Position numbers and translations under genes: made by a program
The notes under the pieces: model-generated
Seen by the model: the letters and a program-made list of their open reading frames with translations, nothing else
What the model was told of the DNA's origin: nothing
The model's database searches: none
Source: Methylobacterium mesophilicum SR1.6/6
GTDB lineage: Bacteria; Pseudomonadota; Alphaproteobacteria; Rhizobiales; Beijerinckiaceae
Direction of reading: 5' to 3'
Assembly: GCF_000364445.2 (NCBI RefSeq)
Contig: NZ_CP043538.1
Span: forward strand, 2,983,612-3,047,611
DNA: 64,000 bases
Shown: positions 1 through 64,000 of the stretch, piece by piece
Layout: the number at the start of each line of letters is the position of its first letter
How positions within the stretch are numbered: position 1 is the stretch's first letter

Positions 1-184
1 TCGACTGCAACGGCTGCTTTCGAGAGATACGTTGGCTTGCTCTTACGGCGAGGTTGGGTCGATAGCGGCAAGTCCGCTCGGGATGGTTTCCAGCCGGTCC
101 GCTTTTGATCGGAGAAGCATCGAAGGGGACACCCACTCCGCGCCCGCTTCCGATTGTCCTCGGATCTTCAAAGGAGATGCTCTC

Positions 185-597
185 TCACACCGGAGCATCG
201 AGCATGTCGAGAACCGGACAGGCAGGCGTCGGCGCGCCGCTGCACTGGTTGATCGTATCGCTCAGGATGCGCTCAAGCCGCGCGAGATGGGCAAGTTTGG
301 CGCGAACCTCGGACAGATGCGCACTGGCAATCTCCAGAACCTCGGCACAGGAACGGTGACCGGGCTCGGCCAACGTCAGCAAGGTGCGGATGTCCTCGAT
401 CCCGAAGCCCAACGCGCGAGCGTGACGGATGAACGCCAAACGCTGGACGTGGGCCGGATCGTAAGCACGGTGGCCCCCCCAGTGCGAGCAGGCGGTGGCA
501 TGAGCCCGATGCGCTCGTAGTAGCGGACCGTCTCCAGATTGACCCCAGCCGCCGCCGCGATTTGCCCGATGGAGAGACCGCGCGAACTCGTGACCAT
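185..597 (-). pseudogene. merR: MerR-family metal-responsive regulator, frameshifted
   Basis: An N-terminal winged-helix MerR domain (GLSIGQIAAAAGVNLETVRY, then YERIGL) reads from 597. The rest, starting near AFIRHARALGFGIEDIRTLL, lies in a different frame ending at 185. The frames meet at a run of seven C at 474-480; eight (or five) would restore one protein of about 137 aa. Three metal-ligand cysteines are kept in the second frame: C in HRSCAEV, and the pair in QCSGAPTPAC. The first two are 35 residues apart as in MerR and ZntR; the last two are 8 apart as in CueR. It is divergent from merT and faces a MerR-type promoter, so a Hg(II) or other soft divalent metal sensor is likely. The lesion may be real or a homopolymer sequencing error. 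Confidence 0.85.
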
Positions 598-604
598 TTC
601 TCTC

Positions 605-635
605 TTGATCCCGTAGTGGCTACGGGATGCAGAGT
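605..635 (+). promoter_or_regulatory. MerR-type promoter/operator of merT
   Basis: A -35-like TTGATC (605-610) and a -10-like CAGAGT (630-635) are separated by 19 bp, the long spacer typical of MerR-activated promoters. Between them TCCCGTAG and CTACGGGA (609-627) form a perfect 8-bp inverted repeat around TGG. The site lies in the merR-merT gap, so the regulator probably controls both directions. Because the promoter overlaps the ATG at 627, merT translation probably starts at 639 or 645. Confidence 0.75.
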
Positions 636-644
636 GGCATGACC

Positions 645-1079
645 ATGATCGACACACCATCCGTAGCGGCTCCTGCGAGGCCTGCCCCACATCCGCGGGA
701 TAGCCTGCCTGCTCCCTCAGGAAGCTGGTTAGCCGGGCTGGGTGCAGTCGCCGGACTGGGGGCGCTGGCGGCATCGTCCTGCTGCGCTCTGCCGGTGGCG
801 CTCGCCGGTCTCGGCGCAACGGGGGCCGTATTCGGCGGGTTGGCGATGTTGGCGAGCATCCGGCCGGTCCTGCTCGGCGGTGCAGCATTGGCCCTCCTCG
901 TGGGCTGGGGGCTGTTCCTCCGCCGCCGGGCGACGGCCTGCGACATGGCTGGTCCATGTACAAGTACCGGACCATCAAGGCGCACGGCTGCCTCGCTCGG
1001 GATCGGGACGGCGCTGGTTACCCTTGCGCTTGTGTGGGAACCCTACCTTGAGCCCGTAGTGCTCAGGGCCATGCAGTAA
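645..1079 (+). CDS. merT: Mercuric ion inner-membrane transporter MerT
   Basis: MerT carries Hg(II) across the inner membrane to cytoplasmic MerA. The first membrane segment holds the vicinal pair in SSCCALPVALAGLG. A second hydrophobic segment (GGAALALLVGWGLFL) leads to a loop with a Cys pair (CDMAGPC), and a third helix (GIGTALVTLALVW) follows, which is the MerT arrangement. In-frame ATGs exist at 627, 639 and 645. The first lies inside the MerR-type promoter, so 645 is chosen; with 645 the message would be nearly leaderless. No merP or merA is in the window, so alone this gene would import mercury without reducing it, unless MerA is encoded elsewhere. Confidence 0.85.
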   Translation: MIDTPSVAAPARPAPHPRDSLPAPSGSWLAGLGAVAGLGALAASSCCALPVALAGLGATGAVFGGLAMLASIRPVLLGGAALALLVGWGLFLRRRATACDMAGPCTSTGPSRRTAASLGIGTALVTLALVWEPYLEPVVLRAMQ

Positions 1080-1084
1080 AGTAG

Positions 1085-1312
1085 ATGCAGCTTCAGTCCA
1101 CTCTCACCTGTCCACACTGCGGCCATCAGGCGACAGAAACGATGCCGACCGACGCCTGCCAGTTCTTCTACGAGTGCACTGGCTGTGGCACCCTCCTGCG
1201 TCCGAATGCAGGCGACTGCTGCGTGTTCTGCTCCTTCGGTGACGTACCGTGTCCGCCGATCCAAGAAGCTTGCGAGAGCGGCCAGCCTGCAACCTGCTGT
1301 TCGGGAACATAG
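1085..1312 (+). CDS. GDCCVxC-domain small cysteine-rich protein
   Basis: A 75-aa protein starting five bases after merT. It has an N-terminal CPHCGH zinc-ribbon-like motif, then CTGCGTLLRP, then the family signature GDCCVFCSFGDVPCPPIQ, and a CC pair near the end. Proteins with this signature are recurrent small partners of mercury-resistance genes; some homologues carry selenocysteine in the motif. Here every position is Cys and no in-frame TGA is present. The role is probably metal binding, but no biochemical function is established to my knowledge. Family assignment is firm; function is not. Confidence 0.85.
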   Translation: MQLQSTLTCPHCGHQATETMPTDACQFFYECTGCGTLLRPNAGDCCVFCSFGDVPCPPIQEACESGQPATCCSGT

Positions 1313-1503
1313 CGACCCGCCCAGCCGAACATAGCCAATTCTTGCCCTAGCAGAAGTTGTGGGACAACCAAAGAACGACTGGTTTCGGGAAACGATAAGC
1401 GTGTTGCGAGCGGCTGGCGTGGGTCGGGAGCGGACCCTCAAGGCTGGAACCAAACGGAAGGTTTCGACCCCTGGCGCGGGGCGAGACGAACCCGTCTCCC
1501 TGT

Positions 1504-1967
1504 CTATCGTTCAAGCCTGGCCGCCATGAGCGCATGGCTGGCCCGGCTGTCGTGATCGCCCGGTCCGGGTCCGATGGGGCCGAAATCGCCACGGAGCGCC
1601 TTCAGGGCGTTGCGCTCGATCTCGATCTCCCGGGCCGTGCGGAAGCCGAGCCGTCGGAGCACCGGCAACGGCGGGCACCAGCCCTGGACGGCGTGCTGGA
1701 GCAGGAAGGCGGTCACCGCCAGCGGCAAGGCGAGCCACCGCCGTCCGTGGTCATGCCCAGCAACGTCCCGGTGAGTGCCAGAGTCGCGGCGTTGGCCTCC
1801 AGCGTCCGTTCAATGTCCCATTCCACGTCGAGCTCGCACAGCCGACGGCCGATGGCCTGCGGGTGCTCGGCATGCCAGCGAACGCTCGCATCGAGCTCGG
1901 CAGCGATGCGGCGGTTGTCCCGCGCACCCGTGTGAAGCGAAACCCGCTGCGCAGTTCCAGCCACCAT
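1504..1967 (-). pseudogene. DUF2892 (YgaP-type membrane domain) protein, frameshifted
   Basis: Two frames together make one DUF2892-like protein. The N-terminal part (start 1967) runs through ELDVEWDIERTLEANAATL to GTLLGMTTD. The second frame continues LALPLAVTAFLLQHAVQGWC then PPLPVLRRLGFRTAREI to 1504. The frame change is near 1730, where one base too many (or two too few) is present. The hydrophobic hairpin followed by GWCPPLPxLRRLGFRT is typical of the membrane domain that accompanies rhodaneses. It is divergent from the sulfur cassette at 2132, and the dyad operators at 1991-2021 lie between them, so it was probably part of the same regulon. Confidence 0.75.
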
Positions 1968-1990
1968 CGAATGCCTCCCTCTTGCAATTA

Positions 1991-2023
1991 AATTAGAAGT
2001 GTCTAATTTAGAACTATCTAATT
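1991..2023. promoter_or_regulatory. Two tandem TTAGA-N4-TCTAA dyads, candidate repressor operators
   Basis: An AT-rich island in GC-rich DNA holds two copies of the same inverted repeat: TTAGA-AGTG-TCTAA at 1993-2006 (arms extend to AATTAGA/TCTAATT, 1991-2008) and TTAGA-ACTA-TCTAA at 2008-2021, with a 15-bp period. It sits between the divergent DUF2892 gene and the YeeE/TauE/persulfide dioxygenase operon. Similar sulfur operons are repressed by BigR/SqrR-type ArsR proteins; no such gene is adjacent here. Confidence 0.6.
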
Positions 2024-2131
2024 CAAAGCGGCCGGCAGCGATTCGTCCGGCCTCAGGTCAACCTGGCAAGCGCCTTGGGGATCGAGCGCAAGTCGAAGGC
2101 GCACCTCAGCCGCATCTCCGGAGGGATGTCG

Positions 2132-2557
2132 ATGGATGGCTTCACGCCACTGAGCGCCACGGTCGGCGGTGCCATGATCGGTACCTCCGCGGCTCTGTTC
2201 CTGCTTCTAAACGGAAGGATCGCCGGCATCAGCGGCATCCTCGGCGGACTGCTCGCGCCGCCTTCGCGAGAGACTGGCTGGCGCGCCGCCTTCGTGGCTG
2301 GCCTTATCTTGGCGCCTCTCGCCTACGCCGGCCTGGGGGGCAGCCTTCCGCCGGTGACTATCGGCGCGTCGTTCCCGCTCCTGATCCTCGCGGGCCTGTT
2401 GGTCGGGTTCGGGGCGCGCCTCGGCGCCGGCTGCACCAGCGGCCACGGGGTCTGCGGCATCGGCCGCGGCTCGCCCCGCTCGCTGGCCGCCACCGGCACC
2501 TTCATGGCGGTCGCCATCCTCACCGTCCTCGTCGTGCGCCATCTGGTCGGAGCCTGA
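2132..2557 (+). CDS. YeeE/YedE-family membrane protein (sulfur-compound transport)
   Basis: A membrane protein of about 141 aa with four hydrophobic segments. It carries the family motifs NGRIAGISGILGG and GARLGAGCTSGHGVCGIGRG; the GCTSGHG cysteine loop is the YeeE/YedE hallmark. These proteins are associated with import or export of thiosulfate or other reduced sulfur species. The start at 2132 is preferred over the in-frame ATG at 2126 because CGGAGG (2119-2124) is then correctly spaced. It is the first gene of the operon YeeE-DUF6691-TauE-MBL-rhodanese, with three bases between its stop and the next ATG. Confidence 0.88.
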   Translation: MDGFTPLSATVGGAMIGTSAALFLLLNGRIAGISGILGGLLAPPSRETGWRAAFVAGLILAPLAYAGLGGSLPPVTIGASFPLLILAGLLVGFGARLGAGCTSGHGVCGIGRGSPRSLAATGTFMAVAILTVLVVRHLVGA

Positions 2558-2560
2558 ACC

Positions 2561-3010
2561 ATGGCCAAGACAGCCTCCGCCTTCGCCGTGGGCCTCCTCT
2601 TCGGCCTCGGCCTCCTCGTCTCGGGCATGGCCGACCCGGCGAAGGTCCTCGCCTTCCTCGACGTGACCGGTCGCTGGGACCCCAGCCTCGCCCTCGTCAT
2701 GGCGGGCGCCGTCGCGGTCTCGGCCGCAGGCTACCACCTGACGCGGCGGCGCGGCCGACCGGTTCTCGCGCCCAGGCTCGATGTCCCGGCCCGCCGCGAC
2801 CTCGACGCGCGCCTGATCGCCGGGGCCGCGATCTTCGGCCTCGGCTGGGGACTGGCCGGCCTGTGCCCCGGGCCCGCGCTCACCATCCTGACGATTGCCC
2901 CGGCCGAGGCCGTGACCTTCGTGATGGCGATCATCGCAGGCATGCTGCTGTTCCGCCTGGTGCCGGCGGCCCGCCTGAAGCCGACGGCCGTGCTGGGAGC
3001 CGACGCATGA
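2561..3010 (+). CDS. DUF6691 / YeeE-YedE partner membrane protein
   Basis: A 149-aa protein with about four transmembrane helices. The start (GLLFGLGLLVSGMADPAKVL then AFLDVTGRWDPSLALVM) and the later GLGWGLAGLCPGPALT, with its single Cys, are typical of the second half of split YeeE/YedE pairs. With the preceding gene it probably forms one transporter for reduced sulfur compounds. The ATG of the next gene overlaps its stop (ATGA), implying translational coupling. Confidence 0.87.
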   Translation: MAKTASAFAVGLLFGLGLLVSGMADPAKVLAFLDVTGRWDPSLALVMAGAVAVSAAGYHLTRRRGRPVLAPRLDVPARRDLDARLIAGAAIFGLGWGLAGLCPGPALTILTIAPAEAVTFVMAIIAGMLLFRLVPAARLKPTAVLGADA

Positions 3011-3816
3011 TGCCCGGCCCCCTAACATCCGGCCTCGCCGCCGGCTCGGGAGGGGTCGTGGGCGTGATCCTCGGCCTCGTCGGCGGGGGTGGCTCGATCC
3101 TCGCGGTCCCGCTGCTGACCTACGTGGTCGGCGTGTCCTCGCCCCACGTGGCCATCGGAACCAGTGCCTTGGCGGTCTCGGTCAGCGCGGCGGGCAACCT
3201 CGTCCCGCACTGGCGGGCCGGGAACGTGAAGTGGCGTTGCGCGGCGGCGTTCTCGCTCGCCGGGGTCCTCGGCGCGCTCGTCGGCTCGGCGGTCGCCAAA
3301 GCGGTCGACGGGAACAGCCTGCTCGCCCTGTTCGGGGTCGTCATGCTCGTGGTCGGCGGCCTGATGCTGCGCAAGCGGCGCGGCGAGGGCGACCCGGACG
3401 TGCGCCTGACCAAGGCCAGCGCCCCGGTGCTCCTGCCCTGGCTGCTCGGCATCGGCCTCGCGGTCGGCCTGTTCTCCGGCTTTTTCGGCATCGGCGGGGG
3501 ATTCCTGATCGTGCCAGGACTGATGCTGGCGACGTCGATGCCGCTGCCCATGGCCATCGGCACCTCACTGGTCGCGGTCAGCGCCTTCGGGGCGGCGACC
3601 GCGGCGAGCTACGCCGCCTCCGGCCTGATCGACTGGCCGCTCGCCGGCCTGTTCATCCTGGGGGGCGTGCTCGGAGGCCTCCTCGGATCGAGGCTTGGCC
3701 AGCGCCTCGCCGGGCGCAAGCGCGCCCTGACCGTCACCTTCGCCGGCCTCGTCATCCTGGTCGGCCTGTACGTCGTTGCCCGCGGGGCCCTGCCGCTCCT
3801 CGGCCTGAACGCCTAA
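3007..3816 (+). CDS. TauE/SafE-family sulfite/sulfonate exporter
   Basis: A 269-aa polytopic protein with the internal duplication typical of TauE/SafE: GLVGGGGSILAVPLLTYVVG near the N-terminus and FFGIGGGFLIVPGLMLATSM after residue 150, each followed by a conserved GTS segment. It is expected to export sulfite or a related anion produced when persulfide is oxidised by the downstream dioxygenase. ATG codons at 3007 and 3010 are both possible; 3007 overlaps the previous stop. A strong ribosome site for the next gene lies 15 bases after the stop. Confidence 0.88.
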   Translation: MMPGPLTSGLAAGSGGVVGVILGLVGGGGSILAVPLLTYVVGVSSPHVAIGTSALAVSVSAAGNLVPHWRAGNVKWRCAAAFSLAGVLGALVGSAVAKAVDGNSLLALFGVVMLVVGGLMLRKRRGEGDPDVRLTKASAPVLLPWLLGIGLAVGLFSGFFGIGGGFLIVPGLMLATSMPLPMAIGTSLVAVSAFGAATAASYAASGLIDWPLAGLFILGGVLGGLLGSRLGQRLAGRKRALTVTFAGLVILVGLYVVARGALPLLGLNA

Positions 3817-3836
3817 ACCCGGAAAGGAGGAGGTCC

Positions 3837-4748
3837 ATGTCGAACCAGACCGCCGGAGCCCTGCGCGGGCATCCCGTCGTGACCGGCTTCCACGACGAGC
3901 CGACCGGCAGCATCCAGTACGTCGTCGCGGACTCCGAGACGAAGCGCTGCGCGATCATCGACCCGGTCCTCGACTTCGACCCGAAGTCCGGCGCGACCGC
4001 GACCCGGTCCGCCGACGCTCTGCTCGCCCATATCGAGCGGGAGGGCTACGCCCTGGAGTGGGTTCTCGACACGCACCCGCACGCCGACCACTTCTCGGCG
4101 GCCGGCTACCTCCACGACCGGACGGGCGTCCCGACCGCCATCGGCGAGAAGGTCGTTGACGTGCAGCGGCTCTGGAAGGGGCTGTACAACCTGCCGGACA
4201 CGTTCCGGACGGACGGTTCGCAGTGGTCCCGGTTGTTCGCCGACGGCGAGCGCTTCCGGATCGGCGACCTCGACGTCGAAGTGATGTTCACGCCGGGCCA
4301 CACCATGGCCTCCATCGCCTACCGGATCGGCGATGCCGCCTTCATCCACGATACCCTGTTCATGCCCGACAGCGGCTCGGCTCGGGCGGACTTCCCGGGC
4401 GGCAACGCGCATGCGCTGTGGCGCAGCATCCGGCGCATCATGGCCCTGCCGGACGACACGCGGCTGTTCACCGGGCACGACTACCGCCCGGGCGGCCGGG
4501 CGGCGGCCTGGGAAAGCACCGTCGCCCGGCAGCGGGCGGAGAATCCGCACCTCGTCGAGACCCCGACCGAGGACGCGTTCGTGGCGATGCGCGAGGCCCG
4601 CGACCGCGAACTGCCGATGCCGAAGCTCATCCTGCATTCCCTGCAGGTGAACATCCGCGGCGGGCGCCTGCCCGAGCCCGAGGCGAACGGCCGCCGCTAC
4701 CTGAAGATCCCGCTCGACACCCTCGACGGCGCGGCGTGGGGCGAATGA
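3837..4748 (+). CDS. ETHE1/Blh-like persulfide dioxygenase (MBL fold)
   Basis: A 303-aa metallo-beta-lactamase-fold protein. The iron-binding motif is THPHADH (residues about 79-85), followed by PGHTMAS near 150, DTLFMPDSG and GHDY. This matches the ETHE1/SdoA/Blh persulfide dioxygenases, which oxidise glutathione persulfide to sulfite. The start has a strong ribosome site (GGAAAGGAGGAGG). TauE upstream and rhodanese downstream complete a classic sulfide-detoxification operon: persulfide is oxidised here, sulfite is exported by TauE, and sulfane sulfur is transferred by the rhodanese. The rhodanese ATG overlaps its stop. Confidence 0.9.
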   Translation: MSNQTAGALRGHPVVTGFHDEPTGSIQYVVADSETKRCAIIDPVLDFDPKSGATATRSADALLAHIEREGYALEWVLDTHPHADHFSAAGYLHDRTGVPTAIGEKVVDVQRLWKGLYNLPDTFRTDGSQWSRLFADGERFRIGDLDVEVMFTPGHTMASIAYRIGDAAFIHDTLFMPDSGSARADFPGGNAHALWRSIRRIMALPDDTRLFTGHDYRPGGRAAAWESTVARQRAENPHLVETPTEDAFVAMREARDRELPMPKLILHSLQVNIRGGRLPEPEANGRRYLKIPLDTLDGAAWGE

Positions 4749-5146
4749 CGGAGACGAGCATGACCACGATCAGCGCGAAGGACCTGGTGGCGCAGGCCAA
4801 CCGGGAGGTGGAGACCCTGACGGCCGAGGAGGCGCTGGCGCGCCTCGGCCAACCCGGCACGGTGCTCGTCGACGTGCGCGAGGGCGAGGAACTGGCCAAG
4901 ACAGGCAGGATCGCCGGGGCCGTCCACGTGCCCCGCGGGTTCGTTGAGTTCCAGGCCGACCCCGCGAGCCCGACCCACCGGGCCGAACTCGGCGGTGGCA
5001 AGCGCCTGGTGCTCTACTGCGGCTCCGGCAACCGCTCGGCCCTGGCCGCCAAGTCGCTTAACGACATGGGCCTCGGCCCCGTCGCCCATGTCGCCGGCGG
5101 CTTCCCGGCCCTGGCGAAGGCCGGCGGTACCGTCGATCCGGCCTGA
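4745..5146 (+). CDS. Rhodanese-like sulfurtransferase
   Basis: A single-domain rhodanese of 133 aa with LVDVREGEELAKTGRIAGAV and the active-site loop LYCGSGNRSALAA (Cys about residue 92). It is cytoplasmic, with no signal peptide. It probably moves sulfane sulfur between persulfide and acceptors in concert with the dioxygenase, whose stop codon it overlaps. ATG 4745 couples translation; ATG 4760 with GGAGACG upstream is an alternative. It converges with the Crp-type gene that ends 29 bases downstream. Confidence 0.9.
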   Translation: MTETSMTTISAKDLVAQANREVETLTAEEALARLGQPGTVLVDVREGEELAKTGRIAGAVHVPRGFVEFQADPASPTHRAELGGGKRLVLYCGSGNRSALAAKSLNDMGLGPVAHVAGGFPALAKAGGTVDPA

Positions 5147-5175
5147 TCATGACCGGGGAGGCGACAGGCCGCAAG

Positions 5176-5850
5176 TCACCGCCGACCCGCGGCCTCCAGG
5201 CAGGGGCGGTCCACGATCTCGACCGCGCCACGCCGGACCTCGATCAGGCCCGCCTCGGCCCATTGCCCCAGGATGCGGCTTACCACCTCGCGCACGCTGC
5301 CGATATCGTCCGCGAGCTTCTGGTGAGTCACCGCGGCCACGCCCCGCGGGTCCGCCTCGGCCAGGAGCCGTTGGGCGAGGCGCTGCTTGAGCGGCGCGAA
5401 GGCGACCTGGTCGATCAGCGTGAACAGGCCGGACATCAGCCGGGTGTAGTCGTCCATGACGAAGCTGCGAAAGGCGGCGCTCTCGCCCATCAGGTGCTGG
5501 AACGTGCTCACCGGTAGCGCCGCCAGCTCGGTCCGTTCCTCGGCCACGCTCTGTGCCGGGAAGTTGCCGCCGGACAGAAGGCACTGTGTGGTCAGGGCGC
5601 AGGTGCCGCCCGGGCCGACCTTGTAGATCAGCACCTCGCGCCCACCTTCCGACATGCGGAAGATGCGCGTGCGGCCCTCCAGGCACATCAGGTAGTTGGC
5701 GCACTCGCCGTCGAGTTCGTAGGCGATGGCGCCCGCGTCCAGAACCGGGAAATGCACCGTCCCCCGGGCGATCTGGAGGTGCGCCGGGCTCAGCGCCTGC
5801 AGGAGCGGGAATCGGTCGATCCAACGTTCGACCTTCTGGGCATCAGTCAT
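5176..5850 (-). CDS. Crp/Fnr-family transcriptional regulator
   Basis: A 224-aa protein with an N-terminal cyclic-nucleotide-binding-like beta roll (about residues 20-120, VLDAGAIAYELDGECANYLM) and a C-terminal helix-turn-helix (THQKLADDIGSVREVVSRIL). The N-terminal cysteine cluster of FNR is absent, but two cysteines in ECANYLMC could sense redox or thiol chemistry. It lies between the sulfur operon, with which it converges, and the pentapeptide/thioredoxin operon, from which it diverges. A dyad at 5931-5944 in the divergent gap is its likely target. The signal is unknown. Confidence 0.87.
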   Translation of the reverse strand: MTDAQKVERWIDRFPLLQALSPAHLQIARGTVHFPVLDAGAIAYELDGECANYLMCLEGRTRIFRMSEGGREVLIYKVGPGGTCALTTQCLLSGGNFPAQSVAEERTELAALPVSTFQHLMGESAAFRSFVMDDYTRLMSGLFTLIDQVAFAPLKQRLAQRLLAEADPRGVAAVTHQKLADDIGSVREVVSRILGQWAEAGLIEVRRGAVEIVDRPCLEAAGRR

Positions 5851-5930
5851 GGCGGCGTAGTCCCCCGGCCATGACGACGGGCTGATCGTCCGGCGCGCGT
5901 TGTGTTTTTCTCCCGCCGCGCCGGACTTGT

Positions 5931-5944
5931 GTGACCTGGGTCAC
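5931..5944. promoter_or_regulatory. GTGACC-N2-GGTCAC dyad, candidate Crp/Fnr-type operator
   Basis: A perfect 6-bp inverted repeat with a two-base centre, in the gap between the divergent Crp/Fnr gene and the pentapeptide-repeat gene. The shape resembles Crp/Fnr-family boxes although the half site is not the FNR TTGAT. Autoregulation and control of the downstream thiol operon would fit. Confidence 0.45.
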
Positions 5945-6033
5945 CGACCGGGTGCAGCGGGCCGGCATAGCATCGCGACACAACGAACACGATAAGGCGC
6001 CGGCCATGTGTGGCGCCCGCCAGGAGTGAACGG

Positions 6034-6834
6034 ATGCGCCGCCTCGCCCTCAGCTTCATGCTCGCCGTACTCGCCGCCGGCCCCGCCTCGGCCGAACAGG
6101 ATCTGCTGCTCGGGGCGGACATGTCCTCGCCCGCCATGACCAAGGCCGAGATGAGCCGCGCCGATGTCGAGGCGATGATCAAGGCCGCGGACGGCAAGCC
6201 GGTCGACCTGCACGACAAGTCCCTCTCCGGGCTCAATCTCTCAGGGCTGAACCTCCGGAGCGTCAACCTACGGACGGCGCGCCTGAACAACACCAACCTG
6301 CGCGGGGCGGACCTCAGCGGTGCGAACCTCGAACAGGCATGGTTCCTGAAGGCCGACCTGTCCGGCGCCAAGCTCGCGGGCGCGAGGATGTTCGGGATCA
6401 CGGCGCGGGACGCCAATTTCAGTGGCGCCGACCTCAGCCGCTCCATGCCCATCGGAGACTTCAAGGGCGCCAACATGAGCGGCGCGACGTTGGTCGACCT
6501 CAAGGGTGGGGCCGACATCAAGAACCAGTCCATGGGCCTGATGCGGACGGTGTTCACCTCGGTGAACCTCTCCGGCGCGAACCTGAAGGGAGCCAACCTC
6601 GGCCGGTCGCGCCTGGAGTACGCGAACCTGAAGGACGCCGACCTCACCGACGTGGTGCTGATGGGCTCGGACCTGTCAGGCGCCAACCTGACCGGCGCCA
6701 CCGTCACGGGCGCTGACTTCAAAAACGTCGATGTCGACAGCGCCAAACTGATCGACCTCAAGGGGCAGGCCGAGGCCAAGGACTGGTCGGAGCGCGTGAA
6801 TGCCGACCGTGCCGTCACCCAGGCGTCCAACTGA
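6034..6834 (+). CDS. Secreted pentapeptide-repeat protein
   Basis: A 266-aa protein. MRRLALSFMLAVLAAGPASA is a clear signal peptide; the start at 6034 is chosen because CAGGAG precedes it and the signal begins there. From about residue 65 it is made of A(D/N)LSG-type pentapeptide repeats, which fold into a right-handed quadrilateral helix. A repeat-poor insert (KGGADIKNQSMGLMRTVFTS) lies in the middle. It is followed by a thioredoxin and a CcdA-like protein in the same direction, suggesting a periplasmic role in a thiol pathway. The exact function is unknown. Confidence 0.85.
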   Translation: MRRLALSFMLAVLAAGPASAEQDLLLGADMSSPAMTKAEMSRADVEAMIKAADGKPVDLHDKSLSGLNLSGLNLRSVNLRTARLNNTNLRGADLSGANLEQAWFLKADLSGAKLAGARMFGITARDANFSGADLSRSMPIGDFKGANMSGATLVDLKGGADIKNQSMGLMRTVFTSVNLSGANLKGANLGRSRLEYANLKDADLTDVVLMGSDLSGANLTGATVTGADFKNVDVDSAKLIDLKGQAEAKDWSERVNADRAVTQASN

Positions 6835-6878
6835 ATCGGGCGGAAGCCTCGACCCATCGCAAAGGAGATAGACGACCC

Positions 6879-7268
6879 ATGATCGCGCGTCGCGTCCTGC
6901 TCGGCGCCCTGGCCGCCGCTCCCCTGCTGTTCGGTACCGCCGCGAATGCTGCCGAAGCCGTCTTCACTCCCGACGCCTTCGAGGCCGCCCAGAAGACGGG
7001 CAAGCCGATCCTCGTCCATGTCACCGCGCCGTGGTGCACCGTTTGCGCGGCGCAGAAACCGTTCCTGGCCAAGCTGGAAGCCCAACCCCGGTTCAAGGAC
7101 CTCCAGGTGTTCGACGTCGACTTCGACAGCCGCATGGACGTGTTGAAGCGGTTTGGTGTGACGACGCAGAGCACCCTGATCACCTTCAAGGGTGAGAAGG
7201 AGACGGGGCGCTCGGTCGGCGATACCCAGCCGGAGTGGATCGAAGGCGCCGTCGAGAAGGCTTTGTAG
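6879..7268 (+). CDS. Periplasmic thioredoxin-family protein
   Basis: A 129-aa protein with a signal peptide (MIARRVLLGALAAAPLLFG, then ANAAE) and a thioredoxin fold with active site APWCTVCAAQKPFL (Cys-Thr-Val-Cys). It resembles the soluble thioredoxin domains paired with CcdA/DsbD membrane electron carriers. The ribosome site AAAGGAGATAG is good. Its stop is followed within ten bases by the CcdA-like gene, so the two probably form a relay that brings reducing power into the periplasm. Confidence 0.87.
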   Translation: MIARRVLLGALAAAPLLFGTAANAAEAVFTPDAFEAAQKTGKPILVHVTAPWCTVCAAQKPFLAKLEAQPRFKDLQVFDVDFDSRMDVLKRFGVTTQSTLITFKGEKETGRSVGDTQPEWIEGAVEKAL

Positions 7269-7275
7269 GCCGGCC

Positions 7276-8085
7276 ATGGCCACCACGTTCGGCCTCGCGT
7301 TCCTGGCCGGCATCCTCTCGGTGCTGTCACCCTGCGCGTTGCCCTTGCTGCCGCTGGTTCTGGGCGCGGCCGAATCGGAGCACCGGCTCGGCCCCGCCGC
7401 CCTGGCTGCCGGCCTCGCGCTGTCCTTCGTGGCCATCGGGCTGTTCGTGGCGACCGGGGGGTTCGCCCTCGGCCTCGACGTCGATGTCTTCCACACCGTG
7501 GCGGCCATCATGCTGGTCCTGATCGGGCTCGTCCTGATGGTTCCGGCCGCCCAAACCCGACTTGCCGTCGCCGCCGGCCCGGTGAGCAACTGGACCGGGA
7601 GCCGGTTCAGTGGCTTCTCGACCGCCGGGCTTCTGGGACAGTTCGGGGTCGGGCTGCTGCTCGGCGCGGTCTGGAGCCCTTGCGTCGGGCCGACCCTCGG
7701 GGCCGCGTCCCTCCTCGCATCGCAGGGTCGGGACCTGGGTACGGTGGCGGCGACGATGCTTCTGTTCGGCCTCGGCGCCGCCCTGCCGCTCCTGCTCCTC
7801 GGCACGCTGTCCCGCGAGATGCTGATGCGCTGGCGCGACCGGATGATGAGGCTCGGCAAGGGGCTAAAGGTCGCCCTGGGCGCCATCCTCGGCACGCTGT
7901 CCCGCGAGATGCTGATGCGCTGGCGCGACCGGATGATGAGGCTCGGCAAGGGGCTAAAGGTCGCCCTGGGCGCCATCCTCGTGGCCACCGGCCTGATGAT
8001 CGCCACGGGCTACGACATGGCTGCGGAGACTGTCCTGGTCAACGCCTCGCCGCCGTGGCTCACCGACCTGACGACCCGCCTGTGA
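7276..8085 (+). CDS. CcdA/DsbD-like thiol-disulfide membrane transporter with internal duplication
   Basis: A 269-aa polytopic protein. SVLSPCALPLLPLVLG in the first helix and GAVWSPCVGPTLGAASLL in the middle carry the two cysteines that define the CcdA/DsbD electron-transfer core. It would pass electrons from cytoplasmic thioredoxin to the periplasmic thioredoxin encoded just upstream. A perfect 90-bp in-frame tandem duplication repeats a 30-residue Arg/Met-rich loop (GTLSREMLMRWRDRMMRLGK onward). The extra segment would disturb a cytoplasmic loop and the start of a helix, so activity is uncertain. Confidence 0.87.
   Translation: MATTFGLAFLAGILSVLSPCALPLLPLVLGAAESEHRLGPAALAAGLALSFVAIGLFVATGGFALGLDVDVFHTVAAIMLVLIGLVLMVPAAQTRLAVAAGPVSNWTGSRFSGFSTAGLLGQFGVGLLLGAVWSPCVGPTLGAASLLASQGRDLGTVAATMLLFGLGAALPLLLLGTLSREMLMRWRDRMMRLGKGLKVALGAILGTLSREMLMRWRDRMMRLGKGLKVALGAILVATGLMIATGYDMAAETVLVNASPPWLTDLTTRL
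7796..7981 (+). repeat. Perfect 90-bp tandem duplication inside the CcdA-like gene
   Basis: Bases 7796-7891 are identical to 7886-7981 (period 90, no mismatch over 96 bp). Because the unit is a multiple of three, the reading frame stays open. Zero divergence, even at third codon positions, indicates a very recent duplication or an assembly artefact. Confidence 0.95.
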
Positions 8086-8117
8086 CCTCGATGGCGTCTG
8101 CCTCCGGAGCCAGCCCC

Positions 8118-8230
8118 ATGCGACCCTACCTTCTCAGGGCCTGCATGCTCTGCGCTGCCATCCTCCTCGGGGTGGCAGGTCCGGCGCATGCCTGGGAAAT
8201 GGTCGGCACGAAGCAGCTTGAGCTACGCAT
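8118..8230 (+). pseudogene. 5' fragment of a secreted protein gene, joined to an ATPase remnant
   Basis: MRPYLLRACMLCAAILLGVA is a signal peptide, followed by GPAHAWEMVGTKQLELRMPK. At about 8231 the sequence changes abruptly into the decayed P-type ATPase described next, and the reading frame runs on to 8432 through out-of-frame ATPase DNA. The original protein is not recognisable. It is read as a truncated gene fused to foreign sequence by deletion or recombination. Confidence 0.55.
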
Positions 8231-8545
8231 GCCGAAGGGCGGCGAAGGCATCGACGACGCGCGCGCTCGTGACGGCCGACCCCGGCATCCTGAAGGAGGG
8301 CGAGAGCGACGTCGCCCTGAAGACTGCCGATGCCGCGGTGCCGCGCGGGTGATGTCGGCGACGTGGCGGCCACGACGGCGCTCTTCCTCCGGACAGTCGC
8401 CGTCATCCGGGCGAACATCGCTATCGCCGTAAACACGAAGGCGGTGCTCGCTGTGACCCGTTATGCTGGCCGACACCGGCCTCGCGGTCCTCGTAACCGC
8501 GGACGCCCCGCGCCTCCTGCGGATGGGTGCATGATGCAAGCTGAG
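8231..8545 (+). pseudogene. C-terminal remnant of a P1B-type (CadA/ZntA-like) ATPase
   Basis: Pieces in shifting frames align in order with the C-terminus of a Zn/Cd P-type ATPase: GEGIDDA (compare GDGINDA), ESDVALKTADAAV, GDVAATTALFLRTVAVIRAN then IAIAVNTKAVLAV, and MLADTGLAVLVTANAPRLLR. The intact cadA in this window has GDGINDA, DAALEAADAAV, NIAIALGLKAVFLVT and LADTGATVLVTANALRLL. At least two frameshifts (near 8260 and 8350) and a small deletion near 8460 separate the pieces. Only about the last 100 residues survive, without the CPC motif or phosphorylation site. Confidence 0.8.
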
Positions 8546-8591
8546 AGGAAGGCTGCCATCCTCCTCCGCCACCGCCAGGGCGCCGCGGCGG

Positions 8592-9380
8592 TCACCCGTG
8601 AGGGAGACCGGGCCTCCTTCGGTCCGGATCATGCTCGCCACTCGCGAACCCGATGTCGGCCGCAACGGCTTTCAGCCGCTCAGGCTCCCGTTCCTTGCGC
8701 TCGGAGTAGCGGTCGACGAGGTAGTCGGCCCGCGCGCGGGTGAGCAGCGTGAACTTCATCAACTCCTCGCAAACGTCCACGATCCGGTCGTAGAGCGGCC
8801 CCGGCTTCATCCGGCCGTCGTCGTCGAACTCCTTGTAGGCCATCGGTACCGACGACTGGTTTGGGATGGTGATCATCCGCATCCAGCGCCCCAGCACCCT
8901 CAGGCTGTTGACCGCGTTGAAGCTCTGGGAGCCGCCAGAGACCTGCATCACGGCCAGGGTGCGGCCCTGGGTCGGGCGCACGCTTCCCTCGCTGAGGGGC
9001 AACCAGTCGACTTGGGCTTTCATCACGCCGGTCATGTTGCCGTGCCGCTCGGGGCTGACCCAGACCTGGCCCTCCGACCAGATCGAGAGGTTGCGCAGTT
9101 CCTGCACCTTCGGGTGGTCGGCAGTGGCGTCGTCGGGCAGCGGCAGCCCGGCCGCGTGGAAGATGCGCACCTCGCCGCGCATGGCCTCAAGCAGGCGCGC
9201 CGCCTCGTAGGCGAGAAAGCGGCTGAAGGAACGCTCCCGCAGCGAGCCATAGAGGATCAGGAAGCGGGGAGCGTGGGTGAGCGGCGCCGTCGCCGATACC
9301 CGCTCGGCGGTCGGCGCCTCAAAATGCGCCTCGCTCAGGTTCGGCAGGCCATCGGTGAAGGGCTGGATGGGCTTGTCCAA
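8592..9380 (-). CDS. arsH: ArsH, NADPH-dependent FMN organoarsenical oxidase
   Basis: ArsH oxidises trivalent methyl and aromatic arsenicals and reduces FMN with NADPH. The flavodoxin-like fold is visible: [20 protein letters not shown] with the phosphate-binding GSLRERS, then [20 protein letters not shown] and [20 protein letters not shown]. No ATG is available; TTG 9380 is preferred because an upstream TTG at 9404 lies inside the ArsR-type operator. The product is about 262 aa, the usual ArsH length. It is divergent from arsR, so both are probably controlled from the shared operator. Confidence 0.9.
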
Positions 9381-9401
9381 GGATCTGCATTCCTGTACGT
9401 T

Positions 9402-9415
9402 CAAATGGTAATTTG
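9402..9415. promoter_or_regulatory. CAAAT-N4-ATTTG dyad in the arsH-arsR gap, candidate ArsR operator
   Basis: A perfect 5-bp inverted repeat with a four-base spacer in an AT-rich patch between the divergent arsH and arsR starts. Position and shape suit autoregulation by the adjacent ArsR, with arsenite releasing both transcripts. Confidence 0.6.
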
Positions 9416-9430
9416 ATAATTGTACCGACG

Positions 9431-9790
9431 ATGGACGAGACGCAAGCCCTCGCAGCCTTCCTGGCCCTCGGGCAGGAACATCGCCTCCGCTTGGTGCGGG
9501 CGCTCGTGACCGCAGGCCCGGACGGCTTGGCCTCCGGCGTCCTGGCGGACGCGGTCGGCGTGTCGGCGGCCACCGTGTCCCATCACCTCAAGGAACTGAG
9601 CCACGCGGGGCTGGTCACCTCCCGCCGCGAGGGCCGCTCGATCATCTACAGCGCCGCCTACCCGGCACTGTCGGAGCTGGTCCAGTTCCTCATGCGCGAC
9701 TGCTGCCAGGGCCATCCGGAAGTCTGTGCCCCGGCCGTGGCCGCGCTCGCCGCCTGCGACTGCACCACTGGAGACGCCGTCCATGCCTGA
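9431..9790 (+). CDS. arsR: ArsR-family arsenic-responsive repressor
   Basis: A 119-aa winged-helix protein: [15 protein letters not shown], then [20 protein letters not shown] (recognition helix) and the wing [10 protein letters not shown]. The classical ELCVCDL metal loop is absent. Instead cysteines cluster at the C-terminus ([10 protein letters not shown], then ACDC), as in ArsR types that bind As(III) through C-terminal cysteines. ATG 9431 is chosen as the first ATG after the operator. Its stop overlaps the start of the downstream arsC by eight bases. Confidence 0.9.
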
Positions 9791-10310
9791 GCCCACGTAC
9801 AACGTCCTGTTCCTCTGCACCGGCAACTCGGCCCGCTCGATCCTTGCCGAGGCGATGCTCAACAAGGATGGCGGCGGCCGCTTCCGGGCCTATTCCGCCG
9901 GCAGCCAGCCCAAGGGCGAGCCGCATCCGCTGGCGCTCCAGGTGCTGCGGGAGAGCGACTATCCGACCGAGGGCCTTCGCTCGAAGTCCTGGGACGAGTT
10001 CGCCGCCCCCGGCGCCCCGGTCCTCGATTTCGTCTTCACCGTCTGCGACAACGCCGCCGGCGAGGCTTGCCCCTACTGGCCGGGCCAGCCCGTGACCGCG
10101 CATTGCGGCATCGAGGACCCCGCCGTGGCGGAAGGCTCGGAGATGGAGCGCAAGCGCGCCTTCGTCACCGCGCAGCGATACCTCAGGAACCGGATCGCCG
10201 CCTTCGTCGCGCTGCCGCTCGGCAGCCTGGACCCGGTCGCCCTCTCGTCGAAGGTCCGCGAGATCGGCCAGCTCGCCGGCGCGACCTCGGCCCGCCCGGA
10301 GGTCGCGTGA
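9783..10310 (+). CDS. arsC: Arsenate reductase, low-molecular-weight phosphatase type
   Basis: A 175-aa protein with the P-loop LCTGNSARSILAEAML (nucleophile Cys12, Arg18), as in LMW tyrosine phosphatases and thioredoxin-linked ArsC. VFTVCDNAAGEACPYWPG supplies two further cysteines (about 88 and 96) for the disulfide cascade. It reduces As(V) to As(III), which Acr3 exports. It overlaps arsR and, by ATGA, the next gene. A second arsenate reductase of an unrelated fold follows immediately. Confidence 0.92.
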   Translation: MPEPTYNVLFLCTGNSARSILAEAMLNKDGGGRFRAYSAGSQPKGEPHPLALQVLRESDYPTEGLRSKSWDEFAAPGAPVLDFVFTVCDNAAGEACPYWPGQPVTAHCGIEDPAVAEGSEMERKRAFVTAQRYLRNRIAAFVALPLGSLDPVALSSKVREIGQLAGATSARPEVA

Positions 10311-10735
10311 TGGACATCGTGATCTACCACAACCCGGATTGCGGCACGTCCCGCAACACGCTTGCGATGATCCGCAACGCCGGCATCGAGCCGCACGTGG
10401 TCGAGTACCTCAAGACCCCGCCGAACAGGACGCTCATCGGGCAGATGCTCGCACGCGCCGGCATCACGGTGCGGGACGCACTGCGCGAGAAGGGCACGCC
10501 CTTCGCCGAGCTCGGCCTCGGGGACCCTGCGCTCGCCGACGAGCAGCTTCTAGACGCCGTCGAGGCCCACCCGGTCCTGCTGAACCGGCCGCTCGTGGTC
10601 AGCCCGAAGGGGGTGCGCCTGTGCCGCCCGTCCGAGGCGGTGCTCGACCTGCTGCCGGAGCAACAGGGCGAGTTCGTGAAGGAGGACGGCGAGCGCGTGG
10701 TCGACGAGAGCGGCCGCCGCGTGGCAACCGCCTAA
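10310..10735 (+). CDS. arsC: Arsenate reductase, glutaredoxin-linked ArsC family
   Basis: A 141-aa protein of the ArsC/Spx thioredoxin-fold family. YHNPDCGTSRNTLAMIRNAG carries the catalytic Cys11, and HPVLLNRPLVVSPKGVRLCR the conserved arginines of E. coli-type ArsC. It is coupled by ATGA overlap to the phosphatase-type reductase. Having both reductase families in one operon gives arsenate reduction from both the thioredoxin and glutaredoxin pools; one may be redundant. Confidence 0.92.
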   Translation: MDIVIYHNPDCGTSRNTLAMIRNAGIEPHVVEYLKTPPNRTLIGQMLARAGITVRDALREKGTPFAELGLGDPALADEQLLDAVEAHPVLLNRPLVVSPKGVRLCRPSEAVLDLLPEQQGEFVKEDGERVVDESGRRVATA

Positions 10736-10744
10736 GGAATCCCG

Positions 10745-11812
10745 ATGTCCCTGTTCGAACGCTACCTGACCCTCTGGGTCGCCCTCTGCATCGTGGCCGG
10801 CGTCGCGCTCGGCCACGTCATGCCGGGCTTCTTCCACGCCGTCGGCGCGGCCGAGGTCGCCAAGGTGAACCTGCCGATGGCGGTGCTGATCTGGCTCATG
10901 GTCATCCCCATGCTGCTGAAAATCGACTTCGCCTCGCTGCGCCACGTCGGCCGGCACTGGCGTGGCATCGGCGTGACGCTGTTCGTGAACTGGGCCGTGA
11001 AGCCGTTCTCGATGGCGGCGCTCGGCTGGCTGTTCATCGGCTACCTGTTCCGCCCGTACCTGCCCGCCGAGCAGATCGACAGCTACATCGCCGGCCTGAT
11101 CATCCTCGCCGCCGCCCCTTGCACCGCGATGGTGTTCGTATGGTCGAACCTAACCCGGGGCGAGCCGCACTTCACCCTGAGCCAGGTGGCGCTCAACGAC
11201 ACCATCATGGTGGTGGCCTTCGCGCCCATCGTCGGTCTGCTGCTCGGCCTATCGGCGATCACGGTGCCCTGGGGCACGCTGGTGCTGTCGGTGGTGCTCT
11301 ACATCGTCATCCCGGTCATCGTCGCGCAGGTGGTTCGGCGGAGCCTGCTTGCGTCTGGTGGCCAGCCCGCCCACGACCGGCTTGTCGCCAGGCTCGGGCC
11401 GGTGTCGCTGGTGGCGTTGCTGGCGACACTGGTGCTGCTGTTCGGCTTCCAGGGTGAGCAGATCCTGGCCCAGCCGGCGGTCATCGGCCTGCTGGCCGTA
11501 CCCATCCTCATCCAGGTCTACCTGAACTCGGGGCTCGCCTATCTCATGAACCGCGCCGCGGGCGAGCAGCATTGCGTGGCCGGCCCCTCGGCGCTGATCG
11601 GCGCCTCGAACTTCTTCGAGCTCGCGGTGGCGGCCGCCATCAGCCTGTTCGGGTTCAACTCGGGCGCGGCGCTCGCTACCGTGGTCGGCGTGCTGATCGA
11701 GGTGCCTGTGATGCTCTCGGTCGTGTGGATCGTAAACCGCACCCAGGGTTGGTACGAGCGCGGGGCCGCCGGCAAGGGAGCGGCGCTGAAGCCTACCCCC
11801 CGTGAGGTCTGA
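10745..11812 (+). CDS. acr3: Acr3-family arsenite efflux permease
   Basis: A 355-aa protein with about ten membrane helices, starting LFERYLTLWVALCIVAGVAL. The TM4 motif AAAPCTAMVFVWSNL contains the conserved functional cysteine of Acr3. NWAVKPFSMAALGWLF and GASNFFELAVAAAISLFG are other family landmarks. It extrudes As(OH)3 produced by the two upstream reductases. The downstream MFS gene starts inside its 3' end at GTG 11802. Confidence 0.93.
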   Translation: MSLFERYLTLWVALCIVAGVALGHVMPGFFHAVGAAEVAKVNLPMAVLIWLMVIPMLLKIDFASLRHVGRHWRGIGVTLFVNWAVKPFSMAALGWLFIGYLFRPYLPAEQIDSYIAGLIILAAAPCTAMVFVWSNLTRGEPHFTLSQVALNDTIMVVAFAPIVGLLLGLSAITVPWGTLVLSVVLYIVIPVIVAQVVRRSLLASGGQPAHDRLVARLGPVSLVALLATLVLLFGFQGEQILAQPAVIGLLAVPILIQVYLNSGLAYLMNRAAGEQHCVAGPSALIGASNFFELAVAAAISLFGFNSGAALATVVGVLIEVPVMLSVVWIVNRTQGWYERGAAGKGAALKPTPREV

Positions 11813-13007
11813 GGGCCACAGCCGCCTCTTCGTCATCTCCGCCCTGGGCGTGGTCGAGATCCTCGCCTGGGGCTCCTCCTTCTACCTGCCGGCGGTGCTC
11901 GCCGCTCCCATCGCGAACGACACCGCCTGGCCGCTCCCCTGGGTGGTCGGCGGCCTGTCCATCGGCCTGCTGGTCGCCGCCTTCGCCTCGCCCCCTGTCG
12001 GCCTTACCATCCACCGCCATGGCGGTCGCCCCGTCCTGGCGCTGGCCGCGCTGCTGCTGGCGGCGGGTCTCGTCGTGATCGGCCTGGCCCCGAGCCTTCC
12101 GGTCCTCGCGGGGTGGGTCTTCATCGGGCTCGGCATGGGCTGCGGCCTGTACGATCCTGCCTTCGCCACCCTCGGCCGGCTCTACGGCGCTGAGGCCCGT
12201 CCCGCCATCACCACGCTGACGCTGTGGGGCGGGTTCGCCAGCACCGTCTGCTGGCCGCTGTCCGCCTTCCTCGTCGAGCAGGCCGGCTGGCGTGGGGCCT
12301 GCCTTGCCTATGCCGGGCTGCACGTCCTCGTCACCCTGCCGCTCGTGCTCGGCACGATCCCGAAGCCGCCGATATTGGCCGGTGGCCGGGACGGCGGGCG
12401 GCGAGAGGACGGGCCGCTCACCGCCCGCGAGCGCCGGGCCTTCCTGCTGATGGCAGGCGTCCTGATGCTGGGAGGCACAGTGATGACGCTGGTCTCCGTG
12501 CACCTGATCACGCTGCTGCAGGCACGCGGCGTGGCGCTGGCCGCGGCGGTGTCCTACGGCGCGCTGATCGGGCCGGCACAGGTCGGTGCGCGCGTCCTGG
12601 AGATGGCCAACAAGGGGCGGCAGCACCCGCTCTGGACCCTTACCGTGGCCATAGCCCTGGTGGTGTCCGCGCTCGCCGTCCTAGCATTGGGGATACCGGC
12701 GGTGGGTGTCGCGCTGGTCCTCTACGGCGCCGGCAACGGGATCTACTCGATTGCCCGGGGTACGGTACCGCTCGCGCTGTTCGGCCCGGCGCGGTACCCG
12801 GTCCTGGTGGGCCGCCTGGCGCGGCCGGGCCTGATCGCACAGGCGATCGCCCCCTCGCTCGGGGCCGTTGCGTTCGCCTACGGCGGCGCGGACGCGGCCT
12901 ACGGTCTGCTGGTCGTGCTTGCGCTGGTCAACGTCGGCCTGGCGTGCGCCTTGTGGGCCGCACGGCCGGAAGCGGGCGACGCCCACGCTGGCCCGAGGAT
13001 CGGGTGA
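11802..13007 (+). CDS. MFS transporter in the arsenic operon
   Basis: A 401-aa major facilitator protein with twelve predicted helices in two halves. A central loop (KPPILAGGRDGGRREDGPLT) separates them, and GLTIHRHGGRPVLALAALLL carries an MFS loop 2-3 motif. The GTG start overlaps acr3 by 11 bases, tying it to the ars operon. MFS proteins in ars operons can export organoarsenicals or other arsenic species, but no GAPDH gene is adjacent, which argues against ArsJ. The substrate cannot be read from sequence. Confidence 0.85.
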   Translation: MRSEGHSRLFVISALGVVEILAWGSSFYLPAVLAAPIANDTAWPLPWVVGGLSIGLLVAAFASPPVGLTIHRHGGRPVLALAALLLAAGLVVIGLAPSLPVLAGWVFIGLGMGCGLYDPAFATLGRLYGAEARPAITTLTLWGGFASTVCWPLSAFLVEQAGWRGACLAYAGLHVLVTLPLVLGTIPKPPILAGGRDGGRREDGPLTARERRAFLLMAGVLMLGGTVMTLVSVHLITLLQARGVALAAAVSYGALIGPAQVGARVLEMANKGRQHPLWTLTVAIALVVSALAVLALGIPAVGVALVLYGAGNGIYSIARGTVPLALFGPARYPVLVGRLARPGLIAQAIAPSLGAVAFAYGGADAAYGLLVVLALVNVGLACALWAARPEAGDAHAGPRIG

Positions 13008-13627
13008 GGCGCGTCGGCGGCGAAGTCGCAGGGCCGTCGTTTCGGAACCGCCGGCGCGGTGATGGCCCGTCCGCATCGGGCCATTAGGATACCGGGCCGA
13101 TTACCGGTCAGCTCCCAGGACGGTGCGCTCACAGGCGGGTGCTTGCCGAAAGTCTTTCCTGTCCTCGAACATGTCGGTCGATTCGGGTTTGACGTCCTGA
13201 CCGCGCCTGTTCCCCCCGGATGCAAACATGCCTGCGGACCTCCCGTTCGAAGCCGCCTGCCAGATATCCGCCAACGGGAGCCGAAAGTGGCGAACGTGCC
13301 GTGACCGGCGCCGGGCTGCTCGCGGTTCACCACGGGGACCGCCTTCCGATGCCATCCCGGCTCGGAACACCCGGTTGAGCCCGTCTAAAAGATGCTCGAC
13401 ATAACTACCCGTGAACGGGGTAGGTGTTTGAAATGGACGCGTTTGCTCCGCTCCGACGCAGGCGGCCTTGCCAGGCCTGATATTCAGGAGCCCGCCTCCC
13501 GCGTTGCCGGGCGGCGACGGGGTGGCACAATCCCCGCGGAACCCCCCTGGGGTACCGTTGGCGCAATGGCGGCACCGACGAGCGTCCGTGATAATCCGCC
13601 CTTCCAACAAATGGACGGACCAGACGC
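13008..13627. other. Intergenic region with hairpins, no supported gene
   Basis: About 620 bp between the ars operon and the nuclease-like gene. Small open frames here have no recognisable product, codon bias or ribosome site. Apart from the stem-loop at 13062-13084, it has a hairpin CTACCC-N7-GGGTAG at 13405-13423 and an ACCCC-CCT-GGGGT dyad at 13541-13553. The dyad resembles the CsoR-like boxes at 42030 and 44317. No insertion-sequence ends or direct repeats were recognised. Confidence 0.5.
13062..13084. terminator. Stem-loop after the ars operon, possible terminator
   Basis: ATGGCCCG and CGGGCCAT form a perfect 8-bp stem around a 7-base loop, 55 bases after the MFS stop. No strong T-run follows, so it may be a transcript end needing help or only an mRNA-stabilising hairpin. 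Confidence 0.45.
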
Positions 13628-14911
13628 GTGAACCAAGCCACGGTCGCCAATCTCATCCGGCACTGGCGGGAGGACCCAGGGGCCTCCTACCGGACATGGT
13701 TCCTCTGGGAGGAGCGCATCAAGAACTTCCGTTCGATCCGGCGCGGCCTGCAAGCCGTTGTCGACGAGATCAGGGCCGACACGTTCGGTAATGCCTACCG
13801 AGGCTCTTCCCTTGAGACCGTCGTCCATTCGGTCGCGGAGCAGAGGCAGGTGTTCAAGGGGGCCGACCATGCCTTCCTCTGGAAACCCAAGCTTCGCATC
13901 CCCGACATCTACGAGGACCGGGCGAACCAGGTCGTGTTCGGGCGCTTCCTCGATGCCTGCCTGTGCTGCAACGCCGAGGCGCAGGTGCTCGCCGCCGTCC
14001 ACGCGCTCGACCAGGCGCGGATCAAGGGCCTGGGACCGGCCGCGGCGAACCTCCTCTACTTCCTGCACCCGACCTAGGTGCCGCCGTTCAACACCGCCAT
14101 CGTCAAGGGGTACAACGCGCTCACGGGCGCGAAGGTGAAGCTCGGGCGCTGGGACGAGTACCTGGCGATGCGGCGCGGCATCGTGGAGCTCAACGAGACC
14201 CATCGGGCGCTGCTGTCCAATGATTTCGGAGCCGTCGCGGGATTCCTGTTCGACGTCGGATCGGGTCGCTATCCGTTGCCGGACCGGGATGAGGACGGAG
14301 CCTTGGCGCGCTGGCGGGAGGACCTCGACCGCGTCCGCGCGGAAGCGGCGGAGACGGCGTCGCGGTCGGTCCAGGCGGGGCGCGACGCCGATCACACGCA
14401 CACCGAGGTCCAGGGCTGGCTGCGCGACCTCGGGCTCGCCCTGGGCTACGACGTCTGGATCGCCTCGAACGACGGCAACCGGGCCTACGCGTCAGGGCGG
14501 TTGTCCGACGGCTGCCTGGACCGCCTGCCGGCGAGCCTCGCCGCGAAGGGGTCGACGGAGACGGTGCGCCTGATCGACGTGCTCTGGATCGGCAAGGGGA
14601 CCGCGGACGTGGCGGCCGCGTTCGAGGTGGAGCACACGACCAGCATCTACTCGGGCATCGTGCGCATGCTCGACCTCGCGCTCGGCGTCGAGGGCGCCAC
14701 GGCCCGCAACTTCTTCCTGGTCGCACCGGACGACCGGGAGGGCGACGTCCGCGCCCAGTTCGCGCGGCCGGCGTTCTCCCGCGTCGCGGAGCTGGACCTG
14801 CGCTATCTTCCCTACAGCGAACTCCGCGGCCATCGCGAGGCCATCGCCCGCTTCGGCAGCGGCCTGAAGGGCGTCCTTGCCATCGCCAAGCCGATCTCGC
14901 GGGCGACGTGA
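13628..14911 (+). pseudogene. PD-(D/E)XK nuclease-like protein interrupted by an in-frame TAG
   Basis: A single frame from 13628 to 14911 (427 codons) broken only by TAG at 14075-14077. Before the stop: NLIRHWREDPGASYRTWFLW and a helix-hairpin-helix-like IKGLGPAAANLLYFLHPT. After it the protein resumes VPPFNTAIVKGYNALTGAKV with no shift. The C-terminal half has LIDVLW, then AAAFEVEHTTSIYSGIVRML, which has the D...ExE spacing of a PD-(D/E)XK nuclease fold. No methyltransferase is nearby. The function (restriction-like or repair) is inferred from fold only. The stop could be one base change from TTG or CAG. Confidence 0.7.
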
Positions 14912-14948
14912 GGGATCGAGACCGGCCGGCGGCACACGTGCCATCGGT

Positions 14949-14974
14949 CGATGCCGGCGACGTCGCCGGCATCG
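14949..14974. terminator. Perfect 26-bp palindrome between nuclease-like gene and copA
   Basis: Two 13-base arms (left arm CGATGCCGGCGAC) meet with no spacer, 38 bases after the preceding stop. As RNA it could fold into a strong GC-rich hairpin, probably ending the upstream transcript; as DNA it is a possible binding site. The rest of the 398-bp gap (14912-15309) shows no gene; its last part must hold the copA promoter, but no clear CueR-type box was seen. Confidence 0.55.
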
Positions 14975-15309
14975 GTCGCGGCGTAGGGCGGATCCTCCCA
15001 AGCGCAGATGCCGGCTCGACGCAAGTCACGGCACCGTCACGTCCGTCCACCCGCGACACGAAGGAAGGGATGCGGCGGGCGCAGATGGAGCCAACCTCGG
15101 AACGCAACAGGTCGGGCGGGGATAAACCACGTCGCGCCGACGCGGCGCTCCACGCGCCCGAAGGCGGTGTTGCCCCGCGATCACATCGAGCACGGAACGC
15201 GCCGGCGGCGCGACTGCCGGCTTGATCCTCCCACGTGGGAAGGCGGCAGCCTCACGGCAACCTGACATGTCGCCCGGCTCCGCGCCGTGGCCCATCTGAG
15301 AGGCCGCAG

Positions 15310-17109
15310 GTGGCGTCGATTCCGAAGAACAATCCCTCTCCGACCCGTCGAAGGTTCGTCTCCGGCCTCGGCGCCTGCGCCGCCGTGGGCCTCGCGGCGC
15401 ACGACCGTTCCGCCTTCGCCCTGGCGAGCCCGGGCGAGCCCACGGTGCCGCGGGCGGCCACGTACGACCTCACCCTGGCCCGCGGCACGGTCGACAAGAC
15501 CGGCACGCCGACCTGGGCCAACACCATCAACGGCGGCGTTCCCGGGCCGGTGCTGCGCTGGCGCGAAGGCGACGTCGTCACCATCAACGTCCGCAACGAA
15601 CTGCCCGAGATGACGGGCATGCACTGGCACGGCATCATCCTGCCCAACGACATGGACGGCGTGCCGGGCCTGGAATTCCCGGGCATCCAGCCGGGCGAGA
15701 CCTTCACCTACCGCTTCCCGGTGCTGCAGAGCGGCACCTACTGGTACCACAGCCACATGGGCTACCAGGAGCAGAAGGGGGTCTACGGTGCGCTGATCAT
15801 CGAGCCGCGCGGCCGTGACCTGGTCCAGGCGGACCGAGATTACGTCGTGCTCCTCAGCGACTGGACAGACGAGGATCCCGAGCGCATCCAGAACAAGCTC
15901 AAGTACCAGGCCGACTACTACAACTTCGGCAAGCGCACGGTGCGGACGTTCTTCGCCGACTCCGAGCGCAGCGGGCTCGCCGACACGGTCAAGGAGCGCT
16001 GGCATGAGTCCGAGTCGCGCATGGACCCTTCCGGCCTGGAGGCGCCGTCCGGCGAGACCTACACCTACCTGATGAACGGGCAGCCGCCCGGGGCCAACTG
16101 GACGGCGCTGTTCCGGCCCGGAGAGCGGGTCCGGCTGCGCATCATCAACGCCTCCGCGGCGACCTACTACGACGTGCGCATCCCCGGGCTGACCATGAGC
16201 GTGGTCAACGTCCACGGCAACGACGTCGTCCCGGTGCAGGTCGACCAATTCCGCATCGGCGTGGCCGAGACCTACGACGTGATCGTGCGCCCGCGCGAGG
16301 CACGGGCTTACACGATCTTCGCGCAGGACCTCGGCCGCTCGGGATACGCCCGCGGCACGCTCGCGCCCCGGTCGGGAATGGAGGCGGAAATCCCGCCCTT
16401 CGACCCGCGGCCGCTGCGGACCATGACCGACATGGGCATGCAGGGCATGATGGGCCGCGACCAGATCGGCGCGTCCTACCCCGACGGCTCGCGCATCGGC
16501 GGCATACTCGGCGAGCACGCCCGCGAGATCGTCCCAGACGAGCGTCGCCTCGCGGGCCACCAACCCATGGCGAAGCTGCCGCCTGGCGTCGAACTCGACG
16601 AGACTGGCGTCGAGGTCCAGATGAAGCCGAAGATGCTTTCCGACCGCACCCGCATCCCGGGCGACGGCCTGAACCAGCTGAACCGCCGCGTCCTGACCTA
16701 CGCCGACCTGCGCTCGATCAACCCCGCCGTCGACGACCGCCCACCGACGCGCGAGATCGTGCTCCGGCTCAGCGGAAACATGCAGCGGATGATCTGGGGA
16801 TTCGACGGCAAGAAGTTCACCGAGGTCGGCCCCATCGACGTGACCGTCGGCGAGAGGTTCCGGCTCGTGATGGTCAACGAGACGATGATGAGCCACCCGA
16901 TCCACCTGCACGGCATGTGGATGGAGCTGGAGAACGGTCACGGCCGGCACCGACCCTACCTCCATACCGTCAGCGTCGCCCCTGCCGAGAAGCTGTCGAT
17001 GCTGGTCACGCCGGTTGCGACCGGGCAATGGCCGCTGCACTGCCACATCCTGTACCATTTCGAGGCCGGCATGTTCCGCACCCTCCGCGTCCTGCCGAGG
17101 GGGGCCTGA
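15310..17109 (+). CDS. copA: Multicopper oxidase CopA (Tat-exported copper resistance)
   Basis: A 599-aa periplasmic oxidase that probably converts Cu(I) to less toxic Cu(II). The Tat signal is PTRRRFVSGLGACAAVGLAA. Copper-site motifs are in canonical order: MHWHGIILP, YWYHSHMGYQ, HPIHLHGMWME and HCHILYHFEAGMF (type 1 site with axial Met). A Met-rich segment (TDMGMQGMMGRDQ) lies in the middle. GTG 15310 is chosen because it directly precedes the Tat region and GAGAGG lies upstream. It overlaps copB by one base. Confidence 0.93.
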   Translation: MASIPKNNPSPTRRRFVSGLGACAAVGLAAHDRSAFALASPGEPTVPRAATYDLTLARGTVDKTGTPTWANTINGGVPGPVLRWREGDVVTINVRNELPEMTGMHWHGIILPNDMDGVPGLEFPGIQPGETFTYRFPVLQSGTYWYHSHMGYQEQKGVYGALIIEPRGRDLVQADRDYVVLLSDWTDEDPERIQNKLKYQADYYNFGKRTVRTFFADSERSGLADTVKERWHESESRMDPSGLEAPSGETYTYLMNGQPPGANWTALFRPGERVRLRIINASAATYYDVRIPGLTMSVVNVHGNDVVPVQVDQFRIGVAETYDVIVRPREARAYTIFAQDLGRSGYARGTLAPRSGMEAEIPPFDPRPLRTMTDMGMQGMMGRDQIGASYPDGSRIGGILGEHAREIVPDERRLAGHQPMAKLPPGVELDETGVEVQMKPKMLSDRTRIPGDGLNQLNRRVLTYADLRSINPAVDDRPPTREIVLRLSGNMQRMIWGFDGKKFTEVGPIDVTVGERFRLVMVNETMMSHPIHLHGMWMELENGHGRHRPYLHTVSVAPAEKLSMLVTPVATGQWPLHCHILYHFEAGMFRTLRVLPRGA

Positions 17110-17903
17110 TGCGCGCGCCGGCAACCCTCGTCCTCGCCCTGTCACTCCTCGCCCTCGCGCCCTCGGCCGCGCTCGCCCAGAGTGTCACGGGCCTTCTCAA
17201 CGGCGGCACCCGCCTCGGATCCGACACGCTCCAGGGGGCGGCGCCCTACGGCAACCCGATTCTCGACGACCGGGTCTACGCCCACGCCTTCCTCGACCAG
17301 TTCGAGGGCCGCCTCGGAAGCGAGAGCTACTTCCGCTACGACGGTCAGGCCTGGATCGGCGACGACTACAACAAGCTGTGGCTGAAGTCGGAAGGTCGCT
17401 ACAACGCCGACAACCGCGGCCGCTTCTCCGACGGCGATCATGAGGCCCTCTACGCCCGGCCGATCTCGACCTACTTCGACATGCAGGTGGGCGTGCGCTC
17501 GGACATCGACAGCCTGCGCAACCGCACCTGGGCCGCCTTCGGCATCCAGGGGCTGGCCATCGGTTTCTGGAACCTCGAACTCACGGGCTATGCCAGCGAC
17601 AACGGGCGCTTCGCCTTCCGGGGCAACGCCTCGTACGACCTCTACCTGACGCAGCGCCTGATCCTGCAGCCGCAGATCGAGATGAACGCCTACTCGAAGG
17701 CCGACCGCGGTCGCGAACTCGGTTCCGGCGTGTCGGACATCGATATGGGGCTGCGCCTGCGCTACGAATTCACCCGCGAAATCGCGCCGTACGTGGGCCT
17801 CTCCTACCAGCAGTTCCTGGGCGGTACGGCGGACTACCGACGCCGGTCCGGCGAGGGCAGCGGGGACCTGCGGGCGCTGGCTGGACTGCGCCTCTGGTAC
17901 TGA
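17109..17903 (+). CDS. copB: Outer-membrane copper resistance protein CopB
   Basis: A 264-aa protein with signal peptide (TLVLALSLLALAPSAALAQ). It is followed by ILDDRVYAHAFLDQFEGRLG and alternating amphipathic strands ending in LRLWY, typical of the CopB/PcoB beta-barrel family. The N-terminal Met-rich repeats of Pseudomonas CopB are absent, so this is the short form. Translation is coupled to copA (TGATG). It probably acts with CopA in periplasmic and outer-membrane copper handling. Confidence 0.9.
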   Translation: MRAPATLVLALSLLALAPSAALAQSVTGLLNGGTRLGSDTLQGAAPYGNPILDDRVYAHAFLDQFEGRLGSESYFRYDGQAWIGDDYNKLWLKSEGRYNADNRGRFSDGDHEALYARPISTYFDMQVGVRSDIDSLRNRTWAAFGIQGLAIGFWNLELTGYASDNGRFAFRGNASYDLYLTQRLILQPQIEMNAYSKADRGRELGSGVSDIDMGLRLRYEFTREIAPYVGLSYQQFLGGTADYRRRSGEGSGDLRALAGLRLWY

Positions 17904-17968
17904 ACCGCATCCCGACGCACCGTACGCCGTCGCGATGCGGTGTCGCCGGGTGGCCGTCCGAGGCCGCG

Positions 17969-18280
17969 ATGCCTTCCCTCGCCGAACCGTGGAAATCGAC
18001 CGTGCCGCACGCCTCCCGCCCGATCCTTGCCGCGCTGTCGCTCGTGGCCGGCCTTTGTTCCGCACAAGCGCAGGCCGTCACGGAGCCGGGGATGAAGGGC
18101 TTCGGGATCAGGGCCGTGGAAGGGAGGACGCTTCCCGAGATGCTCGGCCGCTGTGCCGACGCCGACAGAGGCGAGGCCTCCCTCGCGCCGGGCGAGACCC
18201 CGGCCTTGCTGGCCGCGCGATGCGATCAACTCCGGCGTTCGCTTCACACCCAGCCGGGTAACACGGCGCAGGGGCGCTGA
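17969..18280 (+). CDS. Small secreted protein downstream of copAB
   Basis: A 103-aa reading frame with a plausible signal region (SRPILAALSLVAGLCSAQAQ). The short mature part has two cysteines (LGRCADADRGE and AARCDQLRR) that could form a disulfide. It begins 65 bases after copB in the same direction. No family is recognised. An alternative shorter start in the signal region cannot be excluded. Link to copper is by position only. Confidence 0.5.
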   Translation: MPSLAEPWKSTVPHASRPILAALSLVAGLCSAQAQAVTEPGMKGFGIRAVEGRTLPEMLGRCADADRGEASLAPGETPALLAARCDQLRRSLHTQPGNTAQGR

Positions 18281-18368
18281 CCCGCGGTCTTCCGACACGG
18301 TCGCACGCTAGGTAGGTGAGGCCGGCGTGCCGCGGTCCCGGATCGACAAATCGCCCGGACCGAGCCCG

Positions 18369-18824
18369 TCATTTCGTCTGGCGGGCCCCGATGCGCGTCG
18401 ACGGGGCTGGAGCAGACCCGCTGCCCGGCCGCCCGGGCTCGCGGGCGAGGGCGTCGATCAGCGGGCACTCCGGCCCGTCGTCGCCGGGGCAGGTCCCTGC
18501 GAGATCCCGCAACGAGGCCGCGGCGTCCGCGAGCGCGGCGGCGCGTCGTTCCATGTCGGTCGCGCGCCGGATGGCCAGGTCCTTCACCCCGGCGCTGGCA
18601 CGCGCCTCGTCGTGCCACAGGCGCAGCAGCATGGCGGTGTCGGCGACCGAGAAGCCGAGGAGGCGGGCCCGGTGCACGAACCGCAGCGTGCGCACCTCGT
18701 CCTCGGTGTAGACCCGATGGCCGGAGATCGACCGCGTCGGCGCCGGGATCAGGCCGGCGCGCTCGTAGTAGCGGATCATCTTGGGCGAGATCCCGCAGGC
18801 GCGTGCCGCCTCCCCGATCCTCAT
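18369..18824 (-). CDS. cueR: CueR-type copper-responsive MerR regulator
   Basis: A 151-aa protein. RIGEAARACGISPKMIRYYE is the MerR helix-turn-helix. The metal loop TCPGDDGPECPLIDAL has two cysteines 8 apart, almost identical to CueR (CPGDDSADC). The partner position is Ser (RASAGVKD), as in Cu(I)/Ag(I)/Au(I) sensors, rather than the Cys of Zn/Hg sensors. The start at 18824 matches the normal N-terminus. It converges with the copAB operon; a CueR-like promoter is at 36578-36608. Confidence 0.9.
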   Translation of the reverse strand: MRIGEAARACGISPKMIRYYERAGLIPAPTRSISGHRVYTEDEVRTLRFVHRARLLGFSVADTAMLLRLWHDEARASAGVKDLAIRRATDMERRAAALADAAASLRDLAGTCPGDDGPECPLIDALAREPGRPGSGSAPAPSTRIGARQTK

Positions 18825-19138
18825 CGCCCGGCCGCCCGTTCCGTCGAGGCGCCCAGGCGCGCCCGGACGAGCCCGGACGCCGCGACCGACCGGGCCCCGC
18901 GAACGCCCCGCTCCGGCGAACGCCGGGAAAAGCCGTGGCGCGGTCGCATCGCGGGCGGCCGCAGGTCCCGTGGCGTCGCCGGGGCCGGAAGAGCCGATGG
19001 TGGATTCCCGAGCGTCACGCGCCCGTCCGTCATCGCGCGCGGAGGCGGCCGCACCGGAACCTCGTCCGGCGCGCGGCCCGGGGAGATGGAACGGGCGTGT
19101 CCGCGATGGGGGAAACGCATAGCGTGAGCGCGCATCGG
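18825..19138. other. Gap between cueR and the ABC gene, no supported gene
   Basis: About 310 bp of GC-rich sequence. Open frames on both strands are Arg/Pro/Ala-rich shadows without ribosome sites or recognisable motifs. It presumably contains the cueR promoter (minus strand). I see no clear copper box or terminator. Confidence 0.4.
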
Positions 19139-20434
19139 CTAGGCCGCCTCCCGCGTCGACACCGACCTCGCGATGCCCGTCCGAACGCTGGCCGGAAGCT
19201 CGACGGCGCGCGTGACCTCGGCGAAGCGCGCCGCGGCGTCCGACCAATCCTGGGCGAAATCGAACAGCTCCCGGAGGGCGGGCGCGATCTCCTTGTAGGC
19301 CGCGAGCGCCGCCACGAGGGCGCCGAGGGAGAGGCCGCCTTGCACGACGAGATATCCGCCGATCAGGAAGAAGAAGAACGGCGTGAGGTTGGACGTGTAG
19401 TTGTACAGGCTCTTGATGCCGCCCTTCATGTCGTTGATGGCGATCCGGATCCGCTCAAGCTCCTCGACATGGGCCATCCGCCGCCGCAGCGACGAGGCTG
19501 GCGCATCGCGCCCCGCCACGGACGGGGCGAGGCCCGGCGGCTCGGCGGCCTCGGGCGTGGTGACGAAGGCGCCGAGCGCGCGCGTGGCGAGGACCCGTTG
19601 CCGCACCTTCGCGTTCAGGCGCCCCTGGAGGCGCGGCAGGACCGTGAGTTGCACCGGCAGCATGATCAGCGCGGCGAAGCCCAGGGCTACGTCCTGCAGC
19701 AGGAGGAAGGCGACGCTCGTGACCAGCACACCCCCCTGCACGATGGGGACCGCGACGAGGCTGCCGCCGAAGTAGCCGATGGGCTCGACCTCCTGGACGG
19801 CCACGGCGGCGAGCGTCGTGCGGCGGTCGGCCGAGCGCTCCGTGCGCACGCGCCGCAGGACGGCCAGGCGCAGGCGGCGCACGACGCGCTCGTTGACGCG
19901 TCCGCGAACCCGGTTCGCCGCGTACTTCAGGAGCCCGTTCCCGGTGAGGACGGCGAGGTAGCCGGCGCACAGGGCGAACAGGAGTTCCGTGCGGCCGAGC
20001 GGGAGGCCCAGGAGCGTCATTCCTGGATGCCCGTCGCCCCGCGCGTCGGCGAGGGCATGGTTGACGATGTGCTTGGGTATCTCAAGGGTCAGCCAGGCCG
20101 CGGGCAGCGTCGCGAGAGACAGGAAGACCAGGCGGACCTGGATGCCGAGGGTGGCACCCAGAACGTACGCCTCCAGGCGCCGGCCCAAACGGAGCCCGAA
20201 GCCGCGACGCCGGCGGCCGCGGGACGGGCCGGCCCGCAGGGCATCGGCGGGTCCGGAGGCAACCGCCGACCGCCGATGACGGCGCAGCATGGCGCGGCCG
20301 ACGAGCCACGCGGTCCAAGCCGGCGCAATGACGAAGACGAGCAAGGCATCGGCGACGATCCACCAGTGGCCGTGCGGGTAGTCGAGGCCGGTGAGCCTGT
20401 GGGCGAGGTTGTGCAGGGCTTCGATTGCCGTCAC
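19139..20434 (-). CDS. ABC-transporter type transmembrane domain protein without ATPase domain
   Basis: A 431-aa polytopic protein resembling the membrane half of type IV ABC exporters: LEAYVLGATLGIQVRLVFLS early, a long central helical region (RVVRRLRLAVLRRVRTERSA, IGYFGGSLVAVPIVQGGVLV), and a final helix pair (TPFFFFLIGGYLVVQGGLSL, then GALVAALAAYKEIAPALREL). The family consensus then continues into a nucleotide-binding domain, but here the protein ends 40 residues later. No Walker A, LSGGQ or Walker B occurs, and no ABC ATPase gene is adjacent. It is either a truncated exporter or a partner of an ATPase encoded elsewhere. Confidence 0.75.
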   Translation of the reverse strand: MTAIEALHNLAHRLTGLDYPHGHWWIVADALLVFVIAPAWTAWLVGRAMLRRHRRSAVASGPADALRAGPSRGRRRRGFGLRLGRRLEAYVLGATLGIQVRLVFLSLATLPAAWLTLEIPKHIVNHALADARGDGHPGMTLLGLPLGRTELLFALCAGYLAVLTGNGLLKYAANRVRGRVNERVVRRLRLAVLRRVRTERSADRRTTLAAVAVQEVEPIGYFGGSLVAVPIVQGGVLVTSVAFLLLQDVALGFAALIMLPVQLTVLPRLQGRLNAKVRQRVLATRALGAFVTTPEAAEPPGLAPSVAGRDAPASSLRRRMAHVEELERIRIAINDMKGGIKSLYNYTSNLTPFFFFLIGGYLVVQGGLSLGALVAALAAYKEIAPALRELFDFAQDWSDAAARFAEVTRAVELPASVRTGIARSVSTREAA

Positions 20435-20500
20435 GGGGCAGCTCGTTCCGTATTTCCGGTAAGAGAGGGCGCGCGTCGTGGGCCTCCGCTAGCGATGGTC

Positions 20501-21292
20501 TCAGCCGTCATCCGGCGACCCCGCCTTTCGTGCGCCCCCGTTCGAGGGAATGCCGTCCCCGGCGCCGGCGCCATCGTCCCTCGGCGTGGTGCCCCCTCCG
20601 CGACGCACGGGCCCCGCGTTCGGATCGAATCGGACTGTGCGGAAGGTGCCGAAGGCGAACTGGCGTCTGGTCCGGATCGAACAGGGTGTGAAGCCCGCCC
20701 GTCGAACCGCCTTGAGGGAGGCCGCGTTGTCGGCGTCGACGAAGGCCACCAAGCGTCGCTTGCCCAAAGCCCGGGCGCGTTCGGCGATCAGGTACACGGC
20801 GGCCGCCATGACGCCCAGGCCGCGGAATGATGCCGGCGTGAAGGCGTTCTCCAGCATGGCCTCCTCGGCCGACAGAACCGGCAGGGCGCCGGTCCGCCGG
20901 ATCGCGTCGCCGTAACCCGGGCCAGTGAGCCACTGGATGTGGCAGGGTCGGCCGGACACCTCATCGACGAGCACGAAGCAGCGGCTCGGCAGCACCCCGT
21001 GCGCGGCGGCGCGCAATCGCCACCTGACGTCGTCGCGTTCGCGCTCGGCCGCCTTGTCGCCACCGACGGGAAAGAGGACCGGCAGGTCGTCCGGCCGGAA
21101 ATCGCGCAGCCGGACCGGGATTTTGGCGGCCGGTGGTTCGACGGCGACCGATAGGTCGCGCGTCAGGCCTATCGAGACCCGCTCGGAGAAAAGACCCAGG
21201 GCCATGCGCCGGGCCACCCTGGCGCGCAGCATCGCCCATCCTTCGCCGAGGGAGCCGTCGCCGCGCGCGTGCGGGTAGGGCTTGAACGTCAT
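20501..21292 (-). CDS. GNAT-like acetyltransferase
   Basis: A 263-aa protein starting MTFKPYPHARGDG. The middle part (VRLRDFRPDDLPVLFPV) and FRGLGVMAAAVYLIAERARA followed by LGKRRLVAFVDADNAASLKA and VRRAGFTP have the order of a GNAT fold: acetyl-CoA loop, then Asn and the beta-bulge strand. The N-terminal 70 residues and the Gly/Arg-rich C-terminal 35 are not recognised. The upstream ATG at 21583 is rejected because the extension is Arg-rich and non-conserved in character. Substrate unknown; no clear metal link. Confidence 0.65.
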   Translation of the reverse strand: MTFKPYPHARGDGSLGEGWAMLRARVARRMALGLFSERVSIGLTRDLSVAVEPPAAKIPVRLRDFRPDDLPVLFPVGGDKAAERERDDVRWRLRAAAHGVLPSRCFVLVDEVSGRPCHIQWLTGPGYGDAIRRTGALPVLSAEEAMLENAFTPASFRGLGVMAAAVYLIAERARALGKRRLVAFVDADNAASLKAVRRAGFTPCSIRTRRQFAFGTFRTVRFDPNAGPVRRGGGTTPRDDGAGAGDGIPSNGGARKAGSPDDG

Positions 21293-21413
21293 GCCAGGCC
21301 CGCCGCGCCTCGCCGAAGGCGCGCCCGGGCAACCGTGGATCGACACGCACGCGTCGCCGGCGACCTCCGGCACACCTGGGTCGATGGCGCGAGCGCCGCC
21401 CTTGCCGACCGCA

Positions 21414-22136
21414 TCAGCCGCCCCCCATGATCCGCGCGGTCCGGATCTCGACGGCCCGGACGCGCGCGACGTGGGCGGCCCAGAACCGGTTCGCGAGGAG
21501 CGTGACGGCCGTCGGCGCCGCGCGGGGTTTCGATGTGGATGTCCGCGGGATGCCACGGCCGGCCGACGCCGCGACCGCCGCAAGCGGCGAACCCGTGGCG
21601 GCCAGCCGGTCGCGGGCGCGCCGGCAATAGTCGACGGAACGCGGCGTCATACGCTCCTCGCCGTGGCCGGCGCGATATTTGGCGAGGGTGCGGCACACGT
21701 CGCCGCCTGCGAGGCGCCACGCCCGTGCGAGGTAGGCGACGCCGAAGCGGACGTTCGTGGCCGGGTCGAGGAGTTCCGCGGCCGGCCCGCGATGGCCGAG
21801 CATCGTGGCGGTGGCCGGGCGGACCTGCATCAGCCCGAGTTCGCCGACCGTTCCGACGGCCCCGGCGTCGTAGCCGCTCTCGACGAACGCGACCGCCTCG
21901 GCGAGCGCGGGCGGGACCCCGCGTGCCGAAGCCTCCCGCTCCAGGAGTTCGCCATAGGCGGCTCGACCGCCGGCCATGACGTTCCCGACGTCGACGGCCG
22001 TGGCGGCTGCTCCCGCGGTGCCCCCCGGCCCCTCCGCCGCCGTCGCCGCGCCGGCGGCCGCGGCGAGGCCGAGGAGAACGCCGAGGGCGCGAGGCGCCGC
22101 GGCCGGGATCGGGCGCCGTCGGCCGGTCCCCATCAC
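21414..22136 (-). CDS. Lytic transglycosylase (SLT family)
   Basis: A 240-aa secreted protein with an Ala-rich signal region (ALGVLLGLAAAAGAATAAEG). The catalytic Glu lies in LAEAVAFVESGYDAGAVG, and GELGLMQVRPATATMLG and NVRFGVAYLARAW complete the SLT signature. It would cut peptidoglycan, for example to let an envelope-spanning efflux complex assemble. Its ATG overlaps the stop of the upstream DUF305-CusF gene (TGATG), so it is translated with copper genes. Confidence 0.85.
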   Translation of the reverse strand: MMGTGRRRPIPAAAPRALGVLLGLAAAAGAATAAEGPGGTAGAAATAVDVGNVMAGGRAAYGELLEREASARGVPPALAEAVAFVESGYDAGAVGTVGELGLMQVRPATATMLGHRGPAAELLDPATNVRFGVAYLARAWRLAGGDVCRTLAKYRAGHGEERMTPRSVDYCRRARDRLAATGSPLAAVAASAGRGIPRTSTSKPRAAPTAVTLLANRFWAAHVARVRAVEIRTARIMGGG

Positions 22137-22843
22137 TTGGCCTTCTGGATGCGCGTGACGGCGATGGACCCGTTCACCCGGTCGGCCGAGAACCGCACCC
22201 GCTCGCCGGGCTTCAGGCCCTTGAGCATGGCCGGGTCCTGGACCTTGTAGGCCATGGTCATCGCGTCCATCCCGATGTTCGGGATGGTCTCGTGGTCGAG
22301 GGTCACCTTGCCCGCGGCGTCGTCGACCTTCTTCACGGTCCCGGCGACGAGGGGAGCGTTGGACGGCGACGCCGGCGCGGCCGGCTGCGAGGCCGCCTTC
22401 TCCGCGGGAGGCGGTTCGGGCCGGGCCTGGGCCGGGGCCCCCTTCGCCTGGCGGTCAAGCGGTCCTTCGCCCGACGGCGTCTGGTTCGGCTGCGGCCGGT
22501 ACCCGGCCTCGCGGCTGCGGACCAGCCACTGCTTCAGGGCGTCGATCCTCGCCTGCTGCTCGTCCTGGATCTTCTGGGCGGTCTCCCGCAGCTGCCGGTC
22601 CCCGCCATAGTCGAGCTGCGTCTTGGCCAGGAACAGCGTCTCCTCGTAACTGGCGATGAGCAGCTCGGCGAAATCCCGGTCCGGGTCGCCGGTCAGCTTC
22701 GTGTCCCGGAAACGGTTCGCCATCGTCTCGCGCGCCCGTTCCAGGGCGGCCGGCGCGCCCTTCGCGGGCTGGGCGCCGGCGGGTTCCGGGACCGGGCCGA
22801 CGAGGGCCGCGGCGAGCGCGGCGGACAGGATCAGGCGTCGCAT
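22133..22843 (-). CDS. DUF305-like/CusF-like fusion, periplasmic copper-binding protein
   Basis: A 236-aa protein with a signal peptide (LILSAALAAALVGPVPEPAG). Residues about 55-110 resemble DUF305 (DPDRDFAELLIASYEETLFL then AKTQLDYGGDRQLRETAQKI), but the usual MIPHHQGAI motif reads LIASYEETL, so the His pair is lost. A Pro/Ala linker follows (about 125-165), then a CusF domain (167-236) with LDHETIPNIGMDAMTMAYKV: His184, Met192, Met195 and Met197. The position of the cation-pi Trp of E. coli CusF is Met here. It probably delivers Cu(I)/Ag(I) to CusCBA. Confidence 0.8.
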   Translation of the reverse strand: MRRLILSAALAAALVGPVPEPAGAQPAKGAPAALERARETMANRFRDTKLTGDPDRDFAELLIASYEETLFLAKTQLDYGGDRQLRETAQKIQDEQQARIDALKQWLVRSREAGYRPQPNQTPSGEGPLDRQAKGAPAQARPEPPPAEKAASQPAAPASPSNAPLVAGTVKKVDDAAGKVTLDHETIPNIGMDAMTMAYKVQDPAMLKGLKPGERVRFSADRVNGSIAVTRIQKAK

Positions 22844-22919
22844 GGTCGCTCCATCTCAAGGTGTCGGCGCCCCCGCGCGGGACCGGGCGGAAGCCGCGCG
22901 AGGGCTCGCCTCAGGGGCG

Positions 22920-23210
22920 CTACTTCGCCTTCTGGATCTTCGTGACGGTGTAGGCCCCGCCCGTCTCGGCGACGTCGAAGTCGACCTTGTCGCCGGCCTT
23001 GAGATCCTTGAGCATCGCGGGATCCTTGACCGCGTAGGCCATCGTCATCGCGTCCATGTCGAGCTTCGGGATCGCGGCGTGGTCTAGCGTCACCTTGCCG
23101 GCGGCCGGGTCGACCTTCGTCACCGTCCCCTTCACGGACTGCGCCCACGCCGGCGCCGCGACCGCCAGGAAGGCCGCGGAAAGAACGGCGAGCGTGATCT
23201 TGCGTCTCAT
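22920..23210 (-). CDS. cusF: CusF-like periplasmic copper chaperone
   Basis: A 96-aa protein with a signal peptide ending AWAQ at about residue 24, followed by one CusF domain. The metal site is LDHAAIPKLDMDAMTMAYAV: His44, Met52, Met55 and Met57. As in the neighbouring fusion protein, Met replaces the Trp expected three residues before the MTM. The last 50 residues are very similar to the CusF part of the gene at 22133, indicating local duplication. It lies between that gene and a multicopper oxidase, all on the minus strand. Confidence 0.9.
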   Translation of the reverse strand: MRRKITLAVLSAAFLAVAAPAWAQSVKGTVTKVDPAAGKVTLDHAAIPKLDMDAMTMAYAVKDPAMLKDLKAGDKVDFDVAETGGAYTVTKIQKAK

Positions 23211-23377
23211 GGCTTCTCTACTCCTTCGGTCCATCGAACCGCCGCACCGGCGCCGTTGAGGGGAATCGGCGACCGGCGCGGCGGACTTCGGACGGGATCG
23301 CTCCCGTTCCGAACGGGTTCGCCTGCCGCGCGAAAGGCGCTCCCCGGCAGGCCATCGGGCGGCCCGTGGCCGTCCCG

Positions 23378-24796
23378 TCAGTGCTCGTGGCCGCCCGAAT
23401 TCGACGCCGTCCGGCGCGTTCGCGGATCGACGGCCCGCAGGTCGGTCTGGCGCGCGCGCCGGCCCTTGGGCGTGTCCGGGGCGCGGGCCGGCTCGGGCAT
23501 CGGCTCGCCGGTCCACTCGTAGGCGAGGGTGCCTTCCGGGTGCCGGTACCAGCCGGGGTCGCGGTAATCGCCGGCCGCCAGCCCTGGGCGGACCTTCAGG
23601 ACGGTGAACATCCCGCCCATCTCGACGGACCCGAACGGGCCCGCACCGGTCATCATCGGCAGCGTGTTGTCCGGCAGCGGCATCTCCATCTCGGACATCA
23701 TGCCGCCGCCCGTCGAGCCCATCGGCATGTAGCCCGGCGCGATCCTCTGGATCTGCTTGGCCGTGCTCTTCATGTTCACGCCGATGTAGGTCCGGACCGA
23801 GTGGCCCATGGCGTTCATGGTGTGGTGCGACTTGTGGCAGTGGATCGCCCAGTCGCCCGGGTTGTCGGCGTTGAACTCGATGGCCCGCATCTGCCCGACC
23901 GCGACGTCGGTCGAGACTTCCGACCACTGCCGGTTCTCGTCGATCCAGCCGCCGTCGGTGCCGGTGACCTTGAAGTCGACGCCGTGGACGTGGATGGGGT
24001 GGTTGGTCATGGTCAGGTTGCCGAAGCGCATCCGCACCTTGTCGCCCTGGCGCGCGACCATGGGGTCGATGCCCGGCCACACGCGGCTGTTGAAGCACCA
24101 CATGTTCATGTCGAGCATCGTGTTGACCTTGGGCACGTACGACCCGGCCTCGATGTCGTAGGCGTTCAGGAGCCACACGAAGTCGCGGTCGACCCGCCGC
24201 TCGGCCGGGTCGCGCGGATGGACGACGAAGAAGCCCATCATGCCCATCGCCATCTGGACCATCTCGTCCGAGTGCGGGTGGTACATGAAGGTGCCGGAGC
24301 GCCTCAGGATGAACTCGTAGACGAAGGTCTTTCCCGGCGGGATGCCGGGCTGGGTCAGCCCGGCGACCCCGTCCATGCCGTTGGGCAGCGTCTGCCCGTG
24401 CCAGTGCACGGCGGTCGCCTCCGGGAGGCGGTTGGTGACGAAGATCCGGACCTTGTCGCCCTCGACCGCCTCGATGGTCGGTCCCGGCGACTGCCCGTTG
24501 TAGCCCCAGAGCCGCGCGTTCATGCCGGGCGACATCTCCCGCACGACCGGCTCGGCGATCAGGTGGAACTCCTTCCAGTCGCCGCGCATGCGCCAGGGCA
24601 GCGTCCACCCGTTGAGCGTCACCACCGGCTGGTAGTCGGGCCCGCTGCTTGGGTAGAGCGGGGGCTGCATGGTCGCCTTGTCCATGATCGGGGCCTCCGG
24701 CAGGCCCGCGGCCTGGACCCGCCCGCTGATCATCGACGTGCCGGCGAGCACGAGGCCCCCGGCCCCGAGGATGCCCCTGCGCGAGATGTCGGTCAT
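23378..24796 (-). CDS. Second Tat-exported multicopper oxidase
   Basis: A 472-aa oxidase with Tat signal ISRRGILGAGGLVLAGTS. Copper motifs in order: VHWHGQTLPNGMDG, GTFMYHPHSDEM, NHPIHVHGVDF and HCHKSHHTMNAMGH, the last giving the type 1 site with Met as axial ligand. A Met-rich loop (YMPMGSTGGGMMSEMEMPL) after the copper core suggests Cu(I) oxidation. It is only distantly similar to the CopA at 15310. The ribosome site GGAGGGAG directly precedes ATG 24796. It follows the CusC-type gene by about 40 bases. Confidence 0.92.
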   Translation of the reverse strand: MTDISRRGILGAGGLVLAGTSMISGRVQAAGLPEAPIMDKATMQPPLYPSSGPDYQPVVTLNGWTLPWRMRGDWKEFHLIAEPVVREMSPGMNARLWGYNGQSPGPTIEAVEGDKVRIFVTNRLPEATAVHWHGQTLPNGMDGVAGLTQPGIPPGKTFVYEFILRRSGTFMYHPHSDEMVQMAMGMMGFFVVHPRDPAERRVDRDFVWLLNAYDIEAGSYVPKVNTMLDMNMWCFNSRVWPGIDPMVARQGDKVRMRFGNLTMTNHPIHVHGVDFKVTGTDGGWIDENRQWSEVSTDVAVGQMRAIEFNADNPGDWAIHCHKSHHTMNAMGHSVRTYIGVNMKSTAKQIQRIAPGYMPMGSTGGGMMSEMEMPLPDNTLPMMTGAGPFGSVEMGGMFTVLKVRPGLAAGDYRDPGWYRHPEGTLAYEWTGEPMPEPARAPDTPKGRRARQTDLRAVDPRTRRTASNSGGHEH

Positions 24797-24837
24797 GATC
24801 TCCCTCCGAATGTCATGGGCGGATCGGGCTCCTTGGC

Positions 24838-26418
24838 TCAGCCGCCGGGCGTCGCGACGGCGAGGCTCGTGCCCGGGCTGCCTCCCGCGGGCTCCCCGCC
24901 GAAATTGTCTGCCGAGAAGCCGCCGCCGACTGTCGCCGCCTTGAGGTCGGTCGCCGCGATCCAGAAGTCGCGCTGCGCCTCGATCGCCTGGATGTTGCTC
25001 AGGATCCTGGCGCGGGCGTCGACGATCAGCGTCGTGACGTCCAGCAGCATGCCGCTGTACTGGAGCAGGGCCTGGTCCTGGATCGTCCTGCGCAGCGGCA
25101 GGACGCTGGTCTGGTAATGCCGCGTGATGTCGTACTGGCCGCGATAGCGCTGGAACGCCTCGCGCACCTCGGAGCGGGCGTTGACCGCGCGCTCCGCCAG
25201 GCGGTTGGCGCTGGCGAGGTAGCTTTCCTGCGCGCCCCGCACGGCGGTGGCCCCGAAGTCGTAGATCGGGACGACGAGATCCGCCGAGAACCCGTTCAGG
25301 CTGGCCTTGTCGACCTTCGGGGCACCGCCCTCGCCCCCCGCGGCCCTCGACCGCGAGAACCGGTTCGCGAAGCCCGCATCGAAGACGCTGACGAAGCCGC
25401 TGGCCTGGTTCAGCCCGAACTGCCCCACAAGCGATTGCAGCTCGAAGCGGGCGGCCTGCACGTCGGCCCGCTTGCTCATCGCCTCGGCCTCGATGGCGCG
25501 CCCGTCGACGAGCCTCCCGGGCAGGGCCGGCAGGCCGTTGGGCAACCGGAACTCGATCTCCCGCCCCCAGAGCCCGAGCAGGCGGGTCAGGCGCTCCCGC
25601 TCCGCCCGCTGCTGCACCCGCGCCTTGGCGAGCTGCGCGCCGAGCTCGCTGTAGAAAGCATGCTCGCGCGCCTGCTCCAGCTTGTTCAGCGCGCCCGTCT
25701 CGCCCAGCTGCGTGGCGAGCGTCGACGCGGATCCGGCGCCGGCCAGGGCCTGTTCGAGGAAAGCCGTCGCCTGGTTGGCCGCCACGGTGCGGTAGTATTG
25801 GCGCCGCGCCTCGCCCCCGAGCCGCAGGACCTGCTCCGCCGCGTTGTACTGATCGGCCGTGAACCGCTGCCGCGCGATCTCGGCACGCACCGGGAGCGTC
25901 GCCAACTCCAGCACGCTGGCGGCGACGGAGCGCTCGATCTCCGTGTTGAAACCCAATCCCCATTGCGTGATCGAGAGGCGCGGCGAGGGCGGCAGCGTGG
26001 CCTGCACGTACTGCGCCTCGGAGACGCCGAGGTCGTTGAAGGCGGCCTGCAGGCCCCTGTTCCTGAGCAGCGCGACCTGCACGGCGCCGTCCGCCGTCAG
26101 GGGACGCCGCAGCAGCGCGTCGACCCGGGCGTCCGCGGTCGGCGCGATGCCCTGGTCGTCCGCCTTCACGATGTCCTTCCGCAGGTCGAGCGCCGCGTAG
26201 CCGCCGGCGACGGAGAGGCCTGCGTCCGGCGAGAAGCTCGCGCAGCCCCCCAGGAGGAGGGCCGGGATGGCCAGGCTCGCGGCCAAGCGCCCGGGACGCG
26301 TCCGGGCGATGTCGCCTGGCGCGCGCGTGGTCGGACCGGTGCGTCCCGGCGCGGTCGACAGGCATCCCATGCCAGGTAGTCCGAGGCGTGCGCCCGTTCG
26401 GTTACAGGGACGGACCAT
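24838..26418 (-). CDS. cusC: CusC-like outer-membrane efflux lipoprotein (TolC family)
   Basis: A 526-aa TolC-family protein. The lipobox is ALLLGGCAS (Cys about residue 56), preceded by an unusually long, Pro/Arg-rich N-terminus. RPLTADGAVQVALLRNRGLQ then AAFNDLGVSEAQYVQATLPP begins the first repeat; SLNGFSADLVVPIYDFG and the long coiled helices (REAFQRYRGQYDITRHYQTS) belong to the periplasmic tunnel. It should complete the CusBA pump encoded on the other strand at 31385-36057. The start 26418 has GGAGG six bases upstream and overlaps the preceding stop. ATG 26370 is an alternative. Confidence 0.87.
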   Translation of the reverse strand: MVRPCNRTGARLGLPGMGCLSTAPGRTGPTTRAPGDIARTRPGRLAASLAIPALLLGGCASFSPDAGLSVAGGYAALDLRKDIVKADDQGIAPTADARVDALLRRPLTADGAVQVALLRNRGLQAAFNDLGVSEAQYVQATLPPSPRLSITQWGLGFNTEIERSVAASVLELATLPVRAEIARQRFTADQYNAAEQVLRLGGEARRQYYRTVAANQATAFLEQALAGAGSASTLATQLGETGALNKLEQAREHAFYSELGAQLAKARVQQRAERERLTRLLGLWGREIEFRLPNGLPALPGRLVDGRAIEAEAMSKRADVQAARFELQSLVGQFGLNQASGFVSVFDAGFANRFSRSRAAGGEGGAPKVDKASLNGFSADLVVPIYDFGATAVRGAQESYLASANRLAERAVNARSEVREAFQRYRGQYDITRHYQTSVLPLRRTIQDQALLQYSGMLLDVTTLIVDARARILSNIQAIEAQRDFWIAATDLKAATVGGGFSADNFGGEPAGGSPGTSLAVATPGG

Positions 26419-26714
26419 CACCGGCCTCCGGAATCGCGCTTGCCGCCCATGCCGGGCATCCCGTCCATGCCCGGCATGCCTTCCATCCCGCCGGAACCGG
26501 ACCTCGGCGCGACCTGCCGGTTGAGCTCCCGCCAGTCCTTCGGCTCGACGACGCGGAAATCCTTCACGCCCCCGGTCACCTTCGCGTATCGGGGCGGCGG
26601 GACCGGCACGCCGGGTTCGGAGGGCAGGACGAGGCCGACGGGCACGGCTGCGGGCATGCAGCCGGCGAGCGGCAGGACCGCCGCGAGCGCGGCCGGTCTC
26701 GGCAACTTGAACAT
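26418..26714 (-). CDS. Small Met/Gly-rich lipoprotein, copper operon
   Basis: A 98-aa protein with lipobox ALAAVLPLAGCMPA (Cys about residue 19). The tail GGMEGMPGMDGMPGMGGK is five Met-Gly/Pro repeats, a typical low-affinity Cu(I)/Ag(I)-binding pattern. The middle VKDFRVVEPKDWRELNRQVA is not recognised beyond similarity to short lipoproteins of copper islands. Its stop overlaps the ATG of the CusC-type gene by one base, so the two are translated together. A copper relay to the efflux channel is plausible. Confidence 0.75.
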   Translation of the reverse strand: MFKLPRPAALAAVLPLAGCMPAAVPVGLVLPSEPGVPVPPPRYAKVTGGVKDFRVVEPKDWRELNRQVAPRSGSGGMEGMPGMDGMPGMGGKRDSGGR

Positions 26715-26886
26715 CTTGGTTTTCCCGAACTGAGGCGGACGGCCGAGAGCAGGGCCCGGCGCGGCGCCGGCCGCGCGGCTGGAGCCGGCGACAGGGTCGC
26801 GCCCGACCGAGCCGTCGGGTCATGGAACGGAATGGGTGGCCGTCGTGTCGGAGCGGCCGGGGGCAGTCGCTAGCGGCCCCCGCGCG

Positions 26887-27339
26887 TCAGGCGCCAAGCC
26901 TCGGCGGACGCTCGATCCGGAGCGGATGCGCGTCGACGGTCCCGTCCTCCTGGGCGATCAGGACGCGGTCGGAGACGGTGTGGACCAGGGGCGTGACCAT
27001 CCAGGTCGCCGCCGGCAGCGCCGCCTGGCAGCCCAGCGTGCAACAGGGCGACGGGCAGGCCGTTCGCTTCGAGCGGTGCCGATGGCCCGGGCAGCCGTCG
27101 TCGCCGGCGGTCGCGGCCGGCAGGTCCTGGGCCCCCTCTAGAAGCGCGGTCCGCCCGTGCCCTTCCGGATCGCCGCCGTCCTGGCGCGCACGCGCATGAT
27201 GGTCATGGGGTACCGCCGCGGAAGCGCCGGCGATGTGGTCGAGCATCGAGGCACGGTGGCCCATCGTGCACGGCGCCGCAGGCGCGATGGCCAAGGCCAA
27301 CGCGAGCACGGAAAGCATCACTGCGCGCACAAAGATCAA
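26887..27339 (-). CDS. Secreted His/Cys-rich protein with PPR tail
   Basis: A 150-aa protein with a signal peptide (VMLSVLALALAIAPAAPC). Mature part: His-rich (VPHDHHARARQD, CPGHRHRSK), then a Cys cluster (ACPSPCCTLGC), a hydrophobic stretch (LPAATWMVTPLVHTVSDR) and the end PLRIERPPRLGA. It heads the minus-strand lipoprotein/CusC/oxidase genes. Three other proteins in the window (30501, 36940, 51674) share signal, Cys cluster and PPR end. Periplasmic metal binding is likely; no family name is known to me. Confidence 0.65.
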   Translation of the reverse strand: MIFVRAVMLSVLALALAIAPAAPCTMGHRASMLDHIAGASAAVPHDHHARARQDGGDPEGHGRTALLEGAQDLPAATAGDDGCPGHRHRSKRTACPSPCCTLGCQAALPAATWMVTPLVHTVSDRVLIAQEDGTVDAHPLRIERPPRLGA

Positions 27340-27538
27340 TGATCAGGACCTCCGCCCAATCTTGCCGAAGCATTGCACGACCCGGCGACACCGGCAATCC
27401 ACCGGGACAGGCGGACGTCTTGGAGAAACATCCTGTTGGATTTGCGCCACAAGCCGCTTCCGGAGGTTCGTCGCCGCGCGCCCGTTGGCAGGACCCCTTC
27501 CGGTGGAGTGCGAACGGGGCAGGCGGCGACGAACCCGG

Positions 27539-28201
27539 TCAGTGGACGTGGCCGTGCGGAGCGGCGGCCTCCGGAGCCGTCACCGCATCGCCGCCTCCCG
27601 CCGCGGCATCCGGCGCGGCCCGATTGTCCCCCGGCGCGTGACCGTCCGCACTGCCGTGTCCCTGGCTATGGTCATGGCCGTGGTCGTGGGCATGTTCGTC
27701 GGCATGCTCGTGGGGGAGGCCGCCGTTTCCGGGGTGGACGTGGTCGCCCGACTTCGGGAGCGCCATGACGCCCAGGCCGTAGCGGTAGACGTTCTCGCCG
27801 CCGAGCCACCCCGTCACCGCCAGCGCGCCGGAACCTCCGGCGAGAAGCGCCAGCAGCGCGAGGCCCGCACCGGCGCCCCGCCGGCGCTCCAACCAGGCCA
27901 AGCCGCCGGCGGCTAGGAAGACCAGCGCGGTGGCGACGGCCCAGCGGAGGTGGATCGTCATGTTCTCGTGCGAGGCCGCGTCGTGCGCCACCGTGTTGTA
28001 GGCGTACCATCCGGTGGCGAGGGTCGCGGCCGTGACCGCGATGCCGACCGCGAGGTTCCAACGCGCAGCCGCGGTGAGGGCGATCCCCGACGGCGACGTC
28101 CGGAGAAGGGTCCCGGCGACGAAGAGGGCGCTTGCCGTGATGAGCAGGGCGACCGTGAAATGGACCGCGACCGGATGCCAGTTCGGGATCACCTCGATCA
28201 T
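27539..28201 (-). CDS. DUF2231 membrane protein with His-rich tail
   Basis: A 220-aa protein. Four hydrophobic helices begin with IPNWHPVAVHFTVALLITAS, the DUF2231 hallmark (N-HP-VHF), and continue NLAVGIAVTAATLATGWYAY. After about residue 145 the tail is extremely His-rich (DHVHPGNGGLPHEHADEHAH then DHGHDHSQGHG), a divalent or copper ion sink. Start 28201 is chosen at the family N-terminus. It is divergent from the ECF sigma gene, so the 28202-28698 gap may serve both. Role in metal stress inferred from tail and position. Confidence 0.82.
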   Translation of the reverse strand: MIEVIPNWHPVAVHFTVALLITASALFVAGTLLRTSPSGIALTAAARWNLAVGIAVTAATLATGWYAYNTVAHDAASHENMTIHLRWAVATALVFLAAGGLAWLERRRGAGAGLALLALLAGGSGALAVTGWLGGENVYRYGLGVMALPKSGDHVHPGNGGLPHEHADEHAHDHGHDHSQGHGSADGHAPGDNRAAPDAAAGGGDAVTAPEAAAPHGHVH

Positions 28202-28698
28202 GACCGTACTCCCAGGAAGGTGTCGCTGGCGGGATGGGTCGGCTTCGCGCCGGACCCCTTGGAATTGCCGGGCGCGAAGGACGGCGCGCCGCACCGGGAC
28301 GGGCCGCCGTCGTCCCGTCCCGGTTCGCCCCTTCGGAGCGCCATTGCCGGGCGGCGTGCCCTCGAAGGTCCGGAAGTTGCCCGCCCGACCCGTCCTGTCG
28401 TGCCCGGCGGCGGTTTAGGATCGAGGCACAGACTTGGCAATAAAACGCGGCACATGCCTGCCGGCGGGGGCATGCCGCAGACGCTGTAACCTTTCCGGGC
28501 TCGATTGCGGAAAGATCTTGGTGCGGCGGGGCGGTCCCCGTTGCCTTGGGACGACCGATCACCTGAAATGGGTGGCCGGATGGAATGCTCGCCCGCAACC
28601 CCATGGTGCGGGAAGGTCGGGGGCGCTGCGGTGTGGCGAATGATGCGACGTACTTTGAGCTTCATGGCGCACGCTGCGAACCCGCACGCCTAGCCCCG
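28202..28698. promoter_or_regulatory. Divergent control region before the ECF sigma gene
   Basis: About 500 bp without a supported gene. GTAACC at 28486-28491 and CGGAAA at 28508-28513 are 16 bp apart. That is close to the GTAACC-N16-CGAA pattern recalled for Caulobacter SigF-dependent promoters, so this is a candidate autoregulated ECF promoter. If it is used, the sigma gene has either a 180-base leader (GTG 28699) or starts at ATG 28585. Confidence 0.45.
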
Positions 28699-29253
28699 GT
28701 GCCCCGGACGGAGGAGGAATTGCGTGGGTTGCTCGTCGCGAGTCTCGAAGGAAGTGCCGCCGACTACCGGCTCTTCCTCTCGCGTCTCGGGTCGCATTTG
28801 CGCGCGTACTACAAGGGCAAGCTGATCCGTTCCGGACGCGGCGACACCGAGGCGGAGGATCTGGTCCAGGAAACCCTTCTGGTGATCCATGCGCGCCGGC
28901 ATACCTATGACGTCACGCAGCCGGTCACGCCTTGGATCCACGCCATCGCCCGTTACAAGCTCATCGACCACCTCCGCCGGACGCGTTCGGCGACGGCCGA
29001 GGTTCCCGTCGAGGATGCGGGCGTGCTGGTGGCCCACGACGACCATGTTGCCGCGGAGAGTTCGCTCGACGTCGAGCGGCTTCTCGCGCACCTGCCGGCG
29101 AAGATGAGGAACGCGATCCGGTCGACGAAGGTGGAGGGCCTGAGCACCGCCGAGGCGGCCCAGCGCTCCGGCATGACCGAGACCGCGGTCAAGGTGAGCG
29201 TCCACCGCGGCCTGAAGGCCCTGGCGAATTTGGTGGGAGGCAAGGCGCGATGA
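28699..29253 (+). CDS. ECF RNA polymerase sigma factor (SigF-like)
   Basis: A 184-aa sigma-70 family protein with region 2 (DTEAEDLVQETLLVIHARRH, then TPWIHAIARYKLIDHLRR) and region 4 (HLPAKMRNAIRSTKVEGLST, then AAQRSGMTETAVKVSVHRGL). GTG 28699 is chosen because family members start just before EEELRGLL; ATG 28585 would add 38 unlikely residues. Its last codons overlap the anti-sigma gene (ATGA). Paired with an NrsF-type anti-sigma protein it probably switches on envelope defence genes under metal stress. Confidence 0.88.
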   Translation: MPRTEEELRGLLVASLEGSAADYRLFLSRLGSHLRAYYKGKLIRSGRGDTEAEDLVQETLLVIHARRHTYDVTQPVTPWIHAIARYKLIDHLRRTRSATAEVPVEDAGVLVAHDDHVAAESSLDVERLLAHLPAKMRNAIRSTKVEGLSTAEAAQRSGMTETAVKVSVHRGLKALANLVGGKAR

Positions 29254-29900
29254 AGACCGACGAACTCATCGGCCTGCTGGGCAGCAGCTTCGAGAATGAG
29301 CCGGCGCGCACCCCATGGATGACCCGGCGGCTCGGGTTGGCGGTCGCCGTCGGCGCCGGCGCTGCGCTCTGCCTCGCGCTCGCGGTCCTGGGCGTACGCC
29401 CCGGCCTGACGGAGACCCGCCCGCTCGTGTTCCTCGCCTTCAAGTTCGTGTTCGCGGCCGCGGTCGGGGGGCTCGCGCTTCGATACCTCGCCCGGGCCGC
29501 GAGGCCCGGAGGCGAGAGCCGCGTCCATCTCGGGGTCGCCGCCTTGCCGTTCGTCGCGGTCGCGGCGCTGGCGGGGGCGAGCCTGGCGATGACCCCGCGC
29601 GAGCACTGGCACGGCCTGATCTCCGGCCACACCTGGCTCGAATGCCTCGTCTCGATCCCCCTGATCGCCGTCGTGCCGTTCGCCGTCGTCACCTGGGCGG
29701 TCCGGCGGTTCGGCGCGCCGACGGACCTGGTGCGGGCGGGGGCCCTGGTCGGCCTCGCCTCGGGCGCCGTCAGCGCGCTCGGCTACTCGCTGCATTGCAT
29801 GGACGACACCGTCCCGTTTGTGGCCGTCTGGTACGGAGGCACCATCGCGCTGTGCACGTTGGCGGGGGCGCTTCTGGGTCCGCGCCTGCTTCGATGGTAG
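29250..29900 (+). CDS. nrsF: NrsF-type (DUF1109) membrane anti-sigma factor
   Basis: A 216-aa protein with six hydrophobic helices after a short cytoplasmic N-terminus (MKTDELIGLLGSSF), the DUF1109 layout. In Caulobacter, NrsF holds SigF and releases it under chromate and cadmium stress through two periplasmic cysteines. Cys132 (WLECLVS) and Cys183 (SLHCMDD) here sit near those positions. It overlaps the sigma gene by four bases. In this copper-dominated region copper may be the inducing metal; that is inference. Confidence 0.87.
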   Translation: MKTDELIGLLGSSFENEPARTPWMTRRLGLAVAVGAGAALCLALAVLGVRPGLTETRPLVFLAFKFVFAAAVGGLALRYLARAARPGGESRVHLGVAALPFVAVAALAGASLAMTPREHWHGLISGHTWLECLVSIPLIAVVPFAVVTWAVRRFGAPTDLVRAGALVGLASGAVSALGYSLHCMDDTVPFVAVWYGGTIALCTLAGALLGPRLLRW

Positions 29901-30072
29901 CGAACCGGCTCGGCGCGTCCTCCGCCCCCACGCCGGTCGGCGAAGATGACGGGCCATCGCGGTGCGGACCGCGGCATCAAAAGAATTCCCGCAACGCCGT
30001 AACGATGAGCGCGAAACGAACGGATTCAAGGCAAGGAGCACCAAGCTCCAAAGTGAATAAACGGGTCCCGCC

Positions 30073-30366
30073 ATGAGAACCAAGATCGTTCCCGTTCTCG
30101 CCAGCATCGCGATGTTTGCCGTGCTGCCCGGTCACGCGCTCGCGGGGTGGATGGACAACGTCCCATCCCGCTTCATACCCCAGACACATCGGACGCCGCT
30201 CCGTCCTGTCGAGGCGCCGGACGTTGGCTTGACGACCGGATCGATCACCAAGATGCCTCGCCGTCCCTCCACCGGCCGACATGGCCGGCCCGAGACTTCC
30301 AACGCCACCGGGCGTCCCGATCTGTCGAGGAGTGCATCCCTCGCACGCGAGGCGGAATGCGCCTGA
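30073..30366 (+). CDS. Small secreted protein, unknown
   Basis: A 97-aa frame with a convincing signal peptide (MRTKIVPVLASIAMFAVLPG then HALAG). The short start of the mature chain (WMDNVPSRFIPQTH) looks coding, but the remaining 55 residues are Arg/Ser/Pro-rich and could be read-through of a truncated gene. No Cys or His cluster. An AT-richer stretch before it (about 29990-30060) may hold a promoter. Function unknown. Confidence 0.45.
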   Translation: MRTKIVPVLASIAMFAVLPGHALAGWMDNVPSRFIPQTHRTPLRPVEAPDVGLTTGSITKMPRRPSTGRHGRPETSNATGRPDLSRSASLAREAECA

Positions 30367-30500
30367 AGCCGGGGGCCAAACTGCACAGTGCGGGCGGTCC
30401 CGACCATGCCGCGACCATGCCGCATTGTGGGCGCGCCGCCATCGACCTTCCGCCCCGACAGAAAAGCTGGCATCGTGGATCCGTGACGTTCTGGCTCGCC

Positions 30501-30902
30501 ATGAGGCGGCTGATCCCGCTGCTCGCGGTGATCGGTCTGGCCCTGACGCCGGTAGCCGCCCCTGCGGCAGCCGCGGGCATGCGCGCGTCCGCTGCGGCGC
30601 AGGCGCGCACCGTGCGCGGGACGACTGCGGCAGCGGACCACGCCGACATCGCCGGGTCGGGCATGGACGATGCGGACATGGACGACATGCCCTGCTGCCC
30701 GCCCGGGAAGACGGCGAAGCCCGACTGCGCCAAGGCGGGTTGCCCGCTCCTGGCGCTGTGCCTGGCGGGAATCGCTTCCCTCCTGCCGACCGCGGTGTCC
30801 GTCCCGGCACCTGTCGCGATGCGGACAATTCGAGCTTGGCCCGCCGCGGAGGCGTTCGCCAGCGTGCACGGGACACCGTCACCCGAGCCTCCCCGAGCCT
30901 GA
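30501..30902 (+). CDS. Secreted Cys-rich protein with PPR end
   Basis: A 133-aa protein with signal peptide MRRLIPLLAVIGLALTPVAA. After a short acidic Met/Asp segment (GSGMDDADMDDMPCCPPGK) comes a Cys cluster (PDCAKAGCPLLALC), a hydrophobic stretch (AGIASLLPTAVSVPAPVAM) and the end TPSPEPPRA. It lies directly before the FixH-like/CusBA operon. GTG 30483 is an alternative start six codons upstream. Architecture matches the proteins at 26887, 36940 and 51674. Probably periplasmic metal binding. Confidence 0.62.
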   Translation: MRRLIPLLAVIGLALTPVAAPAAAAGMRASAAAQARTVRGTTAAADHADIAGSGMDDADMDDMPCCPPGKTAKPDCAKAGCPLLALCLAGIASLLPTAVSVPAPVAMRTIRAWPAAEAFASVHGTPSPEPPRA

Positions 30903-30983
30903 ACCCGATGCCGCCGGCGTGCGCGCCGGCTCGACGCCGCGCGCCCGCGCGCCGGCGACCATCGCGTTCAGGAGACGACATCC

Positions 30984-31388
30984 GTGACCAGAAACCCTAT
31001 CGCGCGTGCCCTCGTGGCAGCGCTGCTCGGTGCCGCCTTGTCGGGACTGGCGCGGCCCGCGCTCGCCGACATCAAGGACTACGCCTTCGAGCTGACCGGG
31101 AAGGAGGCCAGAGTCGGCGAGGCCATCCTCGCCGTACGCCTCGTCGACAAGCGCACCGGCAAACCCGTGCCGGATGCGGTGATCTTCGCCCGGCGCATCG
31201 ACATGGCCCCGGACGGCATGGACGAGATGATCTCGAAGATCGAGCCGATCCCGTCCCCCGAGCCGGACGTCTACCGGTTCCGGGCGAAGCTCTCGATGGC
31301 CGGAGGCTGGCGGCTCTCGCTCGCCGCCAAGGTCCAGGGCGAGACGGGCACCGTCGAGGACAGGCTCGAATTCCGGGTGGTCAAATGA
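30984..31388 (+). CDS. FixH/YtkA-like periplasmic protein
   Basis: A 134-aa protein with signal peptide (LVAALLGAALSGLARPALAD). The single domain, KDYAFELTGKEARVGEAILA then VRLVDKRTGKPVPDAVIFAR and ending GGWRLSLAAKVQGETGTVED, has the immunoglobulin-like FixH/YtkA pattern often seen next to CusB. GTG start with AGGAGA ten bases upstream. It overlaps cusB by ATGA. It may help assemble or stabilise the adaptor or bind copper; direct evidence is lacking. Confidence 0.82.
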   Translation: MTRNPIARALVAALLGAALSGLARPALADIKDYAFELTGKEARVGEAILAVRLVDKRTGKPVPDAVIFARRIDMAPDGMDEMISKIEPIPSPEPDVYRFRAKLSMAGGWRLSLAAKVQGETGTVEDRLEFRVVK

Positions 31389-32887
31389 GCCGGCGCGCAT
31401 GGTTCGCCGGGACCCTTGCCGCGTTCGCGGCGGCGGGGACCGGGTACTGGGCGGGCCGCGATGGCGGCCCCGTGCCGGTTCTCGTCGAGCGCGCGCGGGC
31501 CGAGTTCGCCGAGTGGGTTCCGGCCTCCGCGCCGGAGCCGAAGGCGCCGACGGAGGCCACGGGTCCCGTAGTCTACTACCGCGACCCGGACGGGAAGGCC
31601 GCCTACTCGCTCGCGCCGAGGACGACGGCGGACGGGCGCGACTTCCGCGCGGTGCGGGCGAGCGAGGACGTACGCCTCGACGGGTCCGAGGGCGACGCCG
31701 CGACGCCGACCGGCGAGGCCGGCCAAGACACGGCGACGCGCGGAACCGAGGGGGCCGGGACGTCCGCGGCGGGCCCCAGGAAGGTGCTCTACTACCGCAA
31801 CCCGATGGGTCTGGCGGACACCTCGGCCGTTCCCAAGAAGGATTCGATGGGGATGGACTACATCCCCGTCTACGCGGGCGACGACCAGGACGGCGACGTC
31901 GTGACGGTCTCCCCCGGCAAGGTCCAGCGAACGGGCGTGCGGACCGAGGTGGCGGAGCGGCGGGTGGTGGCCCAGCCGGTTCGCGTGCCCGGCACCCTCG
32001 CCCTCGACGAGCGGCGCGTCACCGTCGTTGCGACCCGCTCGGACGCCTACGTCGACCACGTCGAGAACGTCACGACCGGCGACCGCGTGCGCAAGGGCGA
32101 GGCGCTCGTCCACGTCTACTCGCCCGAGATCAACGCGGCCGCCGCCCAGCTCATCGCCAACTCGGGCTTCGACGGGGCGCGCCGCAGGCTCCAGAACCTG
32201 AATGTCTCCGAACCCGTGATCGACGAGATGGAGCGCACCCGGAAGGTGCCGATGGCCATCACCTGGTCCTCCCCCCGGGACGGCCTCGTCCTGCAGCGGA
32301 CCGCCATCGAGGGCATGAAGGCGGCGGCCGGCGACACGTTGTTCCGGATCGGCGACATCTCGGTCATGTGGGTCCTGGCCGACGTGCCCGAGCGCGACCT
32401 CGCCGGGGTGCGGGTCGGCCAGGCCGCCACCGTGCGGCTGCGCTCGGCCCCGGGGCGCACCTTCTCGGGCAAGGTGGCGGTGATCTACCCGCAGGTGAAC
32501 CCGGACACGCGGGCGACGCGGGTGCGCATCGAGTTGCCGAACCCGGACGGCGCGCTCCTGCCCGACATGTACGCCGACGTCGAGATCGGCACGGGCACGG
32601 GCAAGCCCGTGGTCGCGGTCCCGGACGACGCGGTGATCGACACGGGCGCGCGCCAGGTCGTGCTCCTCGACCGCGGCGCGGGCCGCTTCGAACCGCGCGA
32701 GGTCAAGGTCGGGGTCAGCGGCGGCGGTTACACCGAGATCCGAGACGGCGTCGCGACCGGCGACCGGGTGGTCACGGCGGCGAACTTCCTCATCGACGCC
32801 GAGAGCAACCTGAAGGCGGCGCTGCAGTCCATGGCGGCCCCGAAGGCGGACGACCGGCAGGCCGCGAACGCGGAGGGCAAACCGTGA
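31385..32887 (+). CDS. cusB: CusB-like RND periplasmic adaptor with two metal-binding motifs
   Basis: A 500-aa adaptor. A signal-anchor is at the N-terminus. A canonical heavy-metal-binding domain is at residues about 133-164 (LYYRNPMGLADTSAVPKKDS, MGMDYIPVYA). A degenerate copy at about 62-92 (VVYYRDPDGKAAYSLAPRTT) lacks the Met ligands. Then come the beta-barrel, alpha-hairpin (SPEINAAAAQLIANSGFDGA) and lipoyl parts (VTTGDRVRKGEALVHVYSPE). It links CusA to the outer-membrane CusC and hands Cu(I)/Ag(I) from CusF to CusA. Coupled by overlap to genes on both sides. Confidence 0.92.
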   Translation: MSRRAWFAGTLAAFAAAGTGYWAGRDGGPVPVLVERARAEFAEWVPASAPEPKAPTEATGPVVYYRDPDGKAAYSLAPRTTADGRDFRAVRASEDVRLDGSEGDAATPTGEAGQDTATRGTEGAGTSAAGPRKVLYYRNPMGLADTSAVPKKDSMGMDYIPVYAGDDQDGDVVTVSPGKVQRTGVRTEVAERRVVAQPVRVPGTLALDERRVTVVATRSDAYVDHVENVTTGDRVRKGEALVHVYSPEINAAAAQLIANSGFDGARRRLQNLNVSEPVIDEMERTRKVPMAITWSSPRDGLVLQRTAIEGMKAAAGDTLFRIGDISVMWVLADVPERDLAGVRVGQAATVRLRSAPGRTFSGKVAVIYPQVNPDTRATRVRIELPNPDGALLPDMYADVEIGTGTGKPVVAVPDDAVIDTGARQVVLLDRGAGRFEPREVKVGVSGGGYTEIRDGVATGDRVVTAANFLIDAESNLKAALQSMAAPKADDRQAANAEGKP

Positions 32888-35800
32888 TCGCGCGCCTTAT
32901 CGGTTGGTCGGCCCGCAACCTCGTCCTCGTGCTGGTCGGGACCGTGTTCGCCGTGGCGGCGGGAATCGCCGCGGTGCGCACCCTGCCGCTCGACGCCATC
33001 CCGGACCTCTCGGACGTCCAGGCCATCGTCTACACCGAGTATCCGGGCCAGGCCCCCCAGGTGGTCGAGGACCAGGTCACCTACCCGCTGACCACCGCCA
33101 TGCTGACGGTGCCGCGGGCCAAGGTCGTGCGCGGCTTCTCGTTCTTCGGGGTCAGCTTCGTCTACGTCATCTTCGAGGACGGCACCGACCCGTACTGGGG
33201 CCGCTCGCGGGTGCTCGAATACCTCAACACGGCGGCGAGCCGGCTCCCTCCCGGGGTGACGCCGACGCTGGGGCCCGACGCGACGGGGGTGGGCTGGGTC
33301 TATGAATACGTCGTGGTCGCGAAGGAGCGCACGCTCGCCGAGCTCCGGTCCCTGCAGGACTGGGTGATCCGGTTCGGGGCCTCGCGCGCCGAGGGCGTGG
33401 CCGAGGTCGCGGGCGTCGGCGGCTTCGTCAAGCAGTACAACGTCGTCGTCGATCCGAACCGCCTGCGGGCGCAGGGCATCAGCCTGAACAAGCTCCGGGA
33501 CGCCATCCGGGCGAGCAACGCCGACGTCGGGGGCCGCACGGTCGAACTCTCGGAGTTCGAGTTCATGGTGCGCGGCCGCGGCTACCTGAAGGGCGTCGCC
33601 GACATCGAGAACATCGTGCTCAAGACCGCGGGCGGCACGCCGCTGCGGGTCCGGGACGTCGCCCGCGTCGAGCTCGGGCCGGACGAGCGCCGCGGCATCA
33701 CCGAGATGAACGGCGACGGCGAGGTCGCCGGCGGCATCGTCCTCCAGCGCTTCGGCGCGAACGCGCTCACCGTCATCGAGAATGCGAAGGCGAAGCTGGC
33801 CGAGGTGGCCAAGGGCCTGCCGGCCGGCACCGAGATCCTGCCGGTCTACGACCGCTCCCAGCTGATCGAGGCGGCCATCGACACCCTGCGGCACACCCTG
33901 GTCGAGGAGAGCGTCGTCGTCTCGCTGGTCTGCGTGGTGTTCCTGTTGCACGTGCGCAGCGCGCTCGTGGCCATCCTGATGCTGCCGGTCGGCATCCTGA
34001 TGGCGCTCGCGGGCATGAGGGCCCTGGGGCTCGGCGCCAACATCATGAGCCTCGGCGGCATCGCCATCGCGGTCGGCGCCATGATCGACGCCGCCATCGT
34101 GATGATCGAGAACGCCCACAAGCACCTGGAGCGGGCGCCCCCGGGCAAGCCGCGGGTCGAGATCCTGGTGGAGGCGGCCGCCGAGGTCGGCCCGTCGCTG
34201 TTCTTCTCGCTGCTCATCATCACCGTGAGTTTCCTGCCGATCTTCACCCTGGAGGGCGAGGAGGGGCGGCTGTTCGGGCCGCTGGCCTACACCAAGACCT
34301 TCGCCATGGCGGCGGCGGCGATGCTGTCGGTGACGCTGGTCCCGGCCCTGATGGTGCTGTTCGTGCGTGGGCGCATCGTTCCCGAGCACCGCAACCCGGT
34401 GAACCGGCTCCTCATCTGGCTCTACCGGCCGCTCATCGCCGGGGTGCTTCGCGCCCGCATCCCGGCCGTCCTGCTCGCCCTCGGCGTCCTGGCCGCCACC
34501 GTCTGGCCGGCCCGGCAGCTCGGGTCGGAGTTCATGCCGGAGCTGAACGAGGGGACGCTGATGTTCATGCCGACGACCCTGCCGGGGATCTCGGTGACCA
34601 AGGCAGGCGAGCTGCTGGCAACCCAGGACCGGATCATCAAGAGCTTCCCGGAGGTGGCCTCGGTCTTCGGCAAGGCGGGGCGGGCCAACACGGCGACCGA
34701 CCCTGCGCCGATGGAGATGTTCGAGACCATCATCACCCTGAAGCCCAAGGCGCAGTGGCGGCCGGGCGTGACGCTCGCGAGCCTCAAGGCCGAGATGGAC
34801 AAGGCGCTGCAGTTCCCGGGCGTGTCGAATGCCTGGACCCAACCGATCCGCGCCCGCATCGACATGCTCTCGACCGGCATCCGCACGCCTGTCGGCATCA
34901 AGGTGCTCGGGACCGACCTCGACGCCATGGAGAAGGTCGCCCGTCAGGTCGAGGCCGTGGTGCGCGACGTCCCGGGGACGTCGAGCGCGTACGCCGAGCG
35001 GGTCATCGGCGGCTACTTCCTCGACATCACGCCGGACCGCGAGGCGCTTGGGCGCTACGGCCTGTCGGTCGGCGACGTGCAGGACGTGGTCGCCACCGCG
35101 CTCGGCGGCCAGAGCGTGACGAACACCGTCGAGGGACGGGAGCGCTACACCGTCAACGTGCGCTACCCCCGTGCCTTCCGCTCCGACCCGCGGGCCATCG
35201 CCGACGAGGTCCAGGTCCCGTTACCGGCGGGCGGCACGGTTCCGCTGCGCGAGGTCGCCAAGGTCGCGCTCACCCGGGGCCCGACCTCGATCCGCACCGA
35301 GAACGGGCAGCTCGCGGTCTACATCTTTGTCGACCTCACGGGCCGCGACCTTGGCGGCTACGTGGCCGACGCGCGGGCCGCGGTCGACCGCGAGGTCGAG
35401 CTCCCCCCGGGCACGACCCTACAGTGGAGCGGTCAGTACGAGTACCTGGAGCGCGCGGCGGCACGCCTCAGGATCGTGGTGCCCCTGACGCTGCTGGTCG
35501 TGTTCCTGCTCCTCTACCTGAACTTCCGGCGCCTGACCGAGACGCTCATCGTGATGCTGTCGGTCCCCTTCGCGCTGGTCGGGGGCGTCTGGCTGATGTG
35601 GTGGATGGGCTTCAACATGTCGGTCGCGGTGGCGGTGGGTTTCATCGCGCTCGCGGGCGTCGCCGCCGAGACCGGCGTGATCATGCTGGTCTACCTCGAC
35701 CATGCTTGGGACGAGGTTCGCGCCGCGCGTCGGCTGGAGGGTCGGCCGCCCACGCAGGGCGACCTACGGGAGGCCATCATGGTCGGCGCGGTCGAGCGCG

Positions 35801-36057
35801 TGCGCCCGAAGATGATGACGGTCGTCGCCATCATGGCCGGCCTGCTGCCCATCCTGTGGAGCACGGGCTCCGGCTCCGAGGTCATGCAGCGCATCGCCGT
35901 GCCGATGATCGGCGGGATGGTCTCCTCGACCGTCCTGACCTTGATCGTGATCCCGGCGGTCTACGCCCTGGCGAAGGGCCGGGGGCTGCTGTCGGAGGCC
36001 GAGGCGGAACCCGCGGATGCCGGAACGCCCGGGCGGCCGTCCCTGGCCGCGGAATGA
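32884..36057 (+). CDS. cusA: CusA-like Cu(I)/Ag(I) RND efflux pump
   Basis: A 1057-aa inner-membrane RND transporter with twelve helices and two large periplasmic loops. The TM4 signature AVGAMIDAAIVMIENAHKHL places it in the HME4 (Cu/Ag) class. Periplasmic Met residues (GTLMFMPTTLPGIS; DPAPMEMFETIITL) are in the region of the copper site. It starts at GTG 32884, overlapping cusB by four bases. The proton-driven CusCBA complex exports copper from periplasm and cytoplasm; its outer-membrane part is encoded at 24838-26418 on the other strand. Confidence 0.95.
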   Translation: MIARLIGWSARNLVLVLVGTVFAVAAGIAAVRTLPLDAIPDLSDVQAIVYTEYPGQAPQVVEDQVTYPLTTAMLTVPRAKVVRGFSFFGVSFVYVIFEDGTDPYWGRSRVLEYLNTAASRLPPGVTPTLGPDATGVGWVYEYVVVAKERTLAELRSLQDWVIRFGASRAEGVAEVAGVGGFVKQYNVVVDPNRLRAQGISLNKLRDAIRASNADVGGRTVELSEFEFMVRGRGYLKGVADIENIVLKTAGGTPLRVRDVARVELGPDERRGITEMNGDGEVAGGIVLQRFGANALTVIENAKAKLAEVAKGLPAGTEILPVYDRSQLIEAAIDTLRHTLVEESVVVSLVCVVFLLHVRSALVAILMLPVGILMALAGMRALGLGANIMSLGGIAIAVGAMIDAAIVMIENAHKHLERAPPGKPRVEILVEAAAEVGPSLFFSLLIITVSFLPIFTLEGEEGRLFGPLAYTKTFAMAAAAMLSVTLVPALMVLFVRGRIVPEHRNPVNRLLIWLYRPLIAGVLRARIPAVLLALGVLAATVWPARQLGSEFMPELNEGTLMFMPTTLPGISVTKAGELLATQDRIIKSFPEVASVFGKAGRANTATDPAPMEMFETIITLKPKAQWRPGVTLASLKAEMDKALQFPGVSNAWTQPIRARIDMLSTGIRTPVGIKVLGTDLDAMEKVARQVEAVVRDVPGTSSAYAERVIGGYFLDITPDREALGRYGLSVGDVQDVVATALGGQSVTNTVEGRERYTVNVRYPRAFRSDPRAIADEVQVPLPAGGTVPLREVAKVALTRGPTSIRTENGQLAVYIFVDLTGRDLGGYVADARAAVDREVELPPGTTLQWSGQYEYLERAAARLRIVVPLTLLVVFLLLYLNFRRLTETLIVMLSVPFALVGGVWLMWWMGFNMSVAVAVGFIALAGVAAETGVIMLVYLDHAWDEVRAARRLEGRPPTQGDLREAIMVGAVERVRPKMMTVVAIMAGLLPILWSTGSGSEVMQRIAVPMIGGMVSSTVLTLIVIPAVYALAKGRGLLSEAEAEPADAGTPGRPSLAAE

Positions 36058-36076
36058 GAACCGAGAGGAGCGGACG

Positions 36077-36553
36077 ATGAAGATCGAACTCAAGCCGACG
36101 CGGCGAACCGCCCTGATCGGCCTGGCGGCAGGCTTGGCCGTCGCACGCCGTGCGGGAGCCGGGGGCCTGCCCGAGGTGGCGGTCACCAAGGACCCGAGTT
36201 GCGGCTGCTGCGAGAAGTGGGTCACGCACATGCGCGAGGCTGGCTTCACCGTGACGGTGACGGAGGGACCCGTGACCCCGCTGAAGGTCCGCCTCGGCGT
36301 GCCGCGCGATCTCGCCTCCTGCCACACCGCCCAGGTCGGCGGATACGTGATCGAGGGGCACGTGCCGGCCGGCGCGGTCAGGCGGCTCCTGACCGAAAGG
36401 CCCGAAGGCACCGGCCTGGCCGTGCCGGGCATGCCGGCGGGCTCGCCCGGAATGGAGGTCGAGGGCAGGGAGCCCGATACCTACGCGGTCGTCCTGTTCG
36501 GGCCCGGAGGGCGGAGCGCGTTCGCCCGCTATCGCGGAGGCGAGCTGGTCTGA
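36077..36553 (+). CDS. DUF411 periplasmic metal-binding protein
   Basis: A 158-aa protein with a twin-arginine-like signal (PTRRTALIGLAAGLAVARRA). The DUF411 core begins VTKDPSCGCCEKWVTHMREA; the CGCC cysteines and the later ASCHTAQVGGYVIEGHVPAG are conserved. DUF411 proteins are common in copper-resistance clusters and are thought to bind copper in the periplasm. It follows cusA by 19 bases with GAGAGGAG as ribosome site, so it belongs to the cus operon. Confidence 0.88.
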   Translation: MKIELKPTRRTALIGLAAGLAVARRAGAGGLPEVAVTKDPSCGCCEKWVTHMREAGFTVTVTEGPVTPLKVRLGVPRDLASCHTAQVGGYVIEGHVPAGAVRRLLTERPEGTGLAVPGMPAGSPGMEVEGREPDTYAVVLFGPGGRSAFARYRGGELV

Positions 36554-36577
36554 CGGCGCCGACCGGACCCGCAACCC

Positions 36578-36608
36578 TTGACCTTACCACCATGGGAATC
36601 CCCATCTC
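36578..36608 (+). promoter_or_regulatory. CueR-like promoter before the HMA chaperone gene
   Basis: TTGACC at 36578-36583, a 19-bp spacer and CATCTC at 36603-36608 give MerR-family geometry. The spacer (TTACCACCATGGGAATCCC) resembles the imperfect ACCTTCC/GGAAGGT dyad of CueR promoters. The downstream gene is a CopZ-like copper chaperone, a usual CueR target, and a CueR gene is in the window at 18369. Confidence 0.6.
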
Positions 36609-36636
36609 GCAGGGACGTCACACACGGGAGAACGTC

Positions 36637-36849
36637 ATGTATCGCTTCAAGGTGTCGAAGATGGGCTGCGGCGGCTGCGCCAAGTCCGTGACGCGCGCGG
36701 TTCTCGGCATCGAGCCGGACGCACAGGTCGAAGTGGACCTGGGAGCCAAGCTCGTGACGGTGTCGGGCTCGGGCGGCCCCGCCGACCGGATCGCCCGGGC
36801 GGTGACGGCGGCCGGCTATCCGGCAGAGCCGGTGCATGCCCTGGCGTGA
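36637..36849 (+). CDS. Heavy-metal-associated domain protein (CopZ-like chaperone)
   Basis: A 70-aa single HMA domain. YRFKVSKMGCGGCAKSVTRA contains the metal-binding GCGGC (Cys11, Cys14), and the ferredoxin-like beta-alpha-beta pattern runs to AVTAAGYPAEPV. It is cytoplasmic. Such proteins carry Cu(I) to P-type ATPases or repressors, but no CopA-type copper ATPase is encoded in the window. A CueR-like promoter directly precedes it, so it may be transcribed separately from the cus operon. Confidence 0.87.
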   Translation: MYRFKVSKMGCGGCAKSVTRAVLGIEPDAQVEVDLGAKLVTVSGSGGPADRIARAVTAAGYPAEPVHALA

Positions 36850-36939
36850 GGCGGTAGGCTGAAACCAAACCCGTACGTGCGCATTCAAGTTCGTGAGGCC
36901 ATTCAGGCCTCGCCGCCGCAACCTGGGTCTTCAACCCGC

Positions 36940-37416
36940 ATGGGTCCTAACCGGCCAGTCGTGCGCCTGCTCACGGCGATGATCCTCGCGATCGTCGCCT
37001 ACTTCGCGCCGTCCGCCGTCCAGGCCCATGAGGGGCACGTTCATTGCGGCCACCGCGGTCACCAGCAAACCGCCGCGACAAAGGCTGATGCGGCGCCTGC
37101 CGCCCGGCCGGTGAGCGTCCAGTTGATGCGCAAGGCGGCGATCCAGGTGACGCTTCCGGCTCACTCCATCATTCGGGCGCCGGCCGCGATGACGTCAGGC
37201 TCGCTTCGGGCGGACGACGCCGGCGCGGGTTGCTCCTGTGCCTGCGTGGGCTGCGTATGCGGGTCGATGGCCTGCTGCGCGATCGGCATCGTCGTCGGTC
37301 ACGCGTCCCTGACGATGCCGCTCTCACGGGTCGTCGTGCTGATCCCGCACGATGCCGCCGGTCATGCCGGCATCGGACCCGGGGCGCTGCGCAAACCGCC
37401 CCGAACCCTCGTGTGA
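36940..37416 (+). CDS. Secreted His/Cys-rich protein with PPR tail
   Basis: A 158-aa protein with a signal peptide (LLTAMILAIVAYFAPSAVQA). The mature chain opens HEGHVHCGHRGHQ, later has a dense Cys cluster (GCSCACVGCVCGSMACC), a hydrophobic stretch and the end GALRKPPRTLV. ATG 36940 fits a normal signal peptide; ATG 36877 would add 21 residues. It follows the copper chaperone gene. Same layout as the proteins at 26887, 30501 and 51674. Periplasmic copper binding is likely but unproven. Confidence 0.62.
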   Translation: MGPNRPVVRLLTAMILAIVAYFAPSAVQAHEGHVHCGHRGHQQTAATKADAAPAARPVSVQLMRKAAIQVTLPAHSIIRAPAAMTSGSLRADDAGAGCSCACVGCVCGSMACCAIGIVVGHASLTMPLSRVVVLIPHDAAGHAGIGPGALRKPPRTLV

Positions 37417-37892
37417 GTTGAGGCGCGCCCGAGGCGCGCGACGCCCTGGGTGCGCCCGCGTTCGCGTCGTTTCCCGGGCGGGCTCGACGCGAGAGCCATT
37501 CGCCACGTCGAACCGTTCACGCCCGGCAGGCGCGGAGTAGCCGACCGCCACCGTCACGGCCGAGCGGCACGAGCGTGTGGAGGCCGCGTACCCCCGCCCG
37601 AGCGCAAGCCCGTCGCACCGTGGGGCGAGGCGATGCCCGGGATGTCCGACACCGCCGTCACGTCAGCCGGATGCCCGACTCCGACCTCCCGAGACGACGG
37701 TCACGTCCCACCGGACGCGGCCGCCGTCCGCAAGGAGCAAGCGGTGGCTGACCGATTGCACCCGGGAATGCGGACCGATGAACCTTATCGAAATTTCATG
37801 ATTGAATAACTGGTATTGTTCGGCTCAAGGAAGAAATACTCGCGCTTGCGTCGATCAATACTTAAGATCCCATCTTGAAAGGAGCGAGACAG
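37417..37892. other. Gap before the copper-storage gene, probable promoter
   Basis: About 475 bp. The first 340 bp are GC-rich with no believable gene. From about 37780 the sequence becomes AT-rich (CGAAATTTCATGATTGAATA and onward) and leads into a strong ribosome site (AAAGGAGCGAG) before 37893. It probably holds the promoter of the storage-protein gene. I saw no CsoR- or CueR-type box. Confidence 0.4.
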
Positions 37893-38225
37893 ATGCATCA
37901 GATATCGAGCGAAATGCAGTCCTGCATCGACGAGTGCCTGCGTTGCTATCAGACCTGCCTCGGCATGGCCTCGAACCACTGTCTTGAGGCGGGCGGCAAG
38001 CATGCCGAGCCGGAGCACTTCCGGCTGATGCTGGCCTGCGCTGAGATATGCCGGACCTCGGCGCACTTCATGCTGCTCGGGACCCCGCATCACAAGCACA
38101 CCTGCGCGGAGTGCGCCGACGTCTGCGAGGACTGCGCACGCAGCTGCGAGCAGGTCGGCGACATGGACGACTGCGTCGCGCAGTGCCGGCGCTGCGCCGA
38201 GAGCTGCCGGAAGATGGCGGCCTGA
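37893..38225 (+). CDS. Csp-type four-helix-bundle copper storage protein
   Basis: A 110-aa cytoplasmic protein with about 16 cysteines arranged as CxxxC and CxxC along helices: SCIDECLRCYQTCLGMASNH, LMLACAEICRTSAHF, ECADVCEDCARSCEQVGDMD, QCRRCAESC. This is the DUF326/Csp3 pattern, in which a bundle of Cys-lined helices stores many Cu(I) ions. There is no signal peptide, so it is Csp3-like rather than the exported Csp1 type. It is followed by a glutaredoxin-MauE fusion in the same direction. Confidence 0.92.
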   Translation: MHQISSEMQSCIDECLRCYQTCLGMASNHCLEAGGKHAEPEHFRLMLACAEICRTSAHFMLLGTPHHKHTCAECADVCEDCARSCEQVGDMDDCVAQCRRCAESCRKMAA

Positions 38226-38289
38226 ACGACAACTCTGAAACCCGACCGGGAGGGGCGACGCCCCTCCCTCCGACCGACGAGGACGACAG

Positions 38290-39039
38290 ATGTCAACGGC
38301 CACCGCCCGCAAGGCCACCCTGTACCGCATGGTGATGGAGAAGCACCTCTGCCCATACGGGCTGAAAGCCAAGGACTTGCTCGAACGCGAAGGCTTCGAG
38401 GTCGAGGACCACTGGTTGACCACTCGTGAGGAGACCGACCGCTTCAAGGCCGAGCATCAAGTCAAGTCGACGCCGCAGACCTTCATCAACGGCGAGCTCG
38501 TCGGCGGCTTCGACGACTTGCAGCGCCACTTCGGCAAGGCCGCCAACGACCCGAACGCCACGACCTACACGCCCGTCGTCGCGGTCTTCTCGATGACGGC
38601 GCTGATGGCGCTGGCGGCGAGTTACGCCGCCTACGGAACGCCGCTGACGATGCGTGCGGTCGAGTGGTTCATCGCCTTCAGCATGTGCGTGCTCGCCCTC
38701 CTGAAGCTGCAGGACGTGGAGAGCTTCTCGTCGATGTTCCTGGGCTACGACCTGCTCGGGCAGCGCTGGGTACGCTACGCCTACGCCTACCCCTTCCTGG
38801 AAGGCATCGCGGGCGTCCTGATGGTGGCGGGCGCGCTGGACTGGATCTCGATTCCCGTCGCCCTGTTCATCGGCACGGTCGGCGCGGTCTCGGTGTTCAA
38901 GGCGGTCTACGTCGACAAGCGCGAGATCAAATGCGCCTGCGTCGGCGGGTCGAGCAAGGTGCCGCTCGGCTTCGTCTCCCTGACCGAGAACCTGATGATG
39001 GTCGCCATGGGCGTCTGGATGCTCGCCGTCCACCATTGA
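38290..39039 (+). CDS. Glutaredoxin-MauE fusion membrane protein
   Basis: A 249-aa protein. Residues 1-85 are a glutaredoxin domain (MVMEKHLCPYGLKAKDLLER, then VKSTPQTFINGELVGGFDDL) with a monothiol-type CPYG site. From about 95 a four-helix MauE/DoxX-like membrane domain follows (AVFSMTALMALAASYAAYGT, YAYPFLEGIAGVLMVAGALD). It ends with a CACVGGSSKVPLGFVSLTEN loop whose cysteines could exchange with the glutaredoxin. It probably controls thiol redox state during copper storage. The ribosome site is weak. Confidence 0.85.
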   Translation: MSTATARKATLYRMVMEKHLCPYGLKAKDLLEREGFEVEDHWLTTREETDRFKAEHQVKSTPQTFINGELVGGFDDLQRHFGKAANDPNATTYTPVVAVFSMTALMALAASYAAYGTPLTMRAVEWFIAFSMCVLALLKLQDVESFSSMFLGYDLLGQRWVRYAYAYPFLEGIAGVLMVAGALDWISIPVALFIGTVGAVSVFKAVYVDKREIKCACVGGSSKVPLGFVSLTENLMMVAMGVWMLAVHH

Positions 39040-39047
39040 GCAGACCG

Positions 39048-39812
39048 GTGCCGACCCCGCCCTTCTTCCCGGACCTCGACCGCGAGCCGCACCCGCAGGC
39101 GGCCGCTGCGGCCGCGCGCTATCTGTCGGCCGTCGACGAGATGCTGCCGGGCCTCGTCACGGGTTTCCACGTGGTCGGCTCCGCGGCGCTCGACGATTTC
39201 GTGCCCGGACGATGCGACCTCGACTTCGTCGCCGTCGTCGCCCGACGGCCTGACGGCGAGGTGCTGGATCGCCTCGCCGGCCTGCATGCCGCCCTGGCCG
39301 GTTCCGGAAGCCCCGCCCTCGACGGCACCTACGTCGCCAGACCCGACTGGCAGGGGCAGCAGGCGGAGGGGCCTGCCGTCCGGGACGGGCGCTTCGAGCC
39401 GCGGTCGCGGCACCGGCGCCGACCGGTGGACAGGCTGGCCCTGGCCGAACACGCGCTGACGCTGCGCGGGCCGGCGCCGGGCTGGCGTGACGTGCCCGAG
39501 ATCGACGGGTGGGCGGCCGGGGCGCTTGATGCCATGCGGATCTCCGCCGCCGACCTGGAGGTGGACGAGGCCGTCCTGGGTGCCTGTCGGCTGCACTACC
39601 TGCTCGCGCTTCGGCGCATTCCCTCGAAGTCCGAGGCGGGTCTCTACGGCCTGATCTCATTCGAAGGGCATTGGCGGCGCATCATCGACGAGGCGTTGCG
39701 CCTGCGCCGCTCCCCGCGAGCGCCGGCCCTGTACGGGGACGAAGGCGAGCGCCGCCGGGACGCGCTCGCCTTCGTCGGGGCGGCCGCGAGGGACGGGCTG
39801 TCCGTGGCATGA
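39048..39812 (+). CDS. Nucleotidyltransferase-fold protein (aminoglycoside adenylyltransferase-like)
   Basis: A 254-aa protein. VTGFHVVGSAALDDFVPGRC then DLDFVAVVARRPDGEVLDRL has the GSxxx...DxD motif of DNA polymerase beta-type nucleotidyltransferases. The C-terminal helical half (LGACRLHYLLALRRIPSKSE then GLYGLISFEGHWRRIIDEAL) resembles the AadA/DUF4111 substrate domain. GTG 39048 is nine bases after the previous stop. It might modify an aminoglycoside, but the target may be something else. Its presence in a copper cluster is unexplained. Confidence 0.72.
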   Translation: MPTPPFFPDLDREPHPQAAAAAARYLSAVDEMLPGLVTGFHVVGSAALDDFVPGRCDLDFVAVVARRPDGEVLDRLAGLHAALAGSGSPALDGTYVARPDWQGQQAEGPAVRDGRFEPRSRHRRRPVDRLALAEHALTLRGPAPGWRDVPEIDGWAAGALDAMRISAADLEVDEAVLGACRLHYLLALRRIPSKSEAGLYGLISFEGHWRRIIDEALRLRRSPRAPALYGDEGERRRDALAFVGAAARDGLSVA

Positions 39813-39878
39813 GTGCGCCCCAGGGGTTCCGGCGGCGCGTCCGAGCACCTATCTTGGCGGTCGCAACACGGGCCCGAG

Positions 39879-40181
39879 ATGAGCGAACCGGACGACAGGC
39901 ACGGCGGCGTGGCCGTGGACCATACCCGCCAGATCGCCCGGCTTCGCCGCATCGAGGGGCAGGTCCGCGGCCTGCAACAGATGATCGAGAACGGCCGCTA
40001 CTGCGTCGACGTCGCCCACCAGGCCGATGCCGTCATCGCCGCTCTCCGGCGGGTGCAGTCCGACATGCTGCGCGACCACATGCAGGCGCTCGTGCACGCC
40101 ACGCTCACCGGGAACCTGCCCGAGGAGGAGCGGACACGCCTCGCCGACGAGATGAGCCGCCTCATCGCCAAGGTGGTCTGA
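39879..40181 (+). CDS. CsoR/RcnR-family metal-sensing repressor
   Basis: A 100-aa all-helical protein. QIARLRRIEGQVRGLQQMIE then NGRYCVDVAHQADAVIAALR is the family core with the first ligand Cys. RRVQSDMLRDHMQALVHATL supplies the His ligand, but the CsoR second Cys (usually H-x3-C) is Leu here, with a His two residues on. Copper specificity is therefore uncertain. Likely targets are the palindromes at 42030-42046 and 44317-44331, and possibly CCCCAGGGG at 39817-39825 just upstream of its own gene. Confidence 0.85.
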   Translation: MSEPDDRHGGVAVDHTRQIARLRRIEGQVRGLQQMIENGRYCVDVAHQADAVIAALRRVQSDMLRDHMQALVHATLTGNLPEEERTRLADEMSRLIAKVV

Positions 40182-40197
40182 AGACGGGAGGAGCGAC

Positions 40198-41454
40198 GTG
40201 CCGAAAAGAAAACTTCTGCTGGTCGTCGGCGCCGGTGCGTCCCTCGAATTCGGCATGCCCCCCGTCGCGGGGGTCCGGGCCATCATCAACGACGCCATCC
40301 AGGTGCGCTACCCGTTGCTCGCCGAGCCCGCGACGAACCTGTACGAACATGTCGAGGGCTTGGTCAGAGCCCACTGGCAGCGGACGGTGCCCGAGTTCCT
40401 GCGCCGCGAGCCGCACTACGAGGACTTGCTCTACGCCATCTTCGCCGTCGCCGCGGCTTACCCCGCCGGCGCCGCGACCTCGGCGTTGGGCGCGGTCGTG
40501 ACAGCCAAAGGAATGCCCAACGTCTCGCTTTTCGGTCGGCAGGCCACACCGGTCGGGCCGGACACCCTGCGCGACCTCGGCCGCGCGTCGGTCGATGCGG
40601 TCGTGGAGGCGTTCCGCGAGCGCTGCGCCGCCAGCGAGGCGGACAAGGCGTCCGAGTTCGCGAAGCTCCAAGTGCTGGTCGCCGCGTTGCAGGCCGAGTT
40701 CGACATCGCGGTGGTCACCCTGAACTACGACAATGTGATGTACCGCGCCTTTCCCGGCATCGAGACCGGCTTCGACCCGGCGACCGGCATGTTCGACCAG
40801 GAGCGCATCCTCCGGCGATCCGGCTGGGCATGCATGCTGCACCTCCACGGGTCCGTCCATTTCGACATGGAGCCGGGTTCGACCGGAGACATGCACGAGA
40901 TCCGCTGGCAGCCGGATATCCGCGGCCGCTTCCACCAGAACGCCGGCGGCCGCAGCACGCGCTCCCACGTGGAGGGCATCGATTTCCCGACCTCGGTCAT
41001 CGTCGCGGGATACGGCAAGACGACCCAGATCCTGAAACGGCCCTTCCGCACCTACTACTCCGAGCTCGACCGTCTCGTGGCCGGATGCGACGCCGTGCTC
41101 TTCGCCGGATACGGGTTCGGCGACGAGCACCTGACCGTGGCCTTCGAGGGCTTCCGCGATGCGCGGAACCGACCGGTCGCCGTCATCGATTTCGCGTGGG
41201 ACGACGCCATGACGATGGGGGGCGCCGACCTCGGCGGCCCCAACGCCATGGTCGACGAGATGGTCCGGACGTTCCTGACCGAGCCGCGGACCATGCGCGC
41301 CCTCGGCTACGCGGCCCCGCAGACGGTCGCGGACCTCAAGGCCGCCCGTGAATTCGAGACCTGCGTGGACCCGGCCACGCCCTTGGCCGTCTGGTACAAC
41401 GGCATGCTCGCGGCCTGCGAGGAGCCGGCCAAGGTTCTCGCGCGTCTGGCGTGA
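40198..41454 (+). CDS. SIR2-like domain protein, possible defence NADase
   Basis: A 418-aa protein. LLLVVGAGASLEFGMPPVAG at the N-terminus is the SIR2 nucleotide-binding loop. Further SIR2 features are FDIAVVTLNYDNVMYRAFPG, MLHLHGSVHFDM and DAVLFAGYGFGDEHL. Stand-alone and effector-linked SIR2 proteins are often anti-phage NAD-degrading enzymes. Here no partner (TIR, Argonaute, HerA or MazG-like) is adjacent. GTG start with GGGAGGAG upstream, 16 bases after the CsoR-type gene. Whether it is defence or metal related cannot be told from the sequence. Confidence 0.82.
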   Translation: MPKRKLLLVVGAGASLEFGMPPVAGVRAIINDAIQVRYPLLAEPATNLYEHVEGLVRAHWQRTVPEFLRREPHYEDLLYAIFAVAAAYPAGAATSALGAVVTAKGMPNVSLFGRQATPVGPDTLRDLGRASVDAVVEAFRERCAASEADKASEFAKLQVLVAALQAEFDIAVVTLNYDNVMYRAFPGIETGFDPATGMFDQERILRRSGWACMLHLHGSVHFDMEPGSTGDMHEIRWQPDIRGRFHQNAGGRSTRSHVEGIDFPTSVIVAGYGKTTQILKRPFRTYYSELDRLVAGCDAVLFAGYGFGDEHLTVAFEGFRDARNRPVAVIDFAWDDAMTMGGADLGGPNAMVDEMVRTFLTEPRTMRALGYAAPQTVADLKAAREFETCVDPATPLAVWYNGMLAACEEPAKVLARLA

Positions 41455-42029
41455 CGTTCGGGTCAAGGGGACGGTTCGCATCGACCCGGCGGGCAGTGCC
41501 GAAGGACCGTGGCTTTCCGAGACCGTACCGAAGGACTTCCGATTCCGCACCGTCCCGGAGATGACGCAGCTCAGTGCCGACGCCAAGTCGACGGTGCGCT
41601 GGCGAGCCTCCCGTTCGGGGGCGGCCAACTTGCCGCGACGCCTGGGTTGCCGGTGCCGGGATGTCTCGGCTGCCATCATAACCTCCGCCCGCAGGGTCGC
41701 CGGTGCGATGTTGGTCGCCAGGATCAAGGATTTGGCCGACGAGCATGGCCTAGCGGTTTGCGGCCATCGTTCCGCTGAAGTCATCGGAAGGAATGCAAGC
41801 CCTCCTTGAACGGTGACGCCGCCGTTCCGCCGGATTGATGCGGCGAGCGACGGTCCAAGTCGCGGAGGATGGATGGAATTTTTGCGTGCGACATCCGCAG
41901 GCTTAGTCAGCCCAAACAAAACAAGGGTTCAGAAGCGCGTTCAGTAGCTCTTCCGCAACACTCGCAGTGGGAAGCCTGTCCAGGGCGAGCATTCCCCCGA
42001 CCGACCCTTCCAAAACGCGCCCAGGTAAA
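41455..42029. other. Intergenic region after the SIR2 gene, no supported gene
   Basis: About 575 bp. Open frames on both strands give unrecognisable Arg/Ser/Ala-rich products. One plus frame near 41710-41770 (MLVARIKDLADEHGLAVCG) looks slightly protein-like and may be a relic. No terminator is evident. The CsoR-like palindrome begins immediately after this stretch. Confidence 0.4.
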
Positions 42030-42046
42030 ATACCCCTAAGGGGTAT
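42030..42046. promoter_or_regulatory. CsoR-like operator before the Tat-protein gene
   Basis: ATACCCC-TAA-GGGGTAT is a perfect 17-bp palindrome with G/C-tract arms, the usual shape of CsoR-family operators. It ends 16 bases before ATG 42063, so a repressor here would block transcription or translation of that operon. A close copy is at 44317-44331, and a CsoR-family gene is at 39879. Confidence 0.75.
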
Positions 42047-42062
42047 CGGGTCGGAGGGCGGC

Positions 42063-43424
42063 ATGATCGGACGGCGGATCTTTCTCACCGGCGCGATGGC
42101 GTCGGCGGCCTCGGTAGCCTTGGGCGGCACCGCCGCGCGGGCCTTGGGCGGCATCGAGCAGCGCAACGAGGTGAGCTTCCTGCGGGGGCCCTACAACCTC
42201 GCCTTCTACTACCGGCTCAACAAGGCCTACCGCATCGGGGCCGGGATGCACTTCTTCCACTCGAAGCAGCACGACCTGCTGCAACTGACCCGGTTCGAGG
42301 ACCACGCCGCTGTCGATGCCCGCTTCGACAAGGAGGCGCAGGAGTGGCTGCGCGACCCACCGGCCATCGAGCCGGAGATGCCGTACTACTCGAACTACGT
42401 TGACCGGGCGATGCACACGCTGTTCCGGACCATCGACTGGACGCACATGCATCACGAGCAGACCTACGACGTGATGGCGTTCCGCGAGATCCCTTGGGCC
42501 GAGAAGAAGGCGTGGACCGACCGAGCGGTCAAGTATTACCTCACGATGCAGACGCCGGGCGTGCCCCGCAGCGTCGCCCCGCTGGAGCTGACCATGCGGC
42601 GGGCGGGCATCATGATGAAGCCCTACTTCAATTATTTCCGGAACTTCTATCCCCTCGACCAGAGCCTGTTCTACGTCGCCCACTGGTGGCACCCGGCCGC
42701 CTACGAGACGCAGATGATCTCGGGCAACCGCGACCAGGAGGCCGCGATGGCCCAGACCATCGACCTCATGTACCGCGAGGTCATGCCCGACCGGCCGGGC
42801 CGCATGCTGCTCTCGCGCGAGATCATGCCGCGCTACGCCCGGATGAGCCCCGAGAGCGCGAACATCTTCGACAACCTGCACATGCTCCACGGCATCGCCT
42901 ACTCGATCCTCGCCTACAAGGGCTGGTCGGTCGAGGAGAAGCGGGCCGAGATGTACCGGGTCATCGAGGCCATGGGCTACCAGCCCGGCGACGAGGCCTA
43001 CGCCCGCAAGTTCCGCGAGCCCCATCCCGGCTTCGACCCGAGGACCTATCCCGCCTGGGTGCGCTCGCCCCAGGGCGCGATGGGCATGATCATGATGGAC
43101 ATGCTCATGGAGATGCTGCCGATGATGTACCCGGGCGGCCTGTCCAAGGCGCAGCGGGCCGCCGTCATGCGGCAGATGATGATGAACGGCCGTCTCGGCA
43201 TCGAGCCCGGCGAGGTGCCCGGATCGCTCCACGACGCCCTGATGCAGGTCGCGCCCGGCATGATGGCGATGCCCGGCTCGACCGAGCCGGGCGAGGTCCC
43301 GGCCATGATGGTCGAGCGCATGGTCCAGGCCTGGAAGGCCAAGGCTGCCCGCATGCCCGACGTCGCCCCCATCGACATGACCGTCGAGCCGAGCCTCGGC
43401 CCGGCCCGCGTCGCCGCCCGCTGA
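42063..43424 (+). CDS. Tat-exported His/Met-rich protein of unknown function
   Basis: A 453-aa protein. MIGRRIFLTGAMASAASVAL is a short Tat signal. The mature part is rich in His and Met: MHFFHSKQHDLL, TIDWTHMHHEQTYDV, FDNLHMLHGIAYS, and a Met-packed segment GAMGMIMMDMLMEMLPMMYP. The early His-containing helices resemble the spacing of a metal centre but match no family I know. Start 42063 follows the CsoR-like palindrome. It is followed 12 bases later by an outer-membrane protein gene. A copper-binding or copper-oxidising envelope role is inferred. Confidence 0.75.
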   Translation: MIGRRIFLTGAMASAASVALGGTAARALGGIEQRNEVSFLRGPYNLAFYYRLNKAYRIGAGMHFFHSKQHDLLQLTRFEDHAAVDARFDKEAQEWLRDPPAIEPEMPYYSNYVDRAMHTLFRTIDWTHMHHEQTYDVMAFREIPWAEKKAWTDRAVKYYLTMQTPGVPRSVAPLELTMRRAGIMMKPYFNYFRNFYPLDQSLFYVAHWWHPAAYETQMISGNRDQEAAMAQTIDLMYREVMPDRPGRMLLSREIMPRYARMSPESANIFDNLHMLHGIAYSILAYKGWSVEEKRAEMYRVIEAMGYQPGDEAYARKFREPHPGFDPRTYPAWVRSPQGAMGMIMMDMLMEMLPMMYPGGLSKAQRAAVMRQMMMNGRLGIEPGEVPGSLHDALMQVAPGMMAMPGSTEPGEVPAMMVERMVQAWKAKAARMPDVAPIDMTVEPSLGPARVAAR

Positions 43425-43436
43425 GGAGACGCCCCG

Positions 43437-44270
43437 ATGTCGACGACCACGCGCGCCGCCCTCACGGCCCTCCTCGCCCTCACGGCCGGCCCCGCGCTCG
43501 CCGCCGACCACACCAACCTGGAGGAGGGGCTGCCCATCACCATCGAGGACGCCTACCCGATCAAGGAGAACGGCCTCGAAGTTCAATCTTACTTTCAGTA
43601 CAACCGCATCCGGAACGACCCGCGCGGCGCCAGCAGCCTGATGGCGGTGCCGCGCCTTGAATGGGGCGCGTTCAAGAACTTCCAGCTCTCGGTCGAGGCC
43701 CCGTACCGGGTCGGTACGGCGAGCGACACCGACCAGGGCGAGTTCCGGGCGCAAGGCTTCTACAACTTCAACCAGGAGGGGCTGGTCCTGCCCGCCATGG
43801 CGGTCGCACTCGGGGTGAACACCCCCTACGGCCGGATGGCCGGCGGCACGGAGACCGAGCTCAAGTTTCTGGCGACCAAATCGCTCGGCACCCCAGACCC
43901 GGAGGGATTGTCGCCGTACTCCTACGTGCCGCGCCAAGTGCACTTCAATGCGTCGTGGTTCCACAACTACGACCCGACGACCGGCCGGGAGGCCGAGCGG
44001 CGCGACCGCTACCGGGTCGGCGTCGCCTATAGCCAGCCGATCTCGAATTCCGTCGTCCTCGTCGCCGACGTCTACCGCGAGACCGACCGCGAGCGAGGTC
44101 GGGCGGTGAACCTTGCCGAGATCGGCGCGCGCTACATGGTGACCCCGCAGACTGTGCTGGTCGGCGCCGTCGGCGTCGGCTTCGGCGGCGACCGCAGTCA
44201 GGATTTCCGGGTCACAGCCGGCCTGCAGCACTCCTTGAGCTTCCCGTATTCCTGGGATCCGCCGCGTTGA
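43437..44270 (+). CDS. Outer-membrane beta-barrel-like protein
   Basis: A 277-aa protein with signal peptide (AALTALLALTAGPALAADHT). The chain shows alternating strands (GLEVQSYFQYNRIRND, FKNFQLSVEAPYRVG, VNLAEIGARYMVTPQTVLVG) and ends with aromatic-rich LQHSLSFPYSWDPPR, consistent with a barrel of the transporter-like OmpF/phenol-degradation meta-pathway type. It follows the Tat protein gene by 12 bases and probably shares its transcript. Its tail also ends PPR, like the small secreted metal proteins, though it is larger and lacks the Cys cluster. Confidence 0.72.
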   Translation: MSTTTRAALTALLALTAGPALAADHTNLEEGLPITIEDAYPIKENGLEVQSYFQYNRIRNDPRGASSLMAVPRLEWGAFKNFQLSVEAPYRVGTASDTDQGEFRAQGFYNFNQEGLVLPAMAVALGVNTPYGRMAGGTETELKFLATKSLGTPDPEGLSPYSYVPRQVHFNASWFHNYDPTTGREAERRDRYRVGVAYSQPISNSVVLVADVYRETDRERGRAVNLAEIGARYMVTPQTVLVGAVGVGFGGDRSQDFRVTAGLQHSLSFPYSWDPPR

Positions 44271-44316
44271 CCCTGGATTGAACAGCATGGGTGTGTTGCG
44301 TCACTTCTGGGAACCT

Positions 44317-44331
44317 TACCCCTAGGGGGTA
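44317..44331. promoter_or_regulatory. Second CsoR-like operator, before the DUF4396 gene
   Basis: TACCCC-TAG-GGGGTA, nearly identical to the palindrome at 42030-42046. It lies 31 bases before ATG 44363. Two matching boxes 2.3 kb apart, each directly before a gene, indicate that one regulator controls both transcription units. Confidence 0.75.
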
Positions 44332-44362
44332 TGTTGCACGGGCATTGCCGAAAGGGTGCCGC

Positions 44363-45097
44363 ATGTTCCCGGAATGGTTCCACGCAGTCTCGATCCTGGC
44401 CCTGCTGCTCGGTGCAGCCTGCTCGCTGCTGCTCTCGGTCCAGGTGATCCGGCACCCGCAGCACATGACGGTGATGAACGTCGTCTGGCCGGTCAGCGCT
44501 CTGTTCGGGACGCTCGTCGTCGTCTGGGCGTACTACCGCTACGGCCGGCTCGCGACCATGGAGGCGCACCACCACGCCAAGGAGCGGGGCGAGAAGCCGC
44601 CGAACATGACCCAGACGCCGTTCCCGGTGATGGTCGGCAAAGGCGCGCTCCACTGCGGCAGCGGTTGCATGCTGGGCGATGTCGCCGCCGAATGGCTCGC
44701 CTTCCTCGTGCCGGCGGTGGCGGTCTGGTTCGGCTGGCATTCCTTGTTCGAGGAGAAGATGTACGCAGTCTGGGTGCTGGACTTCGTCTTCGCCTACGCT
44801 CTCGGGATCGCATTCCAGTATTACGCCATCGTACCGATGCGCGGCTTGTCGCCCGGCCAGGGGCTCGTGGCGGCGGTGAAGGCGGACACCGCTTCGCTGA
44901 TCGCCTGGCAGGTCGGCATGTACGGCCTCATGGCGCTGGTGCAGTTCTGGCTGTACCCGCACCTCGCCGGGCAGGCGGCCCCGGTGAACTCGGTCGAGTT
45001 CTGGTTCGCCATGCAGGCCGCCATGGTGGCGGGATTCCTGACCAGCTACCCAGTGAACTGGTGGCTCGTCGGTTCCGGGATCAAGGAGCGGATGTAG
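44363..45097 (+). CDS. DUF4396 membrane protein
   Basis: A 244-aa protein with about six helices. A His-rich loop (MEAHHHAKERGEKPP) precedes the family motif KGALHCGSGCMLGDVAAEWL, whose Cys-Gly-Ser-Gly-Cys is probably a metal or redox site. Later helices include VLDFVFAYALGIAFQYYAIV and AAMVAGFLTSYPVNWWLVGS. ATG 44363 is chosen because earlier in-frame codons overlap the operator. DUF4396 proteins often accompany copper genes and may move copper or a thiol; no activity is established to my knowledge. Confidence 0.85.
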   Translation: MFPEWFHAVSILALLLGAACSLLLSVQVIRHPQHMTVMNVVWPVSALFGTLVVVWAYYRYGRLATMEAHHHAKERGEKPPNMTQTPFPVMVGKGALHCGSGCMLGDVAAEWLAFLVPAVAVWFGWHSLFEEKMYAVWVLDFVFAYALGIAFQYYAIVPMRGLSPGQGLVAAVKADTASLIAWQVGMYGLMALVQFWLYPHLAGQAAPVNSVEFWFAMQAAMVAGFLTSYPVNWWLVGSGIKERM

Positions 45098-45254
45098 TCT
45101 CCCTGATGGTGGCCTGGCTCCGATGGTGTTCCGGTTTCGACGGCCGAATGCCGGCTGGTTCCGCTTCCGGCGAATGACGGGCAAGGCGCGACCAATCTGA
45201 CAGGGTCCTTGCGGATAGCCGACGGGCGTCCCGGGGCTTGAGGGATCGAACGGC

Positions 45255-45425
45255 TCAGGAAAACCGTGCCGCCGCTATCAGCAGTGCCAGCGCCAACAGA
45301 ACTAGCGCCATCGCCGCGACGAGCGACCTCGCCGCGGCCCTGCGAATTTCCGGACGGGCGTGTCGTCTGCGCCGCGAGCGCGGCCCCCAGTCGAGTTGTT
45401 CCCGGGCGACCTTCTTGCCGACCAT
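45255..45425 (-). CDS. Small membrane protein, unknown
   Basis: A 56-aa protein: a basic N-terminus (GPRSRRRRHARPEIRRAAAR) and one C-terminal membrane helix (SLVAAMALVLLALALLIAAA). Its start is 10 bases downstream of the broken CDF gene's stop, with AAGGGAG as ribosome site inside that gene's end, so the two were in one operon. No family recognised. Inner-membrane location with the N-terminus inside is expected. Confidence 0.5.
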   Translation of the reverse strand: MVGKKVAREQLDWGPRSRRRRHARPEIRRAAARSLVAAMALVLLALALLIAAARFS

Positions 45426-45435
45426 CGATGCTCCC

Positions 45436-46346
45436 TTACACCGGAAGGCGGGCGGCCTCGACCGCAAGCGCCTCGTCCTCGACCTGGATGGTGACGTGCT
45501 CGATGCCGTGGCGTTCCTTCATCATGGGACGGACGCCCCGGATCACGTCGGGGCTACGGGCCACGTCGTCCACGATCACGTGCCCGCTCATGGCGTCGCA
45601 GCCGGAGGTCGGCGTCCAGGCATGCAGGTCGTAGGCTCGCCGGCCATTCGGCATCGCCTCGATCCCGGCCTTCAATGCATCGAGGTGGACGCCCGGCGGC
45701 GTGCCCTCCAGCAGGATGTGCAGCGCCTAGCCCAGGAGGCGCCAGGTGCGCGGCAGGATGAACAAGCCGATGCCGGCGCCGACGAGCGGATCGACCCAGA
45801 CCCAGCCCTTCGCCATCACCACCAGGGCGGCCACGATCACGCCGAGCGAGCCCAGCATGTCCGAGAACACCTCGAAGCAGGCGCCCTTGACGTTGAGGCT
45901 GTCGGACGAGCCGCCGGCCAGGAGCTTCATGCCGGCGAGGTTCGCGCCGAGGCCGGCAAGCGCCACCAGCACCATCGGCCAGCCGAGGATCTCGGTAGGC
46001 TCCGCTAACCGGAGGTACGCCTCGAAGAGGATGTAGGCCATCACCCCGAGCAGCACGACCGCGTTGGCCAGTGCCGCCAGGATTTCGAAGCGCATGGTGC
46101 CGAAGCTCTTGCCGGGCGTCGGCGCCTTGCCCGCGTAGTGGAAGGCGAGCAGCGCCAGCCCTTCGCGTCCGTGACCATGTAAGCGGCACCGGCCAGCAGC
46201 GCGAGGCTGCCGGTGAGCAGGCGGCCCACGACCTCCGCGCCCATGTAGGTCAGCGTCAGCGCGAGCGCCCAGGCGAGGCGCCCCTTGTCACGGGCCGCCG
46301 CCGAGACCGCGGGGATGCCGCCCCCGTGAGTATGTCCGTGTCCCAT
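45436..46346 (-). pseudogene. Cation diffusion facilitator (CzcD-like), frameshift plus nonsense
   Basis: The gene begins at 46346 with a His-rich GHGHTHGGG and the first helices (LAWALALTLTYMGAEVVGRL, LLAGAAYMVTDA). The frame is then lost near 46170 where two extra bases occur. The correct frame resumes with FEILAALANAVVLLGVMAYI and FEVFSDMLGSLGVIVAALVV. It is interrupted by TAG at 45727-45729 (PRTWRLLG-stop-ALHILLEGTPPG), and the C-terminal cytoplasmic domain continues to 45436 (AYDLHAWTPTSGCDAMSGHV). Two independent lesions make a functional product unlikely. An intact CDF gene is at 53217. Confidence 0.88.
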
Positions 46347-46387
46347 GTTCGCTTCCGGGTGTTCGCTGCCGTTCGGGCAGGGCGGCG

Positions 46388-46942
46388 TCAGGGACCGTCC
46401 GCGTCGATCAGGTCGGCCACGTGCGCGCCGGCCGGGTGGCCGGTCGCCGCGTGGTGCGTTTCCGAGCAGGTCGCGTAGCCGGGTCCGAAGGCGGTCATGA
46501 CGAGCTCGCGCCTTCCGTCCGCGGCCTCCCGGCTCGCCAGGAGCGCGCGGCCCTCAGGCCAAAGCTCGGAATCGGCAAGCGGCCCCCGGCCCGGCTCGCC
46601 GTAGCGGCGCACGCCCTCGTCGTGGATGGTCCCCCGCGCCCGCGCGAGGGCCTCGCCGTCGAGAGGCACGCCGACCCAGATCACCTGCTGGAGACCCTCG
46701 TCCCGGCAGACCACGAGGACGACTTCCGCCGTCGCCGGACCGGTGGCCGGCCCTTGTCCGCGCTGGTAGTAGAGTGCCGTGAGGTTCGCCTCGCGGTCGA
46801 CCTTCAGGGGGCGTGGCACCTCGCCGACCGGTCCCCAGGCGAGGCCGAACGGCGCATCGCCCGGTCCGCTACCCGCCGCGGCCGCCCCATACGACAAGGC
46901 GAGGACGGCCAATCCCGCCGCCGGGAGATAGACCTGCCGCAT
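46388..46942 (-). CDS. Secreted protein of unknown function in the czc operon
   Basis: A 184-aa protein with signal peptide (LPAAGLAVLALSYGAAAAGS). The mature domain has APFGLAWGPVGEVPRPLK and repeated beta-strand-like segments (AEVVLVVCRDEGLQQVIWVG, RRELVMTAFGPGYATCSETH) with two distant cysteines and a His-containing C-terminus. It starts three bases after the czcA stop and so belongs to that operon. No family is recognised; a periplasmic accessory to efflux is a guess. Confidence 0.7.
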   Translation of the reverse strand: MRQVYLPAAGLAVLALSYGAAAAGSGPGDAPFGLAWGPVGEVPRPLKVDREANLTALYYQRGQGPATGPATAEVVLVVCRDEGLQQVIWVGVPLDGEALARARGTIHDEGVRRYGEPGRGPLADSELWPEGRALLASREAADGRRELVMTAFGPGYATCSETHHAATGHPAGAHVADLIDADGP

Positions 46943-46945
46943 CGA

Positions 46946-49900
46946 CTACTCCGCGGCCTTGAGGTGCGGCGAGGCGGCCTCCGGCTGCCGGCCGTTCACC
47001 TTCGCGGGCTCCGCCTTGCCGAAGCGCGCGTAAAGGGCCGGCAGCACGACCAGCGTCAGCAGGGTGGCGCTTATCAGGCCGCCGATGACCACGGTGGCGA
47101 GCGGGCGTTGGATCTCGGCGCCGGTCTCGGTGGCGATCGCCATCGGAACAAAGCCGAGCGAGGCGACCAGCGCCGTCATCGCCACCGGCCGCAGCCGGGT
47201 CATGGCGCCCTCCAGGATCGCCTCCCGCTTCGGGCGGCCCTCTGCGACGAGCTGCTTGATGAAGGTCAGCATCACGAGGCCGTTGAGCACCGCCACGCCA
47301 GAGAGTGCGATGAAGCCGACCGCCGCCGGCACCGAGACCGGCATGCCCCGGAGCCACAGGGCGACGATGCCCCCGGTCAGTGCCAGCGGCACGGCGCTGA
47401 ACACCAGGAGCGCATCCCGCGGCGAGCCCAGAGCCGAGTAGAGCAACAGGAAGATCAGGAAGAAGCAGACCGGCACCACCACCAGGAGGCGCTGCTTGGC
47501 CGAGGCGAGGTTCTCGAACTGACCGCCCCAAGTCACGTAGTAGCCCGGCGGCAACTGCACCTGGCTCCCGACCTTCGCTTGCGCCTCCGCGACGAGCGAG
47601 CCGATGTCGCGGCCACGGACGTTGGCGGTGACGACGACCCGGCGCTTGCCGTTCTCCCGCGAGATCTGGTTCGGCCCCTCCGTCACCTGGAAGCTCGCCA
47701 CCTGCTTGAGCAGGACCGAGCTCGCCCGGCCGTTCGGGCCCGGCGGCAGCGGCACCGGGATGTTCTCCAGGGCCTCCCGGTCCTCGCGCACCTTGTCGGT
47801 CAGGCGCACGACGATGGGGAAGCGCCGGTCTCCCTCGAACACGACGCCGGCATCGCGGCCGCCGATGGCCGCGCCGATGACCTCCTGGATGGCGCCGGTG
47901 CTCAAGCCATAGCGCGCCGCCTCGGGCTTGTTGATCTTGATCTCTAGGAACGGCAGGCCCGCCGCCTGCTCGACCTTGACATCTTCGGCGCCCTCGACGC
48001 CCTTCAGGACCGTCGCCACGGCGTTGGCAGCCTTCAGCATCGGCTCGAACTCCTCGCCGAACACCTTCACGGCGAGGTCGCCGCGGGTGCCGGCCAGGAG
48101 CTCGTTGAAGCGCAGCTGGATCGGCTGGGAGAACTCGTAGACGTTGCCCGCGAGCGCCCCCACCGCCTTCTCGATCTGCTCCTGCAGGTCGGCCTTCGAC
48201 AGGCTCGGGTCGGGCCACTCCTCCTGTGGCCTGAGCATGACGAAGGTGTCGGAGGAGTTCGGCGGCATCGGGTCGGAGGCGACCTCGGCCGTGCCGGTCT
48301 TCGAGAAGACGTAGGCGACCTGCGGGAACTTTGACACCACCTTCTCGACGTTCAGTTGCATCGTCTGCGACTGGGTGAGCGAGGTCGAGGGGATGCGGGT
48401 GGCGTTGAGTGCGATGCTCTTCTCGTCGAGTTGCGGGATGAATTCGGTCCCGAGCCGGGTGAACAGGAGACTTGCTCCGACGAGCAGCAGCAGGGCCGCC
48501 CCGATGAATGCGAACGGACCCCGCACCGCGGCGGCGAGCACCGGCCGGTAGACCGCCTTCAGCGCCCGGATGATGAGGTTGTCCGTCTCGGTGACCTTGC
48601 CGGAGATGACGATGGCGATGAGCGCCGGCACGAAGGTCAACGACAGCACGAAGGCCGAGACCAGAGCGATGATCACCGTCAGGGCCATCGGCTCGAACAT
48701 CTTGCCCTCGACGCCCGTGAAGGTCAGGAGCGGCACGTAGACCAGGATGATAATCGCCTGCCCGTACAGGGACGGCTTGATCATCTCCTCGGCCGACGCC
48801 CGGACGGTCTCAAGGCGCTCCTCGATGTCGAGACCGCGGCCCAGGGCGTGCTGCCGCTCGGCGAGGTGGCGCAGCGCGTTCTCGGTGATGATGACCGCCC
48901 CGTCGACGATCAGCCCGAAATCGAGCGCTCCGAGGCTCATCAGGTTCGCCGAGATTCTGGCCTCGACCATGCCGGACATGGTCATCAGCATCGCCACCGG
49001 GATCACCAGCGCCGTGATGACGGCCGCCCGGATGTTGCCGAGCAGCATGAACAGGATGACGATGACGAGGGCCGCGCCCTCGGACAGGTTCTTGGCCACC
49101 GTCTTCACCGTAGCCTCGACGAGGCGGGTCCGGTCGAGGACGGTCTGGACCTCGATCCCGGGCGGCAGGCTCTTGCGGATCTGGTCCATGCGCGCGTCGA
49201 CGGCGGCGGCCACCGTGCGGCTGTTCTCGCCGATCAGCATCAGCGCGGTGCCGACGACGACCTCTTGGCCGTCCTCGCTCCCCGAGCCGGTGCGCAGGTC
49301 GCGCCCGATGCGGACCTCGGCGATGTCTTTGATGCGCACCGGCACGCCGCCCCGGGTCGCGACGACCACGTTGCCGATGTCGTCCATGTCCTCCAAGCGG
49401 CCGGCGGCGCGGACGACGTAGCCCTCGCCGTTATCCTCCAGGTAACGGGCGCCCTGGTTGGCGTTGTTGCTATCCAGCGCACGGGCGACGTCGGAGAAGG
49501 ACAGGTCGAGGGAGGCGAGCTTATTAGGGTCCGGCTGGACGTGGTACTGCTTCTCGAAGCCGCCGATGCCGTCGACCCCGGCCACCCCCGGCACGGTCCT
49601 GATCTGCGGGCGGATGATCCAGTCCTGGACGGTGCGCAGGTAGGCGGTCTGCTCCAGCTCGGTCCTCAGGCGCTGGCCCTCGGGCGTGAGGTAGCTGCCG
49701 TCGGGTTGCCAGCCGGGCTTGCCCCCGGCCGAGACCTTCCGCTCGCCCGGCTTCGCGTAATGGATCGACCACATGTAGATCTCGCCCAGCCCGGTCGAGA
49801 TCGGCCCCATGGCGGGCTCGGCGCCCGGCGGCAGCTCCCGCTTCACCTGGGACAGGCGCTCGGCGACCTGCTGGCGGGCGAAGTAGATGTCGAGCTTCTC

Positions 49901-50194
49901 CGCGAAGACGGCGGTGACCTGCGAGAAGCCGTTGCGCGAGAGCGAGCGGGTGTATTCCAGCCCCTTGATGCCGGCGAGCGCGGTCTCGACCGGGTAGGTG
50001 ACCTGCTTCTCGATGTCGACCGGCGACAGGGACGGCGCCGTCGTGTTGATCTGCACCTGGTTGTTGGTGATGTCCGGGACGGCGTCGATGGGGAGCCTGG
50101 TCACCGCGTAGCCGCCGAAGGCGGCCGCGAGCAGCGACAGGAGCAGCACCAGCCAGCGCTGGTGGACGGAGAAATCGAGGATCTTCGAGATCAT
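46946..50194 (-). CDS. czcA: CzcA-like Zn/Co/Cd RND efflux pump
   Basis: A 1082-aa RND transporter with twelve helices. The TM4 motif LDFGLIVDGAVIITENALRH is the HME1 (Co/Zn/Cd) signature, clearly different from the CusA in this window. The N-terminus (FSVHQRWLVLLLSLLAAAFG) and PIDAVPDITNNQVQINTTAP are typical. ATG 50194 is chosen for GAGGAGG seven bases upstream. With CzcB it exports divalent cations; no dedicated CzcC outer-membrane gene is in this operon, so CusC (24838) or another TolC may be shared. Confidence 0.95.
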   Translation of the reverse strand: MISKILDFSVHQRWLVLLLSLLAAAFGGYAVTRLPIDAVPDITNNQVQINTTAPSLSPVDIEKQVTYPVETALAGIKGLEYTRSLSRNGFSQVTAVFAEKLDIYFARQQVAERLSQVKRELPPGAEPAMGPISTGLGEIYMWSIHYAKPGERKVSAGGKPGWQPDGSYLTPEGQRLRTELEQTAYLRTVQDWIIRPQIRTVPGVAGVDGIGGFEKQYHVQPDPNKLASLDLSFSDVARALDSNNANQGARYLEDNGEGYVVRAAGRLEDMDDIGNVVVATRGGVPVRIKDIAEVRIGRDLRTGSGSEDGQEVVVGTALMLIGENSRTVAAAVDARMDQIRKSLPPGIEVQTVLDRTRLVEATVKTVAKNLSEGAALVIVILFMLLGNIRAAVITALVIPVAMLMTMSGMVEARISANLMSLGALDFGLIVDGAVIITENALRHLAERQHALGRGLDIEERLETVRASAEEMIKPSLYGQAIIILVYVPLLTFTGVEGKMFEPMALTVIIALVSAFVLSLTFVPALIAIVISGKVTETDNLIIRALKAVYRPVLAAAVRGPFAFIGAALLLLVGASLLFTRLGTEFIPQLDEKSIALNATRIPSTSLTQSQTMQLNVEKVVSKFPQVAYVFSKTGTAEVASDPMPPNSSDTFVMLRPQEEWPDPSLSKADLQEQIEKAVGALAGNVYEFSQPIQLRFNELLAGTRGDLAVKVFGEEFEPMLKAANAVATVLKGVEGAEDVKVEQAAGLPFLEIKINKPEAARYGLSTGAIQEVIGAAIGGRDAGVVFEGDRRFPIVVRLTDKVREDREALENIPVPLPPGPNGRASSVLLKQVASFQVTEGPNQISRENGKRRVVVTANVRGRDIGSLVAEAQAKVGSQVQLPPGYYVTWGGQFENLASAKQRLLVVVPVCFFLIFLLLYSALGSPRDALLVFSAVPLALTGGIVALWLRGMPVSVPAAVGFIALSGVAVLNGLVMLTFIKQLVAEGRPKREAILEGAMTRLRPVAMTALVASLGFVPMAIATETGAEIQRPLATVVIGGLISATLLTLVVLPALYARFGKAEPAKVNGRQPEAASPHLKAAE

Positions 50195-50205
50195 GTCCGG
50201 CCTCC

Positions 50206-51549
50206 TCAATGGTCGTGGTCGGCTTCGCTCTTTCCGAGCTCGGCCTTGAGGAGGAAGGTGTTGGCGACCGCGATGTCTTCGCCGGGCTTGAGGCCTGAGA
50301 CGACCTCGTAGGCGTCGTCGTCCGAGCGCCCGAGCTCGACCTCGCGCTTCTCGAAGCCCTCGTCGGTGCGAACGAAGACGACGCGCTTGCCCTCGACGGT
50401 CTGAAGCGACGCCTTGGCGACCCGCACGGGCACTTGATCCGTCGCGGTCTCGACCTCGGCGGTGACGTAGGTTCCCGGACGCCAGGCCATGTCCTTGTTC
50501 GGCAGCGAGACCACCACCCGGGCGGACCGGGTGTCGGCGTTCAGGAGCGGGCTGACGAACACCACCTTGCCCTGCTCGCTTCGGCCGCCCCGGTTCACGT
50601 TGACCCGGGCCCCTTCCCGGACCTCGTCGAGGTCCGAGGTCGGCACCGCGAGCTCGATCCAGACGGTCGAGAGGTCGGCGACGGTGTAGACGTCGGCCGG
50701 GTCGCCTTCCTTGCCGACGGCGGTGCCCACGTCGACCTTGCGCTCGACGATGCGGCCGGAGATCGGGGCCCGCAGCGCGTACTGGCGCAGCGTCGAGACG
50801 TTCGGCGTGGCCTCGTCGCGCTTCTGGGCCACGGCGACCTCGGAGGCGTTCAGGCCCAGCGCCGAGAGCTTCTGCCGGGCGAGGTCGACGCGGAGCTGGT
50901 TCTCCTGGAACGTTGCCTTGGCGTTGTCGAAGGCCGCCTGGGACGCGGCGGCGGAGGCCAGCAGCCTCTGCTGGCGCTCGAAGTTGACCTTCTGGAGGTC
51001 CGACTGGACCATCGCGGTGAGGTAATCGCTCTTGGCGTCGGCGACCTCGCGGCTGTCGAGGACGGCGACGACCTCGCCCTTCTTGACGTCGTCGCCCAGG
51101 CGCTTGCGCATCTCGGAGACGGTGCCGACGACGCGGACCGGGACGCGGGCGATCCGGTCGGTGTCCGGGGTGATGGTGCCGGGCACGAGGATGTGCCTCG
51201 ACAGCACGCCGCCCTCCGCCTTCGCCACCTTGATGTCCTGGCCCTCGACCTGGTCGGCGGTCATCTTGACGTGACCTTCCTCGCCCTCGGCCTCCGAATG
51301 CTCGTGCTCGCCGTGGGCATGGCCTCCGTCGGCCTTGGTCGCGGCCGCCTTGCCGTGGTCGTGCCCGTCTCCTTCCTCATGGCGAGACTCGCCCGGCGAT
51401 GCGGGGCCGGGTCCGGCGGCGAGGGTTGAGGCGGTCGGCGGAAGCCCGGCGGAGGCGAGGAGCCCGCGGACGAAGCCGGACACGGCCGGAACGGCGGCGC
51501 CAACGAGGACGCCGGCGGCCACCAGGGCCGCGGTGATGAGAATGCGCAT
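50206..51549 (-). CDS. czcB: CzcB-like RND periplasmic adaptor with His-rich insert
   Basis: A 447-aa adaptor with a signal-anchor (LITAALVAAGVLVGAAVPAV). A His/Asp/Glu-rich segment (HEEGDGHDHGKAAATK, GGHAHGEHEHSEAEG) at residues about 55-95 is typical of CzcB and probably gathers Zn/Co/Cd in the periplasm. Next come the lipoyl part (RLGDDVKKGEVVAVLDSREV), a coiled hairpin (DLQKVNFERQQRLLASAAAS) and the barrel domain. It ends SEADHDH. czcA follows after 11 bases with its ribosome site in the gap. Confidence 0.93.
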   Translation of the reverse strand: MRILITAALVAAGVLVGAAVPAVSGFVRGLLASAGLPPTASTLAAGPGPASPGESRHEEGDGHDHGKAAATKADGGHAHGEHEHSEAEGEEGHVKMTADQVEGQDIKVAKAEGGVLSRHILVPGTITPDTDRIARVPVRVVGTVSEMRKRLGDDVKKGEVVAVLDSREVADAKSDYLTAMVQSDLQKVNFERQQRLLASAAASQAAFDNAKATFQENQLRVDLARQKLSALGLNASEVAVAQKRDEATPNVSTLRQYALRAPISGRIVERKVDVGTAVGKEGDPADVYTVADLSTVWIELAVPTSDLDEVREGARVNVNRGGRSEQGKVVFVSPLLNADTRSARVVVSLPNKDMAWRPGTYVTAEVETATDQVPVRVAKASLQTVEGKRVVFVRTDEGFEKREVELGRSDDDAYEVVSGLKPGEDIAVANTFLLKAELGKSEADHDH

Positions 51550-51673
51550 GGTGCCTGCTCGTCGGGACGCCGGTGCCGTGACGGCCTTCGGGTCGGTCCC
51601 GTTGCGGTGACGTGAGGATGCGGTCCCGGGGCCTTGGCCCAGGGTTCAGGACGCACGCCTTCGCGGCGTCACC

Positions 51674-52054
51674 TCAGGCGCGCGGCGGACGCGGCAGGCG
51701 GTCGGGAAAGATTGAGGAATGGGCCGTGGCGGCTTGCCCGTAGCACGGTCGCGAAAGCGACACGGGAGGGACGGCCCCGAAAGCGTCCAGCGGCATGGCG
51801 ACGTGGCAGCCGCAATGGACGTGGCAGCTTATGCCGGGATCCGCCTTCTGAGCGGAGGCCGGCATCAGGTCCGGTGCCTTGACCAGTTCCGTGCGGTCAT
51901 GGCCGGGATGGCCCTGATGATAGGCGAGATCCTCGGCGAGGCCTGCCGTCGGGACGGAGACCGCCAGCGTCAGGACGAGCGCGAGCGCGCGGGCGGCGGT
52001 CGCCCACCACCCCGTCCACGCCCCGAAGGCCCTCTGGCTTCCCGCCGAACTCAT
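51674..52054 (-). CDS. Secreted His/Cys-rich protein with PPR tail, upstream of czcBA
   Basis: A 126-aa protein with signal region (ALALVLTLAVSVPTAGLAED). The mature chain has YHQGHPGHDR, a compact Cys/His cluster (SCHVHCGCHVAMP) and a Pro-rich end DRLPRPPRA. It is the first gene of the minus-strand czcBA operon, 124 bases before czcB. It shares signal, Cys cluster and PPR end with proteins at 26887, 30501 and 36940. Periplasmic metal buffering is likely; not demonstrated. Confidence 0.65.
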   Translation of the reverse strand: MSSAGSQRAFGAWTGWWATAARALALVLTLAVSVPTAGLAEDLAYHQGHPGHDRTELVKAPDLMPASAQKADPGISCHVHCGCHVAMPLDAFGAVPPVSLSRPCYGQAATAHSSIFPDRLPRPPRA

Positions 52055-52218
52055 CCCGTCCCTTATGCGCGACTCAAGGGCCGTATCACAAGTCGCGGAG
52101 GAGAGACGCCGGTCGATCCGGTCACATTCCCGGCCGACGACGTGCTGAACGTCACCTTCAGCCGCGGTTCAAGGGCGTCGCGACAGCCTTGCTCTACAGT
52201 CACAGGGAAGGACCGGAC

Positions 52219-52458
52219 ATGAGAGCACGCCTTTTCATCCTGGCAATGGCCGCAGCCATCCTCGCTCCGGCCGCCGCCTCGGCCCAATACTACGAGGGCG
52301 GCTACGGCGACCGGCGACCGCACGAACATGTCGACGTCTACCGCCACGGCGACCATGACGACGTCGTCGTCCGGCATCACCATCCGCGTCGCTACGAGGA
52401 CAGGTAGTTCTACGGCGAGCGGCGCCACCATCACCACCATCGCGACTTCGACGATTGA
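52219..52458 (+). pseudogene. Small secreted His/Tyr-rich protein with in-frame TAG
   Basis: MRARLFILAMAAAILAPAAA is a signal peptide, followed by QYYEGGYGDRRPHEHVDVYR and HGDHDDVVVRHHHPRRYEDR. TAG at 52405-52407 stops the frame after 62 aa. Without the stop it would continue FYGERRHHHHHRDFDD to TGA at 52458 in similar His/Arg/Asp-rich style, so the stop looks like a recent single-base change (for example from TGG). The 62-aa form could still be functional. A metal-binding periplasmic role is inferred from composition. Confidence 0.5.
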
Positions 52459-52516
52459 TGCGTCGGCCGGACCGGCCGTCCGCGCCGGCCCTGCGCCACT
52501 CGTCGGGTCCGCCGGT

Positions 52517-53215
52517 TCAGCCGACCGTCTCGTCGAGCAGCAGCAGGAGCAGAAAGCCCGCGAAGAACATCGCCGTGACCCATGGACGGTCTTCCGTCTC
52601 GTGCGCCTCGACCAGCAGCTCTTCCGTGACGAGGTAGAGCAGCGCGATCAGGCCGAAGGCGAGGAAGCCCGCTTGGACGGTCGGTGGAAGCGCGCCGACC
52701 GGTCCTCCGAGAAGCGCCCCGAGCGGCAGGAGCAGGACGAGGCCTGCGGTGGCACCGACCACCTTCCACTTGGAGACGCCGCCCTCGCCGAATTTGTTCG
52801 CGACCGTGAGCCCGAGGAACAGAACCTCGATGGTCAACGCGACGGTCAGGAGGATGCCCGCCTTGGCCCCGGCGGCGAAAGCGATGCCGAGGACGAGGCC
52901 GTCCACCAGGATGTCGATGCCGGTGACCGACATCAGCCCCACCGGACCCTTCATCCGCCGTTCCAGGGTTCGCACGCCGAGCATGGCGGCGACGCCGACC
53001 GCGCCGCCGAGGAGGGTCGCCCAAGGGGAGCCGGCATGCTTGAGGTCGGGCAGGATCTCGCCCGCGGCCGCGGCGAAGACGACGCCGGCTGCGAAGTGCT
53101 GGATCGCGCTGACGAGGACGGGTCCCGGCCGCAGGTTGACCGCGACCGCGGCGCCGACGACCGCAGCCACCACCGGGATCAGGGTGTAGGCCCAGGCGGG
53201 CAGGCCCCCGCCCAC
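52517..53215 (-). CDS. ZIP-family metal transporter-like protein
   Basis: A 232-aa membrane protein with about seven to eight helices. IQHFAAGVVFAAAAGEILPD and SVTGIDILVDGLVLGIAFAA are ZIP-like metal-path segments, though the classical HNxPEG is replaced by ID-LVDG, as in a divergent ZIP subgroup. It ends HETEDRPWVTAMFFAGFLLL. GTG 53215 follows the CDF stop by one base, so the two are translationally linked. Its direction of transport is not predictable; its association with an exporter suggests a role in Zn homeostasis. Confidence 0.78.
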   Translation of the reverse strand: MGGGLPAWAYTLIPVVAAVVGAAVAVNLRPGPVLVSAIQHFAAGVVFAAAAGEILPDLKHAGSPWATLLGGAVGVAAMLGVRTLERRMKGPVGLMSVTGIDILVDGLVLGIAFAAGAKAGILLTVALTIEVLFLGLTVANKFGEGGVSKWKVVGATAGLVLLLPLGALLGGPVGALPPTVQAGFLAFGLIALLYLVTEELLVEAHETEDRPWVTAMFFAGFLLLLLLDETVG

Positions 53216-53216
53216 T

Positions 53217-54179
53217 TCAGACGACCCGGTCCGAGGCGAGGGCGCAGTCGGTGTCCTCGCGCGTCTCGACCTGCAGGGTGACGTGACCGATCCCAAAGCG
53301 TTCCTTCAGCGTTCGGGCCGCCCCCATCAGGAAGTCGTCGCCCGGCTGGCCGCCCGGCACCACCAGATGGGCGGTCAGGGCTGTCTCGGTCGTGCTCATC
53401 GGCCAGACGTGCAGGTCGTGCAGCCGCACCACGCCGGGCAACGCTTCGAGGCAGGCCCGTACCTCCGGTAGCCCTATGCCCGGCGGCACTCCGTCCAGCG
53501 AGAGGCGAACCGAGTCCCGCAGCAGCCCCCAGGTGCTCGCCAGGATCACGACGGCGATGGCGATGCTGATGGCCGGGTCGAGCCACTGCCAGCCGGTATG
53601 GCGGATGATCAGGGCGGCGACGATGACGCCGACCGTGACGCCCGCGTCGGCGGCCATGTGCAGGAAGGCGCCGCGAATGTTGAGGTCGCCCTTGCGACCG
53701 CTCATGAACAGCCACGCCGTGCCCGCGTTCACGGCCACGCCGATGACGGCCACCCAGATGATGGTTCCGCTCGCGACCGGCTCGGGGTCGATCAGGCGCC
53801 GCACCGCTTCCCAGAGGATGGCTCCGACGGCGACGAGCAGGATGACGGCATTGGCGAGCGAGGCGAGTATGGGCGCACGCTTGAAGCCGTAGGTGCGCTC
53901 GGCGGTCGGTGGCTTGTTCGAGAGCCAGGACGCAGCCCAGGCGATCAGCAGGCCGAGCACGTCCGAGAGGTTGTGGCCGGCGTCGGCCAGGAGGGCGAGC
54001 GATCCGGAGAGGATGCCGAAGGTCGCTTCCAGGACCACGTACAGCGTGTTCAGGGCGATGCCGATGGCGAACGCCTTGCCGAAGCTCGTTGGCGCGTGGA
54101 CGTGCCCGGGTCCGTGGGCGTGGCCGCCGTGGGATCCGTGGGCGTCGCCGCCGTGGGAATGGTCGTGGTGTTCCGTCAT
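53217..54179 (-). CDS. Cation diffusion facilitator (Zn/Cd/Co efflux, CzcD-like)
   Basis: A 320-aa CDF exporter. His-rich N-terminus (EHHDHSHGGDAHGSHGG), TM2 metal site LLADAGHNLSDVLGLLIAWA, TM5 site HMAADAGVTVGVIVAALI, and a C-terminal ferredoxin-like domain (LPGVVRLHDLHVWPMSTTET). It exchanges Zn(II)/Cd(II) for protons. ATG 54179 lies downstream of a MerR-type promoter (54242-54212); the longer start at 54242 would translate the promoter itself. It is an intact counterpart of the broken CDF gene at 45436. Confidence 0.92.
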   Translation of the reverse strand: MTEHHDHSHGGDAHGSHGGHAHGPGHVHAPTSFGKAFAIGIALNTLYVVLEATFGILSGSLALLADAGHNLSDVLGLLIAWAASWLSNKPPTAERTYGFKRAPILASLANAVILLVAVGAILWEAVRRLIDPEPVASGTIIWVAVIGVAVNAGTAWLFMSGRKGDLNIRGAFLHMAADAGVTVGVIVAALIIRHTGWQWLDPAISIAIAVVILASTWGLLRDSVRLSLDGVPPGIGLPEVRACLEALPGVVRLHDLHVWPMSTTETALTAHLVVPGGQPGDDFLMGAARTLKERFGIGHVTLQVETREDTDCALASDRVV

Positions 54180-54211
54180 CTCCGCTCCCGGTTCGGCAGG
54201 CCCGTCGGCGA

Positions 54212-54242
54212 TGCCTAGTTCCTCCAGCGACTGGAGAAGCAA
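54212..54242 (-). promoter_or_regulatory. MerR-type promoter of the CDF gene
   Basis: On the minus strand: -35 TTGCTT (54242-54237), 19-bp spacer containing CTCCAG-TCG-CTGGAG (perfect 6-bp dyad), -10 TAGGCA (54217-54212). The sequence nearly matches the cadA promoter at 54711-54741, so the CadR-like regulator between them should activate both. Confidence 0.8.
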
Positions 54243-54282
54243 GGGGCAATCCGGGAGGCGCCGGAAGGTTTCGATGATCCGG

Positions 54283-54705
54283 TCAGTGCCTGTCGTGCAG
54301 ACATTCCCCGTGGTCGGCGAGGACCTCGATGATGCGGCATTGCCGGACGGGGCCGCCCGAGCACTGGTCGAGCATGGCCCGGACCTCCTTCCTCAGGCCC
54401 GTGAGCCGGGTGAGTCGGTCGTCGATGTCGGCGAGGTGCCTGCGCGCGATGGCGTCGGCCTCGGCGCACGGTTGCTCGGGATGGGAGGCGAGGTCAAGCA
54501 AGGCCCGGATGTCATCGACCTCGAAGCCCAGCTCCCGGGCGTGCCTGATGAACTTCAAGCGATTGACGTCGGCGTCGCCGTAGGTACGGCGGTTGCCCTC
54601 GGTGCGCACAGGCGTCGGGAGCAGGCCGCGCTCCTCGTAGAACCGGATCGTTGGTACCTTCACGGCTGTCCGCCGCGACACCTCGCCGATGCTGAGCGCC
54701 TTCAT
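54283..54705 (-). CDS. cadR: CadR/PbrR-like MerR regulator (Cd/Zn/Pb)
   Basis: A 140-aa MerR protein. KALSIGEVSRRTAVKVPTIR then FYEERGLLPTPVRTEGNRRT is the DNA-binding domain. Metal ligands: Cys in PEQPCAEADA, the pair in DQCSGGPVRQC, and an extra C-terminal GECLHDRH with Cys and His. The first Cys indicates divalent soft metals (Zn/Cd/Pb/Hg), not Cu(I). It is divergent from cadA; the promoter between them has the 19-bp spacer. A second copy of its box lies before the CDF gene. Confidence 0.9.
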   Translation of the reverse strand: MKALSIGEVSRRTAVKVPTIRFYEERGLLPTPVRTEGNRRTYGDADVNRLKFIRHARELGFEVDDIRALLDLASHPEQPCAEADAIARRHLADIDDRLTRLTGLRKEVRAMLDQCSGGPVRQCRIIEVLADHGECLHDRH

Positions 54706-54710
54706 GGTCC

Positions 54711-54741
54711 TTGCTCCTCCAGTCGCTAGAGGATGTAGGGT
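54711..54741 (+). promoter_or_regulatory. MerR-type promoter of cadA
   Basis: -35 TTGCTC (54711-54716), 19-bp spacer with the imperfect dyad CCTCCAG-TCG-CTAGAGG, -10 TAGGGT (54736-54741). This is textbook MerR-activated geometry in the cadR-cadA gap. It implies translation of cadA from 54753 or, better, 54771. Confidence 0.85.
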
Positions 54742-54770
54742 CCGATCCAGAGATGCGGAAGGCACCCGCC

Positions 54771-56906
54771 ATGAGCGACGCGACGACCCTGGAGCGAACC
54801 GAGATCCCCGCCACGCGCTTGCGCGTCTCGGGCATGGACTGCGCCTCGTGCGCCGCCAAGGTCGAGACCGCCGTCCGCCGCCTCCCGGGCATCGAACGCG
54901 TCGAGGTCTCGGTCGCGACCGAGACGCTCACGGTCATGCACGGTCCGGCGACGAGCGTTGGGACCATCGTCGCGACGGTGCGCGGGCTCGGGTACGGCGC
55001 CGAGGATCCGGATGCCGCGGCGACGGGTGCGGACGCCCCGGATAAGCCCTGGTGGCAGGCGCCCAAGGCCTTGCTGGCTTTCGCCTGCGGGGCGGCCGTG
55101 GCGTCGGCCTATGTGCTCGGCCTTGCCGTCCCCGTGACGGAGCGCTGGTTCTTCCTTGCCGCGATGCTGGTTGGCCTCGTGCCGGTCGCCCGCCGCGCCC
55201 TGTCGGCGGCCCGGCACGGAACGCCCTTCTCCATCGAGATGCTGATGACGGTCGCCGCGGTCGGCGCGACCCTGATCGGCGCGACCGAGGAGGCGGCGAC
55301 GGTCATGTTCCTGTTCCTCGTCGGCGAGGTACTTGAGGGCGTCGCCGCCGGCCGGGCACGGGCGAGCATCCGCGGGCTCACCGGGCTAGTGCCGGACACC
55401 GCCCTGCTGGAGCGGGACGGCGCGACCGAACGGGTTACGGCGGCTAGCCTGCGCATCGGGGGGACCGTCCTGGTTCGCCCCGGCGACCGGATCCCCGCGG
55501 ACGGGACCGTCATCGATGGCGAGAGCACCGTCGACGAGGCCACCGTCACCGGCGAGAGCGTGCCTAGACCCAAGGCAGTGGGCGACGCGGTCTTCGCCGG
55601 AACGGTCAATGGAGACGGCGCGATCCGCGTGCGGGTGACCGCAGCCGCGCGCGACAACACCATCGCCCGGGTCGTCCGCCTGGTCGAGGAGGCGCAGGAG
55701 GCGAAGGCCCCGACCGAGCGGCTGATCGACCGGTTCGCCAAAGCCTACACCCCGGCCGTGGTCGCGGTGGCCGCGCTCGTCGCCCTGGCTCCGCCGCTCG
55801 TCGCCGGGGCCGCGTGGTCCGAGTGGGTCTACAAGGGGCTGGCCATCCTGCTGATCGGCTGTCCCTGCGCCCTGGTCATCTCGACGCCGGCGGCCATCGC
55901 CGCCGCGCTGTCGGCGGGTGCCCGCAGGGGCCTGCTCGTCAAGGGCGGCGCCGTGCTGGAGCGGCTGGCGGCAGTGACGAAGGTCGCCTTTGACAAGACC
56001 GGCACCCTTACCGAGGGCAAGCCCGTCGTGACCGACGTCGTGGCGTTCGGCCGGACCGGGCGGGACGTGCTCTCGCTGGCCGGCGCGCTTGAGGGCGGCT
56101 CCTCGCACCCGCTCGCGAAGGCCGTGCTGGCCAAGGCTGCCGAGGTCGGGGCGCCGGTCCCGCCGGCTTCCGGGACGCGGGCACTCGGCGGCAAGGGCGT
56201 CGAGGGCAAGGTGGGGCGGCTCGATCTATTCCTGGGTTCGCCGCGGGAGGCCGCCGCTCGGTGCACCTTCACACCTGAGCAAGAGGCGCGTGTCTCCGCC
56301 CTGCAAGGCGAGGGCAAGACGCTGTCCGTGCTCCTCTCGAACGGGGCGGTGGCCGGCCTGCTCGCCATGCGCGACGAGCCTCGGGCCGATGCGAAGGAGG
56401 GCGTCGACCGCCTCGCATCGGCGGGCATCGGTGCCGTCATGCTGACCGGCGACAACGCGCGCACGGCCCGGGCCGTGGCCGGCGCCCTCGGCATCGAGGC
56501 GCGTGCCGAGCTCCTTCCAGAGGACAAGCAGCGGATCGTGCGCGAACTCCGTGCCGGCGGCTTAGTCGTGGCGAAGGTCGGCGACGGCATCAACGATGCG
56601 CCGGCGCTCGCGGCCGCCGACGTCGGCATCGCGATGGGCGGGGCCGCCGACGCGGCGCTGGAAGCGGCCGATGCCGCGGTCCTGCACGGGCGCGTCGCGG
56701 ACGTGGCCCGCATGGTCGAGCTCGCTCGCCGGACGCTGGCCAACATCCGCGCCAACATCGCCATCGCGCTCGGCCTGAAGGCCGTGTTCCTGGTCACGAC
56801 GGTCCTGGGGGTCACCGGCTTGTGGCCGGCCATCCTCGCCGATACGGGCGCCACCGTGCTCGTGACCGCGAACGCGTTGCGGCTCCTGAACCCGAGCCTC
56901 GACTAG
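54771..56906 (+). CDS. cadA: CadA/ZntA-type P1B ATPase (Zn/Cd/Pb export)
   Basis: A 711-aa P-type ATPase. An N-terminal HMA domain has SGMDCASCAAKVETAVRRLP (Cys24, Cys27). TM6 holds CPC (about 364-366, LIGCPCALVISTPAAIAAAL), the phosphorylation site is DKTGTLTEGKPV (Asp408), and MLTGDN and GDGINDAPAL follow. The last helix has LADTGATVLVTANALRLL, typical of the P1B-2 (Zn/Cd/Pb) class. ATG 54771 has GGAAGG eight bases upstream; 54753 is an alternative. It exports divalent metals from the cytoplasm under CadR control. Confidence 0.95.
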   Translation: MSDATTLERTEIPATRLRVSGMDCASCAAKVETAVRRLPGIERVEVSVATETLTVMHGPATSVGTIVATVRGLGYGAEDPDAAATGADAPDKPWWQAPKALLAFACGAAVASAYVLGLAVPVTERWFFLAAMLVGLVPVARRALSAARHGTPFSIEMLMTVAAVGATLIGATEEAATVMFLFLVGEVLEGVAAGRARASIRGLTGLVPDTALLERDGATERVTAASLRIGGTVLVRPGDRIPADGTVIDGESTVDEATVTGESVPRPKAVGDAVFAGTVNGDGAIRVRVTAAARDNTIARVVRLVEEAQEAKAPTERLIDRFAKAYTPAVVAVAALVALAPPLVAGAAWSEWVYKGLAILLIGCPCALVISTPAAIAAALSAGARRGLLVKGGAVLERLAAVTKVAFDKTGTLTEGKPVVTDVVAFGRTGRDVLSLAGALEGGSSHPLAKAVLAKAAEVGAPVPPASGTRALGGKGVEGKVGRLDLFLGSPREAAARCTFTPEQEARVSALQGEGKTLSVLLSNGAVAGLLAMRDEPRADAKEGVDRLASAGIGAVMLTGDNARTARAVAGALGIEARAELLPEDKQRIVRELRAGGLVVAKVGDGINDAPALAAADVGIAMGGAADAALEAADAAVLHGRVADVARMVELARRTLANIRANIAIALGLKAVFLVTTVLGVTGLWPAILADTGATVLVTANALRLLNPSLD

Positions 56907-57320
56907 CGGTGGGCCGCGGGCGCGGTTCGGGAAGACGCGGACCTGTCACAACCCCCGTTCGACGGAATCCCTTCGTCGGGCCGGTCGAGGCGTTCCACGC
57001 TGGCGAGGACCGATGGAAAGCCATCGACCGCCTGCAACGGGTCGGACCGCGTCGTCCCAACCCGACCTGCTCGGCGATGCGTCAGGCCGCAACCGGTCGG
57101 ACGGGTGCTGGACGCTCGGCAGGCGAACAATCACGGCGTGTCGGCGCCGGTGCGGTTCCGGCTCCGTTCGCGACCCGCTGGGCAGCGAGGGCTGGTGAGC
57201 TCGCTGGGATCCCGGTTCGCCGCGCAGGCCGCCATGTTCGCAGGACTTACGACCATCTGCCCGGCGGACGAGTGGTCCGTCGGTTTCGGCATAAGGTGGC
57301 GCATGCAGGCCGCGCGGCGC
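56907..57320. other. Gap downstream of cadA, no supported gene
   Basis: About 410 bp between the stop of cadA and the end of the minus-strand zinc-ribbon gene. Overlapping Arg-rich frames exist on all strands but none has a ribosome site or family motif. No convincing terminator hairpin or mobile-element end was seen. Confidence 0.4.
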
Positions 57321-57506
57321 CTACCGCCGGAGTAGGAGGAGGTAGACGAGGATCGCGCACATAACCGCGAACATGGCGATCCGGTAGCCTGTCTCGTCCC
57401 GGGAGGTCGGCGGCGGTTCGGGCCCGATGGCGGCGCGGCACGTCGGGCACCGCGATGCGTCGGCGCTAATGGGCCGTCCGCAGCGATGGCAGTTCGATAG
57501 GAGCAT
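57321..57506 (-). CDS. Zinc-ribbon small membrane protein
   Basis: A 61-aa protein: LLSNCHRCGRPISADASRCP then TCRAAIG is a CxxC...CxxC zinc ribbon (N-terminal half). A short linker and one C-terminal membrane helix (YRIAMFAVMCAILVYLLLLR) follow. ATG 57506 has an AGGAG-like site in the rc sequence (ATGCTCC context). A tail-anchored zinc-ribbon protein; function unknown. Not obviously part of the metal operons. Confidence 0.62.
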   Translation of the reverse strand: MLLSNCHRCGRPISADASRCPTCRAAIGPEPPPTSRDETGYRIAMFAVMCAILVYLLLLRR

Positions 57507-57824
57507 GGACGGCCGCCCGCCGGCCCGAGCCGGAACGTCACGCGGCGTCGCCCGGCCGAGCCGCACGCCTAGCCCATGCCGCCCGTCGGGACCGCCGCCG
57601 CAAGGGACCCGGCTGCCCAGGTTACGGCGTCAAGACCATTCGACGAAGTACGTCCTTCGCGTTAGGGAGGCGTGAGCGTGGGGGCCGTGCACTAGCCGGG
57701 GAGGTGGCTGCCGAGATCCCGCGTCGCCGACCTTCCGGCAGGGGCCCCGGGGGCCCCGCCGACCGGAGGCTGGCCATGAGACCCCGAGGAAGGTTAGGGC
57801 CACTCCGCCGAAGAGACCGAGCCA
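57507..57824. other. Gap between zinc-ribbon and arsR-type genes
   Basis: About 320 bp. One minus-strand frame (57622-57825) begins on the arsR stop (TGATG), but its 67 residues are Arg/Pro/Ser-rich with no motif, so it is not called. A GC-rich inverted repeat (GGGGCCCC-GGG-GGCCCC, about 57739-57757) could be a terminator for either side. Confidence 0.4.
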
Positions 57825-58109
57825 TCAGTCCACGCCGCAGCCCTCAGCCAGGAATGCGACGAGGCTACGCATCGCCGGCTGGACCGCGCGGGACAGCAGC
57901 GTCGTGGCCTGGCGCTCCTGCACGGCCAGACCGGTCTCGATCAGGCGACGCAGGTGATGGGACAGCGTCGAGGCCGGGATGCCGACGCGCCGTTGGAGTT
58001 CCCCGACCGGCAGGCCTTCCCGCCCCGCGCCGGCGAGTGCCCGATAGACCTTCAGGCGGGTCGGGTTGCCGAGTGCTTCGAGTTGCCGGGCCGCCAGTTC
58101 GATGTCCAT
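57825..58109 (-). CDS. ArsR-family transcriptional regulator, orphan
   Basis: A 94-aa winged-helix protein (ARQLEALGNPTRLKVYRALA, then LQRRVGIPASTLSHHLRRLI). It lacks the Cys clusters of arsenic/cadmium ArsR types; its only Cys is in AEGCGVD at the end. The start at 58109 fits family N-termini. No obvious target operon is adjacent. One possibility is a sulfur/redox (BigR-like) or non-metal sensor; the operator-bearing sulfur cassette at 2.1 kb lacks a cognate ArsR, but a link is speculative. Confidence 0.8.
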   Translation of the reverse strand: MDIELAARQLEALGNPTRLKVYRALAGAGREGLPVGELQRRVGIPASTLSHHLRRLIETGLAVQERQATTLLSRAVQPAMRSLVAFLAEGCGVD

Positions 58110-58874
58110 GGCGCCGCTATGGCGCAGGCGGCAGAAGACCGCAATCCATCTTTCCGGAAATTTCGAATAAGCCGTGGACGATCGCGATCCTCCCGCATCG
58201 TCCGGCGTCGGGGATGCGCCCACGTCCTCCGCTTCGCCACCAGTGGGTCCGGTCGGGACCTGAACGCAGGGGATGGGAATCGCCTCCGGCAGACCGATCC
58301 GTTCGCCGGGTGCGGAGCCGCAGGCGGGCGAGCGTTGTGATGGCGGGCTCGGTTAAGCGAAGCGCCGGCCGGCTATCCCGCCAGTCTTCGGGGCCAGGCC
58401 GGGCCATGGTCCGTCCCACGGAATAGACGAGAAACGCCCGTCAAGAAGCACGCGGAACGGCCATCTCTCCTTGATGCGCCGGCCCAGCTTCCAGCGGAGA
58501 CGGCCGAGCGTCAGCCCCTGGAAATGCCGCATTGGCTCGACCCGCCTCGGCTCGATTGCCGTCAGCACCGCCCCACCGTCATGGGGCCTCCGGACGGCGA
58601 GCGTGTGGACGGCACGCATGAAGCCACGCCTGAAGCGCCGGCGGGATCGCGGCCATCAGGCACGTCGCTGCCCGCCACCGCCGCGCGACCTCTCCCGCAC
58701 GGCGGCCGCGCCGACCCTGACCCGGTCGAACCGGACACTCGCCGCACCCGGTGGCGATCCGGCTTCGGCGCAAGCGGGACCAGGAATTCGATAACCAGAT
58801 TATTTCTTATTTCTAGCATTATGGAAATACATGTGCCAAGATTCCATCGATGCAACGGCCTACAGGAGGACGCC
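58110..58874. other. Long gap before the ParA-like block, probable promoter at its end
   Basis: About 765 bp. The first part holds a short AT-rich patch (near 58150, CGGAAATTTCGAATAAGC) that may be the arsR-type promoter. The middle shows no believable gene. At 58790-58850 the sequence becomes AT-rich (AACCAGATTATTTCTTATTT) and leads to AGGAGG (58864-58869), so this is probably the promoter of the gene at 58875. Confidence 0.45.
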
Positions 58875-59663
58875 GTGATCGTGACCATCCATTCCGACGA
58901 TCGTACCGGCCTGCTGGCCGCAGCCCTGTTGGCCGGCGGCCTCGCGGCCATCGGCGCCCGACCGACCGTGGTCGCCGTCGCCGCCAACGGGTCCCAGGCC
59001 TGTGGCCTGGCGCGCCTCGCTGGTCCCTTCGACCTGCTTAGCCCCGACCCGCTGGACGCGGCGACCGTCATGGCCGGGTTGGCGATGCGCCGGGCCGGCG
59101 ACGTCGTCGCGGTCCTCCCCACGGACCTGCTCGGCGGCCACGGACCGGACCGTCGCGACCACGTGGGCCTCGTGGCGACGGCCTGTCGGCTGACCGCGGC
59201 ACAGGCACTCCATGCAAACGTATCGGGCGCGTGGCACCTGCGCTGCGACGACGGGCCCGGCCACCCGGCTTGGCGCAAGGCCCCGCGCGTGCTGCCGCTC
59301 CGCCTCCCGCGGCTTTCGCCGCTCGAACAGGTACGACTGCTCGCGGGCGACCTCGACGCCGCAGCGCGGGATGTGGCGGTCGCGCTGACGGCCACCCTCC
59401 TGGCGGTCTCGGCCGACCCGTACTCCGAGCGCTTTGAGGCGGCCGACCTGGCCGCGATCCTGGCGCCGGCGGACACGGACGGGGACCTGCGCGAGCGCCT
59501 CCTCGACTGCGCCGCGGCGCTGGGCGACCCGCGCTCCCTGGCCACCTCCTTCGGCGTCGCCGGGCACGCCCCGGCGCGCGCCCGCGGGACCCGCCCGGTG
59601 CCCGCGCCCGCCCGGCCCGGCGCCACGCAACCCGCCCGCCTTGCCGCCCGCCTGCGCGCGTAA
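58875..59663 (+). CDS. ParA/MinD-like protein without canonical P-loop, unknown
   Basis: A 262-aa protein. VIVTIHSDDRTGLLAAALLA then GGLAAIGARPTVVAVAANGS has the beta-strand/glycine/helix start of a SIMIBI (ParA-type) fold, but no KGGxGKT motif. Middle: GDVVAVLPTDLLGG, then DHVGLVATACRL. The C-terminal 40 residues are Pro/Ala/Arg-rich and probably disordered. The start GTG 58875 has AGGAGG six bases upstream. A second protein of similar style is at 60411. Partition-like or regulatory function is speculation; the gene is not recognised. Confidence 0.65.
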   Translation: MIVTIHSDDRTGLLAAALLAGGLAAIGARPTVVAVAANGSQACGLARLAGPFDLLSPDPLDAATVMAGLAMRRAGDVVAVLPTDLLGGHGPDRRDHVGLVATACRLTAAQALHANVSGAWHLRCDDGPGHPAWRKAPRVLPLRLPRLSPLEQVRLLAGDLDAAARDVAVALTATLLAVSADPYSERFEAADLAAILAPADTDGDLRERLLDCAAALGDPRSLATSFGVAGHAPARARGTRPVPAPARPGATQPARLAARLRA

Positions 59664-59680
59664 CCGAAAGGACCTGAGCG

Positions 59681-59998
59681 ATGACGAGCCACACCAAACA
59701 GAACCGCGCCGCCCCCGCCCACGGGCCGCGCGTCGCGGCGCCCGGATCCGGCCGCCCCGGTCGGTCGGGAAGCGCCCGGCGAGCGCGCGCCGGGGCGGCA
59801 TCCCCGCGTGCCCGGATCTCCCGCGTGCCGGTGCCGGCGGCGGTCCCGCGCCCTTTGGCGAACCCCTTCGAGGAGTTCTACGCCCTGTCGGCCGAAGGGG
59901 TCGGCCTGCTCGATCCGGGCTTCGACGACTGGGACATGGACCCGCGTGTCCTCCTCGGCCTGTCGCCGCGTCTCGGGTCCAAGCGCGACGACGCCTGA
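59681..59998 (+). CDS. Small basic protein with acidic C-terminus, unknown
   Basis: A 105-aa protein, 17 bases after the previous stop. The N-terminal half is Arg/Ala/Gly/Pro-rich and probably disordered (HGPRVAAPGSGRPGRSG). The C-terminal 40 residues look folded and conserved in style (ANPFEEFYALSAEGVGLLDP then GFDDWDMDPRVLLGLSPRLG). It could be a DNA-bridging or adaptor protein for the neighbouring ParA-like product. Not recognised. Confidence 0.55.
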   Translation: MTSHTKQNRAAPAHGPRVAAPGSGRPGRSGSARRARAGAASPRARISRVPVPAAVPRPLANPFEEFYALSAEGVGLLDPGFDDWDMDPRVLLGLSPRLGSKRDDA

Positions 59999-60410
59999 TC
60001 GCCACGGGGTCGAGGTCGGTTCCGAGGCGAGAGGCTTTCTCGGCCAGGCGTCCCCGTCGGCGATCTCGCGGGGCGCCTCGGACCACCCGGGGCGGGTCTT
60101 TGTCCGCGAGTCGGGCGGGGACGTGCCACGCGTAACGTACGCCGTTATGCGTTGCGGCGCGGTGTTCGCCGGGCGGTCGGACGCGGCGCGAAGCGCCGGT
60201 ACTTAGGTATTCGACGCGCCTGAATACTTCGACGCATCGGTCTAATTAACCATCAAGCTATGGACTGACTTGATCCGATTCAGAAAGTGCTGTTCATTTC
60301 CGCTCTTTTGCCTTAAGATTCGCAAATCACTCAAACCTGTCCGGTCATGCGCACCCGGTGGATCTTCCACCGGGCGCGTTTGCGTCCGGACCTGGTCATG
60401 GAGATTGCCC
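59999..60410. promoter_or_regulatory. Regulatory gap with dyad and hairpin before the second ParA-like gene
   Basis: About 410 bp. GTATTC-N9-GAATAC is a perfect dyad at 60207-60227, next to a repeated TTCGACGC (60210-60217 and 60228-60235). An AT-rich promoter-like part runs 60240-60340. A perfect 9-bp stem (CCCGGTGGA/TCCACCGGG, 3-base loop) at 60354-60374 lies in the leader of the gene at 60411. Repressor site and attenuator or terminator are the likely roles. Partition-site function cannot be excluded. Confidence 0.5.
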
Positions 60411-61439
60411 TTGATCGCAGCCTTCTTCGGCACCGCCGGCCGGACCCACGCCGCCTACGCCGCACTCCTCCTCGCGGATGCGTACGGCATCCTCGGCCAG
60501 CCGGTCACCCTCCTGCGCGTCAGGCTGCCCGAGGAGGCTCCGCTGCCGCGGCGGGCGATCACGGAGGAGGGGCTGACCGTGAGCGAGCGCGAGGCGGGCG
60601 ACGCCCGCGAGGCCGGCCTCATCGCGGCCGAGGCGATGGCCGGCGAGGGGGATCTCATCCTCGACCTGCCCGCGGTCTGCATGGCCGACCTCGGGTTGAG
60701 GGCGCGCGTCGAGGCATCGGTGCTGCCGGTGGGCCCGACCCCCCTTGACGAACATGCCGCGGCCGCGGCGCTCGCGGGCATGGAGCCGTCGGTGGAGTTC
60801 GGGCTCGACCTGGTCCCGCCGCCGTGGCTCCTCGGCTGCGGCCGCAGCGGCGGGGCCGCCGCGGCGGCCGCCTTCGGCCACCGCATGCGCGCGCACGACG
60901 CGCTCCCGCCCGGTCGCGGCCGCGTCCGCGCCTTGCCCATGGTCGTGCCGGCCTTCGGTCGCGCCGAGGCCGAGCGCATCGCTGAGGGCGACCGCACGAG
61001 CCGCAGCCTCGTGGCCTCGGTGGCCCTGCTCGCGGCCCTGCGCGCCGCGGCCTCGGACCGCCACGCCGACGCGGTCGATCCCGTCGCCTATGCCGCCGCC
61101 CTCGGCGTCGACGCCGAGCAGGCGCGCGCCCCGGACGAACGCGAGGCCGGCGACCGGCTGCGCGAGCTCGCCGACGAGCTCCAGGGCATCCGTGACCAGG
61201 TCAAGCCCGCGCCGGCGGACCTGCGCGACGCCCCGCGGCTGGAGCGCTGGCGGTTCACGAGCCGATCCGTGAGGGTGCTGACCGGCGAGGTCTTCGGGCA
61301 TCCGAACTTTCCCGATGGACGGCGCATCACGACCAGCGACCTGTACGCATCGGATGGCCGGCGCTGGGCGCGGACGCTTTCTAGGTATTTTATCCTAGGT
61401 CAACCCGACGTCGGCGCCGAGCGCCTCGACCGGCACTAA
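60411..61439 (+). CDS. Second ParA-like protein without canonical P-loop, unknown
   Basis: A 342-aa protein. TTG 60411 follows GGAG by 8 bases. LIAAFFGTAGRTHAAYAALL then LADAYGILGQPVTLLRVRLP resembles a ParA N-terminus in which KGGVGKT became GTAGRTH. DLILDLPAVCMADLGLRARV and VLPVGPTPLDEHAAAAALAG follow where ParA has its switch region. The C-terminus has a helical region (ADELQGIRDQVKPAPADLRD) and ends with VFGHPNFPDGRRITTSDLYA. ATP binding is doubtful. Unknown function; may work with the MPE and AAA+ proteins downstream. Confidence 0.65.
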   Translation: MIAAFFGTAGRTHAAYAALLLADAYGILGQPVTLLRVRLPEEAPLPRRAITEEGLTVSEREAGDAREAGLIAAEAMAGEGDLILDLPAVCMADLGLRARVEASVLPVGPTPLDEHAAAAALAGMEPSVEFGLDLVPPPWLLGCGRSGGAAAAAAFGHRMRAHDALPPGRGRVRALPMVVPAFGRAEAERIAEGDRTSRSLVASVALLAALRAAASDRHADAVDPVAYAAALGVDAEQARAPDEREAGDRLRELADELQGIRDQVKPAPADLRDAPRLERWRFTSRSVRVLTGEVFGHPNFPDGRRITTSDLYASDGRRWARTLSRYFILGQPDVGAERLDRH

Positions 61440-61463
61440 GCTTCCGCCATCCCGTTCGATGAA

Positions 61464-61497
61464 CCCCGCCCGCGCGCCTCGGCACGCGGGCGCGGGG
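61464..61497. terminator. GC-rich stem-loop after the second ParA-like gene
   Basis: CCCCGCCCGCG and CGCGGGCGCGGGG can pair with one two-base bulge around a 10-base loop, beginning 25 bases after the stop at 61439 and followed by CCTTGTT. It may end the transcript or reduce expression of the next gene. Confidence 0.4.
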
Positions 61498-61528
61498 CCT
61501 TGTTGCCCATCGCGAGCCCGGAGGACGC

Positions 61529-61960
61529 ATGCGCGCGAGCGACGACCCCCATCCCACCGAAAAGCGTCCCCTGCGCCGCGAGCCGCCCCGGGGCTGTGAT
61601 CCGCTCGCGCTTTGGCGCACGGTACGGCTTCCGGACATCGAGGCCGCCGCGATCCAGAGGGTCCGCCGAGCCCTGGCCGGCGAGGTCTGCCTGCATCACA
61701 GGTCGTGGCCCGCGGCCCGGAGGGGCGAGGCCGCGGCCGCCATCGCCGTCGCGCTCGACCTCACCCGGGGCATCGAACCGGATCCCGCCGTCATGGACCT
61801 CGCGCTTTCGACGGTGCTCGTCGTCGCCTGGCGGGGAGATCCGGCGGCTCGCACCGTCCTCGCCCACGTTCTCGCCGGCTTGTCGCCAGACCCGCGCGAC
61901 GTGGGTCCAAGGCGACCTCAGAGGCGGCGGCCGAGGCGCCGCGCCCCGCCGCGGCGGTAA
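61529..61960 (+). CDS. Hypothetical protein, 143 aa
   Basis: A small protein with GGAGG 4-8 bases before ATG 61529. The middle is helical and looks genuine (PDIEAAAIQRVRRALAGEVC then LHHRSWPAARRGEAAAAIAV, DPAVMDLALSTVLVVAWRGD); the last 25 residues are Arg/Pro-rich (GPRRPQRRRPRRRAPPRR). It might bind nucleic acid. No family known. Located 55 bases before the metallophosphoesterase, so probably co-transcribed. Confidence 0.55.
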   Translation: MRASDDPHPTEKRPLRREPPRGCDPLALWRTVRLPDIEAAAIQRVRRALAGEVCLHHRSWPAARRGEAAAAIAVALDLTRGIEPDPAVMDLALSTVLVVAWRGDPAARTVLAHVLAGLSPDPRDVGPRRPQRRRPRRRAPPRR

Positions 61961-62014
61961 CCGCCCCCGCATCCCAAACGGCGAGACGATCCCAAGAACC
62001 CAGGAGGCGATCAC

Positions 62015-62806
62015 GTGCGGATCTGGACCTTCAGCGACTTGCACCGAGACTTGTCGCGGGCGCCCTGGACGCCCGCGCACATCCCCGACGCCGATGTCGC
62101 TGTCGTCGCCGGCGATGTCGGGCAGGGACTGGCCGAGACCGTTCTGTGGCTGGCGCAGGCGATCCGACCGCACATGCCGGTCCTCGTCGTCGCGGGCAAC
62201 CATGAATTCTACGGCTCGGCCGTGAACGAGGAGCGCGCGCTCGGACGCCGGGCCGCGGAGCGGCACGGCGTGACCCTGCTCGACGACAATACCGTCGAGA
62301 TCGGCGGCGTCGCCTTCTCCGGCGGAACCCTCTGGACCGACTACGCCATCGACGGCGTGGGCAGCCGCCGGCGGGCCATGGCGGCCGCGCAGGCCGGTCT
62401 CAACGATCACCGTTGCATCGCGACGACCCGAAATCCAGGCTGGCAGACCTTCCGGCCGGCGGACGCCGCGGCCCTGCACGCCATCACCCGCGAGTTCCTG
62501 GAACGCGCGCTGTCGAGGGTCGACCCGCCGGACACGCGGGCGCGACCGCACGTCGTGGTCACGCACCACGCCCCGGCCCGTGCCTCGCTCGACCCGAGCT
62601 TCGCCGGCAGCGTGCTGAACCCGGCCTTCGCGAGCGACCTTGGCGGCCTCATCGCCGCCGGCCGCCCGGACCTTTGGCTTCACGGCCACGTCCACGCCCG
62701 CCGCGACCACCGGATCGGTCCGACCCGGATCCTGTGCAATCCGCTCGGCTACGACGGCGAGAACCCCGCCTTCGATCCGGCCTGCGTCGTCGAGGTGCCG
62801 TCGTAG
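62015..62806 (+). CDS. Calcineurin-like metallophosphoesterase
   Basis: A 263-aa protein with all metal-binding blocks of the family: FSDLHRDL (D, H), VAGDVG (GD), VAGNHEF (GNHE), VVTHHAPARASL (H) and LHGHVHARRDH (GHxH). GTG 62015 has AGGAGG 8 bases upstream. It is cytoplasmic. Substrate may be a nucleotide, cyclic dinucleotide or other phosphodiester; the NHEF variant does not decide. It stands directly before the AAA+ ATPase gene. Probably part of one functional block. Confidence 0.88.
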   Translation: MRIWTFSDLHRDLSRAPWTPAHIPDADVAVVAGDVGQGLAETVLWLAQAIRPHMPVLVVAGNHEFYGSAVNEERALGRRAAERHGVTLLDDNTVEIGGVAFSGGTLWTDYAIDGVGSRRRAMAAAQAGLNDHRCIATTRNPGWQTFRPADAAALHAITREFLERALSRVDPPDTRARPHVVVTHHAPARASLDPSFAGSVLNPAFASDLGGLIAAGRPDLWLHGHVHARRDHRIGPTRILCNPLGYDGENPAFDPACVVEVPS

Positions 62807-62855
62807 GCCGCGCGCCCTGGTGCTGAACATCGACCCATCCTTGGACGAGGCGACT

Positions 62856-64000
62856 ATGGCCCATCTCAACTTCCTGCGGGACGATCTGAACGAGGCGGAG
62901 ACTGGGGACGTCGCCGCCGACGAGCGGCGTGCCGCGACCGAGACGCTGGCGGCCTTCGCCCTTGAAGGGGCGCTCTCTCCAGCGCTGCGCCGCCGCATCG
63001 CCGCCGATCCGGCCTTCGCCCTCGTGGTCGAGGTCCCGGCCGCGGACTGGGTCGAGCCGATCCGCGAGGCATGCGTGCGCCTGGCGGAGTGGGGTTTCAT
63101 CGCGGCGCGCACCGGCTCCTCGAAGTCCGAGGACCGACCTGACCGCGGTAACGGCCAGGTAGCCGACAAGCTGTCGCGCGGCGACCGGGTGCTCGGGGTC
63201 TCGCAATCGCCGGCGCGGTACCTGCCCTCGGCCCTCATCGCGGCGGCGGATCTGCACATCCGGCTCCCCGGCGCAACCGACGCCGTGGTCGCGCGGGTCG
63301 TCCAAGCTGCCACGGGGCAGCGTCCGAAGCTGCCGCCCGGGATCGCGCGCGGACTGAGCTATTACGAGGTCGCCGCGGCCGTGCGCGGTCCGACCGGCCG
63401 GGCCTGCGTCGCGCGCCTCTCCGCGGCGGCGCGTTCGAAGGTCTCGGCCGACCCGGGCGTCGGCGCGGCACCCGACTTCGGAACCCTGGTCGGCTTCGGC
63501 GAGGCCCGCGCATGGGGCGACCGCCTCCTTGGCGATCTCGCGACCTGGCGCGCCACCGGCGCCCCCGCGTTCCAGCAAATCGACCGCCACGTCTGCCTGA
63601 GCTCGGCCCCCGGACTCGGTAAATCGACCTTCGTCCGCTCCCTCGCCAAGACCGCGGGATTGCCGCTCGTGGCGACCTCGGTCGGGTCCTGGTTCAGCTC
63701 GTCCGACGGGTATCTCGGCGGGGTTCTCCGTGCCTGGGACGCCGCTTACTCCAATGCCTGCGCTGCCGCTCCCAGCATTCTATTCCTAGATGAAGCGGAC
63801 AGTATTCCTAACAGAAGCACGATGGACGACCGGGCGCGCGAGTGGTGGACCCCTCTGTGCACCAGCATCCTGCTGGCGTTCGACACACTGAACGCTCCGG
63901 GTGCGCCGGCGGTCTGCATCATCGCGGCGACGAACCATGGCGGCAAGCTCGATCCCGCCTTGATCCGTCCGGGCAGGCTGGGGCGGGTGATCGAGATCAA
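62856..64000 (+). CDS. AAA+ ATPase, C-terminus beyond the window
   Basis: An open frame from ATG 62856 (GTG 62820 also possible) to the window end, at least 381 codons. A 220-residue N-terminal region is not recognised (helical, ends PGIARGLSYYEVAAAVRGP). Then comes a classical AAA module: Walker A SSAPGLGKSTFVRSLAKTAG, pore-loop region WFSSSDGYLGGVLRAW, Walker B SILFLDEAD, sensor-1 CIIAATN, and Arg-finger-like RPGRLGR. The module resembles FtsH/Cdc48-type unfoldases; no protease domain is seen before the cut. It may remodel the preceding proteins. Confidence 0.85.
   Translation, partial: MAHLNFLRDDLNEAETGDVAADERRAATETLAAFALEGALSPALRRRIAADPAFALVVEVPAADWVEPIREACVRLAEWGFIAARTGSSKSEDRPDRGNGQVADKLSRGDRVLGVSQSPARYLPSALIAAADLHIRLPGATDAVVARVVQAATGQRPKLPPGIARGLSYYEVAAAVRGPTGRACVARLSAAARSKVSADPGVGAAPDFGTLVGFGEARAWGDRLLGDLATWRATGAPAFQQIDRHVCLSSAPGLGKSTFVRSLAKTAGLPLVATSVGSWFSSSDGYLGGVLRAWDAAYSNACAAAPSILFLDEADSIPNRSTMDDRAREWWTPLCTSILLAFDTLNAPGAPAVCIIAATNHGGKLDPALIRPGRLGRVIEI

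Follow-up and report, generated by a model that had tools for sequence, protein, structure and literature searches.

The Pco/Cop system pairs a Tat-exported multicopper oxidase (CopA/PcoA) with an outer-membrane protein (CopB/PcoB). For copper-responsive repressors of the CsoR family, the operator consensus in Streptomyces lividans is ATATACCCCTNAGGGGTATAT, and type 2 sites are described in the sections of that work consulted (PMC3902906). CsoR boxes similar to those reported here occur in Bradyrhizobium and C. glutamicum, according to the consulted part of PMC5057107.

We analysed a 64,000-nt stretch of DNA of a Methylobacterium-type bacterium, the window, to which all coordinates refer and which belongs to a genome of one contig (6,555,179 bases). 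As the initial annotation had claimed, two matching CsoR-like palindromes precede the genes of a Tat-exported protein and of a DUF4396 protein (Table 1). The Tat-protein gene starts 17 bases past the end of TACCCCTAAGGGGTA (box 1, last T at 42045) and the DUF4396 gene 31 bases past box 2. The outer-membrane protein placed between them was found as a barrel gene separating the Tat gene from box 2, and the CsoR-family gene described as lying 2 kb upstream is a PF02583 gene about 1.85 kb before box 1.

Table 1. Features of the locus and their positions in the window.
Feature	Position	Strand	Basis
Csp-like Cys-rich four-helix copper storage protein	37893..38225	+	weak DUF326 match, E 0.0022, below cut-off
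Glutaredoxin-MauE fusion	38290..39039	+	also adjoins DUF4396 in relatives
CsoR-family repressor, 100 aa	39879..40181	+	PF02583, E 9.4e-22, 77.7 bits vs cut-off 22.8
Box 1, ATACCCCTAAGGGGTAT (arms ATACCCC and GGGGTAT around TAA)	42030..42046		predicted CsoR type 2 operator, consensus match
Tat-exported protein, 453 aa	42063..43424	+	Tat signal; no Pfam, NCBIfam or PDB sequence match
Outer-membrane barrel, 277 aa	43437..44270	+	PF13557/FapF/COG4313-like by relatives and model
Box 2, TACCCCTAGGGGGTA (arms TACCCC and GGGGTA around TAG)	44317..44331		predicted CsoR type 2 operator, consensus match
DUF4396 membrane protein, 244 aa, HCGSGC motif	44363..45097	+	PF14342, E 2.3e-40

The locus is probably a CsoR copper regulon that induces an undescribed periplasm/outer-membrane copper-handling pair together with DUF4396. 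CsoR would act as repressor on two predicted operators, one at the Tat-barrel promoter and one before DUF4396; as cytosolic Cu(I) rises, CsoR would bind the metal and release the operators, and the genes of the set would be expressed. The Tat protein would reach the periplasm by export and may bind copper there through its invariant histidines and its Met-rich C-terminal part, with the FapF/COG4313-like barrel as its putative outer-membrane partner, and DUF4396 might handle copper at the inner membrane. By analogy, the pair could work like PcoA/CopA and PcoB/CopB, from unrelated proteins.

Both boxes show the feature of type 2 operators, TAC/GTA repeats flanking two G/C tracts, and by this comparison their type is an already known, textbook CsoR operator. 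A window scan with TACCCCTANGGGGTA allowing up to three mismatches returned 6 strand-matches against 1.11 expected, and 6 or more were reached in 0 of 100 shuffles. Over the whole genome, exact TACCCN5GGGTA was found in two places only, box 1 and box 2. With up to one mismatch the pattern was found 29 times, whereas its reversed control occurred 114 times. A weak third box-like site at 13540-13554 was taken as chance because the 27 one-mismatch sites in 6.56 Mb correspond to about 0.26 expected per window. Near this site, two consecutive ORFs (13628-14911) resemble one longer gene that in relatives stands beside RTX genes and boxes, as in L093:5372-6724, which has no Pfam match.

Upstream of the Tat gene, the box is present in the window and in 14/14 Methylobacteriaceae loci (9 distinct sequences), with the arms TACCC and GGGTAT invariant; the other invariant columns of the same alignment are the start codon and about two scattered ones. 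Thirteen further copies of the Tat gene were examined, some of them from the same species as the 14 loci. The box was found in 11/11 genus-sample copies and in the copy on plasmid pMaq22A_1p, but a copy on an M. fujisawaense plasmid (74% identical) lacks it, which counts against the reading. The latter copy (L107:11992-14347) is annotated as hypothetical and lies near NADH-quinone oxidoreductase genes. In four loci (L006, L007, L010 and L013), a TTGAC was recognised by eye, with 16-17 bases between the end of its hexamer and the left box arm; given this spacing the box would cover the -10 element, fitting repression by occlusion. The window has no clear -35 upstream of the Tat gene.

In the 60 loci outside Methylobacteriaceae, fitting CsoR boxes were found only in Jannaschia (L018) and Tautonia (L031), which also counts against the reading. 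In Tautonia, csoR and the Tat gene are divergent, with two boxes between them; in Jannaschia a box before csoR heads a same-strand run of csoR, glutaredoxin-MauE, DUF305, Tat and barrel genes, another box preceding a cytochrome c gene. A box was also looked for in a second Jannaschia locus (L022), where none was seen.

The distribution of boxes was then compared with that of CsoR in a genus sample of 79 genomes. A close relative of the window CsoR (67-100% identity) occurs in 11/79 genomes, ten with the Tat gene and one (G019) in which csp and csoR carry boxes, yet no Tat match was obtained. The mean number of boxes per genome was 4.6 in these 11 and about 0.5 in the other 68, that is 0.55 in the 38 with other PF02583 genes only and 0.37 in the 30 without any. 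At least two boxes were found in 11/11 genomes of the CsoR clade against 5/68 others (Fisher p 4.8e-10, a value overstating independence since the genomes of the genus are related). The reversed control pattern showed no difference, with 5.0 in genomes carrying the Tat gene and 4.8 in those without it. On sequence comparison, the box tracks one CsoR clade across the 79 genomes.

Genes for Csp, DUF305, P1B-ATPase, multicopper oxidase or CsoR, counted as copper genes in loci of differing length, neighbour the Tat gene in 13/14 Methylobacteriaceae loci, in 18/29 of the loci L018-L046 (15 without ATPases) and in 3/31 of the loci L047-L077, compared with 0/19 control stretches, all of which belong to the genus and order of the window. 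In other taxa, 139 of the 182 neighbours predicted there entered a Pfam tally, whose top families were DUF305, RND, P-type ATPase, YHS, HMBD and DUF326. The Csp assignment is helped by two relatives (L023 and L031) that match DUF326 above the cut-off. The csp gene of the window has no box; in relatives a box lies between divergent csp and csoR.

In related genomes, boxes were further found before a CopM-like DUF305 protein (under the NCBIfam cut-off), an ArsP_1 permease resembling the SO_0444 Cu/Zn exporters (below cut-off) and an OMP_b-brl protein. The initial description of a compact regulon is borne out for the window's genome, where only Tat-barrel and DUF4396 have exact boxes, but in relatives the regulon is wider. 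An RTX calcium-repeat protein (L093:3568-5169), with CsoR-type boxes upstream in methylobacterial genomes, is an unexpected member. Boxes before genes with no copper link, such as this one and the gene lacking a family match behind one box in G042 (L095), count against the CsoR-copper reading, as does a box in G013 (L102), a genome without the window's CsoR clade, beside which no copper gene was seen.

The window itself carries a metal island (15235-56906) comprising multicopper oxidase, CopB, RND, HlyD-type efflux, YtkA-like, cation efflux and ZntA-like ATPase genes. At 45436-46346, on the minus strand, a cation-efflux gene (PF01545) is seemingly split over several ORFs. Between csoR and box 1, starting 17 bases past the end of csoR, lies a SIR2-like gene (40198-41454; PF13289; PADLOC SIR2 models, best E 4.4e-12) overlooked in the earlier description; among the 14 Methylobacteriaceae loci, a SIR2-like match was found only in M. 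brachiatum (L016).

As to the metal sensed, alignment of the window CsoR with the solved CsoR 4m1p matched Cys42 and His67 to Cys and His, and Leu71 replaces the second Cys. The Cys-His-Cys (X-Y-Z) set of Cu(I) ligands is therefore incomplete, its third ligand being absent, which counts against copper. Position 71 is Leu or Val in 7/7 Methylobacteriaceae rows of the family alignment, and Cys is retained there by the CsoRs that adjoin Tat-barrel in Jannaschia (L018) and Tautonia (L031). Tyr41, immediately before Cys42, is present in 9/9 rows and occupies second-shell position A. In the consulted portion of the InrS study (PMC4235346), Cu(I) selectivity appears to be predictable from such a tyrosine, and the W-X-Y-Z pattern is no predictor of the metal. 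Glu91 is invariant in 9 rows, and we infer its equivalence to second-shell position B. As the third canonical ligand is lacking, the assignment to copper rests on the context and on the second-shell tyrosine, from which copper is the most likely signal of CsoR.

The strongest competing explanation accepts that the boxes belong to the window CsoR and proposes that its signal is Ni/Co/Zn, formaldehyde (the host being a methylotroph) or a sulfur species, the envelope set serving that stress. Besides the missing third ligand, it draws on the ability of PF02583 proteins to sense also Ni/Co, formaldehyde and persulfide (PMC5016687, in the part consulted), on the Zn/Cd-type genes also present in the window, and on His8 and His15, found in 7/7 Methylobacteriaceae rows, as possible CsoR ligands. 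We nevertheless regard it as unlikely: a tyrosine before the cysteine is described as typical of Cu(I) sensors (PMC4235346, same portion), and copper genes surround the set and in relatives have the same box. The traits of the Ni/Co sensor RcnR are missing, as CsoR has Leu/Val and not His at Z and the operator is of type 2 and not type 1, and Pro2 of the formaldehyde sensor FrmR is Ser or Ala in 7/7 Methylobacteriaceae rows, assuming the annotated start.

The Tat protein defines a family that is undescribed within the literature and databases that could be searched. Its predicted model is all-helical (pLDDT 91.1) and had no convincing match among solved PDB structures. No Cu-oxidase domain was detected by Pfam in the window protein or among the families of 40 members. 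A tree of 40 members spans 11 phyla. Six histidines are invariant in the family, and the C-terminal part is about 20% Met in 28/28 long members. A short branch (L047-L076, Nitrospira and relatives) is without the Met-rich part and often has His at the end. The family is rare, as it was found in 1/398 genomes of a phylum sample, namely the window's own, and in 3/72,556 plasmid records; one scan of viral contigs gave no relatives.

The barrel gene starts after a gap of 12 bases and adjoins the Tat gene in 73/74 loci. PF13557 was matched by 24/39 barrel relatives (E <=0.1, best 2e-8), the window barrel itself being unmatched. The barrel model shows about 12 strands (pLDDT 85.6, pTM 0.79), and its best fold matches in the PDB were FapF (E 3.6e-9) and the COG4313 channel 4rl8 (E 1.1e-7); PcoB ranked 27th (E 8.5e-6), as with many porins. 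Assignment of the barrel to CopB/PcoB (PF05275) was rejected, CopB being detected in 0/39 members and the hhalign probability against the window's CopB being 3.3.

These features bear on a second alternative, in which the pair is regulated by copper but is an enzyme or an envelope-protection device and binds no copper. It would agree with a Tat protein that has no known domain and for which neither structure search gave a known copper protein, and with the short members, which have no Met-rich part yet still carry the His core and stand beside a barrel gene. The short Nitrospira members are also mostly without copper neighbours, which, like their missing Met-rich part, counts against the copper reading. 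The six invariant histidines, the methionine content of all long members and the recurrence of copper neighbours in several phyla make this alternative improbable, even more so than a different signal.

The reading as a copper regulon extends to DUF4396, which was found in 26/79 genus genomes at 31 places, 30 of which were examined. A box within 400 bases upstream was present only in the 4 copies adjoining Tat-barrel; in L151, a DUF4396 locus whose gene was unplaced by tblastn, no box occurs anywhere in the stretch. A P1B-ATPase, glutaredoxin-MauE or CueR gene lies within 3 kb of 21/26 boxless copies. Beyond the genus, Geomonas (L030) and 10/31 of the loci L047-L077 also have a DUF4396-like gene close to the Tat gene. 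In the open-licence literature, as far as its accessible text goes, DUF4396 is named in one paper, and there only as flanking a metal cluster (PMC7760498). Because of its copper neighbours and of a box present only beside Tat-barrel, DUF4396 looks like a copper accessory brought under CsoR together with that pair.

That the boxes are chance palindromes or the sites of another regulator, for which one further PF02583 gene nearly 2 Mb from csoR could be invoked, is very improbable and was rejected on the genome-wide counts and exclusivity, the shuffles, the conservation of the box alone upstream and its co-occurrence with one CsoR clade.

The initial annotation had proposed a copper (or other metal) regulon of CsoR type over an uncharacterised envelope set, and operator match, clade tracking in the 79 genomes and copper-gene neighbours elsewhere all argue for it. 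Its statement that the set has no described counterpart holds for the cargo and not for the operator: the regulation is of a known kind, and the cargo is undescribed in the searchable open-licence literature. Among the papers of that literature listed for CsoR and related terms, none was recognised as a description of the boxed Tat-barrel-DUF4396 set, and CsoR and DUF occur 0 times in the main text of a paper on copper in M. extorquens AM1 (PMC9948745), as consulted. As the regulation is known, the cargo becomes testable, since the CsoR switch points families with no assigned function to copper.

In comparison with the CsoR copper regulons of S. lividans (csoR/copZA), Bradyrhizobium (csoR-cueA) and C. 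glutamicum, as seen in the portions of the sources consulted, the locus is alike in operator sequence and type, in its PF02583 repressor and in its copper context. Those regulons drive Cu-ATPases and chaperones, whereas the targets here are the Tat protein, the barrel and DUF4396; unlike their repressors, the window CsoR has no third ligand, and its clade may thus serve as a test case of whether Cu(I) sensing needs one. Csp is a frequent neighbour of the Tat gene and in relatives has the box in common with it, but it is Cys-rich, whereas the Tat protein is His/Met-rich, and the two are unrelated by sequence search. The FapF/COG4313/PF13557 barrels are the closest fold match of the barrel model; unlike in the FapF and COG4313 systems, no link to amyloid (Fap) or aromatic pathways was seen, and partner and context are of copper type.

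The Pco/Cop system is similar by analogy, in having an exported periplasmic protein and an outer-membrane barrel among copper genes. It differs in that the Tat protein of the window is without a Cu-oxidase domain and the barrel is not CopB; the window holds a separate CopA-CopB pair at 15235-17903. We find the evidence about evenly balanced on whether Tat-barrel is an undescribed envelope copper system apart from Pco/Cop, Cus and Cue, centred on an exported protein with a His core, a Met-rich part and a fold unseen in solved structures, a system that dispersed across phyla and in methylobacteria came, along with DUF4396, under the control of a variant CsoR able to sense copper without a third ligand. 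The Tat family keeps its barrel partner in 73/74 loci and extends over 11 phyla, yet has no Pfam or NCBIfam entry, and if it binds copper it would add one more envelope copper-handling system to the few known.
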